Below are positions 1-64,000 of a stretch of DNA of 64,000 nucleotides, piece after piece. Position numbers and translations under genes: made by a program. The DNA lies in NCBI RefSeq assembly GCF_001661595.2, contig NZ_LYPF02000012.1, positions 124,001 through 188,000 on the forward strand, in the 5' to 3' direction. The notes under the pieces are model-generated. The model saw only the letters and a list, made by a program, of their open reading frames with translations. It had not been told where the DNA came from and ran no database searches. The first letter of the stretch is position 1, and each line of letters opens with the position of its first letter. The stretch is from Crocinitomix algicola. GTDB lineage: Bacteria; Bacteroidota; Bacteroidia; Flavobacteriales_D; Crocinitomicaceae.

Positions 1-1
1 A

Positions 2-370
2 CTATATCAATTGCATGAAAGAGAGGGGAACACTAATGAATTAAACCGTAGATTTAGTCCAAGAGAGCTATTGTCAATTCGATTATTCGATACAAGAAAT
101 CTCCAAAATGGCATTCAAAGATTAAAAAAACAGAGTTTATTAAAGCAAGAAGGTGGACTTTATTTTTTGACCAGTCAAGGAGCTAAAGAAAGTAAGAGAA
201 TCGTTCGTCTGCATCGTTTGTGGGAGCAATATTTGTTAAAAAGAACTCAGATAGACGCATACCATGTCCATTCAGGAGCAGAAGCGATTGAACATATATT
301 GTCTCCCGAAATTGAAAAAGAATTAATACGCGAATTAGGAATTAGTGGAATACCAGAAGAAGACTTTTAG
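2..370 (+). CDS. C-terminal DtxR/MntR-like metal-sensing domain (5'-truncated gene)
   Basis: The reading frame is open to the left edge, so the true start lies outside the window. The visible ~122 residues carry a winged-helix-like stretch followed by a segment matching the metal-binding/dimerisation domain of DtxR/MntR repressors: HRLWEQYLL, then HVHSGAEAIEHIL with conserved His and Glu. The stop codon directly abuts the ATG of the next permease gene. In many Bacteroidota this domain is the tail of a metal ABC permease; whether that holds here, or it is a free-standing regulator, cannot be decided from the visible part. Either way it probably senses Mn or Fe for the transporter operon. Confidence 0.7.
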   Translation, partial: LYQLHEREGNTNELNRRFSPRELLSIRLFDTRNLQNGIQRLKKQSLLKQEGGLYFLTSQGAKESKRIVRLHRLWEQYLLKRTQIDAYHVHSGAEAIEHILSPEIEKELIRELGISGIPEEDF

Positions 371-1231
371 ATGAACGATTTTTGGATTATATTTACCGCA
401 TCATTAGTAGCGATAAATGCAGCTCTTTTAGGTTGTTTTCTTGTATTGAGGAAAATGGCCATGGTTGGGGATGCCATATCTCATGCTGTCTTGCCGGGAA
501 TTGTAGTCGCTTATTTTTTTAGTGGAGACAAAACTTCGGGTTTATTGCTTTTTGGTGCCACATTAACAGGGGTTATTGCTTCTGCAATTATCGACTTCTT
601 ATCTAGGAAAGCTAAAATTCAGGGCGATGCATCCATTGGAATTACCTATACCTTGCTTTTTGCTTTGGGAATGATTATGATTGCATCTGGGGGTGGCAAT
701 AATGTAGATTTAGATATGAATTGCGTGCTATATGGGGATATAGCTACCATAAATTTAGACAAAGTAATTGTCGATGGGAACCTCTATATTGGCCCCTATG
801 CATTTTATGTTGAATTGGTAGCTTTTTTTATTATTCTTATTGTTTTATTGGTTGGTTTTAAAGGGTTTAAGTTGATTTCTTTTAATGAGGATTTTGCCAA
901 ATCTCTAGGTATAAATACGGGTATTTGGCATTACCTAATGATGGGACTAGTCGCGCTAACAACTGTGGTTGGTTTTGAGGTGGTTGGTGCTGTTTTAGTC
1001 GTTGGTTTTTTGATTATACCACCGGCAACTGCTCAACTAATTGTAAATCAACTAAAAAACATGCTAATCGTAGCAGTAGCCTTTGGTGTAGGAGCGGTTA
1101 TTATAGGTTTTTATGTAGCGTCTTGGTTTAATGTGAGTTATACTGGGGGAATGATTTTAGTTGCAGGAATTAACTTCTTTATCGTACTTTTTTTATCAAA
1201 TTTTAGCAAAAAATTGAAACTGAAAGCTTAA
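371..1231 (+). CDS. Metal ABC transporter permease (ABC-3 / ZnuB-MntC-TroD family)
   Basis: A 286-aa integral membrane protein with about eight hydrophobic segments. It has family hallmarks: the LRKMAMVGDAISHAVLPG stretch near residue 30 and GFEVVGAVLVVGFLIIPPATA near residue 205. It would form the transmembrane channel for Mn, Fe or Zn import together with an ATPase and a binding protein encoded upstream, outside the window. There is no gap after the preceding DtxR-like domain gene, so the two are surely co-transcribed. An insert around residues 115-140 (an LDMNCVLYGDI stretch) lies between membrane segments. The exact metal cannot be read from the sequence. Confidence 0.9.
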   Translation: MNDFWIIFTASLVAINAALLGCFLVLRKMAMVGDAISHAVLPGIVVAYFFSGDKTSGLLLFGATLTGVIASAIIDFLSRKAKIQGDASIGITYTLLFALGMIMIASGGGNNVDLDMNCVLYGDIATINLDKVIVDGNLYIGPYAFYVELVAFFIILIVLLVGFKGFKLISFNEDFAKSLGINTGIWHYLMMGLVALTTVVGFEVVGAVLVVGFLIIPPATAQLIVNQLKNMLIVAVAFGVGAVIIGFYVASWFNVSYTGGMILVAGINFFIVLFLSNFSKKLKLKA

Positions 1232-1277
1232 ATTTAGCGTAGGTATTTTTACTTAAGAATTAAAAAGGTACAATTCC

Positions 1278-2459
1278 ATGAAAATTTTGAATCAAGCTTT
1301 GCTGATTTTTTTTTGTGCTCCCATCTACCTATCTAGTCAAATTATCAGTCAATTTACCTGGGAAAGTGATCCAGTAACGAATGCAGATATTGGTCCCAAT
1401 GGAACAAGTGTAAGTCCTTCTGCCATTTCGGATATTAATGGTGCTGGCGGAACAAATGGATTAAATCCAGGGTTACCTAAAAGAGACATTGAATTATTTA
1501 TTCCCGGTAGTCCTACCTTTGATGTTGAAGGTATTGATATTAGTTTTGATTTTCAACGTGATGAATCGGTCGCTCAGTTTTTTGAACGTTCGCCGAGTCT
1601 TTCCATAAATGGCTCTGCCAATTTATCGGTGACTTATAGAGTTGATGATGGAGCAGGGGGGTATACTACCGTCTCTTCAGGAAGTGTTTATTCGATACCA
1701 AATGACAATACGTTTAGAACCTATCGATTTTATTATTTACCCGATACAGGCGAAGGAGTCATCATGGTAAACGGAGTAGAGGTATGGTCGAATGATGGTC
1801 CTGATGGAAGGAACTTATACTGGACTGGAGCGGGAGACGTTCAGGTTGGCAATGATATGGATGGATCTGGGTCAAATAGAACAACCTTGGATAATTTGAC
1901 GGTGGCTCGAGTTATAGGATCTCCTTTACCAATCGAATTGATTGCTTTTAACGCAATTCTCTCTGAAACAGCAACCCCAATTGTAACTTGCTCTTGGATT
2001 ACGTTATCTGAAACAGAAAACGATTATTTTATTTTAGAACGGTCGATTGATGGTAAACACTGGAATCAATTAGCGAAGATTGATGGAGCCGGAAATTCGA
2101 ATGAAAAGATTGAATACAGCTATATTGATGAAAAGCCCATGAAAGGTGTTTCTTATTATCGCTTATCGCAGGTTGATTTTGATGGAAGTCTAAATGTTAA
2201 AGATATTCGATCCGTCAATAATGATCAATCTTCATTTAAATTATATCCTAATCCGAGTTATGATTTTGTTCAAATCGAATTAAAAGAAAATAAAGGATCA
2301 ACGATTGTTCAAATTTTCAATCCTTTAGGACAAATCGTTTATCAAGAAGAGGTGTCACCAACTATGACCAACTTGTTAACGGTTAATTTGAGTAGCTTTA
2401 AAGCTGGTGTATACTCCGTCTTGGTAGACGGAGAGATACAACAACTTATTGTAAATTAG
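1278..2459 (+). CDS. Secreted protein with type IX secretion (Por) C-terminal sorting domain
   Basis: This 393-aa protein has a signal peptide of about 20 residues (ending near YLSSQ). A jelly-roll/concanavalin-like region follows (about residues 60-210, with FRTYRFYYLPDTGEGVIMVNG and a repeated pattern of small polar residues). Next comes the spacer typical of Bacteroidota secreted proteins, beginning LPIELIAFNA (about 217) with FILERSIDGKHW and YYRLSQVDFDG. The last ~75 residues are a type A sorting domain starting FKLYPNPS and ending in a short basic-free tail. It should be exported to the cell surface by the type IX system. The ligand or substrate is unknown. It overlaps the convergent aldo/keto reductase gene by 4 bp. 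Confidence 0.85.
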   Translation: MKILNQALLIFFCAPIYLSSQIISQFTWESDPVTNADIGPNGTSVSPSAISDINGAGGTNGLNPGLPKRDIELFIPGSPTFDVEGIDISFDFQRDESVAQFFERSPSLSINGSANLSVTYRVDDGAGGYTTVSSGSVYSIPNDNTFRTYRFYYLPDTGEGVIMVNGVEVWSNDGPDGRNLYWTGAGDVQVGNDMDGSGSNRTTLDNLTVARVIGSPLPIELIAFNAILSETATPIVTCSWITLSETENDYFILERSIDGKHWNQLAKIDGAGNSNEKIEYSYIDEKPMKGVSYYRLSQVDFDGSLNVKDIRSVNNDQSSFKLYPNPSYDFVQIELKENKGSTIVQIFNPLGQIVYQEEVSPTMTNLLTVNLSSFKAGVYSVLVDGEIQQLIVN

Positions 2460-3451
2460 TAGGTTGGTTTTTCTGGTTTATTATTCAGAATCAATTCGAT
2501 CTGTTCTAAAACATCATTAGTGAGCTTATCTTTAGCCGCAATGGCCTTAAAGTTTTCGGATAACTGACTCAATTTAGATGCCCCTAACATTACAGTGCTT
2601 ACATGTTGATTTTTTAAGCACCAAGCTATCGCTAATACCGGTAGCGATAAATCAAGTTCTTCCGCAAGTTTCCCCAATTTTTCTACACGTTTTAAGTTCT
2701 CTTCAGTAATGTTCTTTTCTCTAAGCCATTCTAATTCTTGTAAGCTTAAACGCGTGTCATTAGGGTCTTGGGCTGAATTGTATTTTCCAGTTAAAACACC
2801 AGACGCTAAAGGAGACCAGATTGTCGTTCCTAAACCAACAGTTTTATAGATTTGGTCAAACTCCACCTCTACCTTATTTCTATGCAGCATATTGTATTGC
2901 GGTTGTTCCATTGTTGGCCCAATTAAATTATTTTGCCTAGCAATCATATGCGCCTCCATAATTTCCTGAGCACTCCATTCAGATGTTCCCCAATACAATA
3001 TTTTACCCTGTGTAATTAAATTATGCATACTCCACACAGTTTCTTCAATCGGAGTGGATTTGTCGGGACGATGGCAAAAATATAAATCGAGATACTCCAC
3101 ATTTAGTCTTTTCAATGCTTGGTGACAAGCTTCAACAATATGCTTGCGATTTAGTCCTTTTTGTGTGGGTTTCGAATCTTTTAATCCATTCACACCAAAA
3201 AATACTTTACTGGATACAATATAACTGTCTCTTGACCATCCTGACTGTTTTAGAATTTCTCCCATAACTTTTTCTGATGCCCCATTCGCATAAATTTCAG
3301 CATTATCAAAGAAATTTACCCCATTATCATAGGCCAAATACATGAGTTCCTTAGCAATATTATCGCCAATTTGTTTCCCAAAAGTTAACCAACTCCCTAG
3401 GGATAATTCGCTTATTTTTAAACCTGATTTTCCTAGATTTCTATATTCCAT
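2456..3451 (-). CDS. Aldo/keto reductase, Kv-beta-subunit-like subfamily
   Basis: A 331-aa NADPH-dependent oxidoreductase of the aldo/keto reductase TIM-barrel family. The opening MEYRNLGKSGLKISELSLGSW is typical of the voltage-gated K+ channel beta-subunit/YghZ-like branch. The catalytic set is visible: Asp and Tyr in FFDNAEIYANG (about residues 46-56), Lys in SSKVFF, and His in LYFCHRPD. The cofactor-binding end includes AWCLKNQHVSTVMLGAS. It probably reduces small aldehydes or ketones; the true substrate is unknown. It stands alone, convergent with the type IX secreted protein gene. Confidence 0.88.
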   Translation of the reverse strand: MEYRNLGKSGLKISELSLGSWLTFGKQIGDNIAKELMYLAYDNGVNFFDNAEIYANGASEKVMGEILKQSGWSRDSYIVSSKVFFGVNGLKDSKPTQKGLNRKHIVEACHQALKRLNVEYLDLYFCHRPDKSTPIEETVWSMHNLITQGKILYWGTSEWSAQEIMEAHMIARQNNLIGPTMEQPQYNMLHRNKVEVEFDQIYKTVGLGTTIWSPLASGVLTGKYNSAQDPNDTRLSLQELEWLREKNITEENLKRVEKLGKLAEELDLSLPVLAIAWCLKNQHVSTVMLGASKLSQLSENFKAIAAKDKLTNDVLEQIELILNNKPEKPTY

Positions 3452-3549
3452 ACTATCAATTATCTATTTATTCACAAGATAATTCCTAACACATTGCTAT
3501 CCTAACGTTTTGGTAGGTTTAAGATTTTTTTAACTGATTCAGTGAATTT

Positions 3550-4821
3550 TTACAATTTGTTAAAGCACAAATTCTTTTTATAAAATGAAAGACTGAAACC
3601 TACTTTTTTTGTGAAGTACTGATTTAAGTCTCGACCGTCTCGAAATCCAAATGCTGTGGCAATATCATCGTAAGTTTCAGCTGATGAGGCTAAAATAATT
3701 TTAATTTGTTTGAGTCGTATTTGTTCTATAAAAGATTGCGCATTGATATCATGAGATTCAAGAAATAAATTATTGAGGTATACGGGCAAAATTTTCATTG
3801 AATCGGCATAGAATTGTAAGTTTTTTTGTTCTTGATGGTGAACGTTAACCAGTCGTTTGAAACGATTAATAATTTCTTCGTTAGTTACGTTGAAAAAATT
3901 CTTGAGAGAATTATATACTTTGCTTTGCTGGGTAATATTTTCCGGCAATTTTTCTATCAATTGTTCGATATAAACACGTGAAACAATATTTTCTTTGTCT
4001 ATATTACCATTAATTTTAAGTTTGATTTGCCCTTCTATTGCATAGGAGAATGTAAAGCCAATACCTGATTCATCTGTTCCTTTTAATATAATTTTAGCGG
4101 TTTTCTGATTCTTATTCTTCCACTCAATTTCAATAATTTCTTTTTTGTGATATTTATTGGGATCAAATGTTAGGGAGTCTCCGTTATTTTCAAATGAAGG
4201 CGTTTCGCCAAAAATTGTGTCCAATAACTGAGGAAATTGACCTAGAATTTTTTCCAGTAGCTCATCAATACTGTGATTCCTGATTTTTAAATCGTAATTA
4301 GCATAGCTAGGACTGGCAAAATTGTTTGGCTCATTTTCGGTTTGTTTTAAATGGGGATATGGGGTATAATTTGGGGTTAAATCTAGAAGGTTCATGAGTT
4401 TTATTTTTAATTCACTCAAATCACTTGTCAGAGCTGAAAATTCAATTGCCCAAAATCCTTCAAGATTATTCTCACAGCATTCGATATTAAAATAGAGTTG
4501 GTCATTTTTATAAATTGAGAAAAATGCCCTTCCACCAGAATCCATCAATCGTTCGTCCTTTGAGTGTTGACTCATAAAGTTTAAAAGATAAAAAGAACCT
4601 TGTCTCCATTCAATTTTTTTGATGTCCGTGTAAGCACAGTTTGGCGGAACAATGCGATCTTCTGGATGCCATTCTCGTTTTTCCGTTTGTTTCATTTCGC
4701 CCAAACCTATGCTGTCCTCAGTTAAAATCTCCGCATTTAAATCTTTTATTCTATTGGTGACATTTTCAAATAAATGTGCCGCCGAAACAGGAGTAAGTAA
4801 TTTAACTTTAACTTTCTTCAT
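3550..4821 (-). CDS. AraC-family transcriptional regulator with an uncharacterised N-terminal sensor region
   Basis: A 423-aa protein whose last ~100 residues form an AraC/XylS double helix-turn-helix (LPVYLNNLFLESHDINAQSFIEQIRLKQIK, then ETYDDIATAFGFRDGRDLNQYFTKKVGFS). The first ~300 residues match no domain I recognise. They contain two similar alpha/beta segments (about 60-160 and 175-290) and could be a ligand or protein sensor. There is no signal peptide or membrane segment, so it is cytoplasmic. It lies 72 bp downstream of hisIE on the same strand, but nothing shows that it controls the his genes. Its targets are unknown. Confidence 0.7.
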   Translation of the reverse strand: MKKVKVKLLTPVSAAHLFENVTNRIKDLNAEILTEDSIGLGEMKQTEKREWHPEDRIVPPNCAYTDIKKIEWRQGSFYLLNFMSQHSKDERLMDSGGRAFFSIYKNDQLYFNIECCENNLEGFWAIEFSALTSDLSELKIKLMNLLDLTPNYTPYPHLKQTENEPNNFASPSYANYDLKIRNHSIDELLEKILGQFPQLLDTIFGETPSFENNGDSLTFDPNKYHKKEIIEIEWKNKNQKTAKIILKGTDESGIGFTFSYAIEGQIKLKINGNIDKENIVSRVYIEQLIEKLPENITQQSKVYNSLKNFFNVTNEEIINRFKRLVNVHHQEQKNLQFYADSMKILPVYLNNLFLESHDINAQSFIEQIRLKQIKIILASSAETYDDIATAFGFRDGRDLNQYFTKKVGFSLSFYKKNLCFNKL

Positions 4822-4893
4822 CAGGTAATTGGATATTAGGTGTTACGCTAAACTTAATCAAAAAGTCTTAAGTAAGAAAACGAATAAGGTCGA

Positions 4894-5487
4894 TTATTTA
4901 ACTTTACTTCTGTCTTTTAAAATTTGCTCTATTGCTTTCAAGTTGGTGTTTTTAGCTCTTAGCAGCAAGAGAAAGTGATACATTAAATCAGCGGCTTCAT
5001 TTTTGAATAATGTCAGATTATCATCTTTGGCTTCAATGACTAGTTCCACAGCCTCTTCACCAACTTTTTGAGCAATTTTATTTATGCCTTTTTCGTAAAG
5101 TTCGTAAGAATAGGAGTTCCTTGCTTTTTCATTTATTCGTTCATCAATTTTCGATTCTAATTCATACAAAAAGCCCTTTGCTGATCTCAAATCAAAACAA
5201 GAATTAGTGCCATTGTGACAAGTTGGTCCTTTTGGAAAGGTTAAAATTAATAGCGTATCCGAATCACAATCAAATTTAATCTCAGCAACTCTGAGTACAT
5301 TCCCCGAAGACTCTCCTTTTGTCCATAATCGTTTTTTTGAACGACTATAGAACGTTACAATTTTATCTTCTATTGTTTTTTTTAAAGCCTCTTCATTCAT
5401 GTATCCAAGCATTAAAACCTGAAGACTTAGTTGGTGTTGAATTATGACAGGAATAAGGCCGTTTCCTTTTTCAAAATTTAAGTTCAT
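4894..5487 (-). CDS. hisI: Bifunctional phosphoribosyl-AMP cyclohydrolase / phosphoribosyl-ATP pyrophosphatase
   Basis: HisIE fusion, 197 aa, catalysing steps 2 and 3 of histidine synthesis in the cytoplasm. The N-terminal HisI part (about 1-105) shows VTFYSRSKKRLWTKGESSG and the zinc/magnesium ligand cluster around CDSDTLL and GPTCHNGTNSCF. The C-terminal HisE part (about 110-197) shows KVGEEAVELVIEAK with its acidic active-site residues and LMYHFLLLL. It is the last gene of the operon, and its start overlaps the hisF stop by 4 bp (ATGA), so translation is likely coupled. Confidence 0.97.
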   Translation of the reverse strand: MNLNFEKGNGLIPVIIQHQLSLQVLMLGYMNEEALKKTIEDKIVTFYSRSKKRLWTKGESSGNVLRVAEIKFDCDSDTLLILTFPKGPTCHNGTNSCFDLRSAKGFLYELESKIDERINEKARNSYSYELYEKGINKIAQKVGEEAVELVIEAKDDNLTLFKNEAADLMYHFLLLLRAKNTNLKAIEQILKDRSKVK

Positions 5488-6236
5488 CTTATCGGGATTT
5501 TTTCAGTTTTTAAATAGGTTTTTAATTGAGGAATTTTAATTTCCTCAAAATGGAAGACGCTTGCAGCTAAAGCTCCAGTAACATTTGTATTAGCGAAGAT
5601 TTGTTTGAAATGAACTTGCTTTCCTGCTCCACCAGAAGCAATTACCGGAATGTTAACTTGACTGGATATCTTTTTCAAGTAATCAACTTCAAAGCCCTCT
5701 TTTGTACCATCTTTGTCCATTGCTGTAATTAATAGTTCACCTGCTCCAAGATTTTCCACTTTTCTAGCCCAATTAATCGGATTTAGATCAGTCTTTTTTG
5801 TCCCTCCATAGGTATAAACAAACCATTGGTTTTCTGTTTTTTTTATATCTATAGCTACTACTACAGCCTGCCTACCAAAAGTTTGGGCAATTTTATTAAT
5901 CAATGTTGGCGTATTTACCGCAGCTGTATTTAGACAAATTTTATCAGCACCTGATTTTATAATTTCTTCAGCACTTTCCAACTCGTTTATCCCACCGCCA
6001 ACAGTAAAAGGTATATTAATGTGTTTTGCAATTTTTTTGACAAGTGGAACCAGTGTTTTTCTTTTTTCGATACTCGCTGAAATATCTAAGAATACTAATT
6101 CATCAGCATGATCATCAACATATTTTTTTGCTAATACGATGGGGTCACCTGCATCTTTTAAATGATTAAAATTGACGCCTTTTACGGTTCTTCCGTCTTT
6201 GATATCTAAGCACGGTATAATTCTATTTTTTAACAT
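5484..6236 (-). CDS. hisF: Imidazole glycerol phosphate synthase cyclase subunit
   Basis: A 250-aa (beta/alpha)8 barrel. The opening MLKNRIIPCLDIKDGRTVKG carries the catalytic Asp (residue 11). The barrel phosphate-binding loops are present (TVGGGI near 80, and IASGGAG near 200), as is the second catalytic region TAMDKDGTKEG. With HisH it converts PRFAR to imidazole glycerol phosphate and AICAR, using ammonia from glutamine. It overlaps hisA by 14 bp upstream and hisIE by 4 bp downstream, so it is tightly embedded in the operon. Confidence 0.98.
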   Translation of the reverse strand: MLKNRIIPCLDIKDGRTVKGVNFNHLKDAGDPIVLAKKYVDDHADELVFLDISASIEKRKTLVPLVKKIAKHINIPFTVGGGINELESAEEIIKSGADKICLNTAAVNTPTLINKIAQTFGRQAVVVAIDIKKTENQWFVYTYGGTKKTDLNPINWARKVENLGAGELLITAMDKDGTKEGFEVDYLKKISSQVNIPVIASGGAGKQVHFKQIFANTNVTGALAASVFHFEEIKIPQLKTYLKTEKIPIR

Positions 6237-6942
6237 ATTCTGCTAATTCTTTGAGTGTGATTCGTTCTTCGTAGAGCGCTTTTCCAATAATGACTCCCGC
6301 GCATCCAATTGCTTCTAATTCAAAAAGGTTTTTAATTGAGTTGACTCCGCCGCTTGCAATTAATGCTACATCCGTTTTAGCAATAATTTCTTCATATAAG
6401 CTAATCGCACTACCATTTAGCATTCCGTCTTGTTCTATGTCGGTACAAATGACTTCTTTGATTCCTTTTGTTTGATAGTGTTCTATAAATTCTATAACAT
6501 CAATATCAGCGACTGTTTTCCATCCCATTGTGGCGATTTTTCTATTCTTGCAATCCGCACCTAAAATGATTCGTTCCGTTCCATATCTCGAAATCCAACC
6601 TTCAAATTCTTCTGGTTTATGCACCGCTACACTTCCACAAGAAACTTGGTTCGCTCCCGCATTGAATGCCAATTCTAAGTCATTAATCGTTTTTATCCCT
6701 CCGCCAAAATCAACCTTTAAACTGGTTTCTTCGCAAATTGTAGCGAGTATTTCAAGATTTATAATTTGCTGCGTTTTTGCACCGTCCAAATCGACTAAAT
6801 GAAGATGTTCAATTCCTGAGTCTTCAATTTTTTTGGCGATTTCTACAGGTGATTTGGAGTAGATTTTTTTCCGTTTATAGTTCCCTTTTTCAAGTCGAAC
6901 GCATTGACCATTGATGATGTCTATAGCTGGTATTATTTTCAT
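6223..6942 (-). CDS. hisA: ProFAR isomerase
   Basis: This 239-aa (beta/alpha)8 barrel is a paralogue of HisF. It starts [20 protein letters not shown] with the general-base Asp at residue 8. The phosphate loops VDFGGGI and IASGGVN and the central TDIEQDGMLNG motif mark the ProFAR isomerase. It opens the ring of ProFAR to PRFAR, step 4 of histidine synthesis. Its ATG overlaps the hisH stop by 4 bp. Length and motifs are normal for the family. Confidence 0.98.
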   Translation of the reverse strand: MKIIPAIDIINGQCVRLEKGNYKRKKIYSKSPVEIAKKIEDSGIEHLHLVDLDGAKTQQIINLEILATICEETSLKVDFGGGIKTINDLELAFNAGANQVSCGSVAVHKPEEFEGWISRYGTERIILGADCKNRKIATMGWKTVADIDVIEFIEHYQTKGIKEVICTDIEQDGMLNGSAISLYEEIIAKTDVALIASGGVNSIKNLFELEAIGCAGVIIGKALYEERITLKELAEYVKK

Positions 6943-7517
6943 AATTCGAGAAAATTTTTAAGAAGTTGTTCTCCAGTTGATCCTGATTTTTCAGGGTGGA
7001 ATTGTGTGGCATGATAGTTTTCATTCTTTAATACCGCGCTAAACGGAAGAATATAGTTTGATTCGGCAATCGTATGCTCACAAATTGAAGCATAAAAGCT
7101 ATGAACAAAATAGAAATCGTCTTCGGATTCAATGTTTGATAAGAATTTTACAGGTTGTTTTTTAATCGAATTCCAACCAACATGAGGCACTTTTCGCAAA
7201 GCTGGAAATATATGAACATTAGTGTCAAAAATACCTAAGCCAGGCGTATCACCTTCTTCGCTATTTTTGCAGAGGAGTTGAAGACCTAAACAAATCCCTA
7301 AAAATGGTTGATTGATACGTAAAATAATTTCATCTAAACCTTTTTGTTTTAAGTTTCGCATGGCAGAACTGGCCTCACCAACGCCTGGTAGAATTACCTT
7401 TGAAGCGTTGAGTATCTCCGCAGGGTTGTTTGTCACAATACTCTCACAGTTCAGACGCCATAAAGCGTTTTGGACGGATACTGTATTCCCCGCATTATAA
7501 TTGATGATTGCTATCAT
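6939..7517 (-). CDS. hisH: Imidazole glycerol phosphate synthase glutamine amidotransferase subunit
   Basis: A 192-aa class I glutamine amidotransferase. The nucleophile elbow [11 protein letters not shown] (Cys near residue 77) and the [10 protein letters not shown] stretch near 170 supply the Cys-His-Glu triad. [19 protein letters not shown] at the start is typical of HisH. It releases ammonia from glutamine and passes it through the HisF barrel. It overlaps hisB and hisA by 4 bp on either side, so the two subunits of the synthase are made from neighbouring frames, with only hisA between them. Confidence 0.97.
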
Positions 7518-8602
7518 AACATTCCTTTTGTAGTAGGTAATAAATTAGTGTTGTTCTTTTGAATTGCCATCTTTAGCGCTTTAGCAAACGCCTTAAATAC
7601 GGCTTCGATTTTGTGATGTTCATTTTCGCCATCAACCTTAATATTTAAATTGCAGAGTGCTGCATCTGAAAAAGATTTAAAAAAATGCGAGAACATTTCA
7701 GTGGGCATATCACCAATTTTTTCCCGTTTAAATTCTCCTTCCCAAACGAGTTGTGGTCGCCCACTAAAGTCGATAGCTACTTGAGCTAATGACTCGTCCA
7801 TAGGGAGTAGAAAACCGTATCTTTCAATACCTTTTTTACTACCTAAGGCTTTATTAATCGCTTCACCTAAACATAATCCAACGTCTTCAATCGTATGATG
7901 TTCATCCACTTGTAAATCCCCGGTTACGTTTAGTTTTAGCGTGATTGAACCATGTTTAGTTATTTGTTCAAGCATATGATCAAAAAATCCTAAACCAGTG
8001 TTTATAGTAGAAGGGGTAGAACTATCAAGTATGAGGTCTAAATTTATAGTTGTTTCATTGGTTTTTCTGGAGACGCTAGCTTGCCTTGGTCTTGACTTTA
8101 GAAATTCATAAATTGCTCGCCATTTTTTTGTTGCGAGTACTGCGTTTTTATGATAATCTCCAATAAATATTCCCTGTGCGTTTAAGTTTAAGGCAAGCTG
8201 AATATCGCTGTCTCTATCGCCAATTACAAATGATTTACTAAGGTCGTAATTACCATAAATATATTTGCTTAACAACCCTGTATTTGGCTTTCTGGTGGGT
8301 AGGTTGTCTGCTTCAAAGCTTTTATCAATTAGTATTTCAGAAAAAAGTATACCTTCATTTTTAAAAGCTTGAACGATTTTATTGTGAGCGGGTAAAAAGT
8401 CTTCTTCGGGAAAAGCGGGCGTTCCTAATCCATCTTGATTAGTGACCATTACCAATTCATAATCCAATTCTTGATATATTCTTGATAGCCAGCTAAAAAC
8501 ACCAGGGTAGAATTCTAATTTTTCAAGACTATCTAGTTGATAATCATTAGGTGGTTCGATAACAACTGTTCCGTCTCTATCGATAAAAAGTACTTTTTTC
8601 AT
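7514..8602 (-). CDS. hisB: Bifunctional histidinol-phosphatase / imidazoleglycerol-phosphate dehydratase
   Basis: HisB fusion of about 362 aa. I chose the ATG at 8600-8602 ([14 protein letters not shown]) because it places the HAD-phosphatase DxD motif at residues 9-11 as usual and gives a 4-bp ATGA overlap with hisC; an open frame extends 69 bp further up, but inside hisC. The N-terminal half (1-165) is the HAD-type histidinol phosphatase. The C-terminal half (about 170-362) is the dehydratase, with manganese-binding histidines in [11 protein letters not shown] and in [19 protein letters not shown]. It carries out steps 6 and 8 of the pathway. Confidence 0.96.
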
Positions 8603-9624
8603 TGTAATTCTTTTAAAGTGTGAATGAGTGTTTGATTTTCTTTCGGTGTCCCAATACTCACGCGGAGACAATTTGAAATCTGTGTATTTCTATTTCTTAA
8701 AATGATTCCTAATTCAAGTAATTGTTGATAACGTAAATCGGCATTATCCACTTCAATAAGTAAAAAGTTCGATGCAGAAGGGTAGACCTTTTTTACAATT
8801 TTTACAGCTGAAAGTGCTAAAGTCAAGTATTTTCGCTCCTGAATGATAGTGGCTATATTTTGCTCTATTTGATCAGCTCGGTTTAAGCCTTCTAATGCTA
8901 AATTTTGATTGACATTGCTGATGTTGTAAGGTGGTTTAATTTTGTTTAAATAGTTGATTAATTTAGGATTTGAATAAGCAACACCTATTCTTAAACTTGC
9001 CATTCCCCATGCTTTACTGAGGGTTTGAAGAATGATTAACCGATCAAAATTTCGTAAGAATTCGAGGCAAGAATTTTCAGATGAAAAATCAATATACGCT
9101 TCGTCAATTACAATCAACCCTCTGAAATTATTGAGTAGTTTTAAGATTGTTTCCTTGGGTATATTGTTCCCACTAGGGTTGTTAGGCGAACAAATGAATA
9201 TGACTTTTAGAGCAGGGTTTTGTAGAAGAGGTTCCACTTTCTGATAATCAATTTCAAAATCACAATTCAACGGAATTTTAATGGAAGAAACATTGTTTAA
9301 TGAAGCGGTAACTTCATACATTCCATAAGTAGGAGGGAAGAGCATTATTTTGTCCAGTCCAGGCTCAGCAACAAGTCGTATGATCAGGTCAATAATTTCA
9401 TCAGAACCATTTCCTATAAATACTTGATTTTCGCTCACTTGTTTGTATTTGGCAAGCCTTTTTTTTAATATATTTTGATTCGGGTCAGGATACCTGTTAA
9501 ACTGACCAAAAGGACTTTCGTTTGCATCCAAATACAAATCTGCCTTTCCATTAAACTCTTCTCTTGCATTGGTATAGGCCTTCATTAATTTAATATTCGG
9601 CCGAATTAAATCTTCAATTTTCAT
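8599..9624 (-). CDS. hisC: Histidinol-phosphate aminotransferase
   Basis: A 341-aa fold-type I PLP enzyme. The pyridoxal Lys lies in [14 protein letters not shown] (about residue 205). NPSGNNIP and [10 protein letters not shown] (the Asp that touches the PLP nitrogen) are visible, and the C-terminal arginine is in [10 protein letters not shown]. It makes L-histidinol phosphate from imidazole acetol phosphate, step 7. It overlaps hisD and hisB by 4 bp each. Confidence 0.97.
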
Positions 9625-10907
9625 ATATCAAGGGTATTTAGGCGGATGGTTACCGCATTTTTGTGTCCCGTTAAACCTTCTGCCTCCGCCATCGTTTCAA
9701 TGGCAGGGCCAATTGTTTGTAATCCAGCTGGACTTATTTTTTGAAAGGTTATCTGCTTCACGAAACTATCAACAGAAACACCACTATAACTCGCCGCATA
9801 ACCATTTGTGGGCAGTGTGTGATTTGTTCCACTTGCATAATCACCCGCAGATTCGCAACTGTAATTCCCAATAAAAACAGATCCTGCAGTAATCACGGTT
9901 TCAGCAAGCATTTCGGCATTTTTACATGCAATGATTAAGTGTTCGGGAGCGTAGTTATTGCTAAACTTGAAACAGTCTTTTAAATTTTCCAAAACAATGG
10001 CTTTACTATTTGAAAGTGCTAGTTTGGCCGTATTTTGTCTGGGAAGTTCGCTTATTTGTAAGTTGATTTCTTTCAAGCAGCGTTCAACAATTGTTTGAAG
10101 TGGACTTAGGAGAATCACTTGGCTATCAGCGCCATGTTCTGCTTGTGATAGTAAATCTGCAGCGACAAATTTAGGATTACATGTCTCGTCTGCTATAATT
10201 AATAATTCACTCGGTCCAGCCGGCATATCAATTGCAGTGCCGTCCATTTGAACTTGTTCTTTAGCTTTTGTGACATATTGATTCCCAGGACCAAATATTT
10301 TTGATACTTTATCTACCTGTAGCGTACCATATGCCATAGCAGCGATAGCCTGTGCCCCTCCAATTTTGTAAATTTTGGTTATGCCAACTCGCCTAGCAGC
10401 ATAAAGTATAGTCGGATTTATTTTACCAAATTCGTTGGCAGGAGTGCAGAGAATTATTTCTTTGCATCCAGCTATTTTAGCAGGAATACCAAGCATCAAT
10501 ATAGTTGAAAATAAAGGAGCACTACCTCCAGGAATATAAAGGCCAACTTTTTCAATGGCCGTTGCTTTTTGCCAGCAGGTAACTCCAGGTTTTGGACTGA
10601 TGCGTACTTCTTTCTTTTTTTGAATATGGTGAAAAGCATAGATGTTTTCATAAGCCAATTCTATGGCGTCTTTTAATTTTTGAGGAATAAATTGAGCAGC
10701 CAACTCAACCTCTTCAGCCGTAACCTCAAAATTCACATCGTTGAAATTATCGAATTTTTGATTGTAAAAATTGATAGCTGCATCTCCATTTGTTTTCACA
10801 TCTTTTAATATTTTTAAGACTTTAGGAGCCAAAAGGTCATCCGATATGGTAGGTCTATTGGATAATGACTTCCATTCATCTATATTCGGGTAGAGTATTG
10901 TCTTCAT
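9621..10907 (-). CDS. hisD: Histidinol dehydrogenase
   Basis: A 428-aa zinc-dependent, NAD-linked enzyme catalysing the last two oxidations from histidinol to histidine. Typical stretches are GLYIPGGSAPLFST (about 128), GPGNQYVTKAKEQV, DMPAGPSELLIIAD, the zinc/catalytic region LLSQAEHGADSQVILLS, and the C-terminal ESAGDYASGTNHTLPT. Its start codon shares one base with the hisG stop (TAATG), an arrangement that favours re-initiation. Length is normal. Confidence 0.98.
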   Translation of the reverse strand: MKTILYPNIDEWKSLSNRPTISDDLLAPKVLKILKDVKTNGDAAINFYNQKFDNFNDVNFEVTAEEVELAAQFIPQKLKDAIELAYENIYAFHHIQKKKEVRISPKPGVTCWQKATAIEKVGLYIPGGSAPLFSTILMLGIPAKIAGCKEIILCTPANEFGKINPTILYAARRVGITKIYKIGGAQAIAAMAYGTLQVDKVSKIFGPGNQYVTKAKEQVQMDGTAIDMPAGPSELLIIADETCNPKFVAADLLSQAEHGADSQVILLSPLQTIVERCLKEINLQISELPRQNTAKLALSNSKAIVLENLKDCFKFSNNYAPEHLIIACKNAEMLAETVITAGSVFIGNYSCESAGDYASGTNHTLPTNGYAASYSGVSVDSFVKQITFQKISPAGLQTIGPAIETMAEAEGLTGHKNAVTIRLNTLDI

Positions 10908-11764
10908 TAGTAAACCATTTTATCTATAGGAACGATTAATAAATCTTTAGCACCGGCCATTTTCAGAGCATCAATCACTTGCCAAAATTCTTTTTCTTTG
11001 ATGACCGAGTGAAGAGAACTCCAGCCCTTTTTAGCAAGAGGTAAGACAGTAGGACTTTCCAAGACTGGTAAGATTTCTGCTACCGCTTCAATTTTTTCAT
11101 TCGGAACATTTAATAAAATGTATTTGTTTCTTCTGGCGCGCAGAACAGCTTGAATTCTAAAAAGAACTTGGTCAATTAACGCTTTTTTATCTGAATTAAC
11201 TTTATGCGATTGGACTAGCACTGCTTCTGATTTCAGAATTACTTTCGTTTCTCGTAAGCCATTTTTAAATAAGGTATTTCCAGAACTCACGATGTCACAA
11301 ATACCATCAGCCAATCCAATATTGGGTGCAATTTCTACGGAGCCAGCAATCGCGTGAATCTCAGCGTTTATTTTATTCTCATTTAAAAAGGTTTTTAACG
11401 TTGCTGGATAAGATGTTGCAATCTTCTTTCCTTCGAAGTAGGATAGTTCATTGGTGTCAATTGCTTTTGGTACGGCCAATGAAACTCTACATTTAGCAAA
11501 GCCCAATTTCAGCAGAATGGTAATGTTTTTTTTCTGTTCGATTAACAGGTTTTCGCCAATTATACCAATATCAGCTGTACCATCTTCAACATATTGTGGG
11601 ATGTCAGAGTTGCGCAGGTATAAAAGTTCGATTGGAAAATTTTCAACACTTACTTTGAGTTGATCATTTCCGTTGTTAACATTGAACCCACAATCCTTAA
11701 GCAATTTTAACGAGGATTCATTTAAGCGTCCTGATTTTTGAACGGCAATTTTTAGTTTACTCAT
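10907..11764 (-). CDS. hisG: ATP phosphoribosyltransferase, long form with regulatory domain
   Basis: HisG of about 285 aa, the first enzyme and usual feedback point of the pathway. I took the ATG at 11762-11764 (MSKLKIAVQKSGRL), which matches the family start; a 16-codon upstream extension would run into the attenuator. Residues 1-210 are the two catalytic lobes (ADIGIIGENLL, DIVSSGNTL). The last ~75 residues are the ACT-like HisG_C domain (SPTVLPLAKKGWSSLHSVI), so this is the hexameric, histidine-inhibitable long form and needs no HisZ. It heads the operon behind the leader described next. Confidence 0.97.
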   Translation of the reverse strand: MSKLKIAVQKSGRLNESSLKLLKDCGFNVNNGNDQLKVSVENFPIELLYLRNSDIPQYVEDGTADIGIIGENLLIEQKKNITILLKLGFAKCRVSLAVPKAIDTNELSYFEGKKIATSYPATLKTFLNENKINAEIHAIAGSVEIAPNIGLADGICDIVSSGNTLFKNGLRETKVILKSEAVLVQSHKVNSDKKALIDQVLFRIQAVLRARRNKYILLNVPNEKIEAVAEILPVLESPTVLPLAKKGWSSLHSVIKEKEFWQVIDALKMAGAKDLLIVPIDKMVY

Positions 11765-11800
11765 TTTATTTTTAATGCGCCTGAGTAAACCTTTTAAATG

Positions 11801-11836
11801 AAAAAACACCATCTGATTTACTCAGACAGTGTTTTT
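11801..11836 (-). terminator. his operon attenuator terminator
   Basis: On the minus strand the transcript folds into a 15-bp stem (arms 11822-11836 and 11802-11816, two G-U pairs) with a 5-nt loop at 11817-11821, and a run of six T lies at the 3' side. It sits between the His-rich leader peptide and hisG. The left arm can instead pair with leader-peptide sequence CTCAGGCA..GTG (8 + 3 pairs around a 2-nt bulge). A third pairing, CATTTTCAT with GTGAAAGTG over the leader stop codon, competes with that. These are the 1:2, 2:3 and 3:4 helices of a translation-coupled attenuator. Confidence 0.88.
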
Positions 11837-11864
11837 CGATATATTACTTTTTAGCATACCACTT

Positions 11865-11921
11865 TCACTTTGCCTGAGAGCAAATATGAAAATGATGATG
11901 ATGTAGTGCTATTCTGTTCAT
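11865..11921 (-). CDS. hisL: his operon leader peptide (5 His codons)
   Basis: A short reading frame reading MNRIALHHHHFHICSQAK (18 aa), with four consecutive CAT codons and a fifth two codons later. Its stop codon lies 28 nt before the terminator hairpin upstream of hisG. By analogy with enteric hisL, a ribosome stalling at the CAT codons when charged tRNA-His is scarce would free the antiterminator segment and allow transcription of the operon. The peptide itself needs no other function. Confidence 0.9.
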   Translation of the reverse strand: MNRIALHHHHFHICSQAK

Positions 11922-11929
11922 TTGTTTTG

Positions 11930-11937
11930 CAAATCTA
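11930..11937 (-). promoter_or_regulatory. Candidate -7 element for the his leader
   Basis: The minus strand reads TAGATTTG, matching the Bacteroidota -7 consensus TAnnTTTG. It ends only 8 nt before the leader ATG, so the transcript would be nearly leaderless. No clear TTG -33 element is seen at the right distance. Confidence 0.4.
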
Positions 11938-12008
11938 AATGAATTTATTTGATATTAAAAAATAATTCGTGTAAATAATTTGAAAATAATTTTTTAATAT
12001 ACTGATGT

Positions 12009-13295
12009 TTAGTGTTTTGAATTAGTTTGTTCTAATGCGCTTTTTAAATCATTTTTTAAATCCTCAACATTTTCTAATCCAATTGATAAACGAATCAAAT
12101 CTGGAAAAACACCAGTCTGTACTTGGTCTTCTGCTGATAATTGTTGATGCGTGGTACTTGCTGGGTGAATAATGAGTGATTTTGTATCGCCGATATTGGC
12201 TAGTAAAGAAAAAAGCTGAGTTGAATCCGTAAACTTCTTAGCAGCTTCAAAGCCTCCTTTTAATCCAAAAGTAACAAGACCACTTTGGCCATTGGTTAAG
12301 TATTTTTGACTAAGCTCGTGATAATTACTTGAAGGAAGACCAGGGTAATTTACCCATTCTACACCTTCTTGATTTTGTAGCCATTTAGCAATATGTAACG
12401 CATTTTCGGAGTGTTTTTTTATTCGAATAGGTAAAGTTTCTAATCCTTGAATAATATGAAATGCGTTGAAAGGACTTATTGCCGCTCCCAAGTCACGTAA
12501 TCCTTCAACTCTTAATTTCACTAAAAATGCTGCGGCTTTAAATGTTTCAAAAAATTTTAATCCGTGATATCCTTTTGAAGGTTCAGTAATTTCAGGAAAA
12601 TTACCATTGCCCCAATCAAAATTTCCGGCATCAACAACAGCACCGCCAAGTGAGTTTCCCTGACCACCAATATATTTGGTTAACGAATGAATGACTAAAT
12701 TGGCGCCATAGTCAATTGGTTGTATTAAATAAGGTGTTGCTATTGTATTGTCCACAATCAGTGGTATTTTATATTTTTGAGCAATTTTAGCAACTTTCTC
12801 AATATCAATAATATCTAGTTTAGGATTCCCAATTGATTCGATAAAAATGACTTTTGTATTTTCATTAATATTTTTTTCTATTTCTTCACTTTGGTTGGCG
12901 TTTACAAAAGAGGATTTGATTCCATAACGGGGTAAGGTGACATTCAAAAGGTTAAAGGTTCCACCGTAGAGGCTATTGGAGGCAAGAATGTGATCGCCGT
13001 TTTTAAGTAAAGTTAACAAGGTCGAAGATATTGCAGCTGTTCCCGAGGCAAAAGTTACACTTCCAATTCCACCCTCTATGGCTGCTAAGCGTTTCTCGAG
13101 GATATCGTTTGTAGGATTATTTAAGCGAGAATAAATGTAGCCAAACTCTTTTAATCCAAAAAGATTTGCAGCATGATCGGTGTCGTTAAAGACGTATGAG
13201 GTTGTCTGATAAATGGGAACTGCTCTTGTTCCTTCTGTTAAATTTGTTTCGTGTCCAGCATGTAAAGCGGAGGTCGTTTTATCTATCGTTTTCAT
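12009..13295 (-). CDS. metY: O-acetylhomoserine sulfhydrylase (Cys/Met-metabolism PLP enzyme)
   Basis: A 428-aa PLP enzyme of the Cys/Met family. Visible are GYIYSRLNNPTNDILEKRLAA near the start, SGTAAISSTLL, IVDNTIATPYLIQP with its cofactor Asp, and the PLP lysine in HSLTKYIGGQGNSLGGAV (about residue 210). The length (about 428 rather than 380-400) and the GYIYSRLNNPT and HSLTKYIGG stretches favour MetY: O-acetylhomoserine plus sulfide gives homocysteine. A MetZ or cystathionine synthase role is less likely. It is a single gene, 155 bp upstream of convergent sequence ends, and is controlled by the tandem leaders at 13325-13605. Confidence 0.88.
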   Translation of the reverse strand: MKTIDKTTSALHAGHETNLTEGTRAVPIYQTTSYVFNDTDHAANLFGLKEFGYIYSRLNNPTNDILEKRLAAIEGGIGSVTFASGTAAISSTLLTLLKNGDHILASNSLYGGTFNLLNVTLPRYGIKSSFVNANQSEEIEKNINENTKVIFIESIGNPKLDIIDIEKVAKIAQKYKIPLIVDNTIATPYLIQPIDYGANLVIHSLTKYIGGQGNSLGGAVVDAGNFDWGNGNFPEITEPSKGYHGLKFFETFKAAAFLVKLRVEGLRDLGAAISPFNAFHIIQGLETLPIRIKKHSENALHIAKWLQNQEGVEWVNYPGLPSSNYHELSQKYLTNGQSGLVTFGLKGGFEAAKKFTDSTQLFSLLANIGDTKSLIIHPASTTHQQLSAEDQVQTGVFPDLIRLSIGLENVEDLKNDLKSALEQTNSKH

Positions 13296-13324
13296 TTTTG
13301 GTTTATTTTTTTGTTTAATTCGAT

Positions 13325-13365
13325 AAAAAAAAGTCCCTTCAGTTATGTATTACCGAAGGGACTTG
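13325..13365 (-). terminator. Proximal attenuator terminator upstream of metY
   Basis: On the minus strand, arms 13352-13364 and 13331-13343 form a 13-bp stem (one G-U) followed by eight T. It ends about 30 bp before metY. Sequence GGTAATAC in its left arm and loop is perfectly complementary to GTATTACC near the end of the second leader peptide gene, giving a ready antiterminator. Confidence 0.88.
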
Positions 13366-13384
13366 AAAATGTGTTTTGCTTTTC

Positions 13385-13450
13385 TCAATCTGGGTAATAC
13401 CTTATCCTGATGCGCATAGTCATGCACATTGTATTTTTACAACAACACAT
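13385..13450 (-). CDS. Second Cys/Met-rich leader peptide upstream of metY
   Basis: A 21-codon reading frame starting MCCCKNTMCMTM and ending in a charged/aromatic tail (RIRIRYYPD). Four Cys and three non-initial... in total four Met codons fall within its first 12 codons. It lies between the distal and proximal terminators, 20 nt before the proximal stem. The codon bias toward Cys and Met, the end products of the metY pathway, and its 8-bp antiterminator match to the following hairpin support a leader-peptide role. No homologue is known to me. Confidence 0.8.
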   Translation of the reverse strand: MCCCKNTMCMTMRIRIRYYPD

Positions 13451-13482
13451 TTTATTTATCCTTTTTACACTCATTTCAATTC

Positions 13483-13516
13483 AAAAAAAAAGTCCTTCGC
13501 AAATGCAAAGGACTTC
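13483..13516 (-). terminator. Distal attenuator terminator upstream of metY
   Basis: On the minus strand, arms 13505-13515 and 13490-13500 form an 11-bp stem (one G-U) with a 4-nt loop, followed by nine T. The left arm contains CCTTTGC, which can pair with GTAAAGG at the end of the first leader peptide gene (7 pairs, one G-U). The core AAGTCC/GGACTT is shared with the proximal terminator, as if the unit had been duplicated. Confidence 0.87.
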
Positions 13517-13542
13517 AAGTTCTATTTATGTTAAAACAATAG

Positions 13543-13605
13543 CTATGCCTTTACGTAATTTTCATTACCCATCATACAGCACATCATTGTTATTTTGTTT
13601 TTCAT
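13543..13605 (-). CDS. First Met/Cys-rich leader peptide upstream of metY
   Basis: A 20-codon frame, MKNKITMMCCMMGNENYVKA, with the block Met-Met-Cys-Cys-Met-Met at codons 7-12. It begins 6 nt after a good -7 element and is followed by the distal terminator. Ribosome stalling in the Met/Cys block would be expected when charged tRNA-Met or tRNA-Cys is low, letting the polymerase pass the first hairpin. Together with the second leader this makes a two-step gate before metY. Confidence 0.83.
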   Translation of the reverse strand: MKNKITMMCCMMGNENYVKA

Positions 13606-13611
13606 AGGAGG

Positions 13612-13643
13612 CAAACTTAGTAAATAAATGATTTAAATAACAA
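13612..13643 (-). promoter_or_regulatory. Bacteroidota-type promoter of the metY leader
   Basis: The minus strand has TTG (13641-13643), a 21-nt spacer, then TAAGTTTG (13612-13619), fitting the TTG / TAnnTTTG consensus and its usual spacing. The first leader ATG follows only 6 nt after the -7 element, so the start site should lie at or just before the ATG. Confidence 0.65.
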
Positions 13644-13698
13644 CAGTTTGATAATTAAAAATCACTTATCCCCATTTTCACCATTTTTTTAACGGAAT

Positions 13699-14640
13699 TT
13701 ATTTTGCTCCCCATATCCCTTCCGCAGTATAAGGTCCCCCTTCAAATTCCCAAAATTTACCATCGATAAAGCGATGACTTAGGTTGATATCATCAATTTC
13801 TTTAATCTCTTCATTTGATAATTCAACAGCGGTAGCGTTAAAATTTTGAGCAATTCGTTTTTTATTGGTGGATTTTGGAATGACAGATATATTTCTTGCC
13901 ATATTCCAAGCTAACGCAATTTGAGCAGGTGAGCAGTTTTTTTCTTCAGCAAGCTTTAAAATTGTTTGGTTTTCTAAAATACTAATGCTTTTTTCTGCAT
14001 TTCCACCTGAGCCAATTGGTGCATAAGCTGTAAGGTGAATTCCCTTTTGGTTACTATATTCAAGGAGTTCATTTTGAGGTAGAAGAGGGTGGATTTCTAC
14101 TTGATTCACTTCTGGTTTATGGTTGGATTTATCCCATAAATTTTCTAAATCCTTTGTATTAAAATTACTGACCCCAATGTGACGCGTTAAACCTTCATTT
14201 AAGACACTCTCCATTCCTTTCCAAGTTTCGGAAATTGGCAGTTCTGATAAAGGAATAAAATCATCACCTTTTGAGGGCATTACAATGTCGTGTTTCAAAG
14301 CCACAGGCCAATGTACAAGATATAAGTCCAAATAATCTAGTTTTAAATCCTCAAGTGTTTTTTTTAGAGCAGGTAAAACATTTTCTTGGCCGTGCGAATT
14401 ATTCCATAATTTAGACGTTACCCATAAGTTCTCTCGTTTAACAATTCCTTGTTTTATAGCTTCTTGAATGGCATCACCAACTTCCGATTCATTTCCATAA
14501 ATTGCGGCGCAATCAATATGTCTGTATCCTTCTTTAATTGCAGTAAGAACAGCGTCGTATACTTCATTTGGTTGAGATCTAAAAGTTCCTAAGCCGAGAA
14601 TAGGCATCTCGTCGTGATTTTTAAATTTTATCGTTTTCAT
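13699..14640 (-). CDS. Aldo/keto reductase
   Basis: A 313-aa NADPH aldo/keto reductase of the classical AKR branch, different from the one at 2.5-3.5 kb. It has LGLGTFRSQPNEV, the catalytic Asp/Tyr in RHIDCAAIYGNESEVG (about 44-55), Lys in VTSKLWN, His in LVHWPVALK, and IPKSTNKKRIAQN for the cofactor phosphate. The substrate is unknown; such enzymes often detoxify aldehydes. It is 2 bp downstream of the MFS gene and probably in one operon with it and the DJ-1 gene. Confidence 0.9.
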   Translation of the reverse strand: MKTIKFKNHDEMPILGLGTFRSQPNEVYDAVLTAIKEGYRHIDCAAIYGNESEVGDAIQEAIKQGIVKRENLWVTSKLWNNSHGQENVLPALKKTLEDLKLDYLDLYLVHWPVALKHDIVMPSKGDDFIPLSELPISETWKGMESVLNEGLTRHIGVSNFNTKDLENLWDKSNHKPEVNQVEIHPLLPQNELLEYSNQKGIHLTAYAPIGSGGNAEKSISILENQTILKLAEEKNCSPAQIALAWNMARNISVIPKSTNKKRIAQNFNATAVELSNEEIKEIDDINLSHRFIDGKFWEFEGGPYTAEGIWGAK

Positions 14641-14642
14641 GT

Positions 14643-15830
14643 TTATCTTTTTTCTTTTTTATACAAAATTAGTGTGGCAAAACAACCGATTAATACAAGG
14701 ATACTTCCCACCCAAGGTGTAGCCCCAATTCCTAGTAATGATTCAACCGTCATTCCACCAATTGTAGCACCAATAGCAATTCCGATATTGAAAGCCGCAA
14801 TATTAAGTGCTGACGCAACATCTTCGGTTCCTGGTACATATTTCTCAGCCATTTTAACAATGTAGAGCTGCAAGGCAGGTACATTTGCAAAAGCTAAGAT
14901 GCCCATTAAAAATAAAGTACCAATGGTGGGAATTTTATAAGGACTAGTGAAATAAAATAAGAATAATACGCAGGCTTGCAAGAAAAACATTATAATTAAA
15001 GCTTTTCCTGGCTTTTTATTTGAAACGTTCCCACCAATTATATTCCCTATAGCAATGGCTATTCCGTAGACCAGTAATAAAAGGCTTGTCATTCCCTGGC
15101 TAAATCCTGTTACTCCCTCTAAAAGAGGAGATAAATAAGTAAATGTAACAAATGTACCTCCATACCCCAATGCGGTGATCGTAAGTACTAAGAGTACTGA
15201 TTTATTTTTAATGACTCTTAGTTGATCTTTTAATTTTAATGGAGTTGGCTTTGGTAGGTTGTTCGGAATCAAAATATAACTTGATACGGCACCAATAATC
15301 CCTAATAAAGCTACGCCAATAAATGTTGCACGCCATCCGTAATGTTGCCCAATTAAAGTTCCTAATGGTACACCGGAAACTATTGCGATGGTTAAACCTG
15401 CAAACATGATAGAAATTGCAGTTGCTCTTTTATGTTCAGGGACTAGATTTGCAGCTGTTGTTGCACCAATTGAAAAGAATACACCATGTGAAAATCCAGT
15501 AATAATTCGGGCGAAAATTAAGAGATAAAAATTAGAGGCTAAGGCGGCTAAAATATTTCCGAGAATGAAAACTAACATCACATTAACCAATAGTTTTTTT
15601 CTTGGAATTTTACCTGTTAGAGCAGTTAAAATTGGAGCCCCAATAGCCACTCCAACAGCATATAAACTGACTAAAAGTCCGGCCATTGAAACAGAGATTT
15701 CAAGATCATTGGCAACTGTGGATAGTAACCCTACAATCACAAATTCCGTTGTACCAATTCCAAAAGCACTAATGGATAATGCTAATAAAGAAGTCGGTAT
15801 TCCTAAAATGGAACTTTGTGCTGACGCCAT
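14643..15830 (-). CDS. MFS transporter, drug/sugar efflux (DHA1/AraJ-like)
   Basis: A 395-aa protein with twelve predicted membrane segments. It has the MFS signatures GTTEFVIVGLL near residue 26 and, in the loop after helix 2, LTGKIPRKKLL. SHGVFFSIGATTAANLVP in helix 4-5 is common in arabinose/drug efflux members such as AraJ/YdhP. It sits in the inner membrane and is probably a proton-driven exporter of a small molecule. It is packed between the DJ-1-like and aldo/keto reductase genes (1-2 bp gaps), which suggests a stress or detoxification operon. Confidence 0.88.
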   Translation of the reverse strand: MASAQSSILGIPTSLLALSISAFGIGTTEFVIVGLLSTVANDLEISVSMAGLLVSLYAVGVAIGAPILTALTGKIPRKKLLVNVMLVFILGNILAALASNFYLLIFARIITGFSHGVFFSIGATTAANLVPEHKRATAISIMFAGLTIAIVSGVPLGTLIGQHYGWRATFIGVALLGIIGAVSSYILIPNNLPKPTPLKLKDQLRVIKNKSVLLVLTITALGYGGTFVTFTYLSPLLEGVTGFSQGMTSLLLLVYGIAIAIGNIIGGNVSNKKPGKALIIMFFLQACVLFLFYFTSPYKIPTIGTLFLMGILAFANVPALQLYIVKMAEKYVPGTEDVASALNIAAFNIGIAIGATIGGMTVESLLGIGATPWVGSILVLIGCFATLILYKKEKR

Positions 15831-15831
15831 C

Positions 15832-16575
15832 TTAATTGTTTATTATGAGTTTAACAGCCTCCTGCGCAGTCAATTTTGCAGAAGCAGGATTTTGTCCGGT
15901 TACTAAGCGTTCATCAACACTAACTTGTTCTTTCCATAGATCTGTTTTTACTATGATTGCACCTCTTTCTATTAAGGTTGTTTCTAATAAAAAAGGAACA
16001 ACTTTGGTAAGTTCAACCGCTTCTTCTTCCTCATTGGTAAAGGCACTTACGTTTTTTCCATCCACCAAATATGAACCATCCGAAAGTTTAATATTCACTA
16101 AAGCCGAAGGTCCATGACATACAGCGGCTATAACACCATTGTTTTCATATATTTTGGTCGCTATTTTGGATAATTTTTTGTTTTTTGGAAAATCCCACAT
16201 CGTACCATGACCACCGGCATAATAAATTATGTCATAATCTAATGGCTGAATATCGTCAGGTTTTTTTGTTGCCTGTAATTTGGATTGAAAAGCTTCATTT
16301 TCCCAGTATTTTTTATTGATAGGATCTGTTAAATCAAAACCGTCAACTGGTGGAGTTCCTCCTTGGGGACTCACAAAAGTAATTTCAAAATTTGCTGCTT
16401 CAAATACCTCATAGGCATGCGTAACTTCGCTTAAGTAATAACCGGTCTCTTTACCTGTATTACCAAGTTTTTTATGGCTAGAAAGTACCATTAACACTTG
16501 CGTTTTTTCTTGCTGACCGAAACTATGTATCGATCCAATTCCTATAATGGATAGGATTAAAAATAATCTTTTCAT
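15832..16575 (-). CDS. Exported DJ-1/PfpI family protein
   Basis: A 247-aa protein with a 20-residue signal peptide (MKRLFLILSIIGIGSIHSFG) followed by a DJ-1/PfpI domain of the Hsp31-like/YajL superfamily. The nucleophile is the Cys in AAVCHGPSALV (about residue 153). YYAGGHGTMWDFP supplies the neighbouring glycine-rich loop, and a Glu lies near 40. Members are proteases, deglycases or hydratases; which activity this one has cannot be told. Export is unusual for the family and implies a periplasmic role. It is the first gene of the three-gene run. Confidence 0.85.
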   Translation of the reverse strand: MKRLFLILSIIGIGSIHSFGQQEKTQVLMVLSSHKKLGNTGKETGYYLSEVTHAYEVFEAANFEITFVSPQGGTPPVDGFDLTDPINKKYWENEAFQSKLQATKKPDDIQPLDYDIIYYAGGHGTMWDFPKNKKLSKIATKIYENNGVIAAVCHGPSALVNIKLSDGSYLVDGKNVSAFTNEEEEAVELTKVVPFLLETTLIERGAIIVKTDLWKEQVSVDERLVTGQNPASAKLTAQEAVKLIINN

Positions 16576-16668
16576 CGTTTTTCATTTTAAATTCGAGGAC
16601 AAAGATCGTGGATGATAAAACGCTGTGCGAGGATGTAAATCACATATTTTTTGTGACCTATATCACAC

Positions 16669-17241
16669 CTAAAGTTTAAATCGACTGAGCGTTTCTCTTG
16701 AAACACCGAGATACGCTGCAATTAGTTTTTTTGGAACGCGCTGAATTAAATGAGGTAATTTTTCCTCCAGAGCATGATAACGTTCTTCAGCTGTTTGAGT
16801 CAATAAGGATAATATTCTTTTTTGTAAACTCACGAATCCATTGTTGGATTTTAGACGAAAAAAATTGGCTATAGCTGGAACTTCCTTGCAGATTATTTCA
16901 CGGCTTTCGAGCGACAATGCAAAAAATTCGGAATCTTCAATGCAATCAACATATATGGAAGCAGGTTGTTGATTTTGGAAGGCATTATAATCGCTTACCC
17001 AATACTGCTCCAAGGCAAACTGCAAAATATGTTCGTTGCCTTTTTCATCAATGGCGTAAGATTTTAACAGTCCTTTTATAATCCAGTATTCATGTTCTAC
17101 CTGCTGACCGGTTTGAATAAGAAATTGCCTCTTTTTTAATTTTTTGTCTTTGAAATGCGGTCGAATAAAATCCCATTCCTCATCTGTTAATTCGACGAGT
17201 TCTTCAAAATGTCTTCTTAAGAGCTGGTAATTATCATTCAT
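16669..17241 (-). CDS. Crp/Fnr-family transcriptional regulator
   Basis: A 190-aa regulator. Residues ~15-115 form a cyclic-nucleotide-binding-type beta barrel (KRQFLIQTGQQVEHEYWIIKGLLKSY) lacking the usual cAMP-contact Arg-Ser pair, so the ligand is doubtful. The C-terminal helix-turn-helix is KLIAAYLGVSRETLSRF, ending right at the C terminus. It lies 93 bp upstream of the DJ-1/MFS/reductase run on the same strand and is a plausible regulator of it, though no site was identified. Confidence 0.88.
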   Translation of the reverse strand: MNDNYQLLRRHFEELVELTDEEWDFIRPHFKDKKLKKRQFLIQTGQQVEHEYWIIKGLLKSYAIDEKGNEHILQFALEQYWVSDYNAFQNQQPASIYVDCIEDSEFFALSLESREIICKEVPAIANFFRLKSNNGFVSLQKRILSLLTQTAEERYHALEEKLPHLIQRVPKKLIAAYLGVSRETLSRFKL

Positions 17242-17624
17242 GGTCTAAAACTAAACGAATTTTCATTGTTTCTTAGTTGAGCGTGTTAAAGTAGTTACTG
17301 CCCTTTTAGAAATCAAATGTTTAACTGTTAAATACTTGTTAAGACATTGGATTGTACGAAATGAGGTAAATTGAAAGGACTATACGGAGCGGTACGATTT
17401 TTATTTTCTTTCAGCCTTCGTAATAGGTAATTTGACCTGTTAAATTGATTACTGGCACATGTCGGATCTTTCAATCTTACAACTGTTTTGAATCATATGA
17501 ATTGCACATTTTAAATGCAGTTAAAGCATGAACATCGTATACCATTGATTAATGAGCACTTGTTTATGATTATTTCTGAACTTTATCTCTTTAAAAAGAA
17601 ATAAAGTTTATTACTTTTAGTCAA
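17242..17624. other. Intergenic stretch between core genes and the cassette array
   Basis: About 380 bp without a convincing gene on either strand. Close to its right end, AACTTTAT and ATAAAGTT (about 17579-17607) form an inverted repeat, and the sequence then runs into TCAACCGT. It may be the left arm of the first, now interrupted, recombination site of the array. No integrase gene or attI-like site is recognised here. Confidence 0.4.
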
Positions 17625-17628
17625 CCGT

Positions 17629-17737
17629 CAGGCTGTCTAATAACCTAATTTTGACCATTTGATAGTTGGACAGGTACCTTGGAAAATTTTGAAATAGCCA
17701 ATTCTCAAGGACTTAATTTTACTTATTAGACAGCCTG
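17629..17737. mobile_element. 109-bp MITE-like element with 15-bp perfect inverted ends
   Basis: The ends CAGGCTGTCTAATAA (17629-17643) and TTATTAGACAGCCTG (17723-17737) are perfect inverted repeats. The element is flanked by the direct repeat CCGT (17625-17628 and 17738-17741), consistent with a 4-bp target duplication. The ends resemble termini of DDE-type IS elements, but no transposase fits in the 79-bp interior. It interrupts the CCGTT boundary of the first cassette. No parent IS with these ends is in the window. Confidence 0.7.
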
Positions 17738-17763
17738 CCGTTGTATGGCATTTAAAAAATAAC

Positions 17764-18201
17764 ATGAAGAATATTTTAGTAACAGCATTACTCTTATTGA
17801 GTTTTAACTTATATGCACAAGATGAGATTTCACTGTTTAATTCAGATGGTGAGGCAACCGCGTACATTGATACGGAAGACGATGATTTAACAATTTATCT
17901 TTGGGGAGGAAAGCCTGTCGCGTATCTCTACAAGAAAAGCGGAGAGTTTCACGTCTACGGATTTAATGGAACTCATTTAGGTTGGTTCATTGACGGTATT
18001 ATTAGAGATCATGATGGAGATGCAGTTGGAGCAACGGAAGATGCTACTTCTATGTACACGCAATATGAACCTTATAAAGGATACAAAGAATACAAACCAT
18101 ACAAGAGTTATCGGGAATACGCTCCGTATAAACCCTATTTGAGCAGTTCTTGGAGCTCAACAAATTTTAAAATATTCCTGCTTCAAGGTGTAGATGATTA
18201 A
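17764..18201 (+). CDS. Secreted beta-flower-like protein with a Tyr/Lys-rich repeat tail
   Basis: A 145-aa protein with a signal peptide (about 1-19, ending LYAQ). A compact repetitive core (about 22-95) shows SLFNSDGEATAYIDTEDD, WGGKPVAYLYKKSGEFHVYGFNGTHLGW and IRDHDGD, reminiscent of the four-fold beta-flower domain seen in small bacterial proteins. The tail repeats a Y-x-x-Y-K pattern (EPYKGYKEYKPYKSYREY, then APYKPY). Function is unknown. It is the single gene of the first cassette, starting 24 bp after the boundary. Confidence 0.65.
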   Translation: MKNILVTALLLLSFNLYAQDEISLFNSDGEATAYIDTEDDDLTIYLWGGKPVAYLYKKSGEFHVYGFNGTHLGWFIDGIIRDHDGDAVGATEDATSMYTQYEPYKGYKEYKPYKSYREYAPYKPYLSSSWSSTNFKIFLLQGVDD

Positions 18202-18218
18202 AAAAACAAAAGAATAAC

Positions 18219-18281
18219 GCCATACAACAACACCTATACGCAATGCCCTTCGGGACACTGCGCATAGCCAAACCGATGGGT
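18219..18281 (+). other. attC-like site 1
   Basis: The outer motif GCCATACAAC (18219-18228) is complementary to the left edge of its own cassette. The inner arms CTATACGCAATGCCC and GGGACACTGCGCATAG pair with a few mismatches, closed by TTCG. The right boundary is degraded (ACCGATGGGT instead of ACCGTTGGGT). Confidence 0.65.
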
Positions 18282-18333
18282 GTAATTTGGAAAACTTACC
18301 AATTTTTGGTATTTTTGAACAAATATTTGAATT

Positions 18334-18585
18334 ATGAGTAAGAACACATCAATATCACTCGGAAATTATTTTGACCAATTTGTGAGCAGCCAAGTCTCTA
18401 CTGGACGATACAAAAACGTAAGTGAAGTAATTAGAGCTGGACTGCGCCTTTTAGAAAACGAAGAAAGTAAAGTCATTGCTTTGAGAAATGCAATCCAAGA
18501 AGGAGTTGACAGTGGGATTGCACACGATTTTGACCCGGAAAAACATCTTCAGGAATTAAAAGCTAGACATAAAAAGAATGGCTAA
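18334..18585 (+). CDS. parD: ParD-type antitoxin
   Basis: An 83-aa protein of the ribbon-helix-helix (CopG/Arc) ParD type. SISLGNYFDQFVSSQVSTG forms the DNA-binding strand and first helix, and NVSEVIRAGLRLLENEE the second. The C-terminal part, which should wrap the toxin, ends HLQELKARHKKNG. It overlaps the toxin gene by 8 bp, as is usual in these modules. It should neutralise the ParE-like toxin and repress the pair's promoter. Confidence 0.9.
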   Translation: MSKNTSISLGNYFDQFVSSQVSTGRYKNVSEVIRAGLRLLENEESKVIALRNAIQEGVDSGIAHDFDPEKHLQELKARHKKNG

Positions 18586-18877
18586 ATATGAACTGACCAA
18601 CAAAGCAGTTGAAGATTTAACTGGAATTTGGGAATACACAATTGAAAAGTGGTCAGAACAACAAGCTGATAGATATTATAACTTGCTATTAGATAGCTGT
18701 CAAGACATTGCTAATAATCCTGATTTAGGAAAAAATTACGAGGGAATAACCAATGACTTATTCGGACTTAAAACAAGCCGGCATATAATTTTTTACCGAA
18801 AACGAATTAACCTACCCATTGAAATTACGAGAATTTTACACGGACAAATGGATTTAAAAAATAGAATAACCGAATAA
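18578..18877 (+). CDS. parE: ParE/RelE-superfamily toxin
   Basis: A 99-aa toxin with family motifs: MAKYELTNKAVEDLTGIWEYT, ADRYYNLLLDSC, NPDLGKNYEGI, and the C-terminal strand TSRHIIFYRKR..IEITRILHGQMDL. The IEITRILHGQMD end is typical of ParE members that poison DNA gyrase rather than RelE ribonucleases, although RelE-like activity cannot be excluded. With ParD it is the sole cargo of its cassette; such modules are known to stabilise cassette arrays. Confidence 0.9.
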   Translation: MAKYELTNKAVEDLTGIWEYTIEKWSEQQADRYYNLLLDSCQDIANNPDLGKNYEGITNDLFGLKTSRHIIFYRKRINLPIEITRILHGQMDLKNRITE

Positions 18878-18883
18878 AAAAAC

Positions 18884-19065
18884 TACACACAACAAAGAAC
18901 TGTGCTAAAAAACAATTAATTTTTCAATTAAATTACTTTTGAAACAGGTTGCATACTTCTATAGGTTTGGTCATATTTAACTCCTGATTTAGCAATTGCA
19001 AAGGCTTGTTTTAGTAATTTGTTACAAACTGCCTTTAACGCAAGTTTTTTACGCTTTCATTATGC
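18884..19065 (+). other. attC-like site 2 (long form)
   Basis: The outer motif TACACACAAC (18884-18893) matches the complement of the cassette start (GATGGGTGTA) at 8 of 10 positions. The inner arms TAAAAAAC and GTTTTTTA lie ~130 nt apart. The right boundary is degraded to CATTATGC. An almost identical site follows the HEPN-like gene (20548-20728), so the two cassettes share an attC type. Confidence 0.55.
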
Positions 19066-19322
19066 TACTATTCTTTATTTCTAATCCCGACAAACTTTAC
19101 GACACCCACAAAGTGAAGTACACCCCATGATATTAACCTTAACCGAATCGCTAACCAACGCAATAACTTACAGCTCGACTCAGGCGAACACCCAAAAAAC
19201 TGATCTGATCAAAAATTTAAATTAATGTGCTATATTTACACAAAACCCAACCCAAAACGATTAATTAGATTATTAGCACAAGTAAATATTAAGGAATAAA
19301 AGCCATGACTTTTATTTGACCG
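19060..19322 (+). repeat. Recurrent ~263-bp cassette, copy 1
   Basis: From boundary CATTATGCTA to GACCGTT. It holds no intact gene. Its own end motif TTAGCACAAG (19273-19282) matches the cassette start (GTTGTGCTA in the least degraded copy) except for the last base. AATAAAAG/CTTTTATT forms the inner arms. TGTGCTATATTTACAC near 19225 is conserved in all copies and could hold a -7-like TATATTTA. Confidence 0.65.
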
Positions 19323-19341
19323 TTTAGCAAATATTAAAATA

Positions 19342-19959
19342 ATGGATAAAAAAAATTTCGCATACTGTGAATCATGTATTAACAAATCTTATTCAAATGA
19401 TAAAGGTTTAATTTGTAGTATAACAAAAAATAAACCTGAATTTTCAAAAGAATGTGGTGATTTTGAATTCGACAAAAAAAATCATATTTATTCATATAAT
19501 TCCATTGTGAATAATTCTATTCTCACAACTAGAAAAGATAGAATACTAAATTATCTAATAGACTCTGTCTCATTTATAATTATAGGTTGGTTTTTATCTC
19601 CAATCCTTATTTCCACAGTTGACATAAGCCCCTTCTTATTCCTTGGAATAATTATATTTATTTTGGCCTTCTATTATTTTTTAATGGAATTATTCTTTAA
19701 TCAAACAATTGGGAAAATTGCCACGAAAACAATCGTAGTTAATGCTGAAAATTTTGAGAAACCAAATCGAATTCAAATACTGATACGCTCATTATTTAGA
19801 CTGCCAATAATCAATACTCTTGATGTAATTTCTTTTATGTTAGGGTATAATTTACATGACAATGTATCGAAAACTCTTCTTGTAAAAGCAGACAAAAATT
19901 TGATTGAAAAAAGCAAAATCTTAATTGAATTGAATAAAACATTTGCTAACATGTTGTAA
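19342..19959 (+). CDS. RDD-family membrane protein with an N-terminal cysteine motif
   Basis: A 205-aa protein. The first 45 residues are cytoplasm-like and hold Cys residues in a possible zinc-binding pattern (YCESCINKSY, then LICSI, then KECGDFEF). From residue 60 it is an RDD domain with RKDRILNYLIDSV, two or three membrane helices, a FFNQTIGKIATKTIV motif and RSLFRLPIIN. RDD proteins act in membrane transport or stress, but the role here is unknown. Its 3' end overlaps the recombination motif ATTTGCTAAC, so the cassette boundary reaches into the coding sequence. Confidence 0.8.
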   Translation: MDKKNFAYCESCINKSYSNDKGLICSITKNKPEFSKECGDFEFDKKNHIYSYNSIVNNSILTTRKDRILNYLIDSVSFIIIGWFLSPILISTVDISPFLFLGIIIFILAFYYFLMELFFNQTIGKIATKTIVVNAENFEKPNRIQILIRSLFRLPIINTLDVISFMLGYNLHDNVSKTLLVKADKNLIEKSKILIELNKTFANML

Positions 19960-20022
19960 GCAAAATGGCGCACGATGACACTCGAGAGAATCGCCACTTA
20001 GTCTACAACCTATCCGTTAGGC
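19941..20022 (+). other. attC-like site 3
   Basis: ATTTGCTAAC (19941-19950) pairs with the cassette start GTTTAGCAAAT apart from one extra T. The inner arms GTTGTA/TACAAC and TGGCG/CGCCA enclose an unpaired tip. The right boundary is TCCGTTAGGC, a perfect GTTRRRY core. Confidence 0.7.
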
Positions 20023-20034
20023 ATTATTAAAAAA

Positions 20035-20544
20035 ATGGACGAATCAATTCATCGACTTATCAAGAATTACTCATCTGCTAGGACGAGTTGGGAGACCTGG
20101 TGTTTCTTAAATGATATAGACATGAAGAAAAGTTCAAAAGTCATACGGGAAATGTGTAGCAACAATGAATTGTTTTATCATTTCAGATATCTAGCATTAA
20201 AAGACGTACACATCGAACTTTATAAATTACTGAAAGAAGGTTGTTCCTCTAAAGACAATATTTTTAAATTTCTTCGAAATGATTCTAATGATCATTCTGA
20301 ACTTCTTGAAGAGTTTAAAAAACTTGATCATGAAATTGAGGCAATCAAAAATGCACGGGATAAAATGTACGCTCACCTTGACCCTGACTTTAGTGATTTT
20401 ATGACATCTTTTAAAGTGAATGACTTCTATATAGTATTTGATTTAATTGAAAAATCGATAATTGCATTAGGTTACGAAACGCAACTCTTGGATGCCCTTA
20501 AATTGATTCCATCTAGAAACGAGTTTGAATTAATAGAAAAATAA
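20035..20544 (+). CDS. HEPN-type protein resembling AbiU2
   Basis: A 169-aa, helix-rich soluble protein. Near residue 115 it carries the sequence NARDKMYAHLDPDF, which contains R-x5-H (RDKMYAH), the catalytic signature of HEPN ribonucleases. The overall plan (N-terminal helices, central HFRYLALKDVHIELYKLLK, then the R-x-H helix) resembles AbiU2-type abortive-infection proteins. It would then be an RNA-cutting toxin or defence effector. No partner antitoxin or nucleotidyltransferase gene is adjacent, so it is either a loner or not toxic. Confidence 0.55.
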   Translation: MDESIHRLIKNYSSARTSWETWCFLNDIDMKKSSKVIREMCSNNELFYHFRYLALKDVHIELYKLLKEGCSSKDNIFKFLRNDSNDHSELLEEFKKLDHEIEAIKNARDKMYAHLDPDFSDFMTSFKVNDFYIVFDLIEKSIIALGYETQLLDALKLIPSRNEFELIEK

Positions 20545-20547
20545 ACA

Positions 20548-20728
20548 ATACCTAACAAAGAACTGTACTAAAAAACAATTAATTTTTCAATTAAATTACT
20601 TTTGAAACAGGTTGCATACTTCTATAGGTTTGGTCATATTTAACTCCTGATTTAGCGATTGCAAAGGCTTGTTTTAAAGGAATATTCCAAATAGCCTTTA
20701 TCGCAAGTTTTTTATGCTTTCATTGTGC
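20548..20728 (+). other. attC-like site 4 (long form)
   Basis: ATACCTAAC (20548-20556) matches the complement of the cassette start GTTAGGCAT at 8 of 9 positions. TAAAAAAC/GTTTTTTA inner arms are far apart, and the right boundary is CATTGTGC. It is nearly the same sequence as site 2. Confidence 0.6.
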
Positions 20729-20984
20729 TAGTATTCTTTAATTCTAATCCCGACAAACTTTACGACACCGACAATGTGAAGTGTAACTCCCTTAAATTAT
20801 GCTTAACCGCACCGCTAACCAATGCAATAACTTACAGCTCGACTGAGGTGAATACCCAAAACCAATCTGATCAACAAATTAAATTAATGTGCTATATTTA
20901 CACAAAACCCAACCCAAAATGATTAATTAAAACATTAATAGAGATTAATATAAGGGAATAAAAAGCATGACTTTTATTCTACCG
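20723..20984 (+). repeat. Recurrent ~263-bp cassette, copy 2
   Basis: It runs from CATTGTGCTA to CTACCGTT. Only in this copy is a 65-codon frame open across most of the unit (20725-20922). The same frame is broken by stops in copies 1 and 4, so it is probably not a working gene. The end motif is worn (ATTAATAGAGATTAAT instead of TTAGCACAAG). Confidence 0.6.
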
Positions 20985-21019
20985 TTGGGCATAATTTAAA
21001 CGGAACGCATAAAAATGAA

Positions 21020-21046
21020 AAAACCTCTCGAAAATTGAGAGGTTTT
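21020..21046. terminator. Perfect 10-bp hairpin at the start of the abi cassette
   Basis: AAAACCTCTC and GAGAGGTTTT flank a 7-nt loop. It looks like an intrinsic terminator, though the T run is short. It stands between the recurrent cassette and the broken abi gene, where it would limit read-through. Confidence 0.5.
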
Positions 21047-21154
21047 GTATATCTTTCACTTAATTACGTTTCTGTAAAGAAAGAGGCTTGATTAAGCATT
21101 ACAATACAAAATAAGTGAATTATTTTGTAATAGACAAATGAAAGTAAAAGAATA

Positions 21155-21325
21155 TTGGAATATCAAAAATTAGAATACTATTTATCTCAACCAAGATTAG
21201 ACCGATTTTTAATCGCTACTGGAAACTCAAAATCAAAAGCACAAAAGTTATATAGAATAAATTTGAGAGTTGCTCAATCGTTTTATCCTGTTTTAAATCT
21301 TTTCGAAATATTTTTTAGAAACATT
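21155..21325 (+). pseudogene. Abi-family abortive infection protein, 5' fragment
   Basis: About 57 codons match the start of Abi (AbiD/AbiF-like, Abi_2) proteins: LEYYLSQPRLDRFLIATG, then KAQKLYRINLRVAQSFYPVLN and LFEIFFRN. The frame opens with TTG; an ATG at 21138 is in another frame, so the start may also be damaged. The rest of the gene (normally 250-300 codons), its recombination site and the first half of the next cassette are gone. The IS3-family element stands at the break. Confidence 0.7.
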
Positions 21326-21342
21326 TGTAGCCTGTTCCTTTT
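21326..21342. repeat. Left half of a palindrome made of IS end sequence
   Basis: TGTAGCCTGTTCCTTTT is the inverted copy of the IS right end. Together with 22558-22575 (the inverted copy of the IS left end) it would form a 31-bp palindrome if the IS and one target duplication were removed. This suggests the element inserted into a remnant of a related element. Confidence 0.55.
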
Positions 21343-21409
21343 TGTAGCCTTCCCGAAAAATCAGACAGTTAAAAAGTTAGTTAAATAGATTAAATTTAAA
21401 CTGTTGATT

Positions 21410-21676
21410 ATGAAAAAGTCAAGATTTACAGAGAGTCAGATTATTCGTATTTTGAAGGAGTACGAAGCTGGAAAATCGGCAAAGGATCTATGTCGTGAAA
21501 ATGGCATCAGTGATGCTACATTCTACAACTGGAAAAAGAAATATGGTGGTATGGATACTGCCCAGCTCAAGAAGCTCAAAGAGCTTGAGGAAGAAAACAA
21601 ACGTTTAAAGCGCATGTTTGCTGATCTGAGTCTGGATCACGAACTTTTAAAGGAAGTACTTGAAAAAAAGTTCTAA
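21410..21676 (+). CDS. IS3-family transposase OrfA
   Basis: About 88 aa. The HTH reads KKSRFTESQIIRILKEYEAG..AKDLCRENGISDATFYNWKKKYGG, and a leucine-zipper-like coiled coil follows (LKKLKELEEENKRLKRM). The ATG at 21410 is preferred over a TTG two codons earlier. It binds the IS ends. The A-AAA-AAG heptamer at 21664-21670 near its end is a -1 frameshift site. Confidence 0.9.
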   Translation: MKKSRFTESQIIRILKEYEAGKSAKDLCRENGISDATFYNWKKKYGGMDTAQLKKLKELEEENKRLKRMFADLSLDHELLKEVLEKKF

Positions 21677-22500
21677 AGCCTTCACAACGCAAAGAAAGAG
21701 CAGCGTTTTTAATTGAGCAGAAAGGGATATCTGTTGGGAAGGCTTGTCGAGTCGTTAATTTACATCGTTCAATGTGGTATTACACTTCAAAAAAAGATGA
21801 TAGTGTGATCGAAGAAAAACTTCAAGAACTAGCAGATCAGTTACCTCACAGAGGTATAGATGAGTATTATGGCCGGTTAAAGAACCAGGGGTATCCGTGG
21901 GGTAGAAAACGAGTTCTGAGAGTGTATCGTAATCTGGGGTTGCAATTGCGTAGAAAACGCAAAAGAAGGCTTGCAAGTGGGCTAAAAGCACCTTTAACAC
22001 TTCCTATACAATCGAATGTGGTTTGGAGCATGGATTTTATGCATGACGTTTTAGAAAATGGACGAAAGTTCAGAGTTTTGAATGTAATCGATGATTTTAA
22101 TCGTGAAGCGCTAGCCGTGGAATCTGAATATAGTTTTCCATCGGTAAAAGTAATACAGGTAATGGAACGACTCATTGAGTTTAAAGGGAAGCCTGATGTA
22201 ATAAGAACAGATAATGGAAGTGAATTCATTGCTGGCGTATTCAAGTCTTGGTGCGAAAAAAATGGCATTGAAAACAAATATATACAACCTGGAAAACCAA
22301 TGCAAAATGCATATGTAGAGAGGTTTAACAGGCATTATCGTGAAGATGTACTTGATGCTTACATCTTTGAAAACATTCATGATGTCAGACAAATCTCAGA
22401 AGATTGGAGAAACGATTACAATCAGTATCATCCACATAAATCATTGTTGGGAATGAGTCCAATTCAATTCAAAAAGAAAAAATTAGGGGCTAGCCCCTAA
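21664..22500 (+). CDS. IS3-family transposase OrfB (DDE catalytic part, made by -1 frameshift)
   Basis: The OrfB frame has no good start of its own; it continues from OrfA after slippage at 21664-21670 (KKVLKPSQRKERAAFLIEQ opens the frame). It holds HTH_21 (QLPHRGIDEYYGRLKNQGYP) and an rve integrase core with the DDE residues in WSMDFMHDVL, VIRTDNGSEF and NAYVERFNRHYREDVL. It ends with HPHKSLLGMSP. The fusion OrfAB is the transposase that forms circles and cuts target DNA. All catalytic residues are present. Confidence 0.9.
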   Translation, partial: KKVLKPSQRKERAAFLIEQKGISVGKACRVVNLHRSMWYYTSKKDDSVIEEKLQELADQLPHRGIDEYYGRLKNQGYPWGRKRVLRVYRNLGLQLRRKRKRRLASGLKAPLTLPIQSNVVWSMDFMHDVLENGRKFRVLNVIDDFNREALAVESEYSFPSVKVIQVMERLIEFKGKPDVIRTDNGSEFIAGVFKSWCEKNGIENKYIQPGKPMQNAYVERFNRHYREDVLDAYIFENIHDVRQISEDWRNDYNQYHPHKSLLGMSPIQFKKKKLGASP

Positions 22501-22557
22501 GGATTTATTGATAGATAATCTCTATTATTACACTGTCTGAAAAAGGAACAGGCTACA

Positions 22558-22575
22558 TTTTTCGGGAAGGCTACA
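22558..22575. repeat. Right half of the palindrome made of IS end sequence
   Basis: TTTTTCGGGAAGGCTACA, the inverted copy of the left end of the IS. Beyond it the sequence joins in mid-unit to the recurrent ~263-bp cassette (copy 3). Confidence 0.55.
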
Positions 22576-22713
22576 CGAACACCAAAAAAAATAATCTACT
22601 CAACAAATTAAATTAATGTGCTATATTTACACAAAACCCAACCCAAAACGATTAATTAAAACACTAATACAAGTAAATATTAAGGAATAAAAGCCATGTC
22701 TTTTATTTGACCG
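22576..22713 (+). repeat. Recurrent ~263-bp cassette, copy 3 (left half lost)
   Basis: Only the right ~138 bp remain, starting near GAACACC and including the conserved AATGTGCTATATTTACAC block and the AATAAAAG..CTTTTATT arms, then GACCGTT. The missing left half was probably removed with the abi gene's 3' part by IS-linked deletion. Confidence 0.65.
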
Positions 22714-22750
22714 TTATGAGTAATAACATAAATACAAAAAAAGTAAAACT

Positions 22751-23731
22751 ATGGGACTATTCGATTTTCTGAAGAAAGAGAAAAAAACAAATGAATCAAG
22801 CTCTAAAAGCCAAAGCAATAAAGCTCAAAACAACTTTATTACTAACATCACAGATTTTGGTTTCGAGGATTTCGAATTAGGAATATCTGGCAAAGTTCGA
22901 GTAGATGGAATTCTTGCAATTGCTGAATTACAAAAAAGAGCCGAAAATAAAGGAGTACAATTCTCTTATTCAGTTATGTATGTCAGTTTACTTGAGGAAG
23001 GAGCTTTAACAGTGCCTGTTGTAATAAATTTTGGAGAAGAGGCCTATACATTGTACTTTATTTACAACGAAGATGATTTGCTGAAATACAAAGACTTACA
23101 AGAGCATGTAGGTAAGACCAAATATCCTAATTTAATTTATTTTAGTTCTATACCTATTTATGAAGGATACGAACCGAAAAAAATCATTGAACCTTTTCAA
23201 TTAGCTGATATGAGAATTGAAAAAGAACCTAAAGTTAATGGTACTTATGCCATGTGGTGGTCTAACAAAGGACAAGAAAAATTTGCAAATTCTGAAACTC
23301 TGAATTTATTAACGAAGCTCTATGATGTATTCAAAGGATATGAAAGTTATCTAGTTGGATATCTACTTCGTCAAACCAGAATAACAGAAGAAAAAGAACT
23401 CCAAAGAATGAACCTTCCTGAAACATCTAAAAATTTTGTTATTCTGGGACCTGAAAATAAATTGATAATATTAGATATATCTCAAGAAAAAGGTATCAGG
23501 TTTCTCTTTCCTATTGAAGATACTTCAAAAGAGTATCGAGAACGCTTTTTAAAAGGTGTATTGGTTGACTTCTTATCAACTCGACTATACTTACAAAAGA
23601 ATGAATTAGAGGAAGATGAACCTAAAGAACCTAATAGTTATGATTGGTTTACTTTCATGTCTAAAGTAACAGTCGAACAGGAAGGTAAAGGGGAAAATAT
23701 AGAATTGGTTGGTGGAATGAAACTAGATTAA
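22751..23731 (+). CDS. Uncharacterised 326-aa soluble protein
   Basis: It starts MGLFDFLKKEKK, a short amphipathic opening often seen on cytoplasmic proteins, followed by a Ser/Lys/Gln-rich linker (residues 10-28). The body (about 30-295) is a mixed alpha/beta protein with VPVVINFGEEAYTLYFIYN and KNFVILGPENKLIILDI. The C terminus is acidic (ELEEDEPKEP). It has no signal peptide or membrane segment, and I recognise no domain. It is the only gene of its cassette. Confidence 0.7.
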   Translation: MGLFDFLKKEKKTNESSSKSQSNKAQNNFITNITDFGFEDFELGISGKVRVDGILAIAELQKRAENKGVQFSYSVMYVSLLEEGALTVPVVINFGEEAYTLYFIYNEDDLLKYKDLQEHVGKTKYPNLIYFSSIPIYEGYEPKKIIEPFQLADMRIEKEPKVNGTYAMWWSNKGQEKFANSETLNLLTKLYDVFKGYESYLVGYLLRQTRITEEKELQRMNLPETSKNFVILGPENKLIILDISQEKGIRFLFPIEDTSKEYRERFLKGVLVDFLSTRLYLQKNELEEDEPKEPNSYDWFTFMSKVTVEQEGKGENIELVGGMKLD

Positions 23732-23733
23732 AA

Positions 23734-23785
23734 CTACTCACAACAATACCTATACGCAATACTACGCATAGTCAAACCGTTGTGC
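23734..23785 (+). other. attC-like site 6
   Basis: A short, clear example. CTACTCACAAC (23734-23744) matches the complement of its cassette start GTTATGAGTAA at 9 of 11. The inner arms CTATACG/CGCATAG have one mismatch. The right boundary is ACCGTTGTGC, and the outer CACAAC/GTTGTG pair perfectly. Confidence 0.72.
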
Positions 23786-24043
23786 TATTATTCTTTAATT
23801 CTCATCCCGACAAACTTTACGACACCGACAATGTGACGTGCAACTCCCTAGAATTACGCTTAACCGAACCGCTAACCAATGCAATAACTAACAGCTCGAC
23901 TCAGGTGAACACCTAAAAAACTGATCTGATCAACAAATTAAATTAATGTGCTATATTTACACAAAACCCAACCCAAAATGATTAATTAGATTATTAGCAC
24001 AAGTAAATATTAAGGAATAAAAGCCATGACTTTTATTTGACCG
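23780..24043 (+). repeat. Recurrent ~263-bp cassette, copy 4 (best preserved ends)
   Basis: It runs from GTTGTGCTA to GACCG. Its end motif TTAGCACAAG is the complement of its start except for the last base. The stretch between genes here is >300 bp and contains only site 6 and this unit. No open frame of convincing length is present. Confidence 0.68.
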
Positions 24044-24061
24044 TTAGGTTTAATTGACAAG

Positions 24062-24361
24062 ATGACTAAGTATACCATATTTTTAACGACTCTATTGTTT
24101 TTCTCGTGTTCTGATGGAGTTTTGAGAGGTTACGAAGAAACTTCGGATGACCAAAAAACATACCTTGTAATTGAAGAAGATAAAGGTGGCGGAATAATTT
24201 CAGAAGTATATGTTGACAATGAATTGTGGTCATATGGTGTAGGAGAAAAAGGAGTAATAGAACCCGGACAACATTCAATTGGGAGATCTGCCGAAGACTG
24301 TTATATAGAGTTTACCGTTAAAAGCGAAACTGTGTTTCATTTTGATTATTGGGGACCATAA
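24062..24361 (+). CDS. Small lipoprotein of unknown function
   Basis: 99 aa with a lipoprotein signal (MTKYTIFLTTLLFFSC, Cys at residue 16). The mature part is acidic and beta-rich (KTYLVIEEDKGGGIISEVYVDNELW, residues split by turns). It ends FHFDYWGP. It shares a cassette with the RES-domain gene 19 bp downstream. Whether it is related to that toxin-like protein, for example as an immunity factor, is only a guess: a lipoprotein would act outside the cytoplasm. Confidence 0.7.
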   Translation: MTKYTIFLTTLLFFSCSDGVLRGYEETSDDQKTYLVIEEDKGGGIISEVYVDNELWSYGVGEKGVIEPGQHSIGRSAEDCYIEFTVKSETVFHFDYWGP

Positions 24362-24380
24362 TAGAATAAGCCCATCACGA

Positions 24381-25202
24381 ATGAACAAATTTGAAAAATA
24401 TCTAGCTGAACTTAATGAATTCACAGATTCTATTGATTTCGAATCCAACGATCTAGAAGAAATCAAAAAATTTGTTCCTATCGTCAGCAAAATCCTTGGT
24501 GTCGAATCATTATCAACATATGTCATGAACGTTGATACTGAAAATTTAGTTCTAACTCGTTGCCGAAAAAATAAAGGGAGGGGTATCTTATATGAAAACA
24601 CGGCAGAGTTGAATTATCCAAAGGCGGAATATGTAAACCTGCATGGCAGAGCGAATGTTTGGAACCAGTCAAGATTTTATGCTTCAGACCGCCCAGGAAC
24701 TTCGCTTTATGAGGTTAGACCAAATAATGATTGGATTTCTTCTATTGACTTGAGAATAACTAAACCTAGCTTAAAAATGTTAGCTGTAAATCCAAACTCG
24801 AAATATCTGCTAAAAACTCAGACAAATTTCACTGATGCTGAAAAGGCTTTTAATAAGTATCTCAGTGAGAGGTTTATGGCACAAATTCCACCAGAAAAAC
24901 ACTTTCTTTATTTGCCGTCAGCAATTCTTACAAACTTACTTATTCAAGATGTTGATGGAATCGTTTTTCCCTCTGTCGCGTCAAATTTAAAAGGCGAAAA
25001 TTTTGTATTGAAACCTGAATTAATAGATAAATATTCACAAATTATTGAAACCAGAGTACAAGAAACATATAGACATAAATCACCATTCGAATTCAAAACT
25101 AAATGTCTATATGTTTCAAACGAATTTAGTAGAAGTGGGGAAATCATATGGAAACCCTTGAATTGCAATGGACATAAAATTGATGAAAGTATATACCATT
25201 AA
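24381..25202 (+). CDS. RES-domain protein (NAD-degrading toxin family)
   Basis: About 273 aa; I chose the ATG at 24381 over a non-ATG start upstream. Residues ~90-235 fit the RES domain: LHGRANVWNQSRFYASDRPGTSLYEVRPN (Arg and Tyr near the NAD site), then DGIVFPSVASNLKGENFVLKPE. RES toxins of type II systems degrade NAD+. The usual Xre/COG5642 antitoxin gene is absent and the N-terminal ~85 residues are extra, so the protein may be a self-contained effector or be silenced in another way. Confidence 0.68.
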   Translation: MNKFEKYLAELNEFTDSIDFESNDLEEIKKFVPIVSKILGVESLSTYVMNVDTENLVLTRCRKNKGRGILYENTAELNYPKAEYVNLHGRANVWNQSRFYASDRPGTSLYEVRPNNDWISSIDLRITKPSLKMLAVNPNSKYLLKTQTNFTDAEKAFNKYLSERFMAQIPPEKHFLYLPSAILTNLLIQDVDGIVFPSVASNLKGENFVLKPELIDKYSQIIETRVQETYRHKSPFEFKTKCLYVSNEFSRSGEIIWKPLNCNGHKIDESIYH

Positions 25203-25203
25203 A

Positions 25204-25280
25204 ACTAAACCTAACAAAAAGTAAAATTTACAGCATAGCTGTTCGGCATAAATGCCTAATTTTACTTAGCCGTTGTAAGC
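25204..25280 (+). other. attC-like site 7
   Basis: ACTAAACCTAAC (25204-25215) is complementary to the cassette start GTTAGGTTTA.T with one mismatch in 13. The inner arms AGTAAAAT (25220-25227) and ATTTTACT (25259-25266) are perfect. A second small hairpin CAGCATAGCTG lies in the loop. The right boundary is GCCGTTGTAAGC. Confidence 0.75.
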
Positions 25281-25323
25281 AATTGAAAATTCACATTATT
25301 AATAAATTCAAAACTTTAAACAA

Positions 25324-25968
25324 ATGAAAAATCTATTATTAGTATCAATCTTTCTGAGCCTGACACTTAATGCTGTTAGTCAGATACAGGCAATTACAGA
25401 AAACGGAGATACAATTACAGTATTTGAAAACGGTACCTGGGAAAAAACAAAGTATGCAAAAGAAATAACTTACATTAACTCAACAGTGAAAGCAACAGTA
25501 GAAGTTGACGAATTTGAAAAGACAAAGAAAATTACAACTGAAAGATGGTCAAGGTTTGGTGTAAATAATGTTTCGGAAACTATTAGTGGTTATCTTTTTA
25601 GAGTTGATGACTTAACAGTCTTTTCAATCACATATTCGGGTGATTTAGGTTGTTTATCAGAGTATAGTACTACGATGAAAGTTAAATTAACAAATGGTAA
25701 TGTCATAGAGTTCGCTCAAATAAGTGATACTGAATGTGGTGATAATGAAACTGCAAGATTTATTCCTTTAACAAGAGACCAACTAAAAGACGAAAGTTTT
25801 CAATCAATTTTAGACGAAAATATAGAGCAACTTAAACAGTTTGATTGGGAAACGATTAGAATTAATGGTAGCGAATACTATACGGACATTTCTCCTAAGA
25901 AATCAGGGAAAGTACCAAATCCTGAACAATTTTTCAGACAACATATAATAGCCGCGGATAATCAATAA
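25324..25968 (+). CDS. Secreted protein of unknown function
   Basis: 214 aa with a signal peptide (about 1-20, ending NAVSQ). The mature protein begins with a short ITENGDTITVFENGTWEK motif common at the start of Bacteroidota exported proteins. Two Cys residues (in GDLGCLSEY and SDTECGDN) could form a disulfide. It is beta-rich with no enzyme motif I can name. It is the only gene of its cassette. Confidence 0.7.
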   Translation: MKNLLLVSIFLSLTLNAVSQIQAITENGDTITVFENGTWEKTKYAKEITYINSTVKATVEVDEFEKTKKITTERWSRFGVNNVSETISGYLFRVDDLTVFSITYSGDLGCLSEYSTTMKVKLTNGNVIEFAQISDTECGDNETARFIPLTRDQLKDESFQSILDENIEQLKQFDWETIRINGSEYYTDISPKKSGKVPNPEQFFRQHIIAADNQ

Positions 25969-25970
25969 CT

Positions 25971-26170
25971 GAATACAACAAAGTATATAAAACATAAGGT
26001 TGTCAGTGGTTTACGAAATGTTTGTACATTTAATCAGGTCCGCCAAATCTGCGATTTGACGGTTTTGTTAAATATTTTAAATTTGTGTCAAAACGCAAAT
26101 TTGGCTACGTGCAAACATGATAGGAAAGTGCTTCAAATCCCGTACGTTTTATATACGTAGCCGTTAGCCT
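25971..26170 (+). other. attC-like site 8 (long, structured)
   Basis: GAATACAAC (25971-25979) opens the site. GTATATAAAAC (25983-25993) and GTTTTATATAC (26146-26156) are a perfect 11-bp inverted pair. Between them are nested pairs, e.g. ATGTTTGTAC with GTGCAAACAT. The right boundary GCCGTTAGCC is at 26160-26169. Confidence 0.68.
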
Positions 26171-26190
26171 ACATATGAAACCAACAATAA

Positions 26191-27789
26191 ATGAATAAAG
26201 GACAAATTCAAATAGGACAATTTCTCAGAGTCTTTTCTGAAACACTTGGATTGAAGAAAACAGCTCTTCTAAGTTTGTCGAGTTTTGAGAGTGTGGATAA
26301 GGAACAAATGCAATTTGACGAAACACTAGCTGAACTAAACAAGGAATACGAGAAAAAATTTGATATGGTTTTCGCTGATTTACCTTTTGGTATGAGACGA
26401 GAACCATTTATTTATGATGAAAATAGAAAAGTAAATCAGAGTTGGAACATTCTCACAAAAGGACTTGAGAAAATAAATCCCAATGGAACTCTATTCGCAG
26501 TTATTGAACCTGCTGTTTATTTTTCAAAACAAGGAAAGGATTTTCTTGTAGCACTTGAAACCAAAGGTTATTTCGCCAATTTATTTCTAAATGCACCTGA
26601 AAAGCTTTATCAACCAAAAACAGCATTTAATCCAATTATCATTGGCTTTCAAAATCATAAAACGGATACACTATTTATTGCAGAAATTGACAATGAAAAC
26701 CCCTTGTTAATTGCAAATAACTTTAAGGAAAAAAAAGGTGACAATATTCAAAATGGTAAGTGGGTTGACCGTAAAACATTTGTAACATTTCAGAAAGCAA
26801 AAATCGAAAATGAAATTGGTGGACTTCAAACTCAATACAAGGATTACAGACATTATCGACTTTCAGAAGTTGCCATATGCATTAATTTAACAAGAGAGAG
26901 TTTTAACGACTTGCCAAACTCAGTTTATATACCCAAAATAGGGACTTCTAAGGTTGTTTCGTCTATCAATGACATACGAATTAAACACCAAAATATTTTC
27001 CAAATTCAACTTGACCCTGAATTGGTTCTATCAGAGTATTTGGCTCTTTTCTACGAATCTGATTTAGGACAATTAATCCTTAGTTCATTAAGCACAGGCT
27101 CTTTCATACCAAACATTACGAAGAGTAACATTGAAGACAGTCAACTTGCCATTCCGCCTATTGCAGAACAGAAAATATTGATTCATACAAACCAAAAATT
27201 AAAAGAGCTTCAAGATACAGTAAATGAATTAAAAAGTGAATTAAGTCTTAACCCAAAAAGTGCGAATACAATATTAGAAAAGTTTGATTCGATTGTGAGT
27301 CCATTAAAGAAACTTAGTTCTGAGGACGAAATTCTTTCACTAATTAGAAAAGGAGAAAACAAAAAGTCCGAATTCAAGCAAACGTTTTCTAAAAACGTTC
27401 ACACTTCAAAAAAGGACAAGGAAATTGAAAAATCTTCATTAAAGAACATAGTCGGATTTTTAAATGCAGAAGGTGGAACACTCTTAATCGGAGTTGCTGA
27501 CAATGGAGAAATTACAGGTGTTGAAGATGACTTTTTCAAATCAAATGATAAGTATCTATTGAATTTTAAAAATGCACTAAACACTAAAATTGGCTCAGAA
27601 TTTTATCCACTAATTGACTTTGACTTATTCCAAGTTTTGGACAAGCACGTTTTGCGTGTCACCTGTAAACCTTCAAAAAAGGCTTGTTTCTATGACGGAA
27701 ATGAATTTTACGTTAGGACAAACCCTGCAACCGATAAATTAGAAGGACGACAACTGATTGAATATGTAAAAAGAAGATTTAAAGAATAA
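26191..27789 (+). CDS. DNA methylase-like / HsdS-like / AlbA_2 (Schlafen-type) fusion protein
   Basis: 532 aa. Residues ~50-190 look like the back half of an N6-adenine methylase: KFDMVFADLPFG in place of the (N/D)PP(Y/F) motif, then NPNGTLFAVIEPAVYFS. The S-adenosylmethionine motif I is missing, so methylation is doubtful. Residues ~220-350 resemble an HsdS target-recognition half with its coiled coil (ITKSNIEDSQLAIPPIAEQK, then KLKELQDTVNELKSEL). Residues ~380-530 are an AlbA_2 domain (KSEFKQTF, then IVGFLNAEGGTLLIGVADNG). It may be a one-protein defence factor, but the function is unproven. Confidence 0.7.
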   Translation: MNKGQIQIGQFLRVFSETLGLKKTALLSLSSFESVDKEQMQFDETLAELNKEYEKKFDMVFADLPFGMRREPFIYDENRKVNQSWNILTKGLEKINPNGTLFAVIEPAVYFSKQGKDFLVALETKGYFANLFLNAPEKLYQPKTAFNPIIIGFQNHKTDTLFIAEIDNENPLLIANNFKEKKGDNIQNGKWVDRKTFVTFQKAKIENEIGGLQTQYKDYRHYRLSEVAICINLTRESFNDLPNSVYIPKIGTSKVVSSINDIRIKHQNIFQIQLDPELVLSEYLALFYESDLGQLILSSLSTGSFIPNITKSNIEDSQLAIPPIAEQKILIHTNQKLKELQDTVNELKSELSLNPKSANTILEKFDSIVSPLKKLSSEDEILSLIRKGENKKSEFKQTFSKNVHTSKKDKEIEKSSLKNIVGFLNAEGGTLLIGVADNGEITGVEDDFFKSNDKYLLNFKNALNTKIGSEFYPLIDFDLFQVLDKHVLRVTCKPSKKACFYDGNEFYVRTNPATDKLEGRQLIEYVKRRFKE

Positions 27790-27792
27790 AAT

Positions 27793-27925
27793 ACGTGTGG
27801 TAACAATGTATATAAAAAATAGGCGAAATAGCAGTAAAATCAAGACTTTTGACTCGTTTCAAACTTTGGACTTAACTGAAAGTTTAGTGCTTCGAAACCG
27901 ACTACTATTCTTACACTAACCGCAC
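27793..27925 (+). other. Terminal, degraded attC-like site 9
   Basis: GTGTGGTAAC precedes an A/T-rich arm. The loop holds AAACTTT/AAAGTTT inside CGTTTC/GAAACCG. The right boundary seems worn (CTAACCGCACATAAC), and the array ends here. The rest of the gap to 28043 has no gene that I can support. Confidence 0.4.
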
Positions 27926-28043
27926 ATAACAACACACATTCAACCTGCAAATAACTCGCAAGCGCTAATTAAGGCAATGCCATTCCTTCACTATTTTTAC
28001 TGTTTTTACAGCATTGAGGCGGCGTGAGCTAAATGGGTAGAAA

Positions 28044-28760
28044 TTAATTTGCCGCTTCCTTTTCTGTAGGTGAAGAACTAATTACGGCTTTAATTATAGC
28101 ATTTTTATAGTCATTCATTTGATCAAAATCATTCGGTGATAGGGTGAGTTGTTGGTAGGTGAAGGAAAGGTTTTCTTGTGGGAAAATTAAGATGGTTTCG
28201 CCAAAACGTAGGTCAAATAATTTCATATTGATCATTAGGGTTGAAAATCCGTCGGGGCTTGAATTAAATACCCAATCATAGGTCGTGTTTTTAAGGGTAA
28301 AAATTCCTTGAGCAGTGAGGTAGGGGTAGTTTCTGGAATCAACAAGGGTATTTTCATCAATTTCAGGCGAATTATGCACCAGGATTAAAGAGAGTTTATA
28401 GTTGATTGTATCTGCGTCAATGTGCTCAAAGTCGCCGATACTTATTCCTTTAAAAAAGCGTCCGTTTGTATCTATTTCGATGGGAGTTGAAGCGACAGAA
28501 TAATCGTAGTTTGTTACGGGAAACGGAGATTTATTGAGGGGATAGGCTTCAAAAATTGATTTAAAATTTTGATAAGTTTCAATGTCTTGCGCAAATAAGG
28601 TTTTATCCCATAAGGTTGAGTCAACTTGATTTTGGGCGTGTTCTTTTAATTTTTCCGGGGTCCATTTTTTGGTTAAGATGGATTTAGGTTGAGATTTTTC
28701 GGTGCTGTTTGTGCAAGCAAGCGTAAAGAGACCGAGGATCAGGTATAATAAATTTTTCAT
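28044..28760 (-). CDS. Lipoprotein of unknown function
   Basis: 238 aa with a lipoprotein signal (MKNLLYLILGLFTLAC, Cys at 16). The mature part has a short Ser/Thr-rich linker and a beta-rich body (FFKGISIGDFEHIDAD, then YDWVFNSSPDGFSTLMINMK and FGETILIFPQENLSF). I do not recognise a family with confidence. The gene is the first core gene after the cassette array and points toward it. Confidence 0.7.
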   Translation of the reverse strand: MKNLLYLILGLFTLACTNSTEKSQPKSILTKKWTPEKLKEHAQNQVDSTLWDKTLFAQDIETYQNFKSIFEAYPLNKSPFPVTNYDYSVASTPIEIDTNGRFFKGISIGDFEHIDADTINYKLSLILVHNSPEIDENTLVDSRNYPYLTAQGIFTLKNTTYDWVFNSSPDGFSTLMINMKLFDLRFGETILIFPQENLSFTYQQLTLSPNDFDQMNDYKNAIIKAVISSSPTEKEAAN

Positions 28761-28913
28761 TGAGTTGAATTAGGTTCTAAAAATATGCAATTCATTTAAA
28801 TGACAATTTTAGAGCCACTAAAATAGTACTAACTGCGTGGCCTTTTTAAAATGCGTTAGGGATAGGAGCAATTGTTTAAGCTCTTCGTCCTTCCGTCTTA
28901 GACGGATGGGCGG

Positions 28914-28972
28914 AAGCGAGTGCGGATAGCCCGACCGTAAACGCGGAGACCAAGTTTACGGGAACGCCCAAA
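28914..28972. repeat. Dispersed palindromic repeat, copy 1
   Basis: GCGAGTGCGGATAGCCCGACC, trimmed here as GCGAGTGCGGATAGCCC, then hairpin CCGTAAAC/GTTTACGG, then GGGAACGCCCAA. The outer blocks recur at 62431-62489 with a different hairpin in the middle, so the pairing and not the hairpin sequence is kept. It is intergenic, next to the stop codon of the SurA-like gene. Confidence 0.7.
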
Positions 28973-28980
28973 TAAACGAA

Positions 28981-30372
28981 CTATTTTTTGAGCCAGTTGT
29001 ATTTAAAGGAGCATAAATCCTGATATTCCTGATCGATTAGGATAAAGTTGGCATTAATTTTTTGGGCAATCCATTTGTCGATGACGCGTTGTTTTTTCTT
29101 AGCCATTGCAGCCATTTCTATGAGTTGTCGATCTGTATTTAGGTTGGCTACGTGCGGTTCTGTTCTGCTCAAGAGTTTCACAATTCGAATGCCCTGTTTA
29201 TTTTGTTCCATATAGTTGATATACAGACCAGGAGAGGAGATGTCTCCAACTTGCATTGTTTGAGCAATTTGAGACATTTGTGGATCAATTTCATTGATAT
29301 TATTGATATCCCAATAATAGTCGCCAGAATACGGGTTTACGATTTGTCCGCCATTGTATTTTGAGTTTTCATCATCGCTAAATCGTCGTGCGGCTTCCGT
29401 AAATGTTATATTTCCCAGTCTAATTTGACGGTAAAGGCTGTCTATAGCATTAGAGGCCTTAGTCATTGCAGAACGGCTAATTTTTGGTGTAATTAAGATA
29501 TGTCTTGATTTATAATTGTCCCCTTTTCGTTCAATAAGTTGCACAATATGGAAACCGTATTGCGTTTCAAACACTTCGGAGATTTGGTTAGGTTCTTTGA
29601 GGTTAAACAGTGCCGCTTCAAATTCGGGCACCATGTTTCCTCTTGTTTGCCAACCCAAGTTACCGCCATCACCTCTAGATCCGGGATCATCTGAGTAAAT
29701 GGATGCCGCCGAGGAGAAACTAATTTCGTTATTGACAATTTCTTCGCGGATGTCGGCTAATTTAGATTGGGAAGCTTCTTTGTCGGCGTCGGATAATTTG
29801 GGGTAGAATACGATTTGAGCCAATTTTAGTTTAGCATTGATATCCGGTATACTATCTGCAGGAAGGGCGTTGTAAAATTTTTCTACTTCTTTTGGGGTGA
29901 TGTTTACATTTTCAGTAATTACATCTTGCATTTTTTCGGCAAGCATTCTTTTCTTGATCATTTCAAAAAATTCAGCTTTAATTTTGGCAACAGGTTTGCC
30001 GTAAAACTCCTCAAGTTGTTCGATACTACCAATTTGTGATGCGATGTGTTGGATTCGGCGCTCCATTTCTTGGTTGACCATTTCGTCAGGCACGTCTACA
30101 CTGTCAATTTTAGCTTGATTGACGAGGAGTTTTTCAAAAAGAAAATCCTCCAAAATACCACAGTCGGTTTGTTGATCGCCTTCCTCACCGTTTTGGATAA
30201 GATTTAAGCGCTGTGCTTGAATATCGGAAAGCAAAATAATTTCATCACCAATTTGAGCAACGATTTTATCGATTACCTTTTGGCTATTGGCTGCAGATCC
30301 AAATCCGAGACAACAGATTAAAAGCAAAATTAAATGGTTAATAGCGTTCAATTTTCTGCGCTTCATATGCAT
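28981..30372 (-). CDS. Periplasmic SurA-like peptidyl-prolyl isomerase/chaperone
   Basis: A 463-aa protein with a signal peptide (about 1-31, ending ANSQ), a SurA-like N-terminal helical region (about 32-165: KVIDKIVAQIGDEIILLSDIQAQ), then two PpiC parvulin domains (about 180-280 and 285-390, with LGWQTRGNMVPEFEAALFNLKEPNQIS and FGFHIV-type strands). It probably helps outer-membrane proteins fold in the periplasm. The start overlaps the preceding gene by about 35 bp; an alternative ATG lies 6 bp in. The gene pair is probably co-transcribed. Confidence 0.85.
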   Translation of the reverse strand: MHMKRRKLNAINHLILLLICCLGFGSAANSQKVIDKIVAQIGDEIILLSDIQAQRLNLIQNGEEGDQQTDCGILEDFLFEKLLVNQAKIDSVDVPDEMVNQEMERRIQHIASQIGSIEQLEEFYGKPVAKIKAEFFEMIKKRMLAEKMQDVITENVNITPKEVEKFYNALPADSIPDINAKLKLAQIVFYPKLSDADKEASQSKLADIREEIVNNEISFSSAASIYSDDPGSRGDGGNLGWQTRGNMVPEFEAALFNLKEPNQISEVFETQYGFHIVQLIERKGDNYKSRHILITPKISRSAMTKASNAIDSLYRQIRLGNITFTEAARRFSDDENSKYNGGQIVNPYSGDYYWDINNINEIDPQMSQIAQTMQVGDISSPGLYINYMEQNKQGIRIVKLLSRTEPHVANLNTDRQLIEMAAMAKKKQRVIDKWIAQKINANFILIDQEYQDLCSFKYNWLKK

Positions 30373-31192
30373 GTTGTATTATATCTTCTTTTATTTTTTC
30401 TCGCAAGGTTTTAACCCGGCTATTTAAAATTCGTTCACGTATATTTTCTCGCTCAAAGCTAATAGGAGAGAGGGTGTTTTTTAGTTTATAGTCGACAATA
30501 TTAAGGAAATAATAAAAACCATTTTCTTCAAAACGAATTTTAGACCGTTTGAGTATAAAACGATCCTTATTTATATCGTTTAATGGAATTTCTTTCAGTA
30601 AGTCGTCAAAATAGATCCAGCTATCCATGTCATAATAAAAGTTTGATGCGTATGTTTTTGCGTAGGTATCTATGGTCTCAAGGTCTGATTCTTTTCTAAG
30701 TTTATACGCAGCACCAATATTCTCAATGTCCGGCGCATCCAGTGGAATTTTAAGGTAGAGTACCTTAACTAAGTAATCGTTCAATTGAAAATCATCTTCA
30801 TGCGCTTTATAGTAGGTTTCAATGTCTGCATCAGATACATTTTGATCCAATTGCTGTTCGATGCGCACATTTTCTAATTCGTGGATGTATAAATCGTCCT
30901 CGTATTGTTTTACTTTTTTTGCAATTTTTTCTTGGTCGATGGATTTTTCATTTTTAGCAGCTTGAATTAGGGCTTGCTTTTCAATCCATTCGTTGATATA
31001 ATTTGAAACTACTTTTGCACTGTCTTTGGTTGAATAAGATAACATGAGTAGTTCAGAGCTGTAGAGTTCTTCATCGCCGACTTTAGCCACAATCTTACCT
31101 TTATAATCATCAGTTTTACATGCGGTCATCATGAATAGAACAAGGATGGCCATTATGAAAAAAAACTTATGGTTATGTTGGTAGGTTGTCAT
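30338..31192 (-). CDS. SurA/PpiC-like lipoprotein, chaperone part only
   Basis: About 284 aa; I chose the ATG at 31192 (MTTYQHNHKFFF), which gives a good lipoprotein signal (LFMMTAC). After the Cys the sequence is like the SurA N-terminal domain (KIVAKVGDEELYSSELLML, then INEWIEKQALIQAA) but the parvulin domain is not clear. Thus it is likely a membrane-anchored chaperone working with the SurA-like proteins on either side. It overlaps the downstream surA-like gene. Confidence 0.7.
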   Translation of the reverse strand: MTTYQHNHKFFFIMAILVLFMMTACKTDDYKGKIVAKVGDEELYSSELLMLSYSTKDSAKVVSNYINEWIEKQALIQAAKNEKSIDQEKIAKKVKQYEDDLYIHELENVRIEQQLDQNVSDADIETYYKAHEDDFQLNDYLVKVLYLKIPLDAPDIENIGAAYKLRKESDLETIDTYAKTYASNFYYDMDSWIYFDDLLKEIPLNDINKDRFILKRSKIRFEENGFYYFLNIVDYKLKNTLSPISFERENIRERILNSRVKTLREKIKEDIIQHAYEAQKIERY

Positions 31193-31217
31193 AAATGTAA
31201 ACTCCAAAGCTACGTAT

Positions 31218-31260
31218 AAAAAAAACCAACCTTTAAAACGTTACCGTCGGTTGGTTTTTA
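31218..31260 (-). terminator. Terminator after the 698-aa PPIase gene
   Basis: AAAAACCAACC and GGTTGGTTTTT (11 bp) around a 17-nt loop, with T-rich ends on both strands. It follows the gene ending at 31288 and separates it from the lipoprotein/SurA pair. Confidence 0.75.
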
Positions 31261-31287
31261 TTTAACAATTATTATAAATTTAAAGCA

Positions 31288-33384
31288 CTATTTTGAAGTG
31301 TTTTTTAGATTGTAAAGGTTATCATGGTGTATAACTACCTCATATTTATCTCTTAAAGCAGCAATCCATTCTTCTTCGAGTTGATTCTGATACGCTGCGG
31401 TAACCAATCCTTTCGCTTCATTAAATTCACGTAAACGCGGTTCTAAAGTTTCTTCAACATCAAAAACATAATATACTTCACCATTTTTATAAGGTTTATT
31501 AATGCCGTTTTTGAATGACTTTAATTTGTATTTCGCTAATTTTTCTTTTCGTTTAGCTCTTTTAGCAGCCAATTTAGCTTTGGCTTTTTCATCAAGGTTT
31601 TGTTCATTTTCAACTTGAATAGGAGGGATACTTTTTCTCACTTTAAAAGCTTCAGTGGTATTCGCATTGAATGTTTGCTTCACCATTTTTACATTAAGCT
31701 GAGATTCCTTATTCATGGTTTGCTCAATTTCTTTACCGCTCAACTTGCCCTCTTCAAGAAGGGAGACAACCGCTTTTGCCGTCGCTTTATCTTTACAAGT
31801 AAATAAGTTTCCTTTGTAGCGAATAGGGTAGGTGAAATCTTCACGGTTTGCTTCGTAATACGCCTTGATGCCAACGGTATCTTTTGATGCTTTTTTCCAA
31901 ATCTCGTCCTGCATAATTTCGAATACAAGAATACCATCAGAATATTCGTTGATGAGGGCTTTAAATTTTGGATGTTTTCTTTCTAATTGTGAATCTTCAT
32001 ACTCGATGATTGTCTTGTTAATCATCTCATCTAATTTATTATTAAAGTAGATTGATTTATCAATTTGTCTCGATTTAGTTTGAGTTTCTAATAAATATTC
32101 TTCAAAATCTTTAATCGTGTAAGATTGGTCTGCAAATGTGTAAAGAATATCATTATCGTGAGAATGGTCTCTTAAACCTCGCCACTTTGCCATAAAAATT
32201 TCATCACCCACAGTATGGATAAAAATTGGCAACAATTTTTGAGCGGCATTTTTATTTAAGTAATATTCTTTTTTCAAGTCGTTAATAAATGCCTCATGCG
32301 TTGTTTCAGCACGCATGTCTCTTTCCACTTTTAATTCTAGTTCTCTTTTCATCGCTTCGAAAGAAGGTATAGGAAGAAGTTGAATTCTTTTGATAATGTG
32401 ATACCCAAACATTGTTTTAACCGGTTTGGTATATTCGCCATCCTTTTCAATTGCGAAGGCTGCTTCTTCAAATTTAGGAACCATTCGTTGTTTAGATCCA
32501 GATCCAAACATCGGTAATAAACCTCCTTTTGCTTTTGAAGACTGATCATCAGAGTATTTAGCCGCAAGTTCTTCAAATCTTTCGCCTGCTTCTAGTAGAT
32601 TATATATTTCGTTGATTTTAGTTTCAGCATTTGCTTGAGCTTCTTTTGACGATTCATCATTCACCAAAATTAGAATATGCGCAGTTTCAATCATACCCAT
32701 CGCCTTACGTTTATCTACAACATGAATGAGGTGGTATCCAAACCTCGTTCGTACCGGCATTGAAACTTCACCTACAGGAGTGTTGTAAGCTGCATTTTCG
32801 AAAGGGTAAACCATTTGCATTGCGGAGAAATATCCTAAATCACCACCATTTTTACTGACCGATTGATCATCTGAACCGTTTTTACCACGGGCTACATCTT
32901 CGAATGTTTCACCATTTGTTACGATTCGCTCTCTTAATTCCAAAGCACGGTTATATGCTTTTAAAGTGTCAGCGGGAGCGGCATCAGGTTGAACGCGAAT
33001 AAGGATATGACTTGCTCGAACTTCAGTAATTGTTCGTTCGTAAGCTTCTTTTACCAATGCCTCATTTCTACTTTTATCCGTCATATACGGAAATGCAAGT
33101 TGCTTTCGATACTGAGCCAGTTCCGCTTTTAATCGAGGTATTGTGTCATACTTTGCTTCTTTTGCTGCTTGAACTTTAAGCTTATAATTCGTGAATAACT
33201 TAATGTAGTTATCCAAAGAATCCTTGTGAAAAGACGGGTTTTCATTGTTTTTTGAATATATGGCTAAAAACTCTGAAGCATGCGTATTTTCTCCTTCTAT
33301 AGTTAGAATTACAGGGTCGTTCTCTTGAGCAAAGGCACTCAAACAAAGTGCCATGCTTACGAATAATAAGCGTATTTTTTTCAT
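31288..33384 (-). CDS. Large peptidyl-prolyl isomerase with two PpiC domains (SurA/PpiD-like)
   Basis: A 698-aa protein with a signal peptide (1-19, ending AFAQ) rather than a membrane anchor. Parvulin repeats are at about 120-225 (ASHILIRVQPDA, then GGDLGYFSAMQMVYPFENAAY) and 230-335 (TAHILILVND, then AKGGLLPMFGSGSKQRMVPKFEEAAF). A long helical C-terminal half (340-698) includes a Lys-rich run (KAKAKLAAKRAKRKEKLAK). It likely serves outer-membrane protein maturation. Its terminator suggests that it is transcribed apart from the two following genes. Confidence 0.85.
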   Translation of the reverse strand: MKKIRLLFVSMALCLSAFAQENDPVILTIEGENTHASEFLAIYSKNNENPSFHKDSLDNYIKLFTNYKLKVQAAKEAKYDTIPRLKAELAQYRKQLAFPYMTDKSRNEALVKEAYERTITEVRASHILIRVQPDAAPADTLKAYNRALELRERIVTNGETFEDVARGKNGSDDQSVSKNGGDLGYFSAMQMVYPFENAAYNTPVGEVSMPVRTRFGYHLIHVVDKRKAMGMIETAHILILVNDESSKEAQANAETKINEIYNLLEAGERFEELAAKYSDDQSSKAKGGLLPMFGSGSKQRMVPKFEEAAFAIEKDGEYTKPVKTMFGYHIIKRIQLLPIPSFEAMKRELELKVERDMRAETTHEAFINDLKKEYYLNKNAAQKLLPIFIHTVGDEIFMAKWRGLRDHSHDNDILYTFADQSYTIKDFEEYLLETQTKSRQIDKSIYFNNKLDEMINKTIIEYEDSQLERKHPKFKALINEYSDGILVFEIMQDEIWKKASKDTVGIKAYYEANREDFTYPIRYKGNLFTCKDKATAKAVVSLLEEGKLSGKEIEQTMNKESQLNVKMVKQTFNANTTEAFKVRKSIPPIQVENEQNLDEKAKAKLAAKRAKRKEKLAKYKLKSFKNGINKPYKNGEVYYVFDVEETLEPRLREFNEAKGLVTAAYQNQLEEEWIAALRDKYEVVIHHDNLYNLKNTSK

Positions 33385-33419
33385 TTTTTTAGTGTTTCAA
33401 AAGTTAGTGAGTTTCAAAA

Positions 33420-34910
33420 TTATTTTAAGCTGTAGTTCGGAGCTTCTCTGGTGATTGAGATATCATGCGGATGGCTTTCTTGAACACCCGCAGCTGATAT
33501 TCTTACAAAAGGCGCTCCCTTCAAAGTATCAATATCAGGGGCACCACAGTAACCCATTCCTGCTCTTAGTCCACCAATGATTTGATGCATAACTTCATCT
33601 AAATTACCTTTATAAGGTACACGACCTGAGATACCTTCTGGAACGAGTTTTTTAACATCGTCTTCAACGTCTTGAAAGTAACGATCTTTAGAGCCTTTTT
33701 GCATGGCCTCTACCGATCCCATTCCACGATATGCTTTAAACTTTCGTCCTTGGTAAATAATCGTTTCGCCAGGCGACTCTTTAACACCTGCAAACATCGA
33801 ACCAACCATAATTGTATCTGCACCAGCAGCAATTGCTTTTACAAAATCACCGGTGTAACGTATACCGCCATCAGCAATGATTGGAACACCTGTTCCTTCA
33901 AGCGCCAAAGCCACTTCGTTCACTGCAGAAAGTTGAGGAACACCTACACCTGCAATGATACGGGTTGTACAGATCGAACCAGGACCAATTCCAACCTTAA
34001 TAGCATCTGCACCAGCATCTGCTAAAAACTTTGCGGCCTCTGCCGTTGCAATATTACCAGCAATGACATCCAACTTTGGAAATTGAGCTTTTACTTCTTT
34101 CAATACGGACACAAATGATTTTGTATGACCGTGGGCTGTATCAATTACAATGGCATCTACGCCAGCATCTTTTAACGCCGTTACACGTTCTATGGTATCG
34201 TGCGTTACTCCTACAGCTGCTGCTACTCGTAATCGTCCGAATTCGTCTTTACAAGAATTAGGATGCTCTTTTACTTTAATAATATCACGATAAGTAATTA
34301 AACCAAGTAGTTTATTGTCACTTGCAACTACTGGTAGCTTTTCAATTTTAAACTCTTGTAGAATTTCTTCTGCCTGCTCTAAACTTGTTCCTTCCTTAGT
34401 GGTAATCACATTTTCAGATGTCATTACATCTGCAACATTTTTATTAATGTTTTTTTCGAATCGTAAGTCACGATTCGTAATGATGCCCTTTAAAATTCGG
34501 TTTTCATCCACAATTGGGATTCCACCAATTTTATTCTCTTTCATTAACCTTAGCGCATCACCAAGTTTTGCATCTAAAGGCAAAGTGATAGGATCTAATA
34601 TCATACCACTTTCCGATCGTTTTACTTTTCTAACCTCCAAGGCTTGCTGCTCGATGGTCATGTTTTTGTGGATTACCCCGATTCCTCCCTGCTGCGCAAT
34701 TGCAATAGCTAAAGCAGATTCAGTAACGGTATCCATTGCAGCAGAAACAATGGGTGCGTTTAACGTAATATTCTTTGTGAATTTTGTTTGAAGCTTTACT
34801 TCTCTAGGAAGAACTTCGGAATATCTTGGAACTAATAAAACGTCATCATAGGTTAAACCTTCTTTGACATTATTTATATCGGATACAGGCATAAAATCGA
34901 ATTTATTCAT
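33420..34910 (-). CDS. guaB: IMP dehydrogenase
   Basis: A 496-aa enzyme catalysing the NAD-linked oxidation of IMP to XMP, the first step toward GMP. The barrel starts [19 protein letters not shown]. Two CBS domains (about 95-210) include [14 protein letters not shown] and [13 protein letters not shown]. The catalytic loop [18 protein letters not shown] holds the active-site Cys (about 310). [13 protein letters not shown] and [24 protein letters not shown] follow. Length and motifs are normal. Confidence 0.97.
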
Positions 34911-35040
34911 TTATAAATTCCCGCAAAGTTAATAAAAATGAACGGCATCGAGCACAGAAATTTGCTATCTACTTTAAATTTTGTTAAATAGTTTTGTTAG
35001 GAGGTCGATAATCGTGATATTTGTGCTAGTCACTTTTAGC

Positions 35041-35679
35041 ATGAGAATTTTAATTAGCCTAATATTTTTGGTGGGATTAATCCCTGCATTTGGACAGTCA
35101 AAACAGACTGAAAAGGATTCTGTTAGGCTAATTCAATTAACGGGAATTGTTATAACGGATAGTCTATACAGGGTTCCTTATGCAACGGTTGGTGACCTGA
35201 CATCTGGGAAAGGTGTAATTGCTGATTTTTATGGTTATTTCGCTTTAGTTGTTCGACCGGGTGATACCTTAGAATTTCGTTCCATAGGCTTCAAAAGAAA
35301 ACAATATATTGTTCCGGATTCGGTGATGGAAAATTCAATATCCTTGGTTCAAATGATGACGGAAGATACAATAATGGCAGAGCCTGTAAATGTTTACCCT
35401 TGGCCTTCGAGAGAGGAATTCGCAGATGCTTTTGTAAATATGGATTTGCCAGATGATGATCTAAAACGGGCGCAACAACGTCTATCTCCACAAGAAATGG
35501 CTTTTGTTGGAGCCCTGCTGGCTGGTGATGGTACAAGTGCCTATAGTGCCTACCGTGTTCAACAACGAAAAGAGTTGTACACGCGAGGTCAAATGCCAAT
35601 GAATAACTTATTGAATCCAGCAGCTTGGGCTGAATTTTTGAGAGGGATTGGAACGGGTCGTTATCAGATTAATCAATAA
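35041..35679 (+). CDS. Exported carboxypeptidase-regulatory-like domain protein
   Basis: About 212 aa. I chose the ATG at 35041 (MRILISLIFLVGLIPAFGQ, a signal peptide) over an extension 20 codons longer. Residues ~30-110 match a CarbopepD_reg_2 beta-sandwich (LTGIVITDSLYRVPYATVGD, then GDTLEFRSIGFKRKQYIVPD). The rest is helical (SPQEMAFVGALLAGDG, YRVQQRKELY). Such proteins are common in the Bacteroidota envelope; the specific job is unknown. It overlaps the convergent HSDR_N gene by 11 bp. Confidence 0.75.
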   Translation: MRILISLIFLVGLIPAFGQSKQTEKDSVRLIQLTGIVITDSLYRVPYATVGDLTSGKGVIADFYGYFALVVRPGDTLEFRSIGFKRKQYIVPDSVMENSISLVQMMTEDTIMAEPVNVYPWPSREEFADAFVNMDLPDDDLKRAQQRLSPQEMAFVGALLAGDGTSAYSAYRVQQRKELYTRGQMPMNNLLNPAAWAEFLRGIGTGRYQINQ

Positions 35680-36124
35680 CTTTTTTTAAAGCAGTGTAAG
35701 CTGGAATTTCTTCGAGGTATTCCATTTTATTCTCAATTGTGTTAATGTAAGCACAAAAATGGTTCATCCCATTTGTTAAGATCAAGTAGTTTGCCTTTAG
35801 TGTGTGAGTATATTTAGCAATTTGGTAGAACGTGTCTTCCGAAATTTTAATCATTGGAGCCTTGCATTCAACGATACAACAAACCTTATTGTTTTCGTCA
35901 AAAACAGCAATATCACAACGTTTATTCATCCCATTATACTTTACCAAATATTCAGACACCATACGACCCTTAGGGTAGTTTAGGTGATTGATCATAAAGT
36001 GTATGAAATGCTGTCTAACCCATTCTTCTGGTGTGTTTTTAATGTATTTTGAACGCAATTCGTCCCAAATTTCATTGCCTTTTATTTTCAAATTGCAATC
36101 GGGCAGGTTGATTGGTGGATACAT
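35669..36124 (-). CDS. Small protein with a type I restriction HsdR N-terminal-like nuclease domain
   Basis: About 151 aa; I preferred the internal ATG at 36124 (MYPPINLPDCNLKIKG), as related proteins start MFPPLNLP or similar. It fits the HSDR_N domain: EEWVRQHFIHFMINHLNYPKGRM, then MNKRCDIAVFDENNKVCCIVECKAP, whose Asp and Glu-x-Lys form the PD-(D/E)xK signature. It stands alone with no HsdM or HsdS gene. Such orphan proteins are widespread in Bacteroidota, so it is probably a housekeeping nuclease-like protein. Confidence 0.75.
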   Translation of the reverse strand: MYPPINLPDCNLKIKGNEIWDELRSKYIKNTPEEWVRQHFIHFMINHLNYPKGRMVSEYLVKYNGMNKRCDIAVFDENNKVCCIVECKAPMIKISEDTFYQIAKYTHTLKANYLILTNGMNHFCAYINTIENKMEYLEEIPAYTALKKVID

Positions 36125-36224
36125 AAGGTCAAAAATACATTTCGCAAAAGAATTTACCAAAAAAAGGAATTGTTTGTATTGAATAATCCGTTAAGCTAAG
36201 ACCATTTTTGTCTTGCTTATTGTC

Positions 36225-36232
36225 TATCTTTG
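36225..36232 (+). promoter_or_regulatory. Candidate -7 element upstream of recF
   Basis: TATCTTTG fits TAnnTTTG and lies 36 bp before the recF ATG. A TTG at the proper -33 distance is not obvious. Confidence 0.35.
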
Positions 36233-36268
36233 ACATCAGTTAAAATCTATCGCGATAATTAATAATAA

Positions 36269-37372
36269 ATGCACCTTAATTCACTTGCCCTCGTCAATTT
36301 TAAAAATTACAAAGAAGCGACATTAGAGTTATCGCCCGATATCAATATTTTTATTGGTGAAAATGGTGCAGGTAAAACAAATGTACTTGATGCCGTTTAT
36401 TATTTAGCTTTTTGTCGATCTTTTTTAAACCCAATTGACAAGCAGTGCATTCGAATTGATGAGAAGTTTTTTTTACTGCAAGGTTCGTTTGTGAAAGAAG
36501 AGAAGAAAATTGCAATAACCTGTTCAGTAAAAGAAGGGCAAAAAAAGAAAGTAACTCGAAATAAAAAAGAGTATGAAAAATTAGCCGATCATATCGGTGA
36601 GTTTCCAGCTGTCGTTATTTCTCCCTATGATCGTAATTTAATTAGTGAGGGAAGCGAAACACGACGTAAGTTTATCGATAGTATTATTTCTCAGTTTGAT
36701 CGAAACTACCTCGAAACTCTTATCCGGTATAATAAGGTTTTGCAACAAAGAAATGCGCTGCTGAAACAGTTTCAAGAAATGCGAATTTTTGATCTTGAGA
36801 GTATTGATGTTTGGGATTTGCAGTTAATTGATCTTGGGAATGTCATACATAAAAAACGATCAGCCTTTCTGCTCGACTTTATTCCGGTTTTTCAAAAATA
36901 TTTTAACCTCATTTCAAATAATAAGGAGGAAATTGACATCCATTATAAATCTCAGTTAATAGAAGAAGATTTTGCTACCTTATTGCGGAAAAGTCACCGT
37001 AAGGACAATGCTTTAGGATATACGAATGTTGGTATTCATAAGGATGATTTGGTTTTTCTAATTCATCAACAGCCCATTAAAAAATTTGGTTCACAGGGTC
37101 AACAAAAGTCTTTTTTAATCGCTTTGAAACTGGCACAGTTTGAATTGGTAAGTGGTTTATTAAAAAAGAAGCCGATTTTATTATTAGATGATATTTTTGA
37201 CAAATTGGACCACCTTAGGGTCGCTCATTTAATGCAGTTAATTTCCGACCATATTTTTGGACAGGTTTTTATTTCGGACACAGACAGAGACCGAATAGAA
37301 AAAGTGTTTGATGGAATTAAAATTGAGCGTAAATTATTTACAGTTAATCAAGGAAACATTGAAGAAGGATAG
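36269..37372 (+). CDS. recF: DNA replication/repair protein RecF
   Basis: 367 aa. The Walker A motif is GENGAGKTNVLDAVYYLAFCRSF (about 31-53; key residues GAGKT), the ABC signature is GSQGQQKSF, and the Walker B is PILLLDDIFDKLD. It opens LNSLALVNFKNYKEATLELS, as usual for RecF. It loads RecA at gaps with RecO and RecR. It is followed at once by the DciA-like gene, which is a common pair in this phylum. Confidence 0.96.
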   Translation: MHLNSLALVNFKNYKEATLELSPDINIFIGENGAGKTNVLDAVYYLAFCRSFLNPIDKQCIRIDEKFFLLQGSFVKEEKKIAITCSVKEGQKKKVTRNKKEYEKLADHIGEFPAVVISPYDRNLISEGSETRRKFIDSIISQFDRNYLETLIRYNKVLQQRNALLKQFQEMRIFDLESIDVWDLQLIDLGNVIHKKRSAFLLDFIPVFQKYFNLISNNKEEIDIHYKSQLIEEDFATLLRKSHRKDNALGYTNVGIHKDDLVFLIHQQPIKKFGSQGQQKSFLIALKLAQFELVSGLLKKKPILLLDDIFDKLDHLRVAHLMQLISDHIFGQVFISDTDRDRIEKVFDGIKIERKLFTVNQGNIEEG

Positions 37373-37391
37373 AAATAAAGAAAGTATTCCA

Positions 37392-37658
37392 ATGAAAGAT
37401 GCCTTATCAAATTATTTTAAGGCAATGGGAATGGAAGACAAAATTAATGAAACCCGTTTGCTCTCACAATGGGGAGATATCATGGGAGAAGCAATCGCTA
37501 AACGAACAGAAGATTTATACATCAAGGACGAAAAACTATTTATTCGTGTGAACTCTTCTGTAATCAGAGACGAACTGCAACAACAAAAAGCAGAGATTGT
37601 AAAGAAATTAAACACGATAGCTGGTCGAAAAATAATTTCAGAAATTTTTTTGAAATAA
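37392..37658 (+). CDS. DciA-like (DUF721) protein
   Basis: About 88 aa from the ATG at 37392. An upstream start inside recF is possible because the frame is open to 37308. The fold is that of DUF721/DciA: KALGIEEK-like MGMEDKINETRLLSQWGDIMG, then IKDEKLFIRVNSSVIRDELQQQKAEIVKKLN. DciA proteins load the replicative helicase in bacteria lacking DnaC. Placement behind recF agrees with a replication role. It is short and may lack the N-terminal extension of other members. Confidence 0.85.
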   Translation: MKDALSNYFKAMGMEDKINETRLLSQWGDIMGEAIAKRTEDLYIKDEKLFIRVNSSVIRDELQQQKAEIVKKLNTIAGRKIISEIFLK

Positions 37659-37712
37659 AAAACAAATGCTTACATTGGTGACAGTTAAATCGAAAAAGAG
37701 CCAATTTAAAAG

Positions 37713-37955
37713 ATGAAAAAATCTATTTTAGGAATCGGAGTATTTACATTATTAGTTTCTTGCGGAGGCTATACTACAGAACAAGGAGAGGCCGCTGAAA
37801 AGATGTGTGAATGTATGGAGGAAAGTGAAATCACAGATTACGATATTAAGTATTTTGAATGTGATATGATGCTCAAAAACACCTATAAACCCGAAGTCTT
37901 TGAAGAAGGTACTTGGCCTGAAGCTTTAGAAGAAAAGTGCCCCGATTTAAATTAA
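37713..37955 (+). CDS. Small Cys-containing lipoprotein
   Basis: 80 aa with a lipoprotein signal (MKKSILGIGVFTLLVSC). The mature part is acidic, with three to four Cys (EKMCECMEESE, FECDMM, EKCPDLN) that could make disulfides or bind metal. No family recognised. It stands 54 bp behind the DciA-like gene and ends before a strong terminator. Confidence 0.65.
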   Translation: MKKSILGIGVFTLLVSCGGYTTEQGEAAEKMCECMEESEITDYDIKYFECDMMLKNTYKPEVFEEGTWPEALEEKCPDLN

Positions 37956-37987
37956 GATAGAAAAAACATCTATGAATTATAGACTAC

Positions 37988-38024
37988 AAAAAAAAGCAGG
38001 AATCTAAACGTTCCTGCTTTTTTT
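37988..38024. terminator. Bidirectional terminator
   Basis: A stem of at least 12 bp, AAAAAGCAGGAA / TTCCTGCTTTTT, with an 8-nt loop at 38003-38010 and A/T runs on both sides. It lies between the convergent lipoprotein and cyclophilin genes and can serve both. Confidence 0.85.
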
Positions 38025-38043
38025 GTATAAGATGCTACCGTTA

Positions 38044-38472
38044 TTAATCTTCAATCTCTATTGATTCAATTTTGTCACCTTCACGAATGTCATCTACAAC
38101 ATCTACACCTTCAATAACCTTACCGAAACACGTATGGTTTCCATCTAAATGAGCGGTATTATCACGGCTGTGACAAACAAAGAATTGAGATCCTCCCGTA
38201 TTACGACCGGCATGGGCCATTGAAAGTACACCTCGATCATGATATTGCTTTTCAGCGGTTACCTCGCAGTCGATTGTGTATCCGGGTCCTCCAGCACCTG
38301 TTCCATCAGGACACCCTCCTTGAATAACAAAGTCAGGAATTACTCGGTGCCAACTTAAACCATTGTAAAATCCATCTTTCGCAAGTTTTACGAAGTTAGA
38401 TGTTGTGATTGGTGTTTCATCGTATAATTCGGCAACCATGGTGCCTTTATTTGTTGTAATTTTCGCTTTCAT
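38044..38472 (-). CDS. ppiB: Cyclophilin-type peptidyl-prolyl cis-trans isomerase
   Basis: A 142-aa cytoplasmic protein without signal peptide. The cyclophilin core is seen in [20 protein letters not shown] and [17 protein letters not shown], with active-site Arg in FHRV-type [25 protein letters not shown] and [15 protein letters not shown] follow. It is a minimal version, with all main substrate-binding elements. It speeds isomerisation of proline bonds during folding. Confidence 0.93.
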
Positions 38473-38605
38473 GTTACTTATTTTATTTTCACTGCAAAAT
38501 TAGTTATCCTAATTTGATTTCCCAAGACAATCCTAAACATCAAAATTTGAGTCTTAGTTATGAAAAGTCTTCTTGATAATTTTTATATTGCTTTAAAAAA
38601 AAGAA

Positions 38606-39052
38606 ATGAGTGATTTTACAGAAGTCTTAGAGTCAAATGAACCGAGCCAGCAAAATGTTCCGGAGGTAGTTAAAGTCTTGGCTATTTTTTCCTACATCGG
38701 AAATGGTTTTTGGATTTTAGCTTTTCTCGTCATTTATATGATGATGCGGATGAATTCGAATGAACTCGCTGCGCTGATGAATATTAACATGGCCTCAGAT
38801 TATTTTGTGAATATATTTCTAATTGTATTTATTCTTGCCAGTATATTAGGTGGGTTATGTATATATGGTGCCGCGCTTATGTCAAAAGGATTAAAGAAAG
38901 GGTTTACTTTTTATGCGATTGGAAATGGAATTTGGGTGCTTATATTGTTGATAGGCTCTTTAGAAAATGGTCCTTTGTCAAATTATATTATCCTACTTAT
39001 TTCAGCTGTTTTTATATTAGTATTTGGAATGCAGTTGAAACATTTACGCTAG
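38606..39052 (+). CDS. Four-helix membrane protein, unknown function
   Basis: A 148-aa protein with a polar N terminus (SDFTEVLESNEPSQQN) and four membrane segments. It is a neighbour and weak paralogue of the next gene: both share the pattern A-x-I-G-N-G-x-W (YAIGNGIWVLILL here, YVISNGVWALLQIY there) and end in a short basic tail. The gap is 3 bp, so they are one transcription unit. The role is unknown. Confidence 0.7.
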   Translation: MSDFTEVLESNEPSQQNVPEVVKVLAIFSYIGNGFWILAFLVIYMMMRMNSNELAALMNINMASDYFVNIFLIVFILASILGGLCIYGAALMSKGLKKGFTFYAIGNGIWVLILLIGSLENGPLSNYIILLISAVFILVFGMQLKHLR

Positions 39053-39055
39053 GTT

Positions 39056-39469
39056 ATGAGTCGAAATAAGAATTTGTTTAAAACGTTTACCAGTCTGGCG
39101 TATATCGCGAATGTGATATGGGCAGTTTTGTTTTCAATTTTGTTGATAGGATGTATTTTAAATGGTGAGGCCATTTTAAACGCTGCACCTGATTCCATTA
39201 ATCCTGAAGGTTTTTTTGGCAGTTTAATAGCATTGTTTTTAGTGCTGAGCATTGTGGTTGTGACCCTTTGTGTTTTGTCAATTCTTGGGTTAAATAAAAT
39301 GAGAGCAAATGCAAGAAAGGGTTATTTTCTTTACGTAATTTCTAACGGTGTTTGGGCTCTGTTGCAAATTTATATTGGTTCGGATGGTACTATTTTTTAT
39401 CTGGCGTCAGGTTTAATCTCGATCGTTTTTATCTTTTATTTTACGGTACAATTACCAAAATTTAAATAA
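39056..39469 (+). CDS. Four-helix membrane protein, paralogue of the previous gene
   Basis: 137 aa, four membrane segments, start MSRNKNLFKTF. The loop between helices 3 and 4 has SNGVWALLQIYIGSDGTIFYLAS. Tandem duplicates of this type with small size and no catalytic motif are often subunits of an unknown complex. Nothing more can be said from the sequence. Confidence 0.68.
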   Translation: MSRNKNLFKTFTSLAYIANVIWAVLFSILLIGCILNGEAILNAAPDSINPEGFFGSLIALFLVLSIVVVTLCVLSILGLNKMRANARKGYFLYVISNGVWALLQIYIGSDGTIFYLASGLISIVFIFYFTVQLPKFK

Positions 39470-39560
39470 AGACATTTTTTAATTTTATTCTTGGATTTGT
39501 TTCGCTAGATGTTTAAACAAGTATTAAGCTTTTTTAAACATTATTCTAGATTTCATTCAG

Positions 39561-39568
39561 TATTTTTG
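39561..39568 (+). promoter_or_regulatory. Candidate -7 element of bshC
   Basis: TATTTTTG fits TAnnTTTG and ends 4 nt before the bshC ATG, implying a nearly leaderless mRNA. No clear -33 TTG. Confidence 0.35.
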
Positions 39569-39572
39569 CACC

Positions 39573-41162
39573 ATGGTTCAAAAAGAATATACATTTAAAG
39601 CATTTAACTTCTCTTCTCAAATTATTCGTGATTTAGTAGAGAAAAAAGATACAGTAAGTCCGTTTTTAAGTGAATTTTTCTCAGCGGATAACATATTAAA
39701 TCAAATCAGCAAAAAGTCGTTTTCTAACAATCAACGTTTACAGTTAGTAGACCGTCTAGCGATTCAGAACGAAAAAATAGTTCTAACATCAGAAACGCAA
39801 CGCAATCTTGAAAAGCTAAAGAGTGATACTACTTTTACAATAACAACGGGTCATCAATTAAACCTAATGACTGGTCCATTATATTCACTATATAAAGTCG
39901 CTCAAGTCATAAAAATTGCGGAAGATTTATCAAGCAAGTCAAGTGATCATCATTTTGTTCCTGTATTTTGGATGGCGACAGAGGATCACGATTTTGAGGA
40001 AATTAATCACATTCATCTTTTTGGGCAAAAAATTGCATGGGAAAAAGAGGGACAAACAAACAAAATTGTGGGTGAAATTATCCCAAAAAACTTTGAACCT
40101 TTTATCGACCAAATTTCTGAAAAATTTAGAGAAGATCACCTCAAGTCGATTATCCAAAGATTTGGCGAGGCGTACACCGAGTCTAAATCGCTGGCGACCG
40201 CAACAAGGTGGATAATGAATGAGTTATTTGGGGAGTATGGTTTGATAATAATTGACGGAAATGATCCGGTACTTAAGCAACAATTTAAACCTATTGTTAA
40301 AAAGGAAATTCAAGAAGGATTTGTCGCAAGAAAAGTAAAGGAAACGAATCTTTCACTAGAAAATGCAGGTTATCATCAACAAGTATTTGTTCGAGATTGT
40401 AACTTATTTTACATCGATGAAAACGATGAGCGAAAACGAATTGCCAAGATAGAAAATGGATTCGAAGTTGATCATACATTTTGGAGTGAAGAGGATTTGT
40501 TAAATTCATTAGAAGAACATCCTGAAAAATTTTCTCCGAATGCACTCATGCGACCTATTTACCAAGAGATTATTTTACCTAATTTGGCTTATGTTGGCGG
40601 TGGGGGAGAAATTGCGTATTGGTTACAGTTGCAAGCTGTTTTTGAAGAAATTGAGTTAACTTTTCCGTTGCTCCGCGTAAGGGATTCCTTTATTCTTCTG
40701 AAAGAAAGAGAATTAAGAGAGCTTGAGGAACTGAATTTTGAGATCGTCGACTTGAAGAGGGACATGCATGCTCTTTTAAAAGAGATTGCGTTAAATGAAG
40801 TGGAAGAAGAAATTACTTTGAGTAATGAAGTCATCGAATTAAATAAAATCAAGGATATTATTGTCGGTAAAGCTGAAAATATTAATCAAGGATTGGTGGG
40901 GATGGTAGAAGCTGAATTTGTCAAAATGGTTAAATCGGTAGAACGTATTGAATCGAAATTGATAAAAGCTGAAAAAAGTAAACATGATAAAAAAGGTAAA
41001 AAAATCGAGAAATTGCAAGCTAAAATATTTCCTAATGGAGGCTTTCAAGAACGATACGAAAATTTCTTGCCTTATTACTTGAATGATACCGAATTTGTTC
41101 ATAAAATTATAGATAATCTTCCAGCCGAAGATGAACCCAAAATCCGTATCTTAATTGATTAA
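39573..41162 (+). CDS. bshC: Bacillithiol biosynthesis cysteine-adding enzyme
   Basis: A 529-aa BshC: TITTGHQLNLMTGPLYSLYK near residue 90, FVPVFWMATEDHDFEEINH near 130, and YVGGGGEIAYWLQLQAVFE near 340. A long C-terminal coiled coil (about 375-470) is rich in Leu, Glu and Lys. It should join cysteine to glucosamine-malate, the last step of bacillithiol synthesis, so this organism likely uses bacillithiol as its main low-mass thiol. bshA and bshB are not in the window. Confidence 0.95.
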   Translation: MVQKEYTFKAFNFSSQIIRDLVEKKDTVSPFLSEFFSADNILNQISKKSFSNNQRLQLVDRLAIQNEKIVLTSETQRNLEKLKSDTTFTITTGHQLNLMTGPLYSLYKVAQVIKIAEDLSSKSSDHHFVPVFWMATEDHDFEEINHIHLFGQKIAWEKEGQTNKIVGEIIPKNFEPFIDQISEKFREDHLKSIIQRFGEAYTESKSLATATRWIMNELFGEYGLIIIDGNDPVLKQQFKPIVKKEIQEGFVARKVKETNLSLENAGYHQQVFVRDCNLFYIDENDERKRIAKIENGFEVDHTFWSEEDLLNSLEEHPEKFSPNALMRPIYQEIILPNLAYVGGGGEIAYWLQLQAVFEEIELTFPLLRVRDSFILLKERELRELEELNFEIVDLKRDMHALLKEIALNEVEEEITLSNEVIELNKIKDIIVGKAENINQGLVGMVEAEFVKMVKSVERIESKLIKAEKSKHDKKGKKIEKLQAKIFPNGGFQERYENFLPYYLNDTEFVHKIIDNLPAEDEPKIRILID

Positions 41163-41163
41163 T

Positions 41164-42036
41164 ATGAAAAATTATACCGATTCAGAATTGACCTTGAACG
41201 AGGATGGTAAAATTTACCACCTTGGAGTAGATGGAAATGATATCGCAGATACAGTAATTTTAGTAGGAGACCCGGCTCGCGTTGAGTTTATTGGATCCTA
41301 TTTCGACGCTATTCGTTTTAAAAATGAAAATCGAGAATTTTGCACTTTAACTGGTACATATCGTGGAAAGGAAATTACAGTTATATCGACAGGAATTGGG
41401 ACGGATAATATTGATATTGTGTTAACTGAATTGGATGCAGCAGTAAATATCGATTTAAAATCACGAAAAGATCAAGCGGTACCGAGAAGATTAAATCTAA
41501 TTAGAATCGGAACGTGTGGAGGTCTTCATCCTGATATAGAACCAGGATCCCATATTATATCGAAGTATGCTATAGGCTTAGATGGGCTGGCGCATTTTTA
41601 TCAAATTCCTTATTCGGAGGATGAAAAGAATGCTCTTGCTGCATTAAAAGATCATACCCAGTGGCCGTTAGACATTAATCAACCGTATCTAAAACAAGGA
41701 AGTCAGGAGTTGATTGAATTATTAGGTGAGGGCATGGAGCAAGGAATAACGACAACAGCGAATGGCTTTTATGGTCCCCAAGGACGTTCCATCCGAATTC
41801 CACTTAAACACGTGCATTTTAAAGAAGGTCTTAGAACTTTCGAATGGGGTGGGGTTCGCGCAACGAATTTAGAAATGGAAACTTCTGGATTATATGCATT
41901 AGCTGGAGCTCTGGGGCATCAATCGGTTACGGTTTGTCTCGTATTAGCAAACCGTTATAGTAATTCATTTGAGCCCAACTATAAAGATAAAATGGCAAAT
42001 CTAATTCAGTTAATTTTAGATAGATTAACAAAATAG
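41164..42036 (+). CDS. Nucleoside phosphorylase (uridine phosphorylase-like)
   Basis: About 290 aa from the ATG at 41164. NP-I family motifs: VILVGDPARVEFIGSYFD, ITVISTGIGTDNIDIVLTELD, LIRIGTCGGLHPDIEPG and NLEMETSGLYALAGALG, where the Glu-Met-Glu binds the ribose. It cleaves nucleosides with phosphate; uridine is the likely substrate from overall likeness, though purine phosphorylases share the fold. It starts 1 bp after the bshC stop. Confidence 0.88.
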   Translation: MKNYTDSELTLNEDGKIYHLGVDGNDIADTVILVGDPARVEFIGSYFDAIRFKNENREFCTLTGTYRGKEITVISTGIGTDNIDIVLTELDAAVNIDLKSRKDQAVPRRLNLIRIGTCGGLHPDIEPGSHIISKYAIGLDGLAHFYQIPYSEDEKNALAALKDHTQWPLDINQPYLKQGSQELIELLGEGMEQGITTTANGFYGPQGRSIRIPLKHVHFKEGLRTFEWGGVRATNLEMETSGLYALAGALGHQSVTVCLVLANRYSNSFEPNYKDKMANLIQLILDRLTK

Positions 42037-42072
42037 CGTTAAAAAGATTTTACTAATCAGTTCATTATGCCG

Positions 42073-42096
42073 ACAAAGGTGAGTTACCTTTGTTTT
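42073..42096 (+). terminator. Terminator-like hairpin before the SirB1-like gene
   Basis: ACAAAGGT and ACCTTTGT (8 bp) with a 5-nt loop, followed by TTTT. It touches the TTG/GTG start of the next gene, so it may be a terminator or may shape that gene's translation. Confidence 0.5.
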
Positions 42097-42991
42097 GGTG
42101 AAAATCGCAGACATCAATATTCATTCCCGCGTAAGCTCATTAATACGCTTGGCTGAAGATCCAGATCCTCATGTGTTTAATCATGTGAAAAAGGAGCTGG
42201 TAAGAATGGGGGACGGGGTTGTATCAACATTGGAAAAAAGTTGGTGTGATCATGATACGAATGAATATCACCGCAATAGAATTTTTGAAATCATTCGAGA
42301 AATTCAAGTCAATGATATAAAGGCAGATCTCGAAAAATGGAAAGCTTCATCAACTAGAGATTTATTGAAAGGTACGCTTATCATTGCACGTTTTCAGTTC
42401 CCTCATTTAGATTTCGATGTTGTAGACGCAGAATTGGAAAAAATTAAGCAAAAGGTTTGGCTTGAGATTAATGAGGAGCACACGGCCTTTGAAATCGTAA
42501 AGATTTTCAATCACGTTTTATTTGATTTATGCGGTTTTTGTGCGAGTGAAGATAGTTTTCATGCACCACAAAATTCATTAATAAATGCGGTTTTAGAAAC
42601 GAAAAGAGGGAATCAACTAAGTTTGTCAATCCTCTATTCTGTCATTGCTCAAAAGCTACACATTCCAATTTTTGGAATCGATTTACCCAATAATTTTATC
42701 CTTGGATTCATGGATGAATTTCAAACGCTTAAAATGTTGGGCTTGGATAAAGATGAACGCAATGTTTTATTCTATATAAATCCTTATTCGAAAGGACGAA
42801 TATTTGATCAGAATGAAATTGAAAATTATTTAAAAAGTCATCATTTACCCATTCGACATGATTATTTTGTACCCTGCAGTAATACTGACATTCTCAAAAG
42901 GTTAATTGATAACTTAGCGAATGCTTATTTGAAAGTTGGCGAAATTCAAAAGGTAGAAGAATTGGAACTTATTCGTAAGGTACTCGCTTAG
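42095..42991 (+). CDS. SirB1/transglutaminase-like (Transglut_core2) protein
   Basis: 298 aa from a TTG (GTG is the next codon). Residues ~5-50 look like the usual N-terminal helices (SLIRLAEDPDPHVFNHVKKELVRMGDG). The core is PQNSLINAVLETKRGNQLSLSILYSVIAQKL, then GIDLPNNFILGF. The canonical catalytic Cys is not obvious, as in other SirB1-like proteins, so it is likely non-catalytic. The function is unknown. No ATG fits near the expected start, so the non-ATG start is plausible. Confidence 0.8.
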   Translation: MVKIADINIHSRVSSLIRLAEDPDPHVFNHVKKELVRMGDGVVSTLEKSWCDHDTNEYHRNRIFEIIREIQVNDIKADLEKWKASSTRDLLKGTLIIARFQFPHLDFDVVDAELEKIKQKVWLEINEEHTAFEIVKIFNHVLFDLCGFCASEDSFHAPQNSLINAVLETKRGNQLSLSILYSVIAQKLHIPIFGIDLPNNFILGFMDEFQTLKMLGLDKDERNVLFYINPYSKGRIFDQNEIENYLKSHHLPIRHDYFVPCSNTDILKRLIDNLANAYLKVGEIQKVEELELIRKVLA

Positions 42992-43341
42992 TCTTTTATT
43001 AATCGATAGGCTAATACAAATGAAATAGGCAAAAAAGCGATTAGAGTTAATGTTGTCATTTCAAATTTCCAAGCATAATACAATCCATATCCTAGAATTA
43101 TAAAAATTTGAATGCCTCCAAAAATTAGCAGGCGCGTTGCTTTTTCATATGTTAAAAAATATAAAATGATATATGCAGGCAAAACTATTGTTAATCCCAT
43201 CAAAACAAAGCTCAGAATTATCAAATAAGACTGATGAAGTGACAAACTCGATTGAAAATAAATCGAACCAAGCAAATAAAATAATGGTCCGCAAAGCGAA
43301 GCAGTTATTAATGCAGTTAAAATAAATCGAAGAAATTTCAT
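42988..43341 (-). CDS. Small membrane protein
   Basis: 117 aa, four membrane helices, start MKFLRFILTALITASLCGPL. No motif recognised. It overlaps the RNA methyltransferase gene upstream by 4 bp, so the two are translated together. Confidence 0.65.
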   Translation of the reverse strand: MKFLRFILTALITASLCGPLFYLLGSIYFQSSLSLHQSYLIILSFVLMGLTIVLPAYIILYFLTYEKATRLLIFGGIQIFIILGYGLYYAWKFEMTTLTLIAFLPISFVLAYRLIKD

Positions 43342-44084
43342 GGCTTATTTTGCCTGTAATGCGAAAGTATAATTCCAGTGGCCATTGCTACATTTAGTGA
43401 TTCCGTTTTTCCAAATTGCGGAATTTGTACATGCTGGTTAATCAAGTGATTTAATGACGCATCGATACCATGCGATTCACTACCCATTAATAAAACGGTC
43501 TTGGTATTAAATTCAGTTTGATAAAGTGATTCTCCTCCTAAAGCAGCACCCAAAATAGTGTAGTTAGCCGCTTTTAATTGGTTTAACGTTTCATGCAAAT
43601 CTGTCCTGTGATAATTCATTCGGTAAACGGCCCCCATAGAAGATTGAATGACCTTAGGATTAAATAAGTCTACAGTAGCTTTTGAAGCAATAATCTGTTT
43701 TATTCCGAACCAATCTGCCGTTCGAATAATGGTGCCTAAATTACCCGGATCATTAATAGTATCTAACGCGAGAATAATGTTTTCTTCGTCAAAATTAATG
43801 GGCAAATCTTTTGGATACTTAACAACAGCCAGTACTTTATTCGGTGCTTTTAAACCTGAAATTCTAGCTAATTCATTGTCAGACACTAAAAAAGAATGGA
43901 GATGATTAGGGATTTGAACATGATAGTCCTTGGTGTAGAAAACACCATCAATTTTGAAGTGGGATTGCTGAAATAATTCATCCACCAATTTAACACCTTC
44001 AACCACAAATAAGCGATTTAAATCTCTGTACTTTTTAATTTGAAGTGATTTAACTAATTTTATTTCGTTTTTTGACAAGGACAT
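43338..44084 (-). CDS. SpoU/TrmH-type RNA 2'-O-methyltransferase
   Basis: A 248-aa SPOUT enzyme. The N-terminal substrate-binding domain (1-95) includes NELARISGLKAPNKVLAVV. Methylase motifs are TINDPGNLGTIIRTADWFGI, LLMGSESHGID and IPQFGKTESLNVAMATGIIL, forming the deep trefoil knot that binds S-adenosylmethionine. The target is probably ribosomal RNA (RlmB-like) or tRNA. It is divergent from the tamL-like gene, a neighbourhood seen elsewhere in this phylum. Confidence 0.92.
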   Translation of the reverse strand: MSLSKNEIKLVKSLQIKKYRDLNRLFVVEGVKLVDELFQQSHFKIDGVFYTKDYHVQIPNHLHSFLVSDNELARISGLKAPNKVLAVVKYPKDLPINFDEENIILALDTINDPGNLGTIIRTADWFGIKQIIASKATVDLFNPKVIQSSMGAVYRMNYHRTDLHETLNQLKAANYTILGAALGGESLYQTEFNTKTVLLMGSESHGIDASLNHLINQHVQIPQFGKTESLNVAMATGIILSHYRQNKP

Positions 44085-44105
44085 CTCGCTATTCGATTAT
44101 TTTTG
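44072..44105 (+). promoter_or_regulatory. Promoter of the tamL-like gene
   Basis: TTG at 44072-44074, a 23-nt spacer, then TATTTTTG at 44098-44105, fitting the Bacteroidota consensus. It partly overlaps the start of the divergent methyltransferase gene. Confidence 0.5.
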
Positions 44106-44123
44106 TAAAGTTACCGTATTTTT

Positions 44124-46841
44124 ATGAGAAGACCAGTTCATATTCTATTGCTTTTTGCCCTTTCTTTTTTAGCCCTTTTCGGCTGTAGGCAGGCAAAGTA
44201 TGTTGAAAATGGTAAGTACTTGTTAAAGTCTAATGAGGTTCGTTTCAAAGCAATCAAAAAAGACAAGGTGGTATACAATTCTGATCATCCCTTCATTAGC
44301 TCCGGTGAATTGACAGAATTAATACGTCCCGTTCCTAATCGATCGGTAAAGCTTTTCTTCTATAACAGAATTGATACCGTTAAATACAACGAGCAAGTAG
44401 ATCGCAAAGAGGCCAAATTCAAAAAAAAGAACTTAAAAAGGCAAAAAAGGGAAGAGCGAATTAATTTAAAACGTATTAAAAAGGCAGAAGAAAATGGTGA
44501 TTCTCTTTATCGTCACAAAGTAATCCCACCTAAACCTGTAAAATTAGGATGGCGTGATTGGGTTAGAACCAACTTAGGACAAGCACCAGTGACGTTAGAT
44601 ACTTTCAGAGTCAGTAAGTCGCGTCAACAAATTGAAATTTACCTCAAGAAAAAAGGATTCTTTAACGCCCAAGTTTCAGACTCGATAATTTATCACGAAA
44701 AGAAAAGAAAAGCAAGTACACTTTTTACAGTAAAACCTGGAAAACCTTATCGCATTCGATCAATTAAATTTGATTCAATTCCTCAAAACAAGGTCATTTA
44801 TGCGAAGTATAAGGAAATGAAAAAAAATTATGGAAAAATTATTGAGGCAGGAGATTTACTCGATGAAAATTTATTAGATCAAGAACGAGAAAGATTATCA
44901 CAATATTGTCGAGATGAAGCTGCAATGTTAGGCTTCAATAAGAACTACATTGGTTATGCGGTGGATACTACAGTTGGAAATATGTTGGCGGATGTCACAA
45001 TTTATGTAAAGCCTAAATTTGTTAAAGATCCAACCGATCCTGATAAAGAAAGGATGGTTGAAATTGATCACCTTGTATACCGTGTAAAAGACGTAACTTT
45101 TCATTTACATAACCCTAATCAGAAATCGTTTAAAGATTATGCTGCTTTTGTTAATCGGTGTGATAGTTTAGGCATGTCTATTTACGATGCTAAAGGTCGA
45201 TATGTGCTACTCGATACAATTACTATTAAAGGAAAAGGAACCTTTATTTTTAATGAAATCCCTTTTGTAAACCCCGATTTACTTGACCGTCAAAACTTTC
45301 TGGAAATCGATCAGGCCGCTAAAGGTGGCGAAACAAAATATTATAAGGAGTATTATGTAGAGCGAAGTGCAAGAACGATGTCTAATTTAGGTGTTTTTGA
45401 AAATGCGAGTCCAAAAGTTCAAGTTGACCCTAAGGACCCTCTAGGTCGATGGGTAGTGGTGGATTACCATTTAACGCCTTTAGATAAGTCCTCGTTTTTG
45501 CTAGAACCAGGGGTATATAATACCAATGGAATTTTAGGAATTAATGGAATCGCAAGTTATACCAATCGAAATTTATTACGAGGTGCTCAGGAACTGGCAA
45601 TAAGTTTTACTGGTGGTATGGAGTCTCAGCCATTAATTGTTGGAGGAGCTGAAGGTGGGGAACAAAGAGCTTGGGAACTGAATACATTTGAATGGGGTCC
45701 AAAAATATCACTTACATTTCCCAAAATTGTACCCGTACCAAGGGCATTGGGAGATGGTATTTCTAAACGTGCTTATCCTAAAACAGTTTTTGACTTAAAT
45801 GTAAATTATCAGAAAAGAACGGAGTTTAAAAGAACCCTCACCGAGTTTGCCTATTTCTGGAAATTTCAAGTCGGAAAAACACAAAATGTTGCTTTTAATT
45901 GGTTGAAATTCAGTTACGTTAATCTAGAAAAAGAGGCGTCGTTTCAACAAGACTTAATTAACTTGAATGATCCTTTTTTGTTAAATTCTTATTCTGATCA
46001 CCTTGCCATAATTACAAGTGCCACATGGCATTATAACAATAACCTTACAGTTGATAATACAACAACAAAAAACCTTCATGATTTAACCTTTACAGGTTCC
46101 ATGTCTGGGAAGGCATTAACACCTGTTATTTATGACGGGTTAGCTTCCGCCAACTCAAGCGTGACGGACGTCAATGAAAATGGACTGAAAGAAATGTTTG
46201 GAGTGCCATATACTGAGTTTTGGAAGATTGAAGGTCAATATATTGCTAATCAATACATCAACCCTAAACACCGAATGGCTTACCGGGCAATAGCAGGAAT
46301 TGGAATTGCTAGTGGAAACTCTCCTTCATTGCCTTATGAACAAGCCTTTTTTGCGGGTGGTTCGAACGATATTCGAGCGTTTAGTGCGCGAACAATGGCT
46401 CCTGGTTCATATAAGGCTTACGCAGATTCAAATGCAACTCTAACACAAATTGGTGACATGAAACTAGAAGCGAATGTAGAATGGCGATTTGAAATGACAG
46501 AACTTCTAGAGGGCGCTTTATTTGTGGATGCAGGAAATATATGGAACTTAAGGAGAGATACAATATCGGCAGATGCTCCTTCTGTGTTTAAACCAACTTT
46601 TTACAAAGAGATTGCAATTGGTACTGGTTTTGGTATTCGTGCAGATTTTGATTTTTTAATTGTTCGTTTGGATCTATCATTTGCACTTCATAATCCACAT
46701 TTACCCGAAGGAGAACGCTGGGCATTTACGGATAAAACAGTCTATAAATCGTATTTCCAAGATCCAGATTCGGGAGAACTTATTAATTATGAACGTCCCC
46801 ATTGGCCTAGGATAAACTTCGGAATAGGTTATCCGTTTTAA
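44124..46841 (+). CDS. Lipidated Omp85 protein (TamA/TamL-like)
   Basis: A 905-aa outer-membrane protein with a lipoprotein signal (LSFLALFGC, Cys near residue 21). Next come POTRA-like domains (about 140-420: QQIEIYLKKKGFFNAQVSDS, then PGKPYRIRSIKFDS) and a C-terminal 16-strand barrel (about 480-905) of the D15/bacterial surface antigen type. Its signature is near GGSNDIRAFSARTMAPG, and it ends with an aromatic residue (GIGYPF). Lipidated TamA-like proteins (TamL) are typical of Bacteroidota and act with a TamB-like protein in outer-membrane assembly. Confidence 0.88.
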   Translation: MRRPVHILLLFALSFLALFGCRQAKYVENGKYLLKSNEVRFKAIKKDKVVYNSDHPFISSGELTELIRPVPNRSVKLFFYNRIDTVKYNEQVDRKEAKFKKKNLKRQKREERINLKRIKKAEENGDSLYRHKVIPPKPVKLGWRDWVRTNLGQAPVTLDTFRVSKSRQQIEIYLKKKGFFNAQVSDSIIYHEKKRKASTLFTVKPGKPYRIRSIKFDSIPQNKVIYAKYKEMKKNYGKIIEAGDLLDENLLDQERERLSQYCRDEAAMLGFNKNYIGYAVDTTVGNMLADVTIYVKPKFVKDPTDPDKERMVEIDHLVYRVKDVTFHLHNPNQKSFKDYAAFVNRCDSLGMSIYDAKGRYVLLDTITIKGKGTFIFNEIPFVNPDLLDRQNFLEIDQAAKGGETKYYKEYYVERSARTMSNLGVFENASPKVQVDPKDPLGRWVVVDYHLTPLDKSSFLLEPGVYNTNGILGINGIASYTNRNLLRGAQELAISFTGGMESQPLIVGGAEGGEQRAWELNTFEWGPKISLTFPKIVPVPRALGDGISKRAYPKTVFDLNVNYQKRTEFKRTLTEFAYFWKFQVGKTQNVAFNWLKFSYVNLEKEASFQQDLINLNDPFLLNSYSDHLAIITSATWHYNNNLTVDNTTTKNLHDLTFTGSMSGKALTPVIYDGLASANSSVTDVNENGLKEMFGVPYTEFWKIEGQYIANQYINPKHRMAYRAIAGIGIASGNSPSLPYEQAFFAGGSNDIRAFSARTMAPGSYKAYADSNATLTQIGDMKLEANVEWRFEMTELLEGALFVDAGNIWNLRRDTISADAPSVFKPTFYKEIAIGTGFGIRADFDFLIVRLDLSFALHNPHLPEGERWAFTDKTVYKSYFQDPDSGELINYERPHWPRINFGIGYPF

Positions 46842-46856
46842 TTCTATTTTTTTTTA

Positions 46857-48155
46857 ATGAAATTTATTTGCACTATTCATCAATTGGTATTGTTTATTTT
46901 TATTGCAATTTTCAGCACAACTTTTGCTCAATTTGAAAATGTAAAGTTGCCTTTGCCAAAAAAAGCTATTTATCCCTACAGTCAAGTAGAACCATCAATC
47001 TACATTAACCCTAAAAACACAAACGAAGTGATTGCCGGTTCTGTCATGAATGATTATTACTATTCTAAAGACGGCGGTAAAACTTGGCGTTCTCGCTCTA
47101 TTCATTCTAAATGGGGCGTAAATGGCGATCCTTGTCTCTTGATTGACACACTTGGACGTTATTATTATTTCCATCTTTCCAATATCAAAGGACAAGCTTT
47201 GATTGGCGGCATTGTTTGTCAACGCTCCAAAAAGCTTAAAGGAAAGTTTAATAAAGTTGGGCGAACAGCAGCAAATGGCAAATTTCATGATAAAGAATGG
47301 GCAGTCGTTAATCCTAAAAATAATCACCTTTATATGACTTGGACACAATTTGATGCTTATGATTCGAAAAATCCTCAAGATTATAGTTTTATCGTATTTT
47401 CAAAAAGTGAAGATGGAGGAATGACTTGGACAGAACCAAAAGAAATTTCATATTTTCCGGGTGACTGTGCTGATAATGATCAAACGGCTGAAGGTGCTGT
47501 TCCTGCTATAGGTCCAAATGGAGAGCTATATGTATCTTGGTCAAGGAACGATTCATTATGGTTTAATTGTTCGTTTGATGATGGACAATCATGGATGCCA
47601 ACTGAAAAATTTATTGCAAATCAACCAGAAGGATGGGTAATTGATATTCCTGGAATATACAGAAGCAACGGTCTACCAATAACTGTTTGTGACCGAAGTT
47701 CATCAAAAAACAGGGGAACAATTTATGTGAATTGGGCAGATCAGCGAAATGGGACACACAATACGGACATTTGGTTTACCAAATCAAAGGATCAAGGTAA
47801 AACATGGACAAAAGCTAAACGAATAAATCAAGATACTTCAGAAAAGCACCAATTTTTAACTTGGATGACCATTGACCAAACTAATGGGTTTGTTTATGTG
47901 GTTTATTATGATAGAAGAAACCATAATCAAAACCAAACTGATGTTTATTTAGCTGTCTCAAAAGATGGAGGAGAGTCATTCAATGAATATAAGATAAGTG
48001 AATCTCCCTTTACACCAAATCCTAAAATATTTTTTGGAGATTATTCTAATATTTCCGTTCATAATGGCGTTATTAGACCAATTTGGACCAGATTACACAA
48101 AGGTCGTATTAGTCTCCACACTGCACTGATACACCAAAACCAATTAAGTGATTGA
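46857..48155 (+). CDS. Exported sialidase-like (BNR/Asp-box) protein
   Basis: 432 aa with a signal peptide (about 1-25, ending TFAQ). At least five Asp-box motifs lie in series: YSKDGGKTWRSRS, SEDGGMTWTEP, SFDDGQSWMP, SKDQGKTWTKA and SKDGGESFNEY. These mark a six-bladed beta-propeller of the sialidase superfamily. The sialidase catalytic Arg triad is not evident, so it may be a lyase-like or binding propeller. It stands 15 bp behind tamL-like and has a 4-bp-type junction with the glycosyltransferase gene. Confidence 0.8.
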   Translation: MKFICTIHQLVLFIFIAIFSTTFAQFENVKLPLPKKAIYPYSQVEPSIYINPKNTNEVIAGSVMNDYYYSKDGGKTWRSRSIHSKWGVNGDPCLLIDTLGRYYYFHLSNIKGQALIGGIVCQRSKKLKGKFNKVGRTAANGKFHDKEWAVVNPKNNHLYMTWTQFDAYDSKNPQDYSFIVFSKSEDGGMTWTEPKEISYFPGDCADNDQTAEGAVPAIGPNGELYVSWSRNDSLWFNCSFDDGQSWMPTEKFIANQPEGWVIDIPGIYRSNGLPITVCDRSSSKNRGTIYVNWADQRNGTHNTDIWFTKSKDQGKTWTKAKRINQDTSEKHQFLTWMTIDQTNGFVYVVYYDRRNHNQNQTDVYLAVSKDGGESFNEYKISESPFTPNPKIFFGDYSNISVHNGVIRPIWTRLHKGRISLHTALIHQNQLSD

Positions 48156-48160
48156 ATTTT

Positions 48161-50110
48161 ATGAAATTATCGGTAGTTATAGTAAATTATAATGTGGAGT
48201 TCTTTTTAGAACAATGCCTTAACTCCGTTTTTGCAGCACTTCAACACGTGGACGGCGAAGTGTTTGTTGTCGATAATAATTCCATTGATGGATCGCTAAA
48301 AATGGTATCCGATAAGTTTCCTGAAGTTAAGTTAATTGCGAATAAGGAGAATGTCGGTTTTTCAAAAGCAAACAATCAAGCTTTAAGAATTGCGGAGGGT
48401 AAATATCATTTATTATTGAACCCTGATACCATTGTAGAAGAAGATACTTTTTTAAAAGTTGTGCAATTCATGGATGAACATCCAAAGGCAGGAGGATTAG
48501 GGGTTAAAATGATCGATGGTAAAGGAAATTTTTTACCTGAATCAAAGAGGGGACTGCCAACTCCTAAAGATGCTTTTTATAAAATTTTCGGACTTTCTCG
48601 TCTCTTTCCAAAATCTAAAAAGTTTGGTCGGTATCATCTTTCTTACCTTGACAAAGATAAGACTCATGAAATAGAAATTTTATCAGGTGCTTTTATGTTA
48701 ATGCGAAAAGATGCGCTTGACAAAGTGGGGTTATTGGATGAAGCTTTTTTTATGTATGGCGAGGACATTGACCTAAGTTATCGTATTGTCTTAGGCGGAT
48801 ACAAAAATTATTATTTTCCAGGAACAAGAATTATTCATTATAAAGGAGAAAGTACAAAGAAAAGTAGTGTTAATTATGTTTTTGTTTTTTACAATGCGAT
48901 GATCATTTTCGCGAAGAAACACTTTTCGAGTAAAAATGCTAAAACCTACTCTTTTCTAATAAATTTAGCGATTTATTTTAGGGCAAGTGTTGCCATTGCC
49001 AACCGAGCAATCAAAAAGTTAACGATTCCAATTATAGACTATACATTGGTTGTATTAGGATTGTTTTTTATCGCTTATGAATACCAATTGCTTGAAGGAA
49101 TTAAGATTCCAACAGATCTTCTAAATGTAGGTTTACCGCTATACGCACTCGTTTGGTTTTTGTCTCAACTTTTTGCAGGTGGATATGACAAGCCTGTCAA
49201 ATTGTGGAAAAATAGTTGGGGAGGCGTTATAGGAACAGGCGTTATTTTGATGCTCTACGCTTTATTATCAAAGGAATATCAATTTTCGAGGTTAATAATT
49301 TTAATTGGCGGGTTGTGGGTTATTAGTTATTATTTAATTTCTCGTGTCTTATTGCATTTAGTCTTAGGAGACGCCCATAGAATTGGAGGAACGAAAAATA
49401 AGCGATTTGTAATTGTTGGAGATTTGCACGAAACGGAAAGGGTTAGCCAATTATTAAGACAGACCAACAGTAAAATTCAATCAATCGTTTATTTATCGCA
49501 TAATGATGAAAAGTTAAATGATGATTATGTCGGGACAATAAATCAGTTAGATCAGGTGGTAGAAATCCAAAAAATTGATGAGGTAATATTTTGCGCTAAA
49601 AATATTTCTGCAGCCGAAATAATTTCAAAAATGTTGGAGATCGAAGGCGCTAAAACTGATTTTAAAATTGCTCAGCCGGAGACTTCGTTTTTAATTGGCA
49701 GTAATTCTATCGACTCACAAGGCGATTTATATGTGATGGATATCAATCGTATCAATAAACCTGCAAACCGAAGGAATAAGCGAATAATTGATTTTTTAGT
49801 TGCATTTTTCTCTTTGTTGTTTAGTCCGATAACAATTTGGCTTTTCAAAGATAAAAAGCAGTATTTAAACAATATAATTGGAGTTTTAATTGGTCGACTT
49901 TCTCTAGTGGGGTACGCTTCAATTCAGCATGTTTCTAACCTAAAATTACCAAAAATTAAGAAAGGGGTGTTGTCAGCACTTTATATGGTTAATGAAAAAG
50001 ATCTCGACAACGACGCGATTTCACGGTTGAATTTGATTTATGCTAAAAATCATAGTTTAATGATGGATATTAAAATCATTTTCAAGAATTACTTAAAACT
50101 GGATAATTAG
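48161..50110 (+). CDS. GT2 glycosyltransferase fused to a degenerate polyprenyl-phosphate sugar transferase
   Basis: About 649 aa from the ATG at 48161. Residues 1-~235 are a GT-A family 2 transferase (KLSVVIVNYN, then VFVVDNNSIDGS and LLNPDTIVEEDTF). Next come membrane segments (about 285-410), a Rossmann-like part (KRFVIVGDLHETERV), and a C-terminal segment like WcaJ/PglC transferases (KRIIDFLVAFFSLLFSP, then GRLSLVGYASIQ and LPKIKKGVL, ending in an L-x-Y-x-x-N-H-S-x-x-x-D pattern). The WcaJ-type core is short and altered, so that end may be inactive. It probably acts in glycan synthesis at the inner membrane. Confidence 0.75.
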   Translation: MKLSVVIVNYNVEFFLEQCLNSVFAALQHVDGEVFVVDNNSIDGSLKMVSDKFPEVKLIANKENVGFSKANNQALRIAEGKYHLLLNPDTIVEEDTFLKVVQFMDEHPKAGGLGVKMIDGKGNFLPESKRGLPTPKDAFYKIFGLSRLFPKSKKFGRYHLSYLDKDKTHEIEILSGAFMLMRKDALDKVGLLDEAFFMYGEDIDLSYRIVLGGYKNYYFPGTRIIHYKGESTKKSSVNYVFVFYNAMIIFAKKHFSSKNAKTYSFLINLAIYFRASVAIANRAIKKLTIPIIDYTLVVLGLFFIAYEYQLLEGIKIPTDLLNVGLPLYALVWFLSQLFAGGYDKPVKLWKNSWGGVIGTGVILMLYALLSKEYQFSRLIILIGGLWVISYYLISRVLLHLVLGDAHRIGGTKNKRFVIVGDLHETERVSQLLRQTNSKIQSIVYLSHNDEKLNDDYVGTINQLDQVVEIQKIDEVIFCAKNISAAEIISKMLEIEGAKTDFKIAQPETSFLIGSNSIDSQGDLYVMDINRINKPANRRNKRIIDFLVAFFSLLFSPITIWLFKDKKQYLNNIIGVLIGRLSLVGYASIQHVSNLKLPKIKKGVLSALYMVNEKDLDNDAISRLNLIYAKNHSLMMDIKIIFKNYLKLDN

Positions 50111-50136
50111 TACAGGTAAAAGAGATGTAAACCCAT

Positions 50137-50177
50137 AAAAAATCCCAGTATTACCGAAGTAATACCAGGATTTTTTT
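50137..50177. terminator. Bidirectional terminator
   Basis: Stem AAAAATCC + GTATTAC with a symmetric CA/CA inner bulge, loop CGAA, and A/T runs on each side. It separates the convergent glycosyltransferase and TerB genes. Confidence 0.82.
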
Positions 50178-50209
50178 CTTTGCACGATTTTTTAAAACCA
50201 GTACTGGTT

Positions 50210-50626
50210 TTATAATAATTCAGTAATAATTGTATCAGTATCTTCTCCTCGTACAATTAATGCTAGGATGCTCTCGACATCAACATCGTCAATATCCTTG
50301 AATCCAATTCCTACCGCAACTCGCTCAAGAACTTTCATTTCAGTGTCATCAATATTACCATCAATTTGCATCATTTGTATAAGCTCAATAATTTGCTCAT
50401 AACGCTCATCCCTGCTTGAAGGAGGAACAATAGATAGTTCGTTTGGTTTTTTTATAATTTCTTCAATTTGAGCATCGCTCAAACTAATGTTATGACCGAT
50501 TTTGTAAAGCAATTTTTGTTCTTGCTCAGTGATCACACCGTCAGCTTTTGCAATTAAAACCATATTTCTGAAATGGCTTCTATCTTGCTTTCTTTCTCCT
50601 GTTTCAAATAATTGTTCGATTGACAT
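50210..50626 (-). CDS. TerB-family protein
   Basis: A 138-aa all-helical protein. The TerB/DjlA repeat is clear: HFRNMVLIAKADGVITEQEQKLLYKIGHN, and later LIQMMQIDGNIDDTEMKVLERVAVGIGF, each with the acidic D-G-x-(I/V)-x-x-x-E metal-binding pattern. It is cytoplasmic, with no signal. TerB proteins are linked to stress and metal handling. No tellurite (ter) genes are nearby, so the resistance function is not supported. Confidence 0.85.
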   Translation of the reverse strand: MSIEQLFETGERKQDRSHFRNMVLIAKADGVITEQEQKLLYKIGHNISLSDAQIEEIIKKPNELSIVPPSSRDERYEQIIELIQMMQIDGNIDDTEMKVLERVAVGIGFKDIDDVDVESILALIVRGEDTDTIITELL

Positions 50627-50689
50627 TCGCGTATTTTTTTGGCAAAAATAAGATTAAACCTTAAATATTCAACTATTCTAATTTGTTAA

Positions 50690-51355
50690 TTAATCTACTT
50701 TTTTGAACCTTAGGATAGGTATTCCAACTTGATTCTTAAAGACTAAGTCGTTTTTATCAAATTCAAATTTATGTACGTCATCTAACGCGGCTAAATAATC
50801 ACTTTCTAAATCTGAATCTTGGCAAGCCATTTTTGTACTCATTACAGGACCAAATTTGATTTTGTCATCAGAATAACTGATTATCGATCCTCTAAACGAA
50901 TTGCAGCCTCCATTTCCAATGATGGTTAAAGTGTTGAGATTAACTTCTAAATTTGCCGATACAGTTTCTCGGTTTATTTTCTCACCATTCAATGCTACCA
51001 ATGACCAAATATCATGCATTCTATGATAATTTGGATCCCTAGTTTTTTCTAAAGTTTCAAGGTATTTGTATTGTGGAATTCCTTCAACGATATGAACGGC
51101 CACTTTAATTTTTGATATATAACCTCGTTCAAATTCAAATCCTTCAATTTTATGATGTCGACATTCCCAAGCATATTTGTCAATAGAATCAGTTTCTTGA
51201 GTCACCAAATAAACTTCTTTTAATTCCATTTCGCTACAATTTCCTAAAAAACTGTTTATCCAAATTGTTTTTTCAATGGGCTCAATAGTTTTGTTTTTCC
51301 TTAAACCACAACTCAATACTACAAAAACTAACATACTGCTTATCACATATTTCAT
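50690..51355 (-). CDS. META-domain lipoprotein with a DUF4377-like region
   Basis: 221 aa with a lipoprotein signal (MKYVISSMLVFVVLSC). Residues ~25-110 resemble DUF4377 (YLVTQETDSIDKYAWECR, then FEFERGYISKIKVAVHIVEG). Residues ~115-215 are a META/HslJ domain (DIWSLVALNGEKI, then NGGCNSFRGS, and MSTKMACQDSDLESDYLAAL, whose Cys pair could form a disulfide). Such proteins are envelope-stress factors in other bacteria. It is a single gene on the minus strand. Confidence 0.82.
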   Translation of the reverse strand: MKYVISSMLVFVVLSCGLRKNKTIEPIEKTIWINSFLGNCSEMELKEVYLVTQETDSIDKYAWECRHHKIEGFEFERGYISKIKVAVHIVEGIPQYKYLETLEKTRDPNYHRMHDIWSLVALNGEKINRETVSANLEVNLNTLTIIGNGGCNSFRGSIISYSDDKIKFGPVMSTKMACQDSDLESDYLAALDDVHKFEFDKNDLVFKNQVGIPILRFKKVD

Positions 51356-51550
51356 ACACCTCTAATTATTGGTTTCACCTTAATTATGAAAAAATCATAC
51401 CGAAATCTAAAACATATTTCGCTTCGATTCGGTAAACGGATTGTTTTTTATCAACATATATTCTTGTATTATTGCATTTTTAAGGTAATTAGCATACGTG
51501 TAATTCAAAACATATCTTCCTTTTTTTCGTAGTAATTTGGGAGCTGAATC

Positions 51551-52987
51551 ATGGAAAAAAAATTTCTATCAAATCTTTTGTTAATAGTGGTTTTAAACCT
51601 TCTGGTAAAGCCATTTTATATTTTAGGGATAGATGCTGAAGTTCAGAATAGAGTGGGAGAGGTGGCCTACGGAAACTACTTTTCATTACTCAACTTTTCA
51701 TTTTTATTAAACATCCTTCTCGATTTTGGGATTACGAATTTTAATGCCCGAAATATTGCTCAACATCCAAAATTAGTTTCAAAACATTTTGGTAAAATTT
51801 TAAGTGTACGCTTTTTATTATTTTTCCTTTACGTTATTGTCACGGTTTTACTTGGACTTATTATTGGTTATGATGGGTATGAATTTTACCTTTTAAGTAT
51901 TTTAATGGTGAATCAATTCCTGGTGGCCATACTCCAATTTGTTCGGTCTAATTTCGCTGGTTTACATTTGTTTAAAAAGGATGCTTTTATTTCGATTTTA
52001 GATCGCTCTTTACTCATCTTAATTTGTAGTATATTGTTGTGGACCAATTGGTTTGGTGGAACGATAAGAATTGAGTGGTTTATTTATGCCCAAACTTTTG
52101 CTTATGGTTGTTCGGCTTTAATAGCAATTGGTTTGTTGTGGAAAGAAATTGGACGGTTAAAAATTCACTTACACTGGCCATTCTCAAAGATGGTGTTGAA
52201 AAATAGTTTACCTTATGCTGTTTTGATTTTGCTCATGATGATGTATACGCGGATTGATGCCGTTATGCTTGAGCGTCTCGTTCCAAACGGGGATCATGCA
52301 GCAGGAGTTTACGCACAGGGCTTTCGATTATTGGATGCAGTAAACATGTTCGCGCTATTATTTGCTGGGATGTTATTACCAATATTCGCTCGTCTAATTC
52401 GAAATAAAGAAGACATTCATCCCATGACAGGTCTTGCTTTTCGGCTATTGTTTGGCATTAGTTGGATTGTAGGAATAACCTGTTTCGTTTATCAGAATGA
52501 ACTCATTAATTTACGCTATCCAGGTAGCGATAGTTCAGCAAGCGTTACTTTCGGATGGTTAATCTTAAGTTTCATTCCTATTGCAACAAATTTTGTTTTC
52601 AGTACATTATTAACGGCGAATGGTAGTTTGAAAAAATTAAATATTTTGGCTTTTTTAGGATTCATTTTAAATGTGTGCCTAAACTTCTTTTTCATTAAGT
52701 ACAATGGTGTAGAAGGGGCTGCATTGGCTACATTAATCACGCAAGTTGTAATGGCTCTAGCCCAAATGTTGGTCGCTTTTAAGACTCTTAAAATTAAGTT
52801 TCCAGGACGGTTTTATTTAGGCTTGTTTGGTTTGGTTGCTGGACTTATAATTGCAGGGGTAATCGTCACAAACAAAGTCAATCTTAACGCATACCAAATC
52901 ATTCCGTTTTTTATGTCAGGAATAGCTTTAGGGTTCTTACTCGGTGTATTTAAATGGAATGACTTTAAAGCTATTATTCAACGTTAG
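51551..52987 (+). CDS. Polysaccharide biosynthesis/oligosaccharide flippase (MOP superfamily)
   Basis: A 478-aa protein with 12-14 membrane helices, typical of Wzx-like flippases: MEKKFLSNLLLIVVLNLLVKPFYILG, then GITNFNARNIAQHP, MMMYTRIDAVMLERLVPNGDHAAGVYAQ and NGVEGAALATLITQVVMALAQ. It should flip lipid-linked glycans to the outer face of the inner membrane. The sialidase-like and GT2 genes nearby suggest a loose glycan locus. No polymerase gene is seen. Confidence 0.85.
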   Translation: MEKKFLSNLLLIVVLNLLVKPFYILGIDAEVQNRVGEVAYGNYFSLLNFSFLLNILLDFGITNFNARNIAQHPKLVSKHFGKILSVRFLLFFLYVIVTVLLGLIIGYDGYEFYLLSILMVNQFLVAILQFVRSNFAGLHLFKKDAFISILDRSLLILICSILLWTNWFGGTIRIEWFIYAQTFAYGCSALIAIGLLWKEIGRLKIHLHWPFSKMVLKNSLPYAVLILLMMMYTRIDAVMLERLVPNGDHAAGVYAQGFRLLDAVNMFALLFAGMLLPIFARLIRNKEDIHPMTGLAFRLLFGISWIVGITCFVYQNELINLRYPGSDSSASVTFGWLILSFIPIATNFVFSTLLTANGSLKKLNILAFLGFILNVCLNFFFIKYNGVEGAALATLITQVVMALAQMLVAFKTLKIKFPGRFYLGLFGLVAGLIIAGVIVTNKVNLNAYQIIPFFMSGIALGFLLGVFKWNDFKAIIQR

Positions 52988-52989
52988 TA

Positions 52990-53298
52990 TTAAAGAACAG
53001 TTATTGCTACCAAAATAATTCCCAGTACTAGCGTAATTCCTACAAGACCCTTGGTCAATTGCAACATGTTCCATCTAAAGTTACTTAAATAGAAGAAGAA
53101 CATATTTGGTATTAACGAAAATATCATGATATTTTGACTGTAAGGCCCGTTTTTGGCATGTTTTATAAAAATTTCGAAAGGCATTGATTGTTCACGTGTA
53201 AAAACGGGGTACGCCAAAAGAAATCCGAATACGGGTAAAATCAATCCAATAATAATTCCCCATTGCACTTTATCCAATTTTTGTAGTTTATCTCTCAT
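52990..53298 (-). CDS. Small membrane protein
   Basis: 102 aa with three membrane helices, start MRDKLQKLDKVQWGIIIGL. The last two residues end just after a hydrophobic helix. It follows surE by 4 bp on the same strand, and its role is unknown. Small neighbours of this kind occur beside surE in related bacteria, but I cannot name the family. Confidence 0.6.
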   Translation of the reverse strand: MRDKLQKLDKVQWGIIIGLILPVFGFLLAYPVFTREQSMPFEIFIKHAKNGPYSQNIMIFSLIPNMFFFYLSNFRWNMLQLTKGLVGITLVLGIILVAITVL

Positions 53299-53302
53299 TT
53301 TT

Positions 53303-54073
53303 TTACTTTAAATCCCATTCATTTAAACCTGCAATTAAATGGTGTGCAGTCATATCAAATTGTGTTGGTACTATTGAAACATAATTGTGATCCAAGGCCC
53401 ACAGATCTGTATCTTCTCCCTTGTCAGTTCTTGTAAATGCACCTGTCAACCAAAAATAATCCTTCCCAAATGGGTCTTGTCTCTTGTCAAAAGAGTCTTC
53501 CCAAAATGCTTTACCTTGTCGGCATATTTTTGTTCCATTTAGAGATTTAATATCCCCTTTAGGAATGTTAACATTCAAACAAACTCCAGGTTGTAACCCA
53601 TTTTTTAATACCTGCTCTGTGATTTCTTTAGCGAAATATCCTGCGGCATTAAAATCTGCATTTGGAGAATGATCCAGTAACGAAAACCCTATTGAGGGAA
53701 TGCCCTCTATGGCTCCCTCTACCGCGGCTGACATTGTACCCGAATACAACACATTGGTTGCTGCATTCGATCCGTGATTAATTCCTGATACCAATAGGGT
53801 TGGACGTGATTTAATGATCTCGTAAATGGCAAGTTTTACACAATCAACGGGTGTACCCGAACAAGTGTAAGCTTGAATTCCAGGAAATACATTTGATGGG
53901 GTTAACCTTAAAGGGTGATTAATTGTAATAGCGTGACCCATACCGCTTTGCGGTTTGTCAGGTGCAACTACTAAAATTTCACCTAAATCTTGCATTGAAT
54001 CTACCAATTGCGCAATCCCTTTTGCGGTTATACCATCGTCATTGGTTACTAAAATCAGCGGTTTTTCTGCCAT
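53303..54073 (-). CDS. surE: 5'/3'-nucleotidase SurE
   Basis: 256 aa. Signature motifs: ILVTNDDGITAKGI (metal-binding Asp pair, residues 10-11), VVAPDKPQSGMGHAIT, CSGTPVDCVKLAIYE, VSGINHGSNAATNVLYSGTMSAAVEG and LNVNIP. It is a metal-dependent phosphatase acting on nucleoside monophosphates and involved in stationary-phase survival. Length and motifs normal. Confidence 0.97.
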   Translation of the reverse strand: MAEKPLILVTNDDGITAKGIAQLVDSMQDLGEILVVAPDKPQSGMGHAITINHPLRLTPSNVFPGIQAYTCSGTPVDCVKLAIYEIIKSRPTLLVSGINHGSNAATNVLYSGTMSAAVEGAIEGIPSIGFSLLDHSPNADFNAAGYFAKEITEQVLKNGLQPGVCLNVNIPKGDIKSLNGTKICRQGKAFWEDSFDKRQDPFGKDYFWLTGAFTRTDKGEDTDLWALDHNYVSIVPTQFDMTAHHLIAGLNEWDLK

Positions 54074-54118
54074 GCTTTATTAAACTTTAATTTGAATCTA
54101 AATATACAGATAGCTAAC

Positions 54119-54148
54119 AAAAAAAAGCCCGAAATTGTCGAGCTTTTA
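54119..54148 (-). terminator. Terminator after the 176-aa gene
   Basis: AAAAGCCCGA and TCGAGCTTTT with a 5-nt loop and one mismatch, with an A/T run. It lies between the end of the 54155-54685 gene and the start of surE. Confidence 0.6.
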
Positions 54149-54154
54149 ATTTTT

Positions 54155-54685
54155 TTATTGTACTTGTCTGAGGTACAGGATCAAGCCATTATAGGGTATA
54201 ATTACAGTGCCATCTGGTAATACTCCAATTCCATAACAATCAAGGTTGTTGGTTTTGTGTACTGCAAATTCCTCGGGCCATTCTTGAGGAACATCTTCCG
54301 GGGTTTCACCAAATACGCGGTATAAATAATCCGCTCCTTCTAATATTTCAGAATGACTTATTTTAAAAATAATCGGCTCAATCGCAGTTCCACTTATTAA
54401 ACTGTCTGTTATTTCTAGATACGTTCCAACAGCTTTAATGGCTTTTTTTGTCTTTGATGAATTATGATGTACATCATATCTTTCAATATAATACCGTCCT
54501 TTTATATCTATGTTTAATGTGTTTTCAGTTGCTGCAAGCCTAAAAGGTAGTTTCTCCGCTGTTTTTAATTGCTTCGATTCAACCTTGTTTGTAATGGGTT
54601 TATGAGATCCATTTTGACCTTGGCTCCAAGATATTGTTCCAAATACCAAGGTAAGGGGGATGATAAAAAATTTTGTCATATTCAA
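54155..54685 (-). CDS. Exported protein of unknown function
   Basis: 176 aa with a signal peptide (about 1-23, ending SWSQG). The mature part begins with a Lys/Asn/Ser-rich linker, then a beta-rich region with NIDIKGRYYIERYDVHHN and VGTYLEITDSLISG. It ends YNGLILYLRQVQ. No family recognised. It sits 59 bp after the TPM-domain gene on the same strand. Confidence 0.65.
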   Translation of the reverse strand: MNMTKFFIIPLTLVFGTISWSQGQNGSHKPITNKVESKQLKTAEKLPFRLAATENTLNIDIKGRYYIERYDVHHNSSKTKKAIKAVGTYLEITDSLISGTAIEPIIFKISHSEILEGADYLYRVFGETPEDVPQEWPEEFAVHKTNNLDCYGIGVLPDGTVIIPYNGLILYLRQVQ

Positions 54686-54744
54686 TTATTATGTCACAAA
54701 TATAAAAGCATAAATTCAATATTCATGCCATTTTTAAAGCGGAA

Positions 54745-56082
54745 TTACCAACTGCTACCAGCACCACCTCCTCTTGAACTTCCTCCTCCAAAGGAACCAC
54801 CGCCAAAGGATCCACCACCACCTCCAAAAGAACCTCCACCACTGTAATATCCTCCACCAGAAGATGAGCGCTGTTTACGAGGAATGGTGTATCGTTTAAT
54901 TCGTGTATTACCACAATTTTTACAAGTGTATTTTTTTTCGCCAATGCCCGAACTAGAGTAAGTTGCGGACGCTACAACCTTATCGTAAATTTTTTTATAG
55001 GTTTTATAGTGGCATTTCGAGCATTTATTATAACCTGAAAACCAGGCTTTGTAAGGGAGTATTACAATTTCTGATCCAGATTCGTTAATCCATACATCAT
55101 AATCAATAGATTTAACAATTTCTTCAGCAATTTGCCCTTTACTTAAATATTCATCTTCTTCTTCTTCACTTAACTTGTGCAAAAGATCGCCAGACTCTTT
55201 TCCAATTCGTTCCATATTTCTCCATTTGTTGCACGATTTTCGGGTGTAGTAGACTAAAAAAATAAAGGGTAGCGGAGCAATGAAAGCAAAAATAAGTAAA
55301 GTCCATGCTTTCATCGTGCGATAGCGCTTATGCAAATCTTTAGTTGATAAAGTAGCAAATAAGAAAAAGAAGTAAATAATGGTTAGTAATCCGCAAAAAC
55401 CAAAATAACCGATGAACAATGGGTGTTTGTAAAATGGAGGCTCTTCATAAAAATAATTAGCGTCTGACTCATTATAAACATCATCAGGATTAGAGTCATA
55501 CAAAGCACCTTGATTATTTAATTCAACTTCAATTTCTTCCATTCCAACTAGCATCCCTAATCCATAATTGCCCTGTTTGAAATGAGGTACCATGTACATC
55601 TGTTGAATGTCATAACATTCAGCATCAGTTAAAACGGATTCCATACCTCTACCAGTGATAAACTCAATTCTTCGTTGGTCTTTTACGAGTAACACTAACA
55701 ACCCATTTTCAGTCTCTTTATCGCCAATTCCCCATAAGTTGAATAATTCTGTTCCCCATTCGCGCGGATTTTGTTCGCCAATCGAATTTAAACAAAGAAC
55801 CATTAGTTCATAATCATGTGCTTCATAAACGCGGTCAATGATGGTTTGAATTTCTTTTTTAGTGTCATTCGTTAAAATTCCATCAGGATTTGCAACGTTA
55901 GAATTGTGTTTTACTTTGACATTTTCTATGGATTCAATAGCGATGTTTTCTCCAGTTTCGTTTGTCAGTGTATTTCTAAACGATTCAATATCGAGCCCCT
56001 TGAGCTCTCTGTTTTGTCCATTAACATGAAATGCAAATACAATGCATGCAATTAGAATCCAAAAATTTGTTTTATTCGGCAT
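54745..56082 (-). CDS. TPM-domain protein with a Gly/Ser-rich tail
   Basis: About 445 aa from the ATG at 56082. It has a signal peptide (ending VNGQ), then a TPM_phosphatase (Psb32) domain (about 55-200: GILTNDTKKEIQTIIDRV, then NGLLVLLVKDQRRIEFITG). Two membrane helices follow (about 220-290). A Cys-rich zinc-ribbon-like part (CSKCHYKTY, then YTCKNCGNTRI) leads to a tail of GGGS repeats. TPM proteins often pair with LemA, as here: the LemA-domain gene upstream overlaps it by 11 bp. Function is unknown but envelope-linked. Confidence 0.85.
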   Translation of the reverse strand: MPNKTNFWILIACIVFAFHVNGQNRELKGLDIESFRNTLTNETGENIAIESIENVKVKHNSNVANPDGILTNDTKKEIQTIIDRVYEAHDYELMVLCLNSIGEQNPREWGTELFNLWGIGDKETENGLLVLLVKDQRRIEFITGRGMESVLTDAECYDIQQMYMVPHFKQGNYGLGMLVGMEEIEVELNNQGALYDSNPDDVYNESDANYFYEEPPFYKHPLFIGYFGFCGLLTIIYFFFLFATLSTKDLHKRYRTMKAWTLLIFAFIAPLPFIFLVYYTRKSCNKWRNMERIGKESGDLLHKLSEEEEDEYLSKGQIAEEIVKSIDYDVWINESGSEIVILPYKAWFSGYNKCSKCHYKTYKKIYDKVVASATYSSSGIGEKKYTCKNCGNTRIKRYTIPRKQRSSSGGGYYSGGGSFGGGGGSFGGGSFGGGSSRGGGAGSSW

Positions 56083-57067
56083 TGAAATAAGGTTGAATTT
56101 CATAATTTGGGTATTCTCCTTTACTTTTTTTAACCAGGATGTTATACTCTTTTACCGCATCATTGTACGCTTTTTTCTCAAATGCGATTCTATTTTCCGC
56201 TCCCTCAATTTGAACAAGCAAGGTGGCCACGTCTTTACCGTCGCTATACGTTTTTACTAATTGCTTAGCATCGGCCACTTTTTTATCAATTTTACCTTCT
56301 AATTCAAACCGTTTTTCTCCAGTTAATTGATTCGCCTTTTTTCGAAGCGATGCTATTTCATTATTGAGTTCTGATAAATCTTGGTGTTGACCTCCAGCAG
56401 CAGCAAATAAATCGGGTAGCATATTATTACGCTGATTGATTGCCGTTTGAACTAAGTCAAATTTCGAAAACATATTTTCTTCTGCAACAATCAAGTCATT
56501 TTCAAGTTGACTGGATGATTGTCCCGAAGCTTTTGTCGACATTGCAAAATACCCAATCAGCATTAATCCAATAATTGCTGAAGCAATCATTATTATTTTT
56601 TTACGACTTGTCGATGCAGCCCCTGCGTTCTTTTTTGACTTATTAATCGCACTTAAAACATTAATCGCGACTTGGTCATTTGGATCGGTTAGTAATTCCT
56701 TTCTAGCATAATATTCTGCCTTCTGAAGGGCTTGTGTATCTTTATCTTCCAGAGAAAGCATTTGATACGATTTAGCTAAAATTGAATTGCTGTTTTTTAG
56801 ATATGGATTGATTGAAGTTGCCAATTCAGCTGCTGCGATTGCATCTTCAAAATTTCTTGCTTTTAAATGTTTCTCTGCAGTTGCTAGATGAACTATTGCT
56901 TTCTTTTGTAATTCATCCCATTCCCCTTCTGACATGCCCATGCTTATAGCAAGCTCTTTCAATTCGGAGAGGGTCAATGGTCGTTCATCCATCGAATTTC
57001 CTTCGGCTTTTTGAACAACAGTTCGAATGTGTTGTTTGAATTTTTCTTCGCTATAATGTTCTTCCAT
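56072..57067 (-). CDS. TPR-like plus LemA-domain membrane protein
   Basis: 331 aa. Residues ~60-140 look like a short TPR array (AIVHLATAEKHLKARNFEDAIAAAELATSINPYLK). A membrane helix lies at about 158-178. The rest (about 185-325) is a LemA domain (NDLIVAEENMFSKFDLVQTAINQRNNMLPDLF, then EGAENRIAFEKKAYNDAVKEYN). A LemA joined to TPR repeats, next to TPM, suggests an envelope complex. It is translationally coupled to the TPM gene. Confidence 0.8.
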   Translation of the reverse strand: MEEHYSEEKFKQHIRTVVQKAEGNSMDERPLTLSELKELAISMGMSEGEWDELQKKAIVHLATAEKHLKARNFEDAIAAAELATSINPYLKNSNSILAKSYQMLSLEDKDTQALQKAEYYARKELLTDPNDQVAINVLSAINKSKKNAGAASTSRKKIIMIASAIIGLMLIGYFAMSTKASGQSSSQLENDLIVAEENMFSKFDLVQTAINQRNNMLPDLFAAAGGQHQDLSELNNEIASLRKKANQLTGEKRFELEGKIDKKVADAKQLVKTYSDGKDVATLLVQIEGAENRIAFEKKAYNDAVKEYNILVKKSKGEYPNYEIQPYFNAE

Positions 57068-57094
57068 TTCTGATTATTTTGAAATCTAAATTAA

Positions 57095-57307
57095 CTAAAC
57101 TATTTTTATTTTAGCTTCCTCATATTCAACCACATCTCCTTTTCTCAATTTTTTTCGTTTTCTAAACTCTTGTTGGTCATTTACTAGTACACAGCCTTCC
57201 TCAATGATTAGTTTAGCATGCCCGCCAGTTTGAGCTAATTGCATAATTTTGAGGAGTTTTATTAATTCAATATATTCCTCAGTTTCCCTTAATTTAAATT
57301 CGTTCAT
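57095..57307 (-). CDS. Small S4-domain RNA-binding protein
   Basis: 70 aa. The S4 domain is QLAQTGGHAKLIIEEGCVLVNDQQEFRKRKKLRKGDVV, where Gly and the basic patch contact RNA. It is like YbcJ/RqcP-type proteins that bind ribosomal RNA or stalled 50S subunits. It overlaps the meaB gene by 4 bp. RqcP would be a guess; no RqcH gene is visible here. Confidence 0.85.
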   Translation of the reverse strand: MNEFKLRETEEYIELIKLLKIMQLAQTGGHAKLIIEEGCVLVNDQQEFRKRKKLRKGDVVEYEEAKIKIV

Positions 57308-58356
57308 TTTTGCTTTTTGTAATATTTTATAATCAATTCGGCTGCCTGGTAAGAAGTTAATTTACCAACATTTAAATCATTTGTAATTTCCTTTATTTTG
57401 TCTTGTATGCCTTTGGTTTGATAAAATTCTTCCAAAATTTGACTTTGAATGGATTCTTTCATCCAATACTCTTGTTGAGCTTTTCTGTTTGAATCTTTCC
57501 AACCATTACTATGTGTCATTTGGTCGTAAGTTTTAATGATTTTCCAGATTTTATCTAAACCTCTGTTTTCCATTGCGCTGACTGTTTCAACTTTTGGAAT
57601 CCAATTATTTTCTTTTGCAGGGAAAAGGTGCAGTGCATTTTTATATTCAGTGCGAGCTAAATTTGCTGGTTTTACATTTTTGCCATCTGCTTTTGTTATT
57701 AAAATAGTGTCAGCCATTTCCATTATTCCACGTTTAATGCCTTGCAATTCATCACCAGCACCGGCGAGCATCAAAAGTAAAAAGAAATCAGTCATCGAGT
57801 GGACTTCCGTTTCAGATTGTCCAACACCAACAGTTTCGACTAGGATGGTGTCAAAACCGGCTGCTTCGCACAATAATATGGTTTCTCGTGTTTTATGAGC
57901 AACTCCCCCTAATGAACCGCTAGTTGCTGTCGGGCGAATGAAAGCGTTTGGATTTGCTGATAATTCTATCATACGAGTTTTATCTCCTAAAATACTTCCT
58001 TTGGAAATTTCGCTGCTCGGATCAATTGCTAATACAGCAACCTTACATCCTTGCTCAGTTAAATGTGTCCCAAACGCTTCTATAAAACTACTTTTACCTA
58101 CTCCAGGAACACCCGTAATACCTATTCTAATTGATTTGCCAGAATGAGGTAAACAATTGCTGAGAATTGTTTGACCAATTGTTCTTTTAGCTTCTATCTT
58201 GTTTTCAATAAGGGTAATTGCATCACTTAATGCTGTTTTATCACCACGTAATATTTTTTCTGTTATTAACTCTGGGTTGAGTTGAGACTCGTGTTGCTTA
58301 CGGCGTGCTAATAATCGTTCAATTTGGGCTTTGTTCGGCGTTTTTTTATTGGTCAT
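57304..58356 (-). CDS. meaB: Methylmalonyl-CoA mutase-associated GTPase MeaB
   Basis: 350 aa. The P-loop is GVPGVGKSSFIEAFG (about 80), and the G-protein motifs DPSSEISKGSILGDKTRM and ETVGVGQSETEVHSMTD (switch) and ITKADGKN (guanine recognition) follow. The C terminus is helical. It protects and reloads the B12-dependent methylmalonyl-CoA mutase. The mutase genes are not in the window. It is translated with the S4 gene. Confidence 0.95.
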   Translation of the reverse strand: MTNKKTPNKAQIERLLARRKQHESQLNPELITEKILRGDKTALSDAITLIENKIEAKRTIGQTILSNCLPHSGKSIRIGITGVPGVGKSSFIEAFGTHLTEQGCKVAVLAIDPSSEISKGSILGDKTRMIELSANPNAFIRPTATSGSLGGVAHKTRETILLCEAAGFDTILVETVGVGQSETEVHSMTDFFLLLMLAGAGDELQGIKRGIMEMADTILITKADGKNVKPANLARTEYKNALHLFPAKENNWIPKVETVSAMENRGLDKIWKIIKTYDQMTHSNGWKDSNRKAQQEYWMKESIQSQILEEFYQTKGIQDKIKEITNDLNVGKLTSYQAAELIIKYYKKQK

Positions 58357-58359
58357 AAG

Positions 58360-58950
58360 CTAAGGTCCTTGAACAATTGGGTCACTTGCTAAAGCAGAAT
58401 AGGCATTAACCCAACTTTCATTTCGTATATCCCTTAAAAATTTAAAGAGACTATCGCCGTAAATATAATCAGTTAAAATGTTTTGTACACCGTATTCTTT
58501 GGCTAAAAATTCACGTTGAGCGGCAGACGGACGGTATTGTCCATGACTCCAACCAAATTCCTCATAACTGTAGGGGTGTTCTTTATAACGCACTTTCCAT
58601 GCATCGTCAAAAACAGGACAAAAATAACCCACAACCTTTTCATACTCATCTTGTAACAAAAAGCAACTGTCAAGTTGATGCTTAGCCAACAAATTTTCTC
58701 GTTTAAGATTAACTATGCTGGGCCAATGGCCGAGGGCAGAAAACATAAAGCGATCTTTTCGAACAACTTCGGTTCCTATTATTTCACCATTTCTAGTTGA
58801 AACAAAGGCATAAGTAATCACATTTGAATGGGCACCAACAAAAAGTCCAATGGCTAAATGGTTTTCTTTACCACTTTGAATTGATGAAGTACTTCCACTG
58901 GTCAGTCCAAAAATGAGCGCTATGTAAATTAACTTTTTAATGTTAATCAC
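58360..58950 (-). CDS. Uncharacterised exported protein
   Basis: 196 aa with a likely signal peptide or N-terminal anchor (MINIKKLIYIALIFGLTSGS). The body has GLFVGAHSNVITYAFVSTRNGEIIG and a C-terminal half rich in Tyr and Glu (HPYSYEEFGWSHGQYRPSAAQREF). I cannot assign a family. It lies 3 bp upstream of meaB on the same strand, so they may be one unit. Confidence 0.62.
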   Translation of the reverse strand: MINIKKLIYIALIFGLTSGSTSSIQSGKENHLAIGLFVGAHSNVITYAFVSTRNGEIIGTEVVRKDRFMFSALGHWPSIVNLKRENLLAKHQLDSCFLLQDEYEKVVGYFCPVFDDAWKVRYKEHPYSYEEFGWSHGQYRPSAAQREFLAKEYGVQNILTDYIYGDSLFKFLRDIRNESWVNAYSALASDPIVQGP

Positions 58951-59022
58951 TTTTTAAATTAAACTTAAACAATTTGCAAAGAGTTCGCAAATTTGCAGGT
59001 CTACTGAAAAAAAATTACGACC

Positions 59023-60285
59023 ATGAAATACCTTAAAACTCTCCTACTCGGGTTGTTTACGTTATTGACGCATTTATGTTTTAATCAAGTTAATGCTCCT
59101 AAGCCTCAAAATCAAGAGAATATGGGACAATTACGTGTCTATTTGGACTGTAATTATTGCGATCACGGTTTTATCAAGCAAAACATGAAGAATGTAACCT
59201 TTGTCCGGGATGCTAAGCAAGCAGATGTACACATACTATTTATTTCACAAAATACCGGAGGCGGAGGAACAGCAGAAAAAATCCAATTTATTGGGTTGGG
59301 TATTTACAAAAAACTTTCTGATATTTTACCTTATACGACTAATGCAAATATGGCGGATATTGAAAAGAGAGATTTACGCATGAAGATTCTAGAACTAGGG
59401 TTAATGCGTTTCCGTTTAGAAGCTGGACAAATGAATGAAATCAATCTTTCTATCAATGCTAAAGAAACTGAAGGTCCTATTGAAATTATTGACCCTTGGA
59501 ATTCATGGGTTTTTTCAATGAATGCAAATGGATGGTTTAGCGGGGAAGAAACATCGAAAACCTTCAATTACAGTGGAGGAGCAGCAGCAAGAAGAATTAC
59601 AGAGGAAAGTAAGTCGATGGTAAGCGGTGGATTTAAAAGGGATCAAACAAATTATGATTATGATGGTGTTAAAACCCAATCAAAAAAGAAAAGTTCTTGG
59701 GCAAGTGCACAACAGGTTTTTAGTATGAATGATCATTGGTCATACGGCTTTTTTGGGAGTGCTGGAAATTCTCTCTTTAGTAATTATAACTTATACCTTT
59801 CTGGGAAAACAGGAATTGAATTTGATTTTTTCAAATATTCTGAATCATTTAACAAACAGGCAATTATAGCCTATAATATTGGTGCAAGGTATAACGATTA
59901 TTATGATACAACCGTATTTAATCAGCTTTCAGAAAATCTGGCTTTTCATGAAGTGACAATTGGTGGTAAAGTCAAACAAAACTGGGGTAACTTATCTTCT
60001 ACAATTACCTACCAAAACTATTTACATGACTTTAATTTGAACAGTGTTTCGCTTTGGATGAATGTAAAAGTTAGACTTTTTAAAGGATTCTCTTGGCGTT
60101 TGAATGGGAGCTTTAATATTCGTCAAAATCAAGTGAATATAGCACGTCAAAATGCGAGTATTGAAGATGTTTTATTGCAACAACAAGAGCTAGGGTCAAA
60201 CTACTCTTATTGGATGAATACAGGGATAAACTATTCGTTTGGCTCAATGTATAATTCGGTTGTTAACCCACGATTTAACATTTAG
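59023..60285 (+). CDS. Outer-membrane beta-barrel protein of unknown function
   Basis: 420 aa with a signal peptide (about 1-22, MKYLKTLLLGLFTLLTHL). Residues ~35-150 form an N-terminal domain with two Cys in DCNYCDHGFIKQ. The rest is a beta-barrel with alternating residues and many Tyr/Trp girdle residues (FSMNDHWSYGFFGSAGN, then GINYSFGSMYNSVVNPRFNI at the end). It is like DUF-type porins of this phylum. It is divergent from the 196-aa gene. Confidence 0.75.
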   Translation: MKYLKTLLLGLFTLLTHLCFNQVNAPKPQNQENMGQLRVYLDCNYCDHGFIKQNMKNVTFVRDAKQADVHILFISQNTGGGGTAEKIQFIGLGIYKKLSDILPYTTNANMADIEKRDLRMKILELGLMRFRLEAGQMNEINLSINAKETEGPIEIIDPWNSWVFSMNANGWFSGEETSKTFNYSGGAAARRITEESKSMVSGGFKRDQTNYDYDGVKTQSKKKSSWASAQQVFSMNDHWSYGFFGSAGNSLFSNYNLYLSGKTGIEFDFFKYSESFNKQAIIAYNIGARYNDYYDTTVFNQLSENLAFHEVTIGGKVKQNWGNLSSTITYQNYLHDFNLNSVSLWMNVKVRLFKGFSWRLNGSFNIRQNQVNIARQNASIEDVLLQQQELGSNYSYWMNTGINYSFGSMYNSVVNPRFNI

Positions 60286-60373
60286 GCCGTCAAAATTTCT
60301 ATTTGTTCCTAAGAAAATGCTGATATGACAGTGTGAAAAAGGGAAGCTCGGACAAACTGGCAGAATTGTTCCG

Positions 60374-60389
60374 TTGGCATGAGTATTGA
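60374..60389 (+). promoter_or_regulatory. Candidate sigma-54-like -24/-12 promoter of htpG
   Basis: TTGGCATGAGTATTGA resembles TGGCAC-N5-TTGC with the correct 12-bp spacing of the two conserved doublets; the -12 GC is GA here. It is 38 bp before the htpG ATG. No activator site was checked. Low confidence. Confidence 0.3.
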
Positions 60390-60426
60390 GTTGGTGTTGT
60401 CAAACACTAAAATAAGATTTTAAAAA

Positions 60427-62322
60427 ATGGCAACAAAAGGAACGGTAAATGTACAAACGGAAAATATTTTTCCATTGATCAAAAAGTTCTTATACAGTGA
60501 TCACGAAATATTTTTACGAGAATTAGTATCGAATGCGATTGATGCTACTAGCAAACTAAAAGTGTTAAGCACCTCAGGTGAAGCTAAAGGGAATTTAGGC
60601 GATTTAAAAGTTGAAGTATTACTGGATAAAGAAGCAGGAACTTTAACTGTTAAGGATAGAGGAATAGGAATGACTGAGGAAGAGATTGAGAAATACATCA
60701 ATCAAATTGCTTTTTCTGGAGCAGAAGAGTTTGTTCAAAAATATGAAGGTAAAGAGGGGGCTGAACAAATTATTGGACACTTTGGATTAGGGTTTTATTC
60801 GGCATTTATGGTGGCGAAAAAAGTTCAAATCAAAACTTTATCATTTAAAGAAGGTGCTCAGGCTGTTCAATGGGAAAGTGATGGAACACCTGAATATGAG
60901 ATTACCGAAATTGAAAAAGAGGATAGAGGTACGGAGATTGTTTTACACATTGCAGATGATTCAACTGAGTTTCTAGAGGATGCACGTGTAAAAGGTATTT
61001 TAGATAAGTATTGTAAGTTTTTACCGATTGAAATCAAATTTGGAACGCAAACAATTAAACAAGATGATCCAAGCGGTGAAAAGGATGAAGAAGGGAATGT
61101 AAAAAAGGTTGATGTCGTTGTAGACAATATCATCAATAATCCGAATCCTATTTGGACCAAAGCTCCTGCTGATTTAAGTGATGAAGAGTACATGGCTTTT
61201 TACCGGGAACTTTACCCAATGTCTATGGAAAGCCCAATGTTTCATATTCATTTAAATGTTGATTATCCATTCAATTTAACGGGGGTATTGTATTTTCCTA
61301 AATTGAAGGAGAATATTGAAATTCAAAAGAATAAAATTCAACTTTATTCAAACCAAGTTTTTATTACAGACTCTGTTGAAGAAATTGTACCAGAATTCTT
61401 GACTTTATTGCATGGTGTTATCGATTCACCTGATATTCCATTAAATGTTTCGCGTTCTTACTTACAGGCAGATGGAAATGTGAAGAAAATAGCTTCTCAT
61501 ATCACTAAAAAAGTAGCTGATAAATTGAAAGGTATGTTTAATAACGACCGAAAAGATTTTGAGAGCAAATGGGATAATTTGAAGGTGTTTGTAGAATATG
61601 GTATGCTCACTGATGAGAAATTTTATGATAAAGCTTCGAAATTTGCATTGGTTAAGAACAGTAAAGACGAGTATTTTACTTTGGAGGAATACCAAGAGAA
61701 AATTAAACCAATTCAAACGGATAAGGATGATAAGTTGGTAATTCTTTACGCAAATAGCAAAGATGCACACGATCAATTTATTACTGCTGCCGAAGAAAGA
61801 GGTTATGATGTTTTAATTTTGGACAGTCCGTTGACACCTCATTATGTTTCTCAACTTGAGAGTAAACTAGAAAATGTGAGTTTTGCGCGGGTGGATGCTG
61901 ATACTTTGGATAATTTAATTAAAAAGGATGTTGAAATTCCTTCGAAATTATCAGAGGAAGAAAAAGAGGAGTTGAAGCCAATTTTTGAAGAGGTAGTAAA
62001 TAAAGAAAAATTTACAGTTCAGTTCGAGAATATGAGCGAGACAGATTCACCAATTGTAATTACTCAGCCTGAGTTTATGCGAAGAATGCAAGAACAACAA
62101 CGAATGGGTGGAGGCGGAATGAATATGTTTGGTTCATTTCCAGAAATGTTTAATCTAACGGTGAACGCCAATCACCCTACTGTTGAAAGTATTTTGAAAA
62201 AGGAAGGTGATGATCGTAAAAAAGTTGCAAAACAGCTGACCGATTTGGCTATGCTTTCTCAAGGGATGCTAAAAGGTTCTGAATTAACCACTTTTATTAA
62301 AAGAAGCATAGAGTTGATTTAA
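60427..62322 (+). CDS. htpG: Chaperone protein HtpG (Hsp90)
   Basis: A 631-aa Hsp90. The ATP lid motifs are in ELVSNAIDATSKL (residue ~35), DRGIGMTEEEI and GHFGLGFYSAFMVA. The middle domain has SRSYLQAD. The C terminus differs from E. coli by a Gly/Met-rich linker (QRMGGGGMNMFG) and a helical dimer part. It buffers client proteins under heat and stress. Length normal for Bacteroidota. Confidence 0.97.
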   Translation: MATKGTVNVQTENIFPLIKKFLYSDHEIFLRELVSNAIDATSKLKVLSTSGEAKGNLGDLKVEVLLDKEAGTLTVKDRGIGMTEEEIEKYINQIAFSGAEEFVQKYEGKEGAEQIIGHFGLGFYSAFMVAKKVQIKTLSFKEGAQAVQWESDGTPEYEITEIEKEDRGTEIVLHIADDSTEFLEDARVKGILDKYCKFLPIEIKFGTQTIKQDDPSGEKDEEGNVKKVDVVVDNIINNPNPIWTKAPADLSDEEYMAFYRELYPMSMESPMFHIHLNVDYPFNLTGVLYFPKLKENIEIQKNKIQLYSNQVFITDSVEEIVPEFLTLLHGVIDSPDIPLNVSRSYLQADGNVKKIASHITKKVADKLKGMFNNDRKDFESKWDNLKVFVEYGMLTDEKFYDKASKFALVKNSKDEYFTLEEYQEKIKPIQTDKDDKLVILYANSKDAHDQFITAAEERGYDVLILDSPLTPHYVSQLESKLENVSFARVDADTLDNLIKKDVEIPSKLSEEEKEELKPIFEEVVNKEKFTVQFENMSETDSPIVITQPEFMRRMQEQQRMGGGGMNMFGSFPEMFNLTVNANHPTVESILKKEGDDRKKVAKQLTDLAMLSQGMLKGSELTTFIKRSIELI

Positions 62323-62347
62323 TTTGTTTCTTATTTTTAGATTTAAA

Positions 62348-62380
62348 AGATCCCCGTGTCAGTTTGATACGGGGATTTTT
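62348..62380 (+). terminator. Terminator after htpG
   Basis: ATCCCCGTGTC and GATACGGGGAT (11 bp, one G-T) with a 5-nt loop, then five T. It follows the htpG stop by 25 bp. Confidence 0.85.
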
Positions 62381-62430
62381 GCGTTAAGGATGGTAGCATT
62401 TGTTGAAGCCCCCGCAACCTTTTTTGGTGA

Positions 62431-62489
62431 GGAGGCGACTGCGAACAGCCTGACCCCTTTTTCTTCTAGGAGAAAGGGGGAACGCCCAA
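62431..62489. repeat. Dispersed palindromic repeat, copy 2
   Basis: GCGACTGCGAACAGCCTGACC, given here as GCGACTGCGAACAGCC, then CCCCTTT/AAAGGGG hairpin, then GGGGAACGCCCAA. The flanks match copy 1 at 28914-28972, while the hairpin differs. It sits between htpG and the convergent glyoxalase-like gene. Confidence 0.7.
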
Positions 62490-62490
62490 T

Positions 62491-62880
62491 TCATTCAACT
62501 GGTTCGACAATAACCACACCGTATCCATCTGGATCGAGTAATGTAATTCCATGTTTCTTCCAGTAAGGGTTTTGTGGGCGAACAGGTTTTATATTTGCTG
62601 ACTGCATTTTTTTTACGATTAATGCATATTCAGCTTGACTTTTAGGATAAAAAACGAGCAAATCGTCAGGATCAGGATAGTGGTGTGGTTGTATCCAAGA
62701 TACTGTAAATTCGAGCTGCCAATTGTTTTGAGCATTCTGTTGATTGGGTAACCCTAAAAACACGCCATCATAGCCTTGGTGATTTTCAAATTTTCCCGTA
62801 ATACTCAATCCAATTATTTTAGTATAAAAATCGATAATTGGTTGAAGTTGTTGGGTGTGCCTCGCAATTCGAAGTTTCAT
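62491..62880 (-). CDS. VOC-family (glyoxalase/bleomycin-resistance-like) protein
   Basis: 129 aa. Two beta-alpha-beta-beta-beta halves are seen: MKLRIARHTQQLQPIIDFYTKIIGLSITGKF and PYWKKHGITLLDPDGYGVVIVEP. Metal-ligand His/Glu are near the ends. Substrate unknown; many bind or process small toxic molecules. It starts directly next to the methyltransferase gene, with 0 bp gap, so the two share a transcript. Confidence 0.88.
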   Translation of the reverse strand: MKLRIARHTQQLQPIIDFYTKIIGLSITGKFENHQGYDGVFLGLPNQQNAQNNWQLEFTVSWIQPHHYPDPDDLLVFYPKSQAEYALIVKKMQSANIKPVRPQNPYWKKHGITLLDPDGYGVVIVEPVE

Positions 62881-63369
62881 TTAAATACGATTAAATAGGT
62901 TAGCAGTGTCGCCATACTTTTGTTCAAGTTGTAATAGAAAACGTTTTTTCTCAATTCCTCCAGCATATCCGGTTAATTTTCCATTACTTCCTATGATTCT
63001 GTGACAGGGTATTAGAATGACAATTTTATTTTTACCATTGGCATTGGCCACAGCACGAATGGCTTTAGGTTGATTTAATATTTGACTTTGTTGTAGATAT
63101 GTACGTGTTTCCCCGTATGGAATTTGATTTAGACTTTCCCAAACGTTTTGCTGAAAAGCTGTTCCTTGAGGGTTCAAGGGAATCGAAAATGATTTTAGGT
63201 TGCCCTGAAAATAATGCGTTAACTCTATTTTTAGCTGAGTGAATAAAGGGTGATTGTCGTTCGTTAAATCAGTCTTATCCGTAAATTCTAATCCGATTAA
63301 CTTATCCATTAAAACAGTGCCCAATAAATAGCCTACTGGGCTGGAGAAAAGATGGTATTGTATTTGCAT
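62881..63369 (-). CDS. Methylated-DNA--protein-cysteine methyltransferase
   Basis: About 162 aa from the ATG at 63369 (MQIQYHLFSSPVGYLLGTV); a longer frame goes 31 codons further up but is not needed. The MGMT core is clear: GTAFQQNVWESLNQIPYGETRTY, then AVANANGKNKIVILIPCHRIIGSNGKLTGYAGGIEKKRFLL. Cys in PCHRI receives the alkyl group from O6-methylguanine. It repairs alkylation damage. It is an Ogt-type protein without the Ada N-terminal domain. Confidence 0.95.
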   Translation of the reverse strand: MQIQYHLFSSPVGYLLGTVLMDKLIGLEFTDKTDLTNDNHPLFTQLKIELTHYFQGNLKSFSIPLNPQGTAFQQNVWESLNQIPYGETRTYLQQSQILNQPKAIRAVANANGKNKIVILIPCHRIIGSNGKLTGYAGGIEKKRFLLQLEQKYGDTANLFNRI

Positions 63370-63467
63370 ATCCACTGGAACGAAGGTACGATAAAAAAAA
63401 TCGAAAATGTTACTGAGGCTAAGCAACATTTTCTTAATTTGAGCGTCTAAAAAAGAAAACATTAGCT

Positions 63468-63818
63468 ATGAAGAAAAAATTATTATTCACAATTGGATTG
63501 TTAGTTGGAAGTTTATCTGTAAGTGCGCAGACAATGGAAGAACGTTCTGAATTGCCAGAATCATGTGTGTCTGCTCCAGAAGTACTTAATGATGAAACCA
63601 GTGAGTTGATTTTAGATTTTGATTGTCAAATTTTCAACTATGAATTCAAAGTAGCAAATGCGGCTGGTGAAGTAGTTTTTGAAACTAAGGATGCTTCGGC
63701 TAAGTGGAACGCTGCGGATGTACCTGCAGGGACTTATACTTGGACATTATTAGGAACAATCGGAAATACAATTGATTATACGCATGTTAAACATATTGCT
63801 TCAGTCGTTGTAGAATAA
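63468..63818 (+). CDS. Exported small beta-sandwich protein
   Basis: 116 aa with a signal peptide (about 1-20, ending VSAQ). The mature part is beta-rich (ELILDFDCQIFNYEFKVAN, then PAGTYTWTLLGTIGN), ending KHIASVVVE. It is like the C-terminal FlgD/gliding-type Ig-like domains common in Bacteroidota exports. Function unknown. It is likely co-transcribed with the partial gene 13 bp downstream. Confidence 0.65.
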   Translation: MKKKLLFTIGLLVGSLSVSAQTMEERSELPESCVSAPEVLNDETSELILDFDCQIFNYEFKVANAAGEVVFETKDASAKWNAADVPAGTYTWTLLGTIGNTIDYTHVKHIASVVVE

Positions 63819-63831
63819 GATCGTTAGAACC

Positions 63832-64000
63832 ATGAAATATATCGTTGTATTTTTTATCTTTTTAATTCTTGGAGCTTCAACTTATGCTCAAGAAATTAAA
63901 GAAGTAAAACCATTTCCGGAAACTTGCTACTCGGTAGATAAAAAGGTGAGTAAGTCGAAAGAAAACGCGCGGTTTTTACCGTTGATGTTATGTTTTATGC
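63832..64000 (+). CDS. Exported protein, 3'-truncated by the window end
   Basis: 56 codons are visible. A signal peptide (MKYIVVFFIFLILGASTYA) is followed by QEIKEVKPFPETCYSVDKK and a basic stretch. It starts 13 bp behind the previous exported-protein gene. The family cannot be read from this part. Confidence 0.6.
   Translation, partial: MKYIVVFFIFLILGASTYAQEIKEVKPFPETCYSVDKKVSKSKENARFLPLMLCFM

Follow-up and report, generated by a model that had tools for sequence, protein, structure and literature searches.

Two short reading frames rich in Met and Cys codons lie in series on the minus strand upstream of metY in the 64-kb stretch of the Crocinitomix algicola genome analyzed here (the window), each with its own predicted terminator. 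The metY gene (12009–13295, minus strand, as are all features below) encodes a 428-aa protein of the O-acetylhomoserine aminocarboxypropyltransferase/cysteine synthase type that matches NCBIfam TIGR01326 with an E-value of 4.9e-191 (634.9 bits, cut-off 495.1). Leader 1 (MKNKITMMCCMMGNENYVKA, 20 aa) occupies 13543–13605, and 6 nt 5′ of its ATG lies TAAGTTTG (13612–13619), which we take to be a −7 promoter element of the Bacteroidota type, with a TTG another 24 nt upstream (13641–13643). TAnnTTTG or a one-base variant is found 4–29 nt 5′ of the leader-1 ATG at 18 of 20 tandem loci; at three loci (L001, L036 and L141) only 4–6 nt separate the −7 element from the ATG, so leader 1 may come from a nearly leaderless message. 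Terminator 1 (13489–13516) comprises a 12-bp stem with a T run to 13483 and is recovered in the alifold consensus of 20 sequences. Leader 2 (MSVKRINKMCCCKNTMCMTMRIRIRYYPD, 29 aa) spans 13385–13474 and precedes terminator 2 (13331–13364), a 13-bp stem with a T run to 13325. The initial annotation had described the TTG/TAAGTTTG promoter, the 20-aa leader 1 and a terminator after each leader followed by metY, all of which we confirm; its second frame is likewise present, but the start it assigned at 13450 (MCCCKNTMCMTMRIRIRYYPD) is less likely than the in-frame ATG 24 nt earlier at 13474, which adds eight codons and yields a 29-aa peptide; of the 15 other leader 2 peptides compared, 11 are similar in length (26–30 aa). 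Next door to metY, a histidine leader peptide (MNRIALHHHHFHICSQAK, 11865–11921) followed by a strong terminator (11802–11836) precedes hisG and by its looks represents an ordinary His attenuator; the hisG start at 11812 (MVFFHLKG...) falls inside this terminator, and the true start is therefore probably later (MSKLKIAVQKSGRL).

Among the 743 short ORFs of the window (8–45 aa, ATG start, both strands), leaders 1 and 2 rank first and second in Met/Cys density. When the 345-nt region was dinucleotide-shuffled, an ORF this dense in Met/Cys appeared at least once in 1 of 5,000 cases and twice in 0 of 5,000. Met and Cys make up 28% of in-frame codons across 20 leader-1 sequences and 33% across 15 leader-2 sequences, compared with 11–13% and 2–3% in the other two frames. 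A search of NCBIfam models with ten of the leaders returned no match. It is barely credible that the small ORFs are chance frames and that the hairpins merely terminate transcripts of the aldo/keto reductase-type oxidoreductase gene that lies upstream on the same strand (13699–14640), as a promoter element stands between that gene and leader 1, terminators follow conserved leaders before metY in other genomes, and the shuffles, the in-frame enrichment and the covariation described below all argue against this reading.

No Rfam family reached its gathering score in the window. The SAM-I aptamer (RF00162) was found neither in the window at gathering score nor in the leader interval up to an E-value of 10, and no T-box matched in the window or, sub-threshold, in the interval. 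The 22 sub-threshold matches in the interval begin with RsaJ (E 0.01, 20.2 of 100 bits), followed by BsrG (E 0.097), Phe_leader (E 0.11, 23.4 of 55 bits) and Leu_leader (E 0.14, 19.2 of 50 bits). A riboswitch of the SAM-I, SAM-II or any other class was rejected for this interval, Rfam having found none; an aptamer covering these positions was the result that the initial annotation had named as evidence against leader-peptide control.

We next compared the ends of the two leader frames with their downstream terminators. In module 1, region 2 (CGTAAAGG, 13548–13555) at the end of the leader 1 frame pairs with region 3 (CCTTTGC, 13505–13511) in the left arm of terminator 1 as GTAAAGG/CCTTTGC with one G-U, and in module 2, region 2 (GGTATTACCC, 13392–13401), which codes for the RYYP end of leader 2, pairs with region 3 (GGTAATAC, 13347–13354) in the left arm and loop of terminator 2 as a perfect GTATTACC/GGTAATAC duplex. 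The initial annotation had reported these pairings, which do exist, but in the window sequence alone neither is better than those of shuffled leader tails (p 0.32 and 0.18), and support for 2:3 pairing comes from relatives, not from the window genome taken alone. Both window modules fold better than shuffled sequences (z −4.95 and −4.64; 0 of 200 as good). Among relatives, the mean duplex energy between a leader tail and its own terminator is −12.4 kcal/mol in module 1 (n=18), compared with −10.2 kcal/mol for cross-species combinations, and −13.7 versus −9.9 kcal/mol at the second position (n=16, two from single-leader loci). Shuffle p-values below 0.05 were obtained for 14 of 18 module-1 and 14 of 16 second-position sequences, figures that, like the other shuffle results and the Fisher test below, overstate significance because related sequences are not independent.

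Alignments of module 1 (A2, 20 sequences) and module 2 (A4, 19 sequences) were then analyzed for compensatory change; both omit L032, a near copy of L031 and L033, and the later finds L240 and L242, and A4 also omits L179. The module-1 2:3 helix is paired in 85% of cells and has a covariation score of 0.254 versus 0.168 in shuffled alignments (0 of 500 as high); at column pair 67–128, 11 sequences have G-C and 9 have A-U. Shuffled alignments equaled the observed number of doubly changed pairs in 72 of 500 cases and the observed number of pair types in all 500. In module 2, the nine pairs of the 2:3 helix are paired in 97.6% of cells, 5 of 9 are changed on both sides, and the covariation score of 0.296 compares with 0.164 in shuffles (0 of 500 as high) and at most 0.096 in slid versions of the helix; the pair-type count was reached by 241 of 500 shuffles. 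RNAalifold, given the alignment as sole input, returned the same nine module-2 2:3 pairs as its consensus. The covariation check proposed in the initial annotation thus reveals compensatory change in the hairpins and in the leader-end pairings. Poor fits are L179 in module 2, which aligns badly and whose genome has no match to the module-1 model described below, and L147 in module 1 (4 of 7 pairs). The conserved C-terminal residues of the leaders (YAKG in module 1, YYPD or YYPN in module 2) would be explained by RNA pairing of the leader end and, we infer, do not reflect peptide function.

A further hairpin, missing from the pairing scheme of the initial annotation, is predicted on the last Met/Cys codons of the leaders. 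In module 1 this 1:2 hairpin, a putative protector or pause structure indicated by folding and by relatives, begins with the last Met codon of leader 1 (13552–13571), and in module 2 the corresponding hairpin (ATGTGCATGACTATGCGCAT, 13410–13429) is predicted by folding and varies among relatives. The module-1 1:2 helix is paired in 89.2% of cells, with 4 of 8 pairs changed on both sides; its covariation score was equaled by 1 of 500 shuffles and its pair types by 73 of 500, and an outer extension of the helix seen in single folds is not kept in the alignment. At many loci the 5′ arm of 1:2 is built from the final ATG TGT pair of codons. The hairpin overlaps the start of region 2, and 2:3 can still form beside it in 12 of 20 folds. 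A scheme with no region 1, in which the default without translation would be ON, is weakened by this folded hairpin.

The spacing of these elements fits a stalled ribosome that leaves region 2 free and a ribosome at the stop codon that covers it. Across 20 module-1 loci, the last Met/Cys codon lies 7–17 nt before region 2 (10–15 nt in 18 of 20, the exceptions being 7 nt in L052 and 17 nt in the window), and region 2 ends 2–15 nt before the stop codon. Transcripts ending at the terminator loop were folded with a ribosome mask placed either on the last Met/Cys codon or at the stop. In the stalled position, the leader pairs with 6 or more bases of the terminator 5′ half in 18 of 20 module-1 and 14 of 16 module-2 sequences, versus 201 of 1,000 and 152 of 800 controls of shuffled sequence; for a ribosome at the stop, the absence of leader–terminator pairing (0 of 20 and 0 of 16) follows by construction of the mask. 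When no ribosome is present and the 3′ arm has yet to be made, 2:3 forms in 12 of 20 module-1 and 15 of 16 module-2 sequences, and in the window it forms in module 2 and not in module 1. Complete module 1 folded without a ribosome forms the terminator in 20 of 20 sequences.

Together, these comparisons indicate that metY is very probably controlled by two ribosome-mediated transcription attenuators in series, and the best reading of the codon content is that they sense charged tRNA-Met and mostly also charged tRNA-Cys. When charged tRNA-Met (or tRNA-Cys) is scarce, a ribosome would stall on the Met/Cys codons ~10–17 nt (7 nt in one locus) before region 2, melting 1:2 and leaving region 2 free; 2:3 would then form as the RNA emerges, block the terminator and allow RNA polymerase to read through. 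When Met and Cys are plentiful, the ribosome would proceed to the stop codon, 2–15 nt past region 2, and cover region 2 so that the terminator forms. Since polymerase must pass both terminators to reach metY, the effects of the two modules would multiply, which would steepen the response and reduce leakage. The switch apparently allows methionine synthesis only under shortage of sulfur amino acids. Action on translation or through Rho-dependent rather than intrinsic termination is very unlikely here: Rho has been proposed for mycobacterial Cys leaders that lack a conserved terminator (PMC1262725), whereas a stem containing G-C pairs and followed by a T run is present in 20 of 20 module-1 sequences and in module 2 outside the Lutimonas-type loci. 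Within this Lutimonas-type clade the second terminator is weak in L050, L052 and L144 and undetected in L042, L051, L081 and L093. All seven of these loci retain the module-2 2:3 pairing, and TATTTTTG, which could be a second promoter, lies just 5′ of the weak or undetected second terminator.

We determined how widely this arrangement is conserved by collecting metY upstream regions through protein similarity and additional fetched stretches. The resulting census of 154 metY loci is non-random and consists of 71 of the best 80 of 265 relatives (nine, L102–L110, labelled outside Bacteroidota, were dropped and L096, labelled Chlorobiota, was kept), L001–L006, sets of 17 and 30 loci, and 40 hand-picked among those listed of 184, minus ten duplicates; four loci (L038, L046, L174 and L204) have less than 600 nt of upstream sequence. 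By inspection, 21 of 126 loci in the metY tree carry tandem Met/Cys leaders, and two more tandem loci were found later (L240, whose leader pair is that of L032, and L242). A same-genus genome encodes MCCMMCRLIYANGIVI and MMNNKFCCCLMEMCMMMHIMQPYYPD before metY, and tandem leaders are also present in relatives labelled Flavobacteriaceae, Saprospiraceae, Sphingobacteriales and Chlorobiota, with example pairs MKEQTTNMACMMCKEIYAKVMIV and MINNQTIVCCCFQQMYMCMIIYIMLWYYPN, and MNFIKMNMMCCCMCKKPYATGSLC and MKRFKKNMMMCCCFMMCKANPPLYYTN. The leader frames are thus kept in relatives, a test set in the initial annotation, and while the peptide sequences vary the class of Met/Cys codons is kept. In another family, L005 and L006 have single mixed Met/Cys leaders before metY (ending MMCFMCCMCTCMR and MCCMHMMNIMCMYSCTMC), with a strong terminator found in L006 and not in L005.

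The mention of SAM riboswitches in the initial annotation as the usual expectation for Bacteroidota also proved sound, with SAM-I upstream of metY at 107 of the 154 census loci and placed directly 5′ of metY by Rfam in many; the regular expression used for SAM-I was compared with Rfam at 80 loci and gave the same result at all 80. Thirteen of these 107 loci also carry a poly-Cys leader and one has a chance ORF. Leaders were counted automatically (ATG start, 6–60 aa, density of at least 4), and at this threshold the 47 loci lacking SAM-I comprise 18 with at least two Met/Cys-dense leaders, 9 with one and 20 with none, a count that errs both ways: it takes L042, L081 and L093 for single although inspection shows them to be tandem, credits L051 with two because of a distant frame, and includes L066, which looks spurious. 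A Met/Cys leader therefore occurs in 27 of 47 loci without SAM-I and in 1 of 94 loci with SAM-I, the 13 poly-Cys loci set aside (Fisher p 3e-15). Mapping the tandem label onto the metY tree requires 6 changes, versus 19.5 for shuffled labels; the tree was built by a quick method with a midpoint root and has several open forks and long branches, including that of the window. Ten rows fall outside the main fork of the Flavobacteriaceae-type clade, and every one of them is tandem, suggesting that the tandem state is likely ancestral.

Both kinds of sensor coexist in the window genome, where SAM-I riboswitches occupy two other places. One lies upstream of genes for an alpha/beta hydrolase, which on our reading of its position is metX, a homoserine dehydrogenase and a Cys/Met PLP enzyme, and the other lies upstream of a split B12-dependent methionine synthase. 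Window-type metY was found at an E-value of 1e-120 in 2 of 9 genus genomes including that of the window, two of the seven genomes without it being 67% and 84% complete. As such metY genes and leaders occur in other families and this metY is rare in the genus, gene and leader were probably acquired together.

We also ran models of the two modules, R1 (module 1) and R2 (module 2), on 21 genomes, 19 of which supplied a model sequence or a near copy, so that metY matches in the source genomes arise by construction. R1 gave one strong match in 18 of 21 genomes, each just 5′ of metY, with weak matches only in G071 (E 0.016 and 0.042) and none in G376 and G282. R2 gave one strong match at metY (E below 2e-6) in 19 of 21 and a match of E 1.2e-4 before metY in G071, together with further matches away from metY down to E 3e-4; six weak R2 places inspected in five genomes, among many listed, contain no Met/Cys-dense ATG-started frame of 6–50 aa. 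In the window genome, metY accounts for the one R1 match and the one strong R2 match, and five other R2 matches have E-values of 0.016–0.097. Across 395 genomes of the phylum, R1 yielded three matches below 1e-4, in the window genome, in G870, whose leader peptides are those of L032, and in G831. The G831 match precedes an EamA transporter gene (PF00892, E 2.5e-28) that is divergent from metY (locus L242). There, metY has tandem leaders MNLIICNMCCMMWKLPQSTSIA and MNVIAKNMMSCIMMHMMMCCITICYYQELKT with two terminators, and the EamA transporter has its own tandem leaders MKNNRQNNMNKMRNMMCCKHYLWNELA and MKTLHHNEMCHKSCRCMKMRLCCC with two terminators in modules largely unlike those of metY in sequence. 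Leader tail–terminator pairing in three of the four G831 modules ranges from −10.8 to −15.3 kcal/mol and is −8.5 kcal/mol in the fourth. The EamA protein is a candidate Met/Cys transporter. By the R1 model the tandem arrangement appears rare at phylum scale, and this model misses diverged copies, as shown by the unmatched metY copy in G831.

A different combination of sensors occurs in the family of the window genome in another metY lineage (52–56% identical), where 13 of 19 loci have SAM-I and a poly-Cys leader (L003, L004, L119–L125, L129–L131 and L134) and the remaining six have neither. The poly-Cys frame has ~40 codons, directly follows SAM-I and ends in a run of Cys codons, and these loci form one clade with support 98. 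SAM-I followed by such a frame is a possible double sensor of SAM and Cys. No T-run terminator was seen by eye after the poly-Cys frame, and in most of these loci a GGGCC-containing segment follows its stop codon. Both window leaders instead carry mixed Met/Cys clusters at least 8 codons ahead of the stop, which sets them apart from poly-Cys attenuators.

The initial annotation had proposed a two-stage gate for Met and Cys. Attenuators in series are supported, but a division of labor between one Met stage and one Cys stage is rejected, as both leaders hold both codon kinds in most loci. It is possible, though in our judgment doubtful, that Met alone is sensed and that the Cys codons are passengers or tune 1:2 pairing through the TGT codon. 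Internal Met codons are universal (20 of 20 leader-1 and 16 of 16 leader-2 sequences), the leader-1 cluster of the Lutimonas-type clade contains Met only, and at many loci the last ATG TGT codons belong to the 1:2 arm. Leader 1 lacks any Cys at 3 of 20 loci, and other Lutimonas-type loci carry Cys outside the cluster. Against sensing of Met alone stand runs of Cys codons outside the hairpin arm (CCC in leader 2 at 7 of 16 loci) and the poly-Cys leaders paired with SAM-I in the family of the window genome; the latter suggest that Cys is wanted as a second signal for metY. The Met-only cluster of the Lutimonas-type clade points to Met as the constant and Cys as the variable signal of the two attenuators. 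Met/Cys-rich peptides can also bind copper, and cysteine-rich copper-responsive uORFs are known. A copper-responsive leader peptide is nevertheless highly improbable at this locus, where the regulated gene is metY and SAM-I occupies the same place in many relatives; the order of Met and Cys varies while codon class and distance to region 2 are kept, as codon counting would predict and a metal-binding motif would not.

Attenuation by ribosomes, attenuators that read Cys and attenuators in tandem have each been described before. The trp, his, leu and thr attenuators share with the metY leaders a short frame with regulatory codons, alternative 2:3 and 3:4 hairpins, with a candidate 1:2 hairpin in addition, and a terminator before the structural gene, whereas the metY leaders combine Met with Cys codons and would place two complete attenuators in series. 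Methionine genes are usually described under SAM riboswitches, T-boxes or repressors. The leader of Salmonella mgtCBR has two short ORFs for which attenuation of transcription was proposed (PMC3641672). It differs from the metY tandem in serving a gene outside sulfur amino-acid metabolism and in responding to signals other than Met and Cys, reportedly ATP and proline. Cysteine attenuators likewise place Cys codons in a short frame upstream of a sulfur or Cys gene: actinobacterial cys/cbs operons have poly-Cys leaders (PMC1262725; Canestrari 2020 is also cited on these), and in Rhodobacterales uORFC-8-2, which has an intrinsic terminator, precedes cysS (PMC8632094). As described in these sources they differ from the metY leaders in being single leaders in other phyla, with Cys codons alone and, in Actinobacteria, with the Cys run near the stop. 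Within Bacteroidota, short 5′ leader frames suggest attenuation in transcriptomes of Flavobacterium psychrophilum (PMC9723704) and Bacteroides thetaiotaomicron (PMC7366714), the accessible parts of which name no amino acid, met gene or tandem arrangement. A 2010 survey states that before its Firmicutes case leader-peptide systems were known only in Proteobacteria and Actinobacteria, ermC aside (PMC2965389). Among the matches listed in open-access literature on methionine, poly-Cys, tandem and Bacteroidota attenuation we found no Met or Met/Cys attenuator, a prior description being possible, and no paper was found there on a SAM riboswitch combined with a leader peptide in flavobacteria. SAM-I before Flavobacteriaceae metY resembles the tandem leaders in position, gene and presumably task, and differs in being a SAM-binding aptamer that stands without a Met/Cys leader in 93 of 94 loci outside the poly-Cys group.

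On balance, we favor a model in which this metY lineage probably started out with a double Met/Cys attenuator, which was swapped several times with SAM-I, with Met sensed by ribosome stalling, the two-in-series design used also before an EamA gene, and SAM-I joined to a poly-Cys leader in another metY lineage. Reading of charged tRNA would here do what SAM-I presumably does through SAM for many related metY genes, so that one and the same gene has SAM-I as its sensor in many relatives and apparently relies on charged tRNA in others. Since metY can be found under either sensor, one can ask which signal matters, how RNA sensors are exchanged and what is gained by two terminators, in a short element with no evident protein regulator and sharp predictions. 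If this model is true, two attenuators in series would serve a steep response, and charged-tRNA and SAM sensing would be interchangeable or combinable modules in the control of sulfur metabolism in Bacteroidota.
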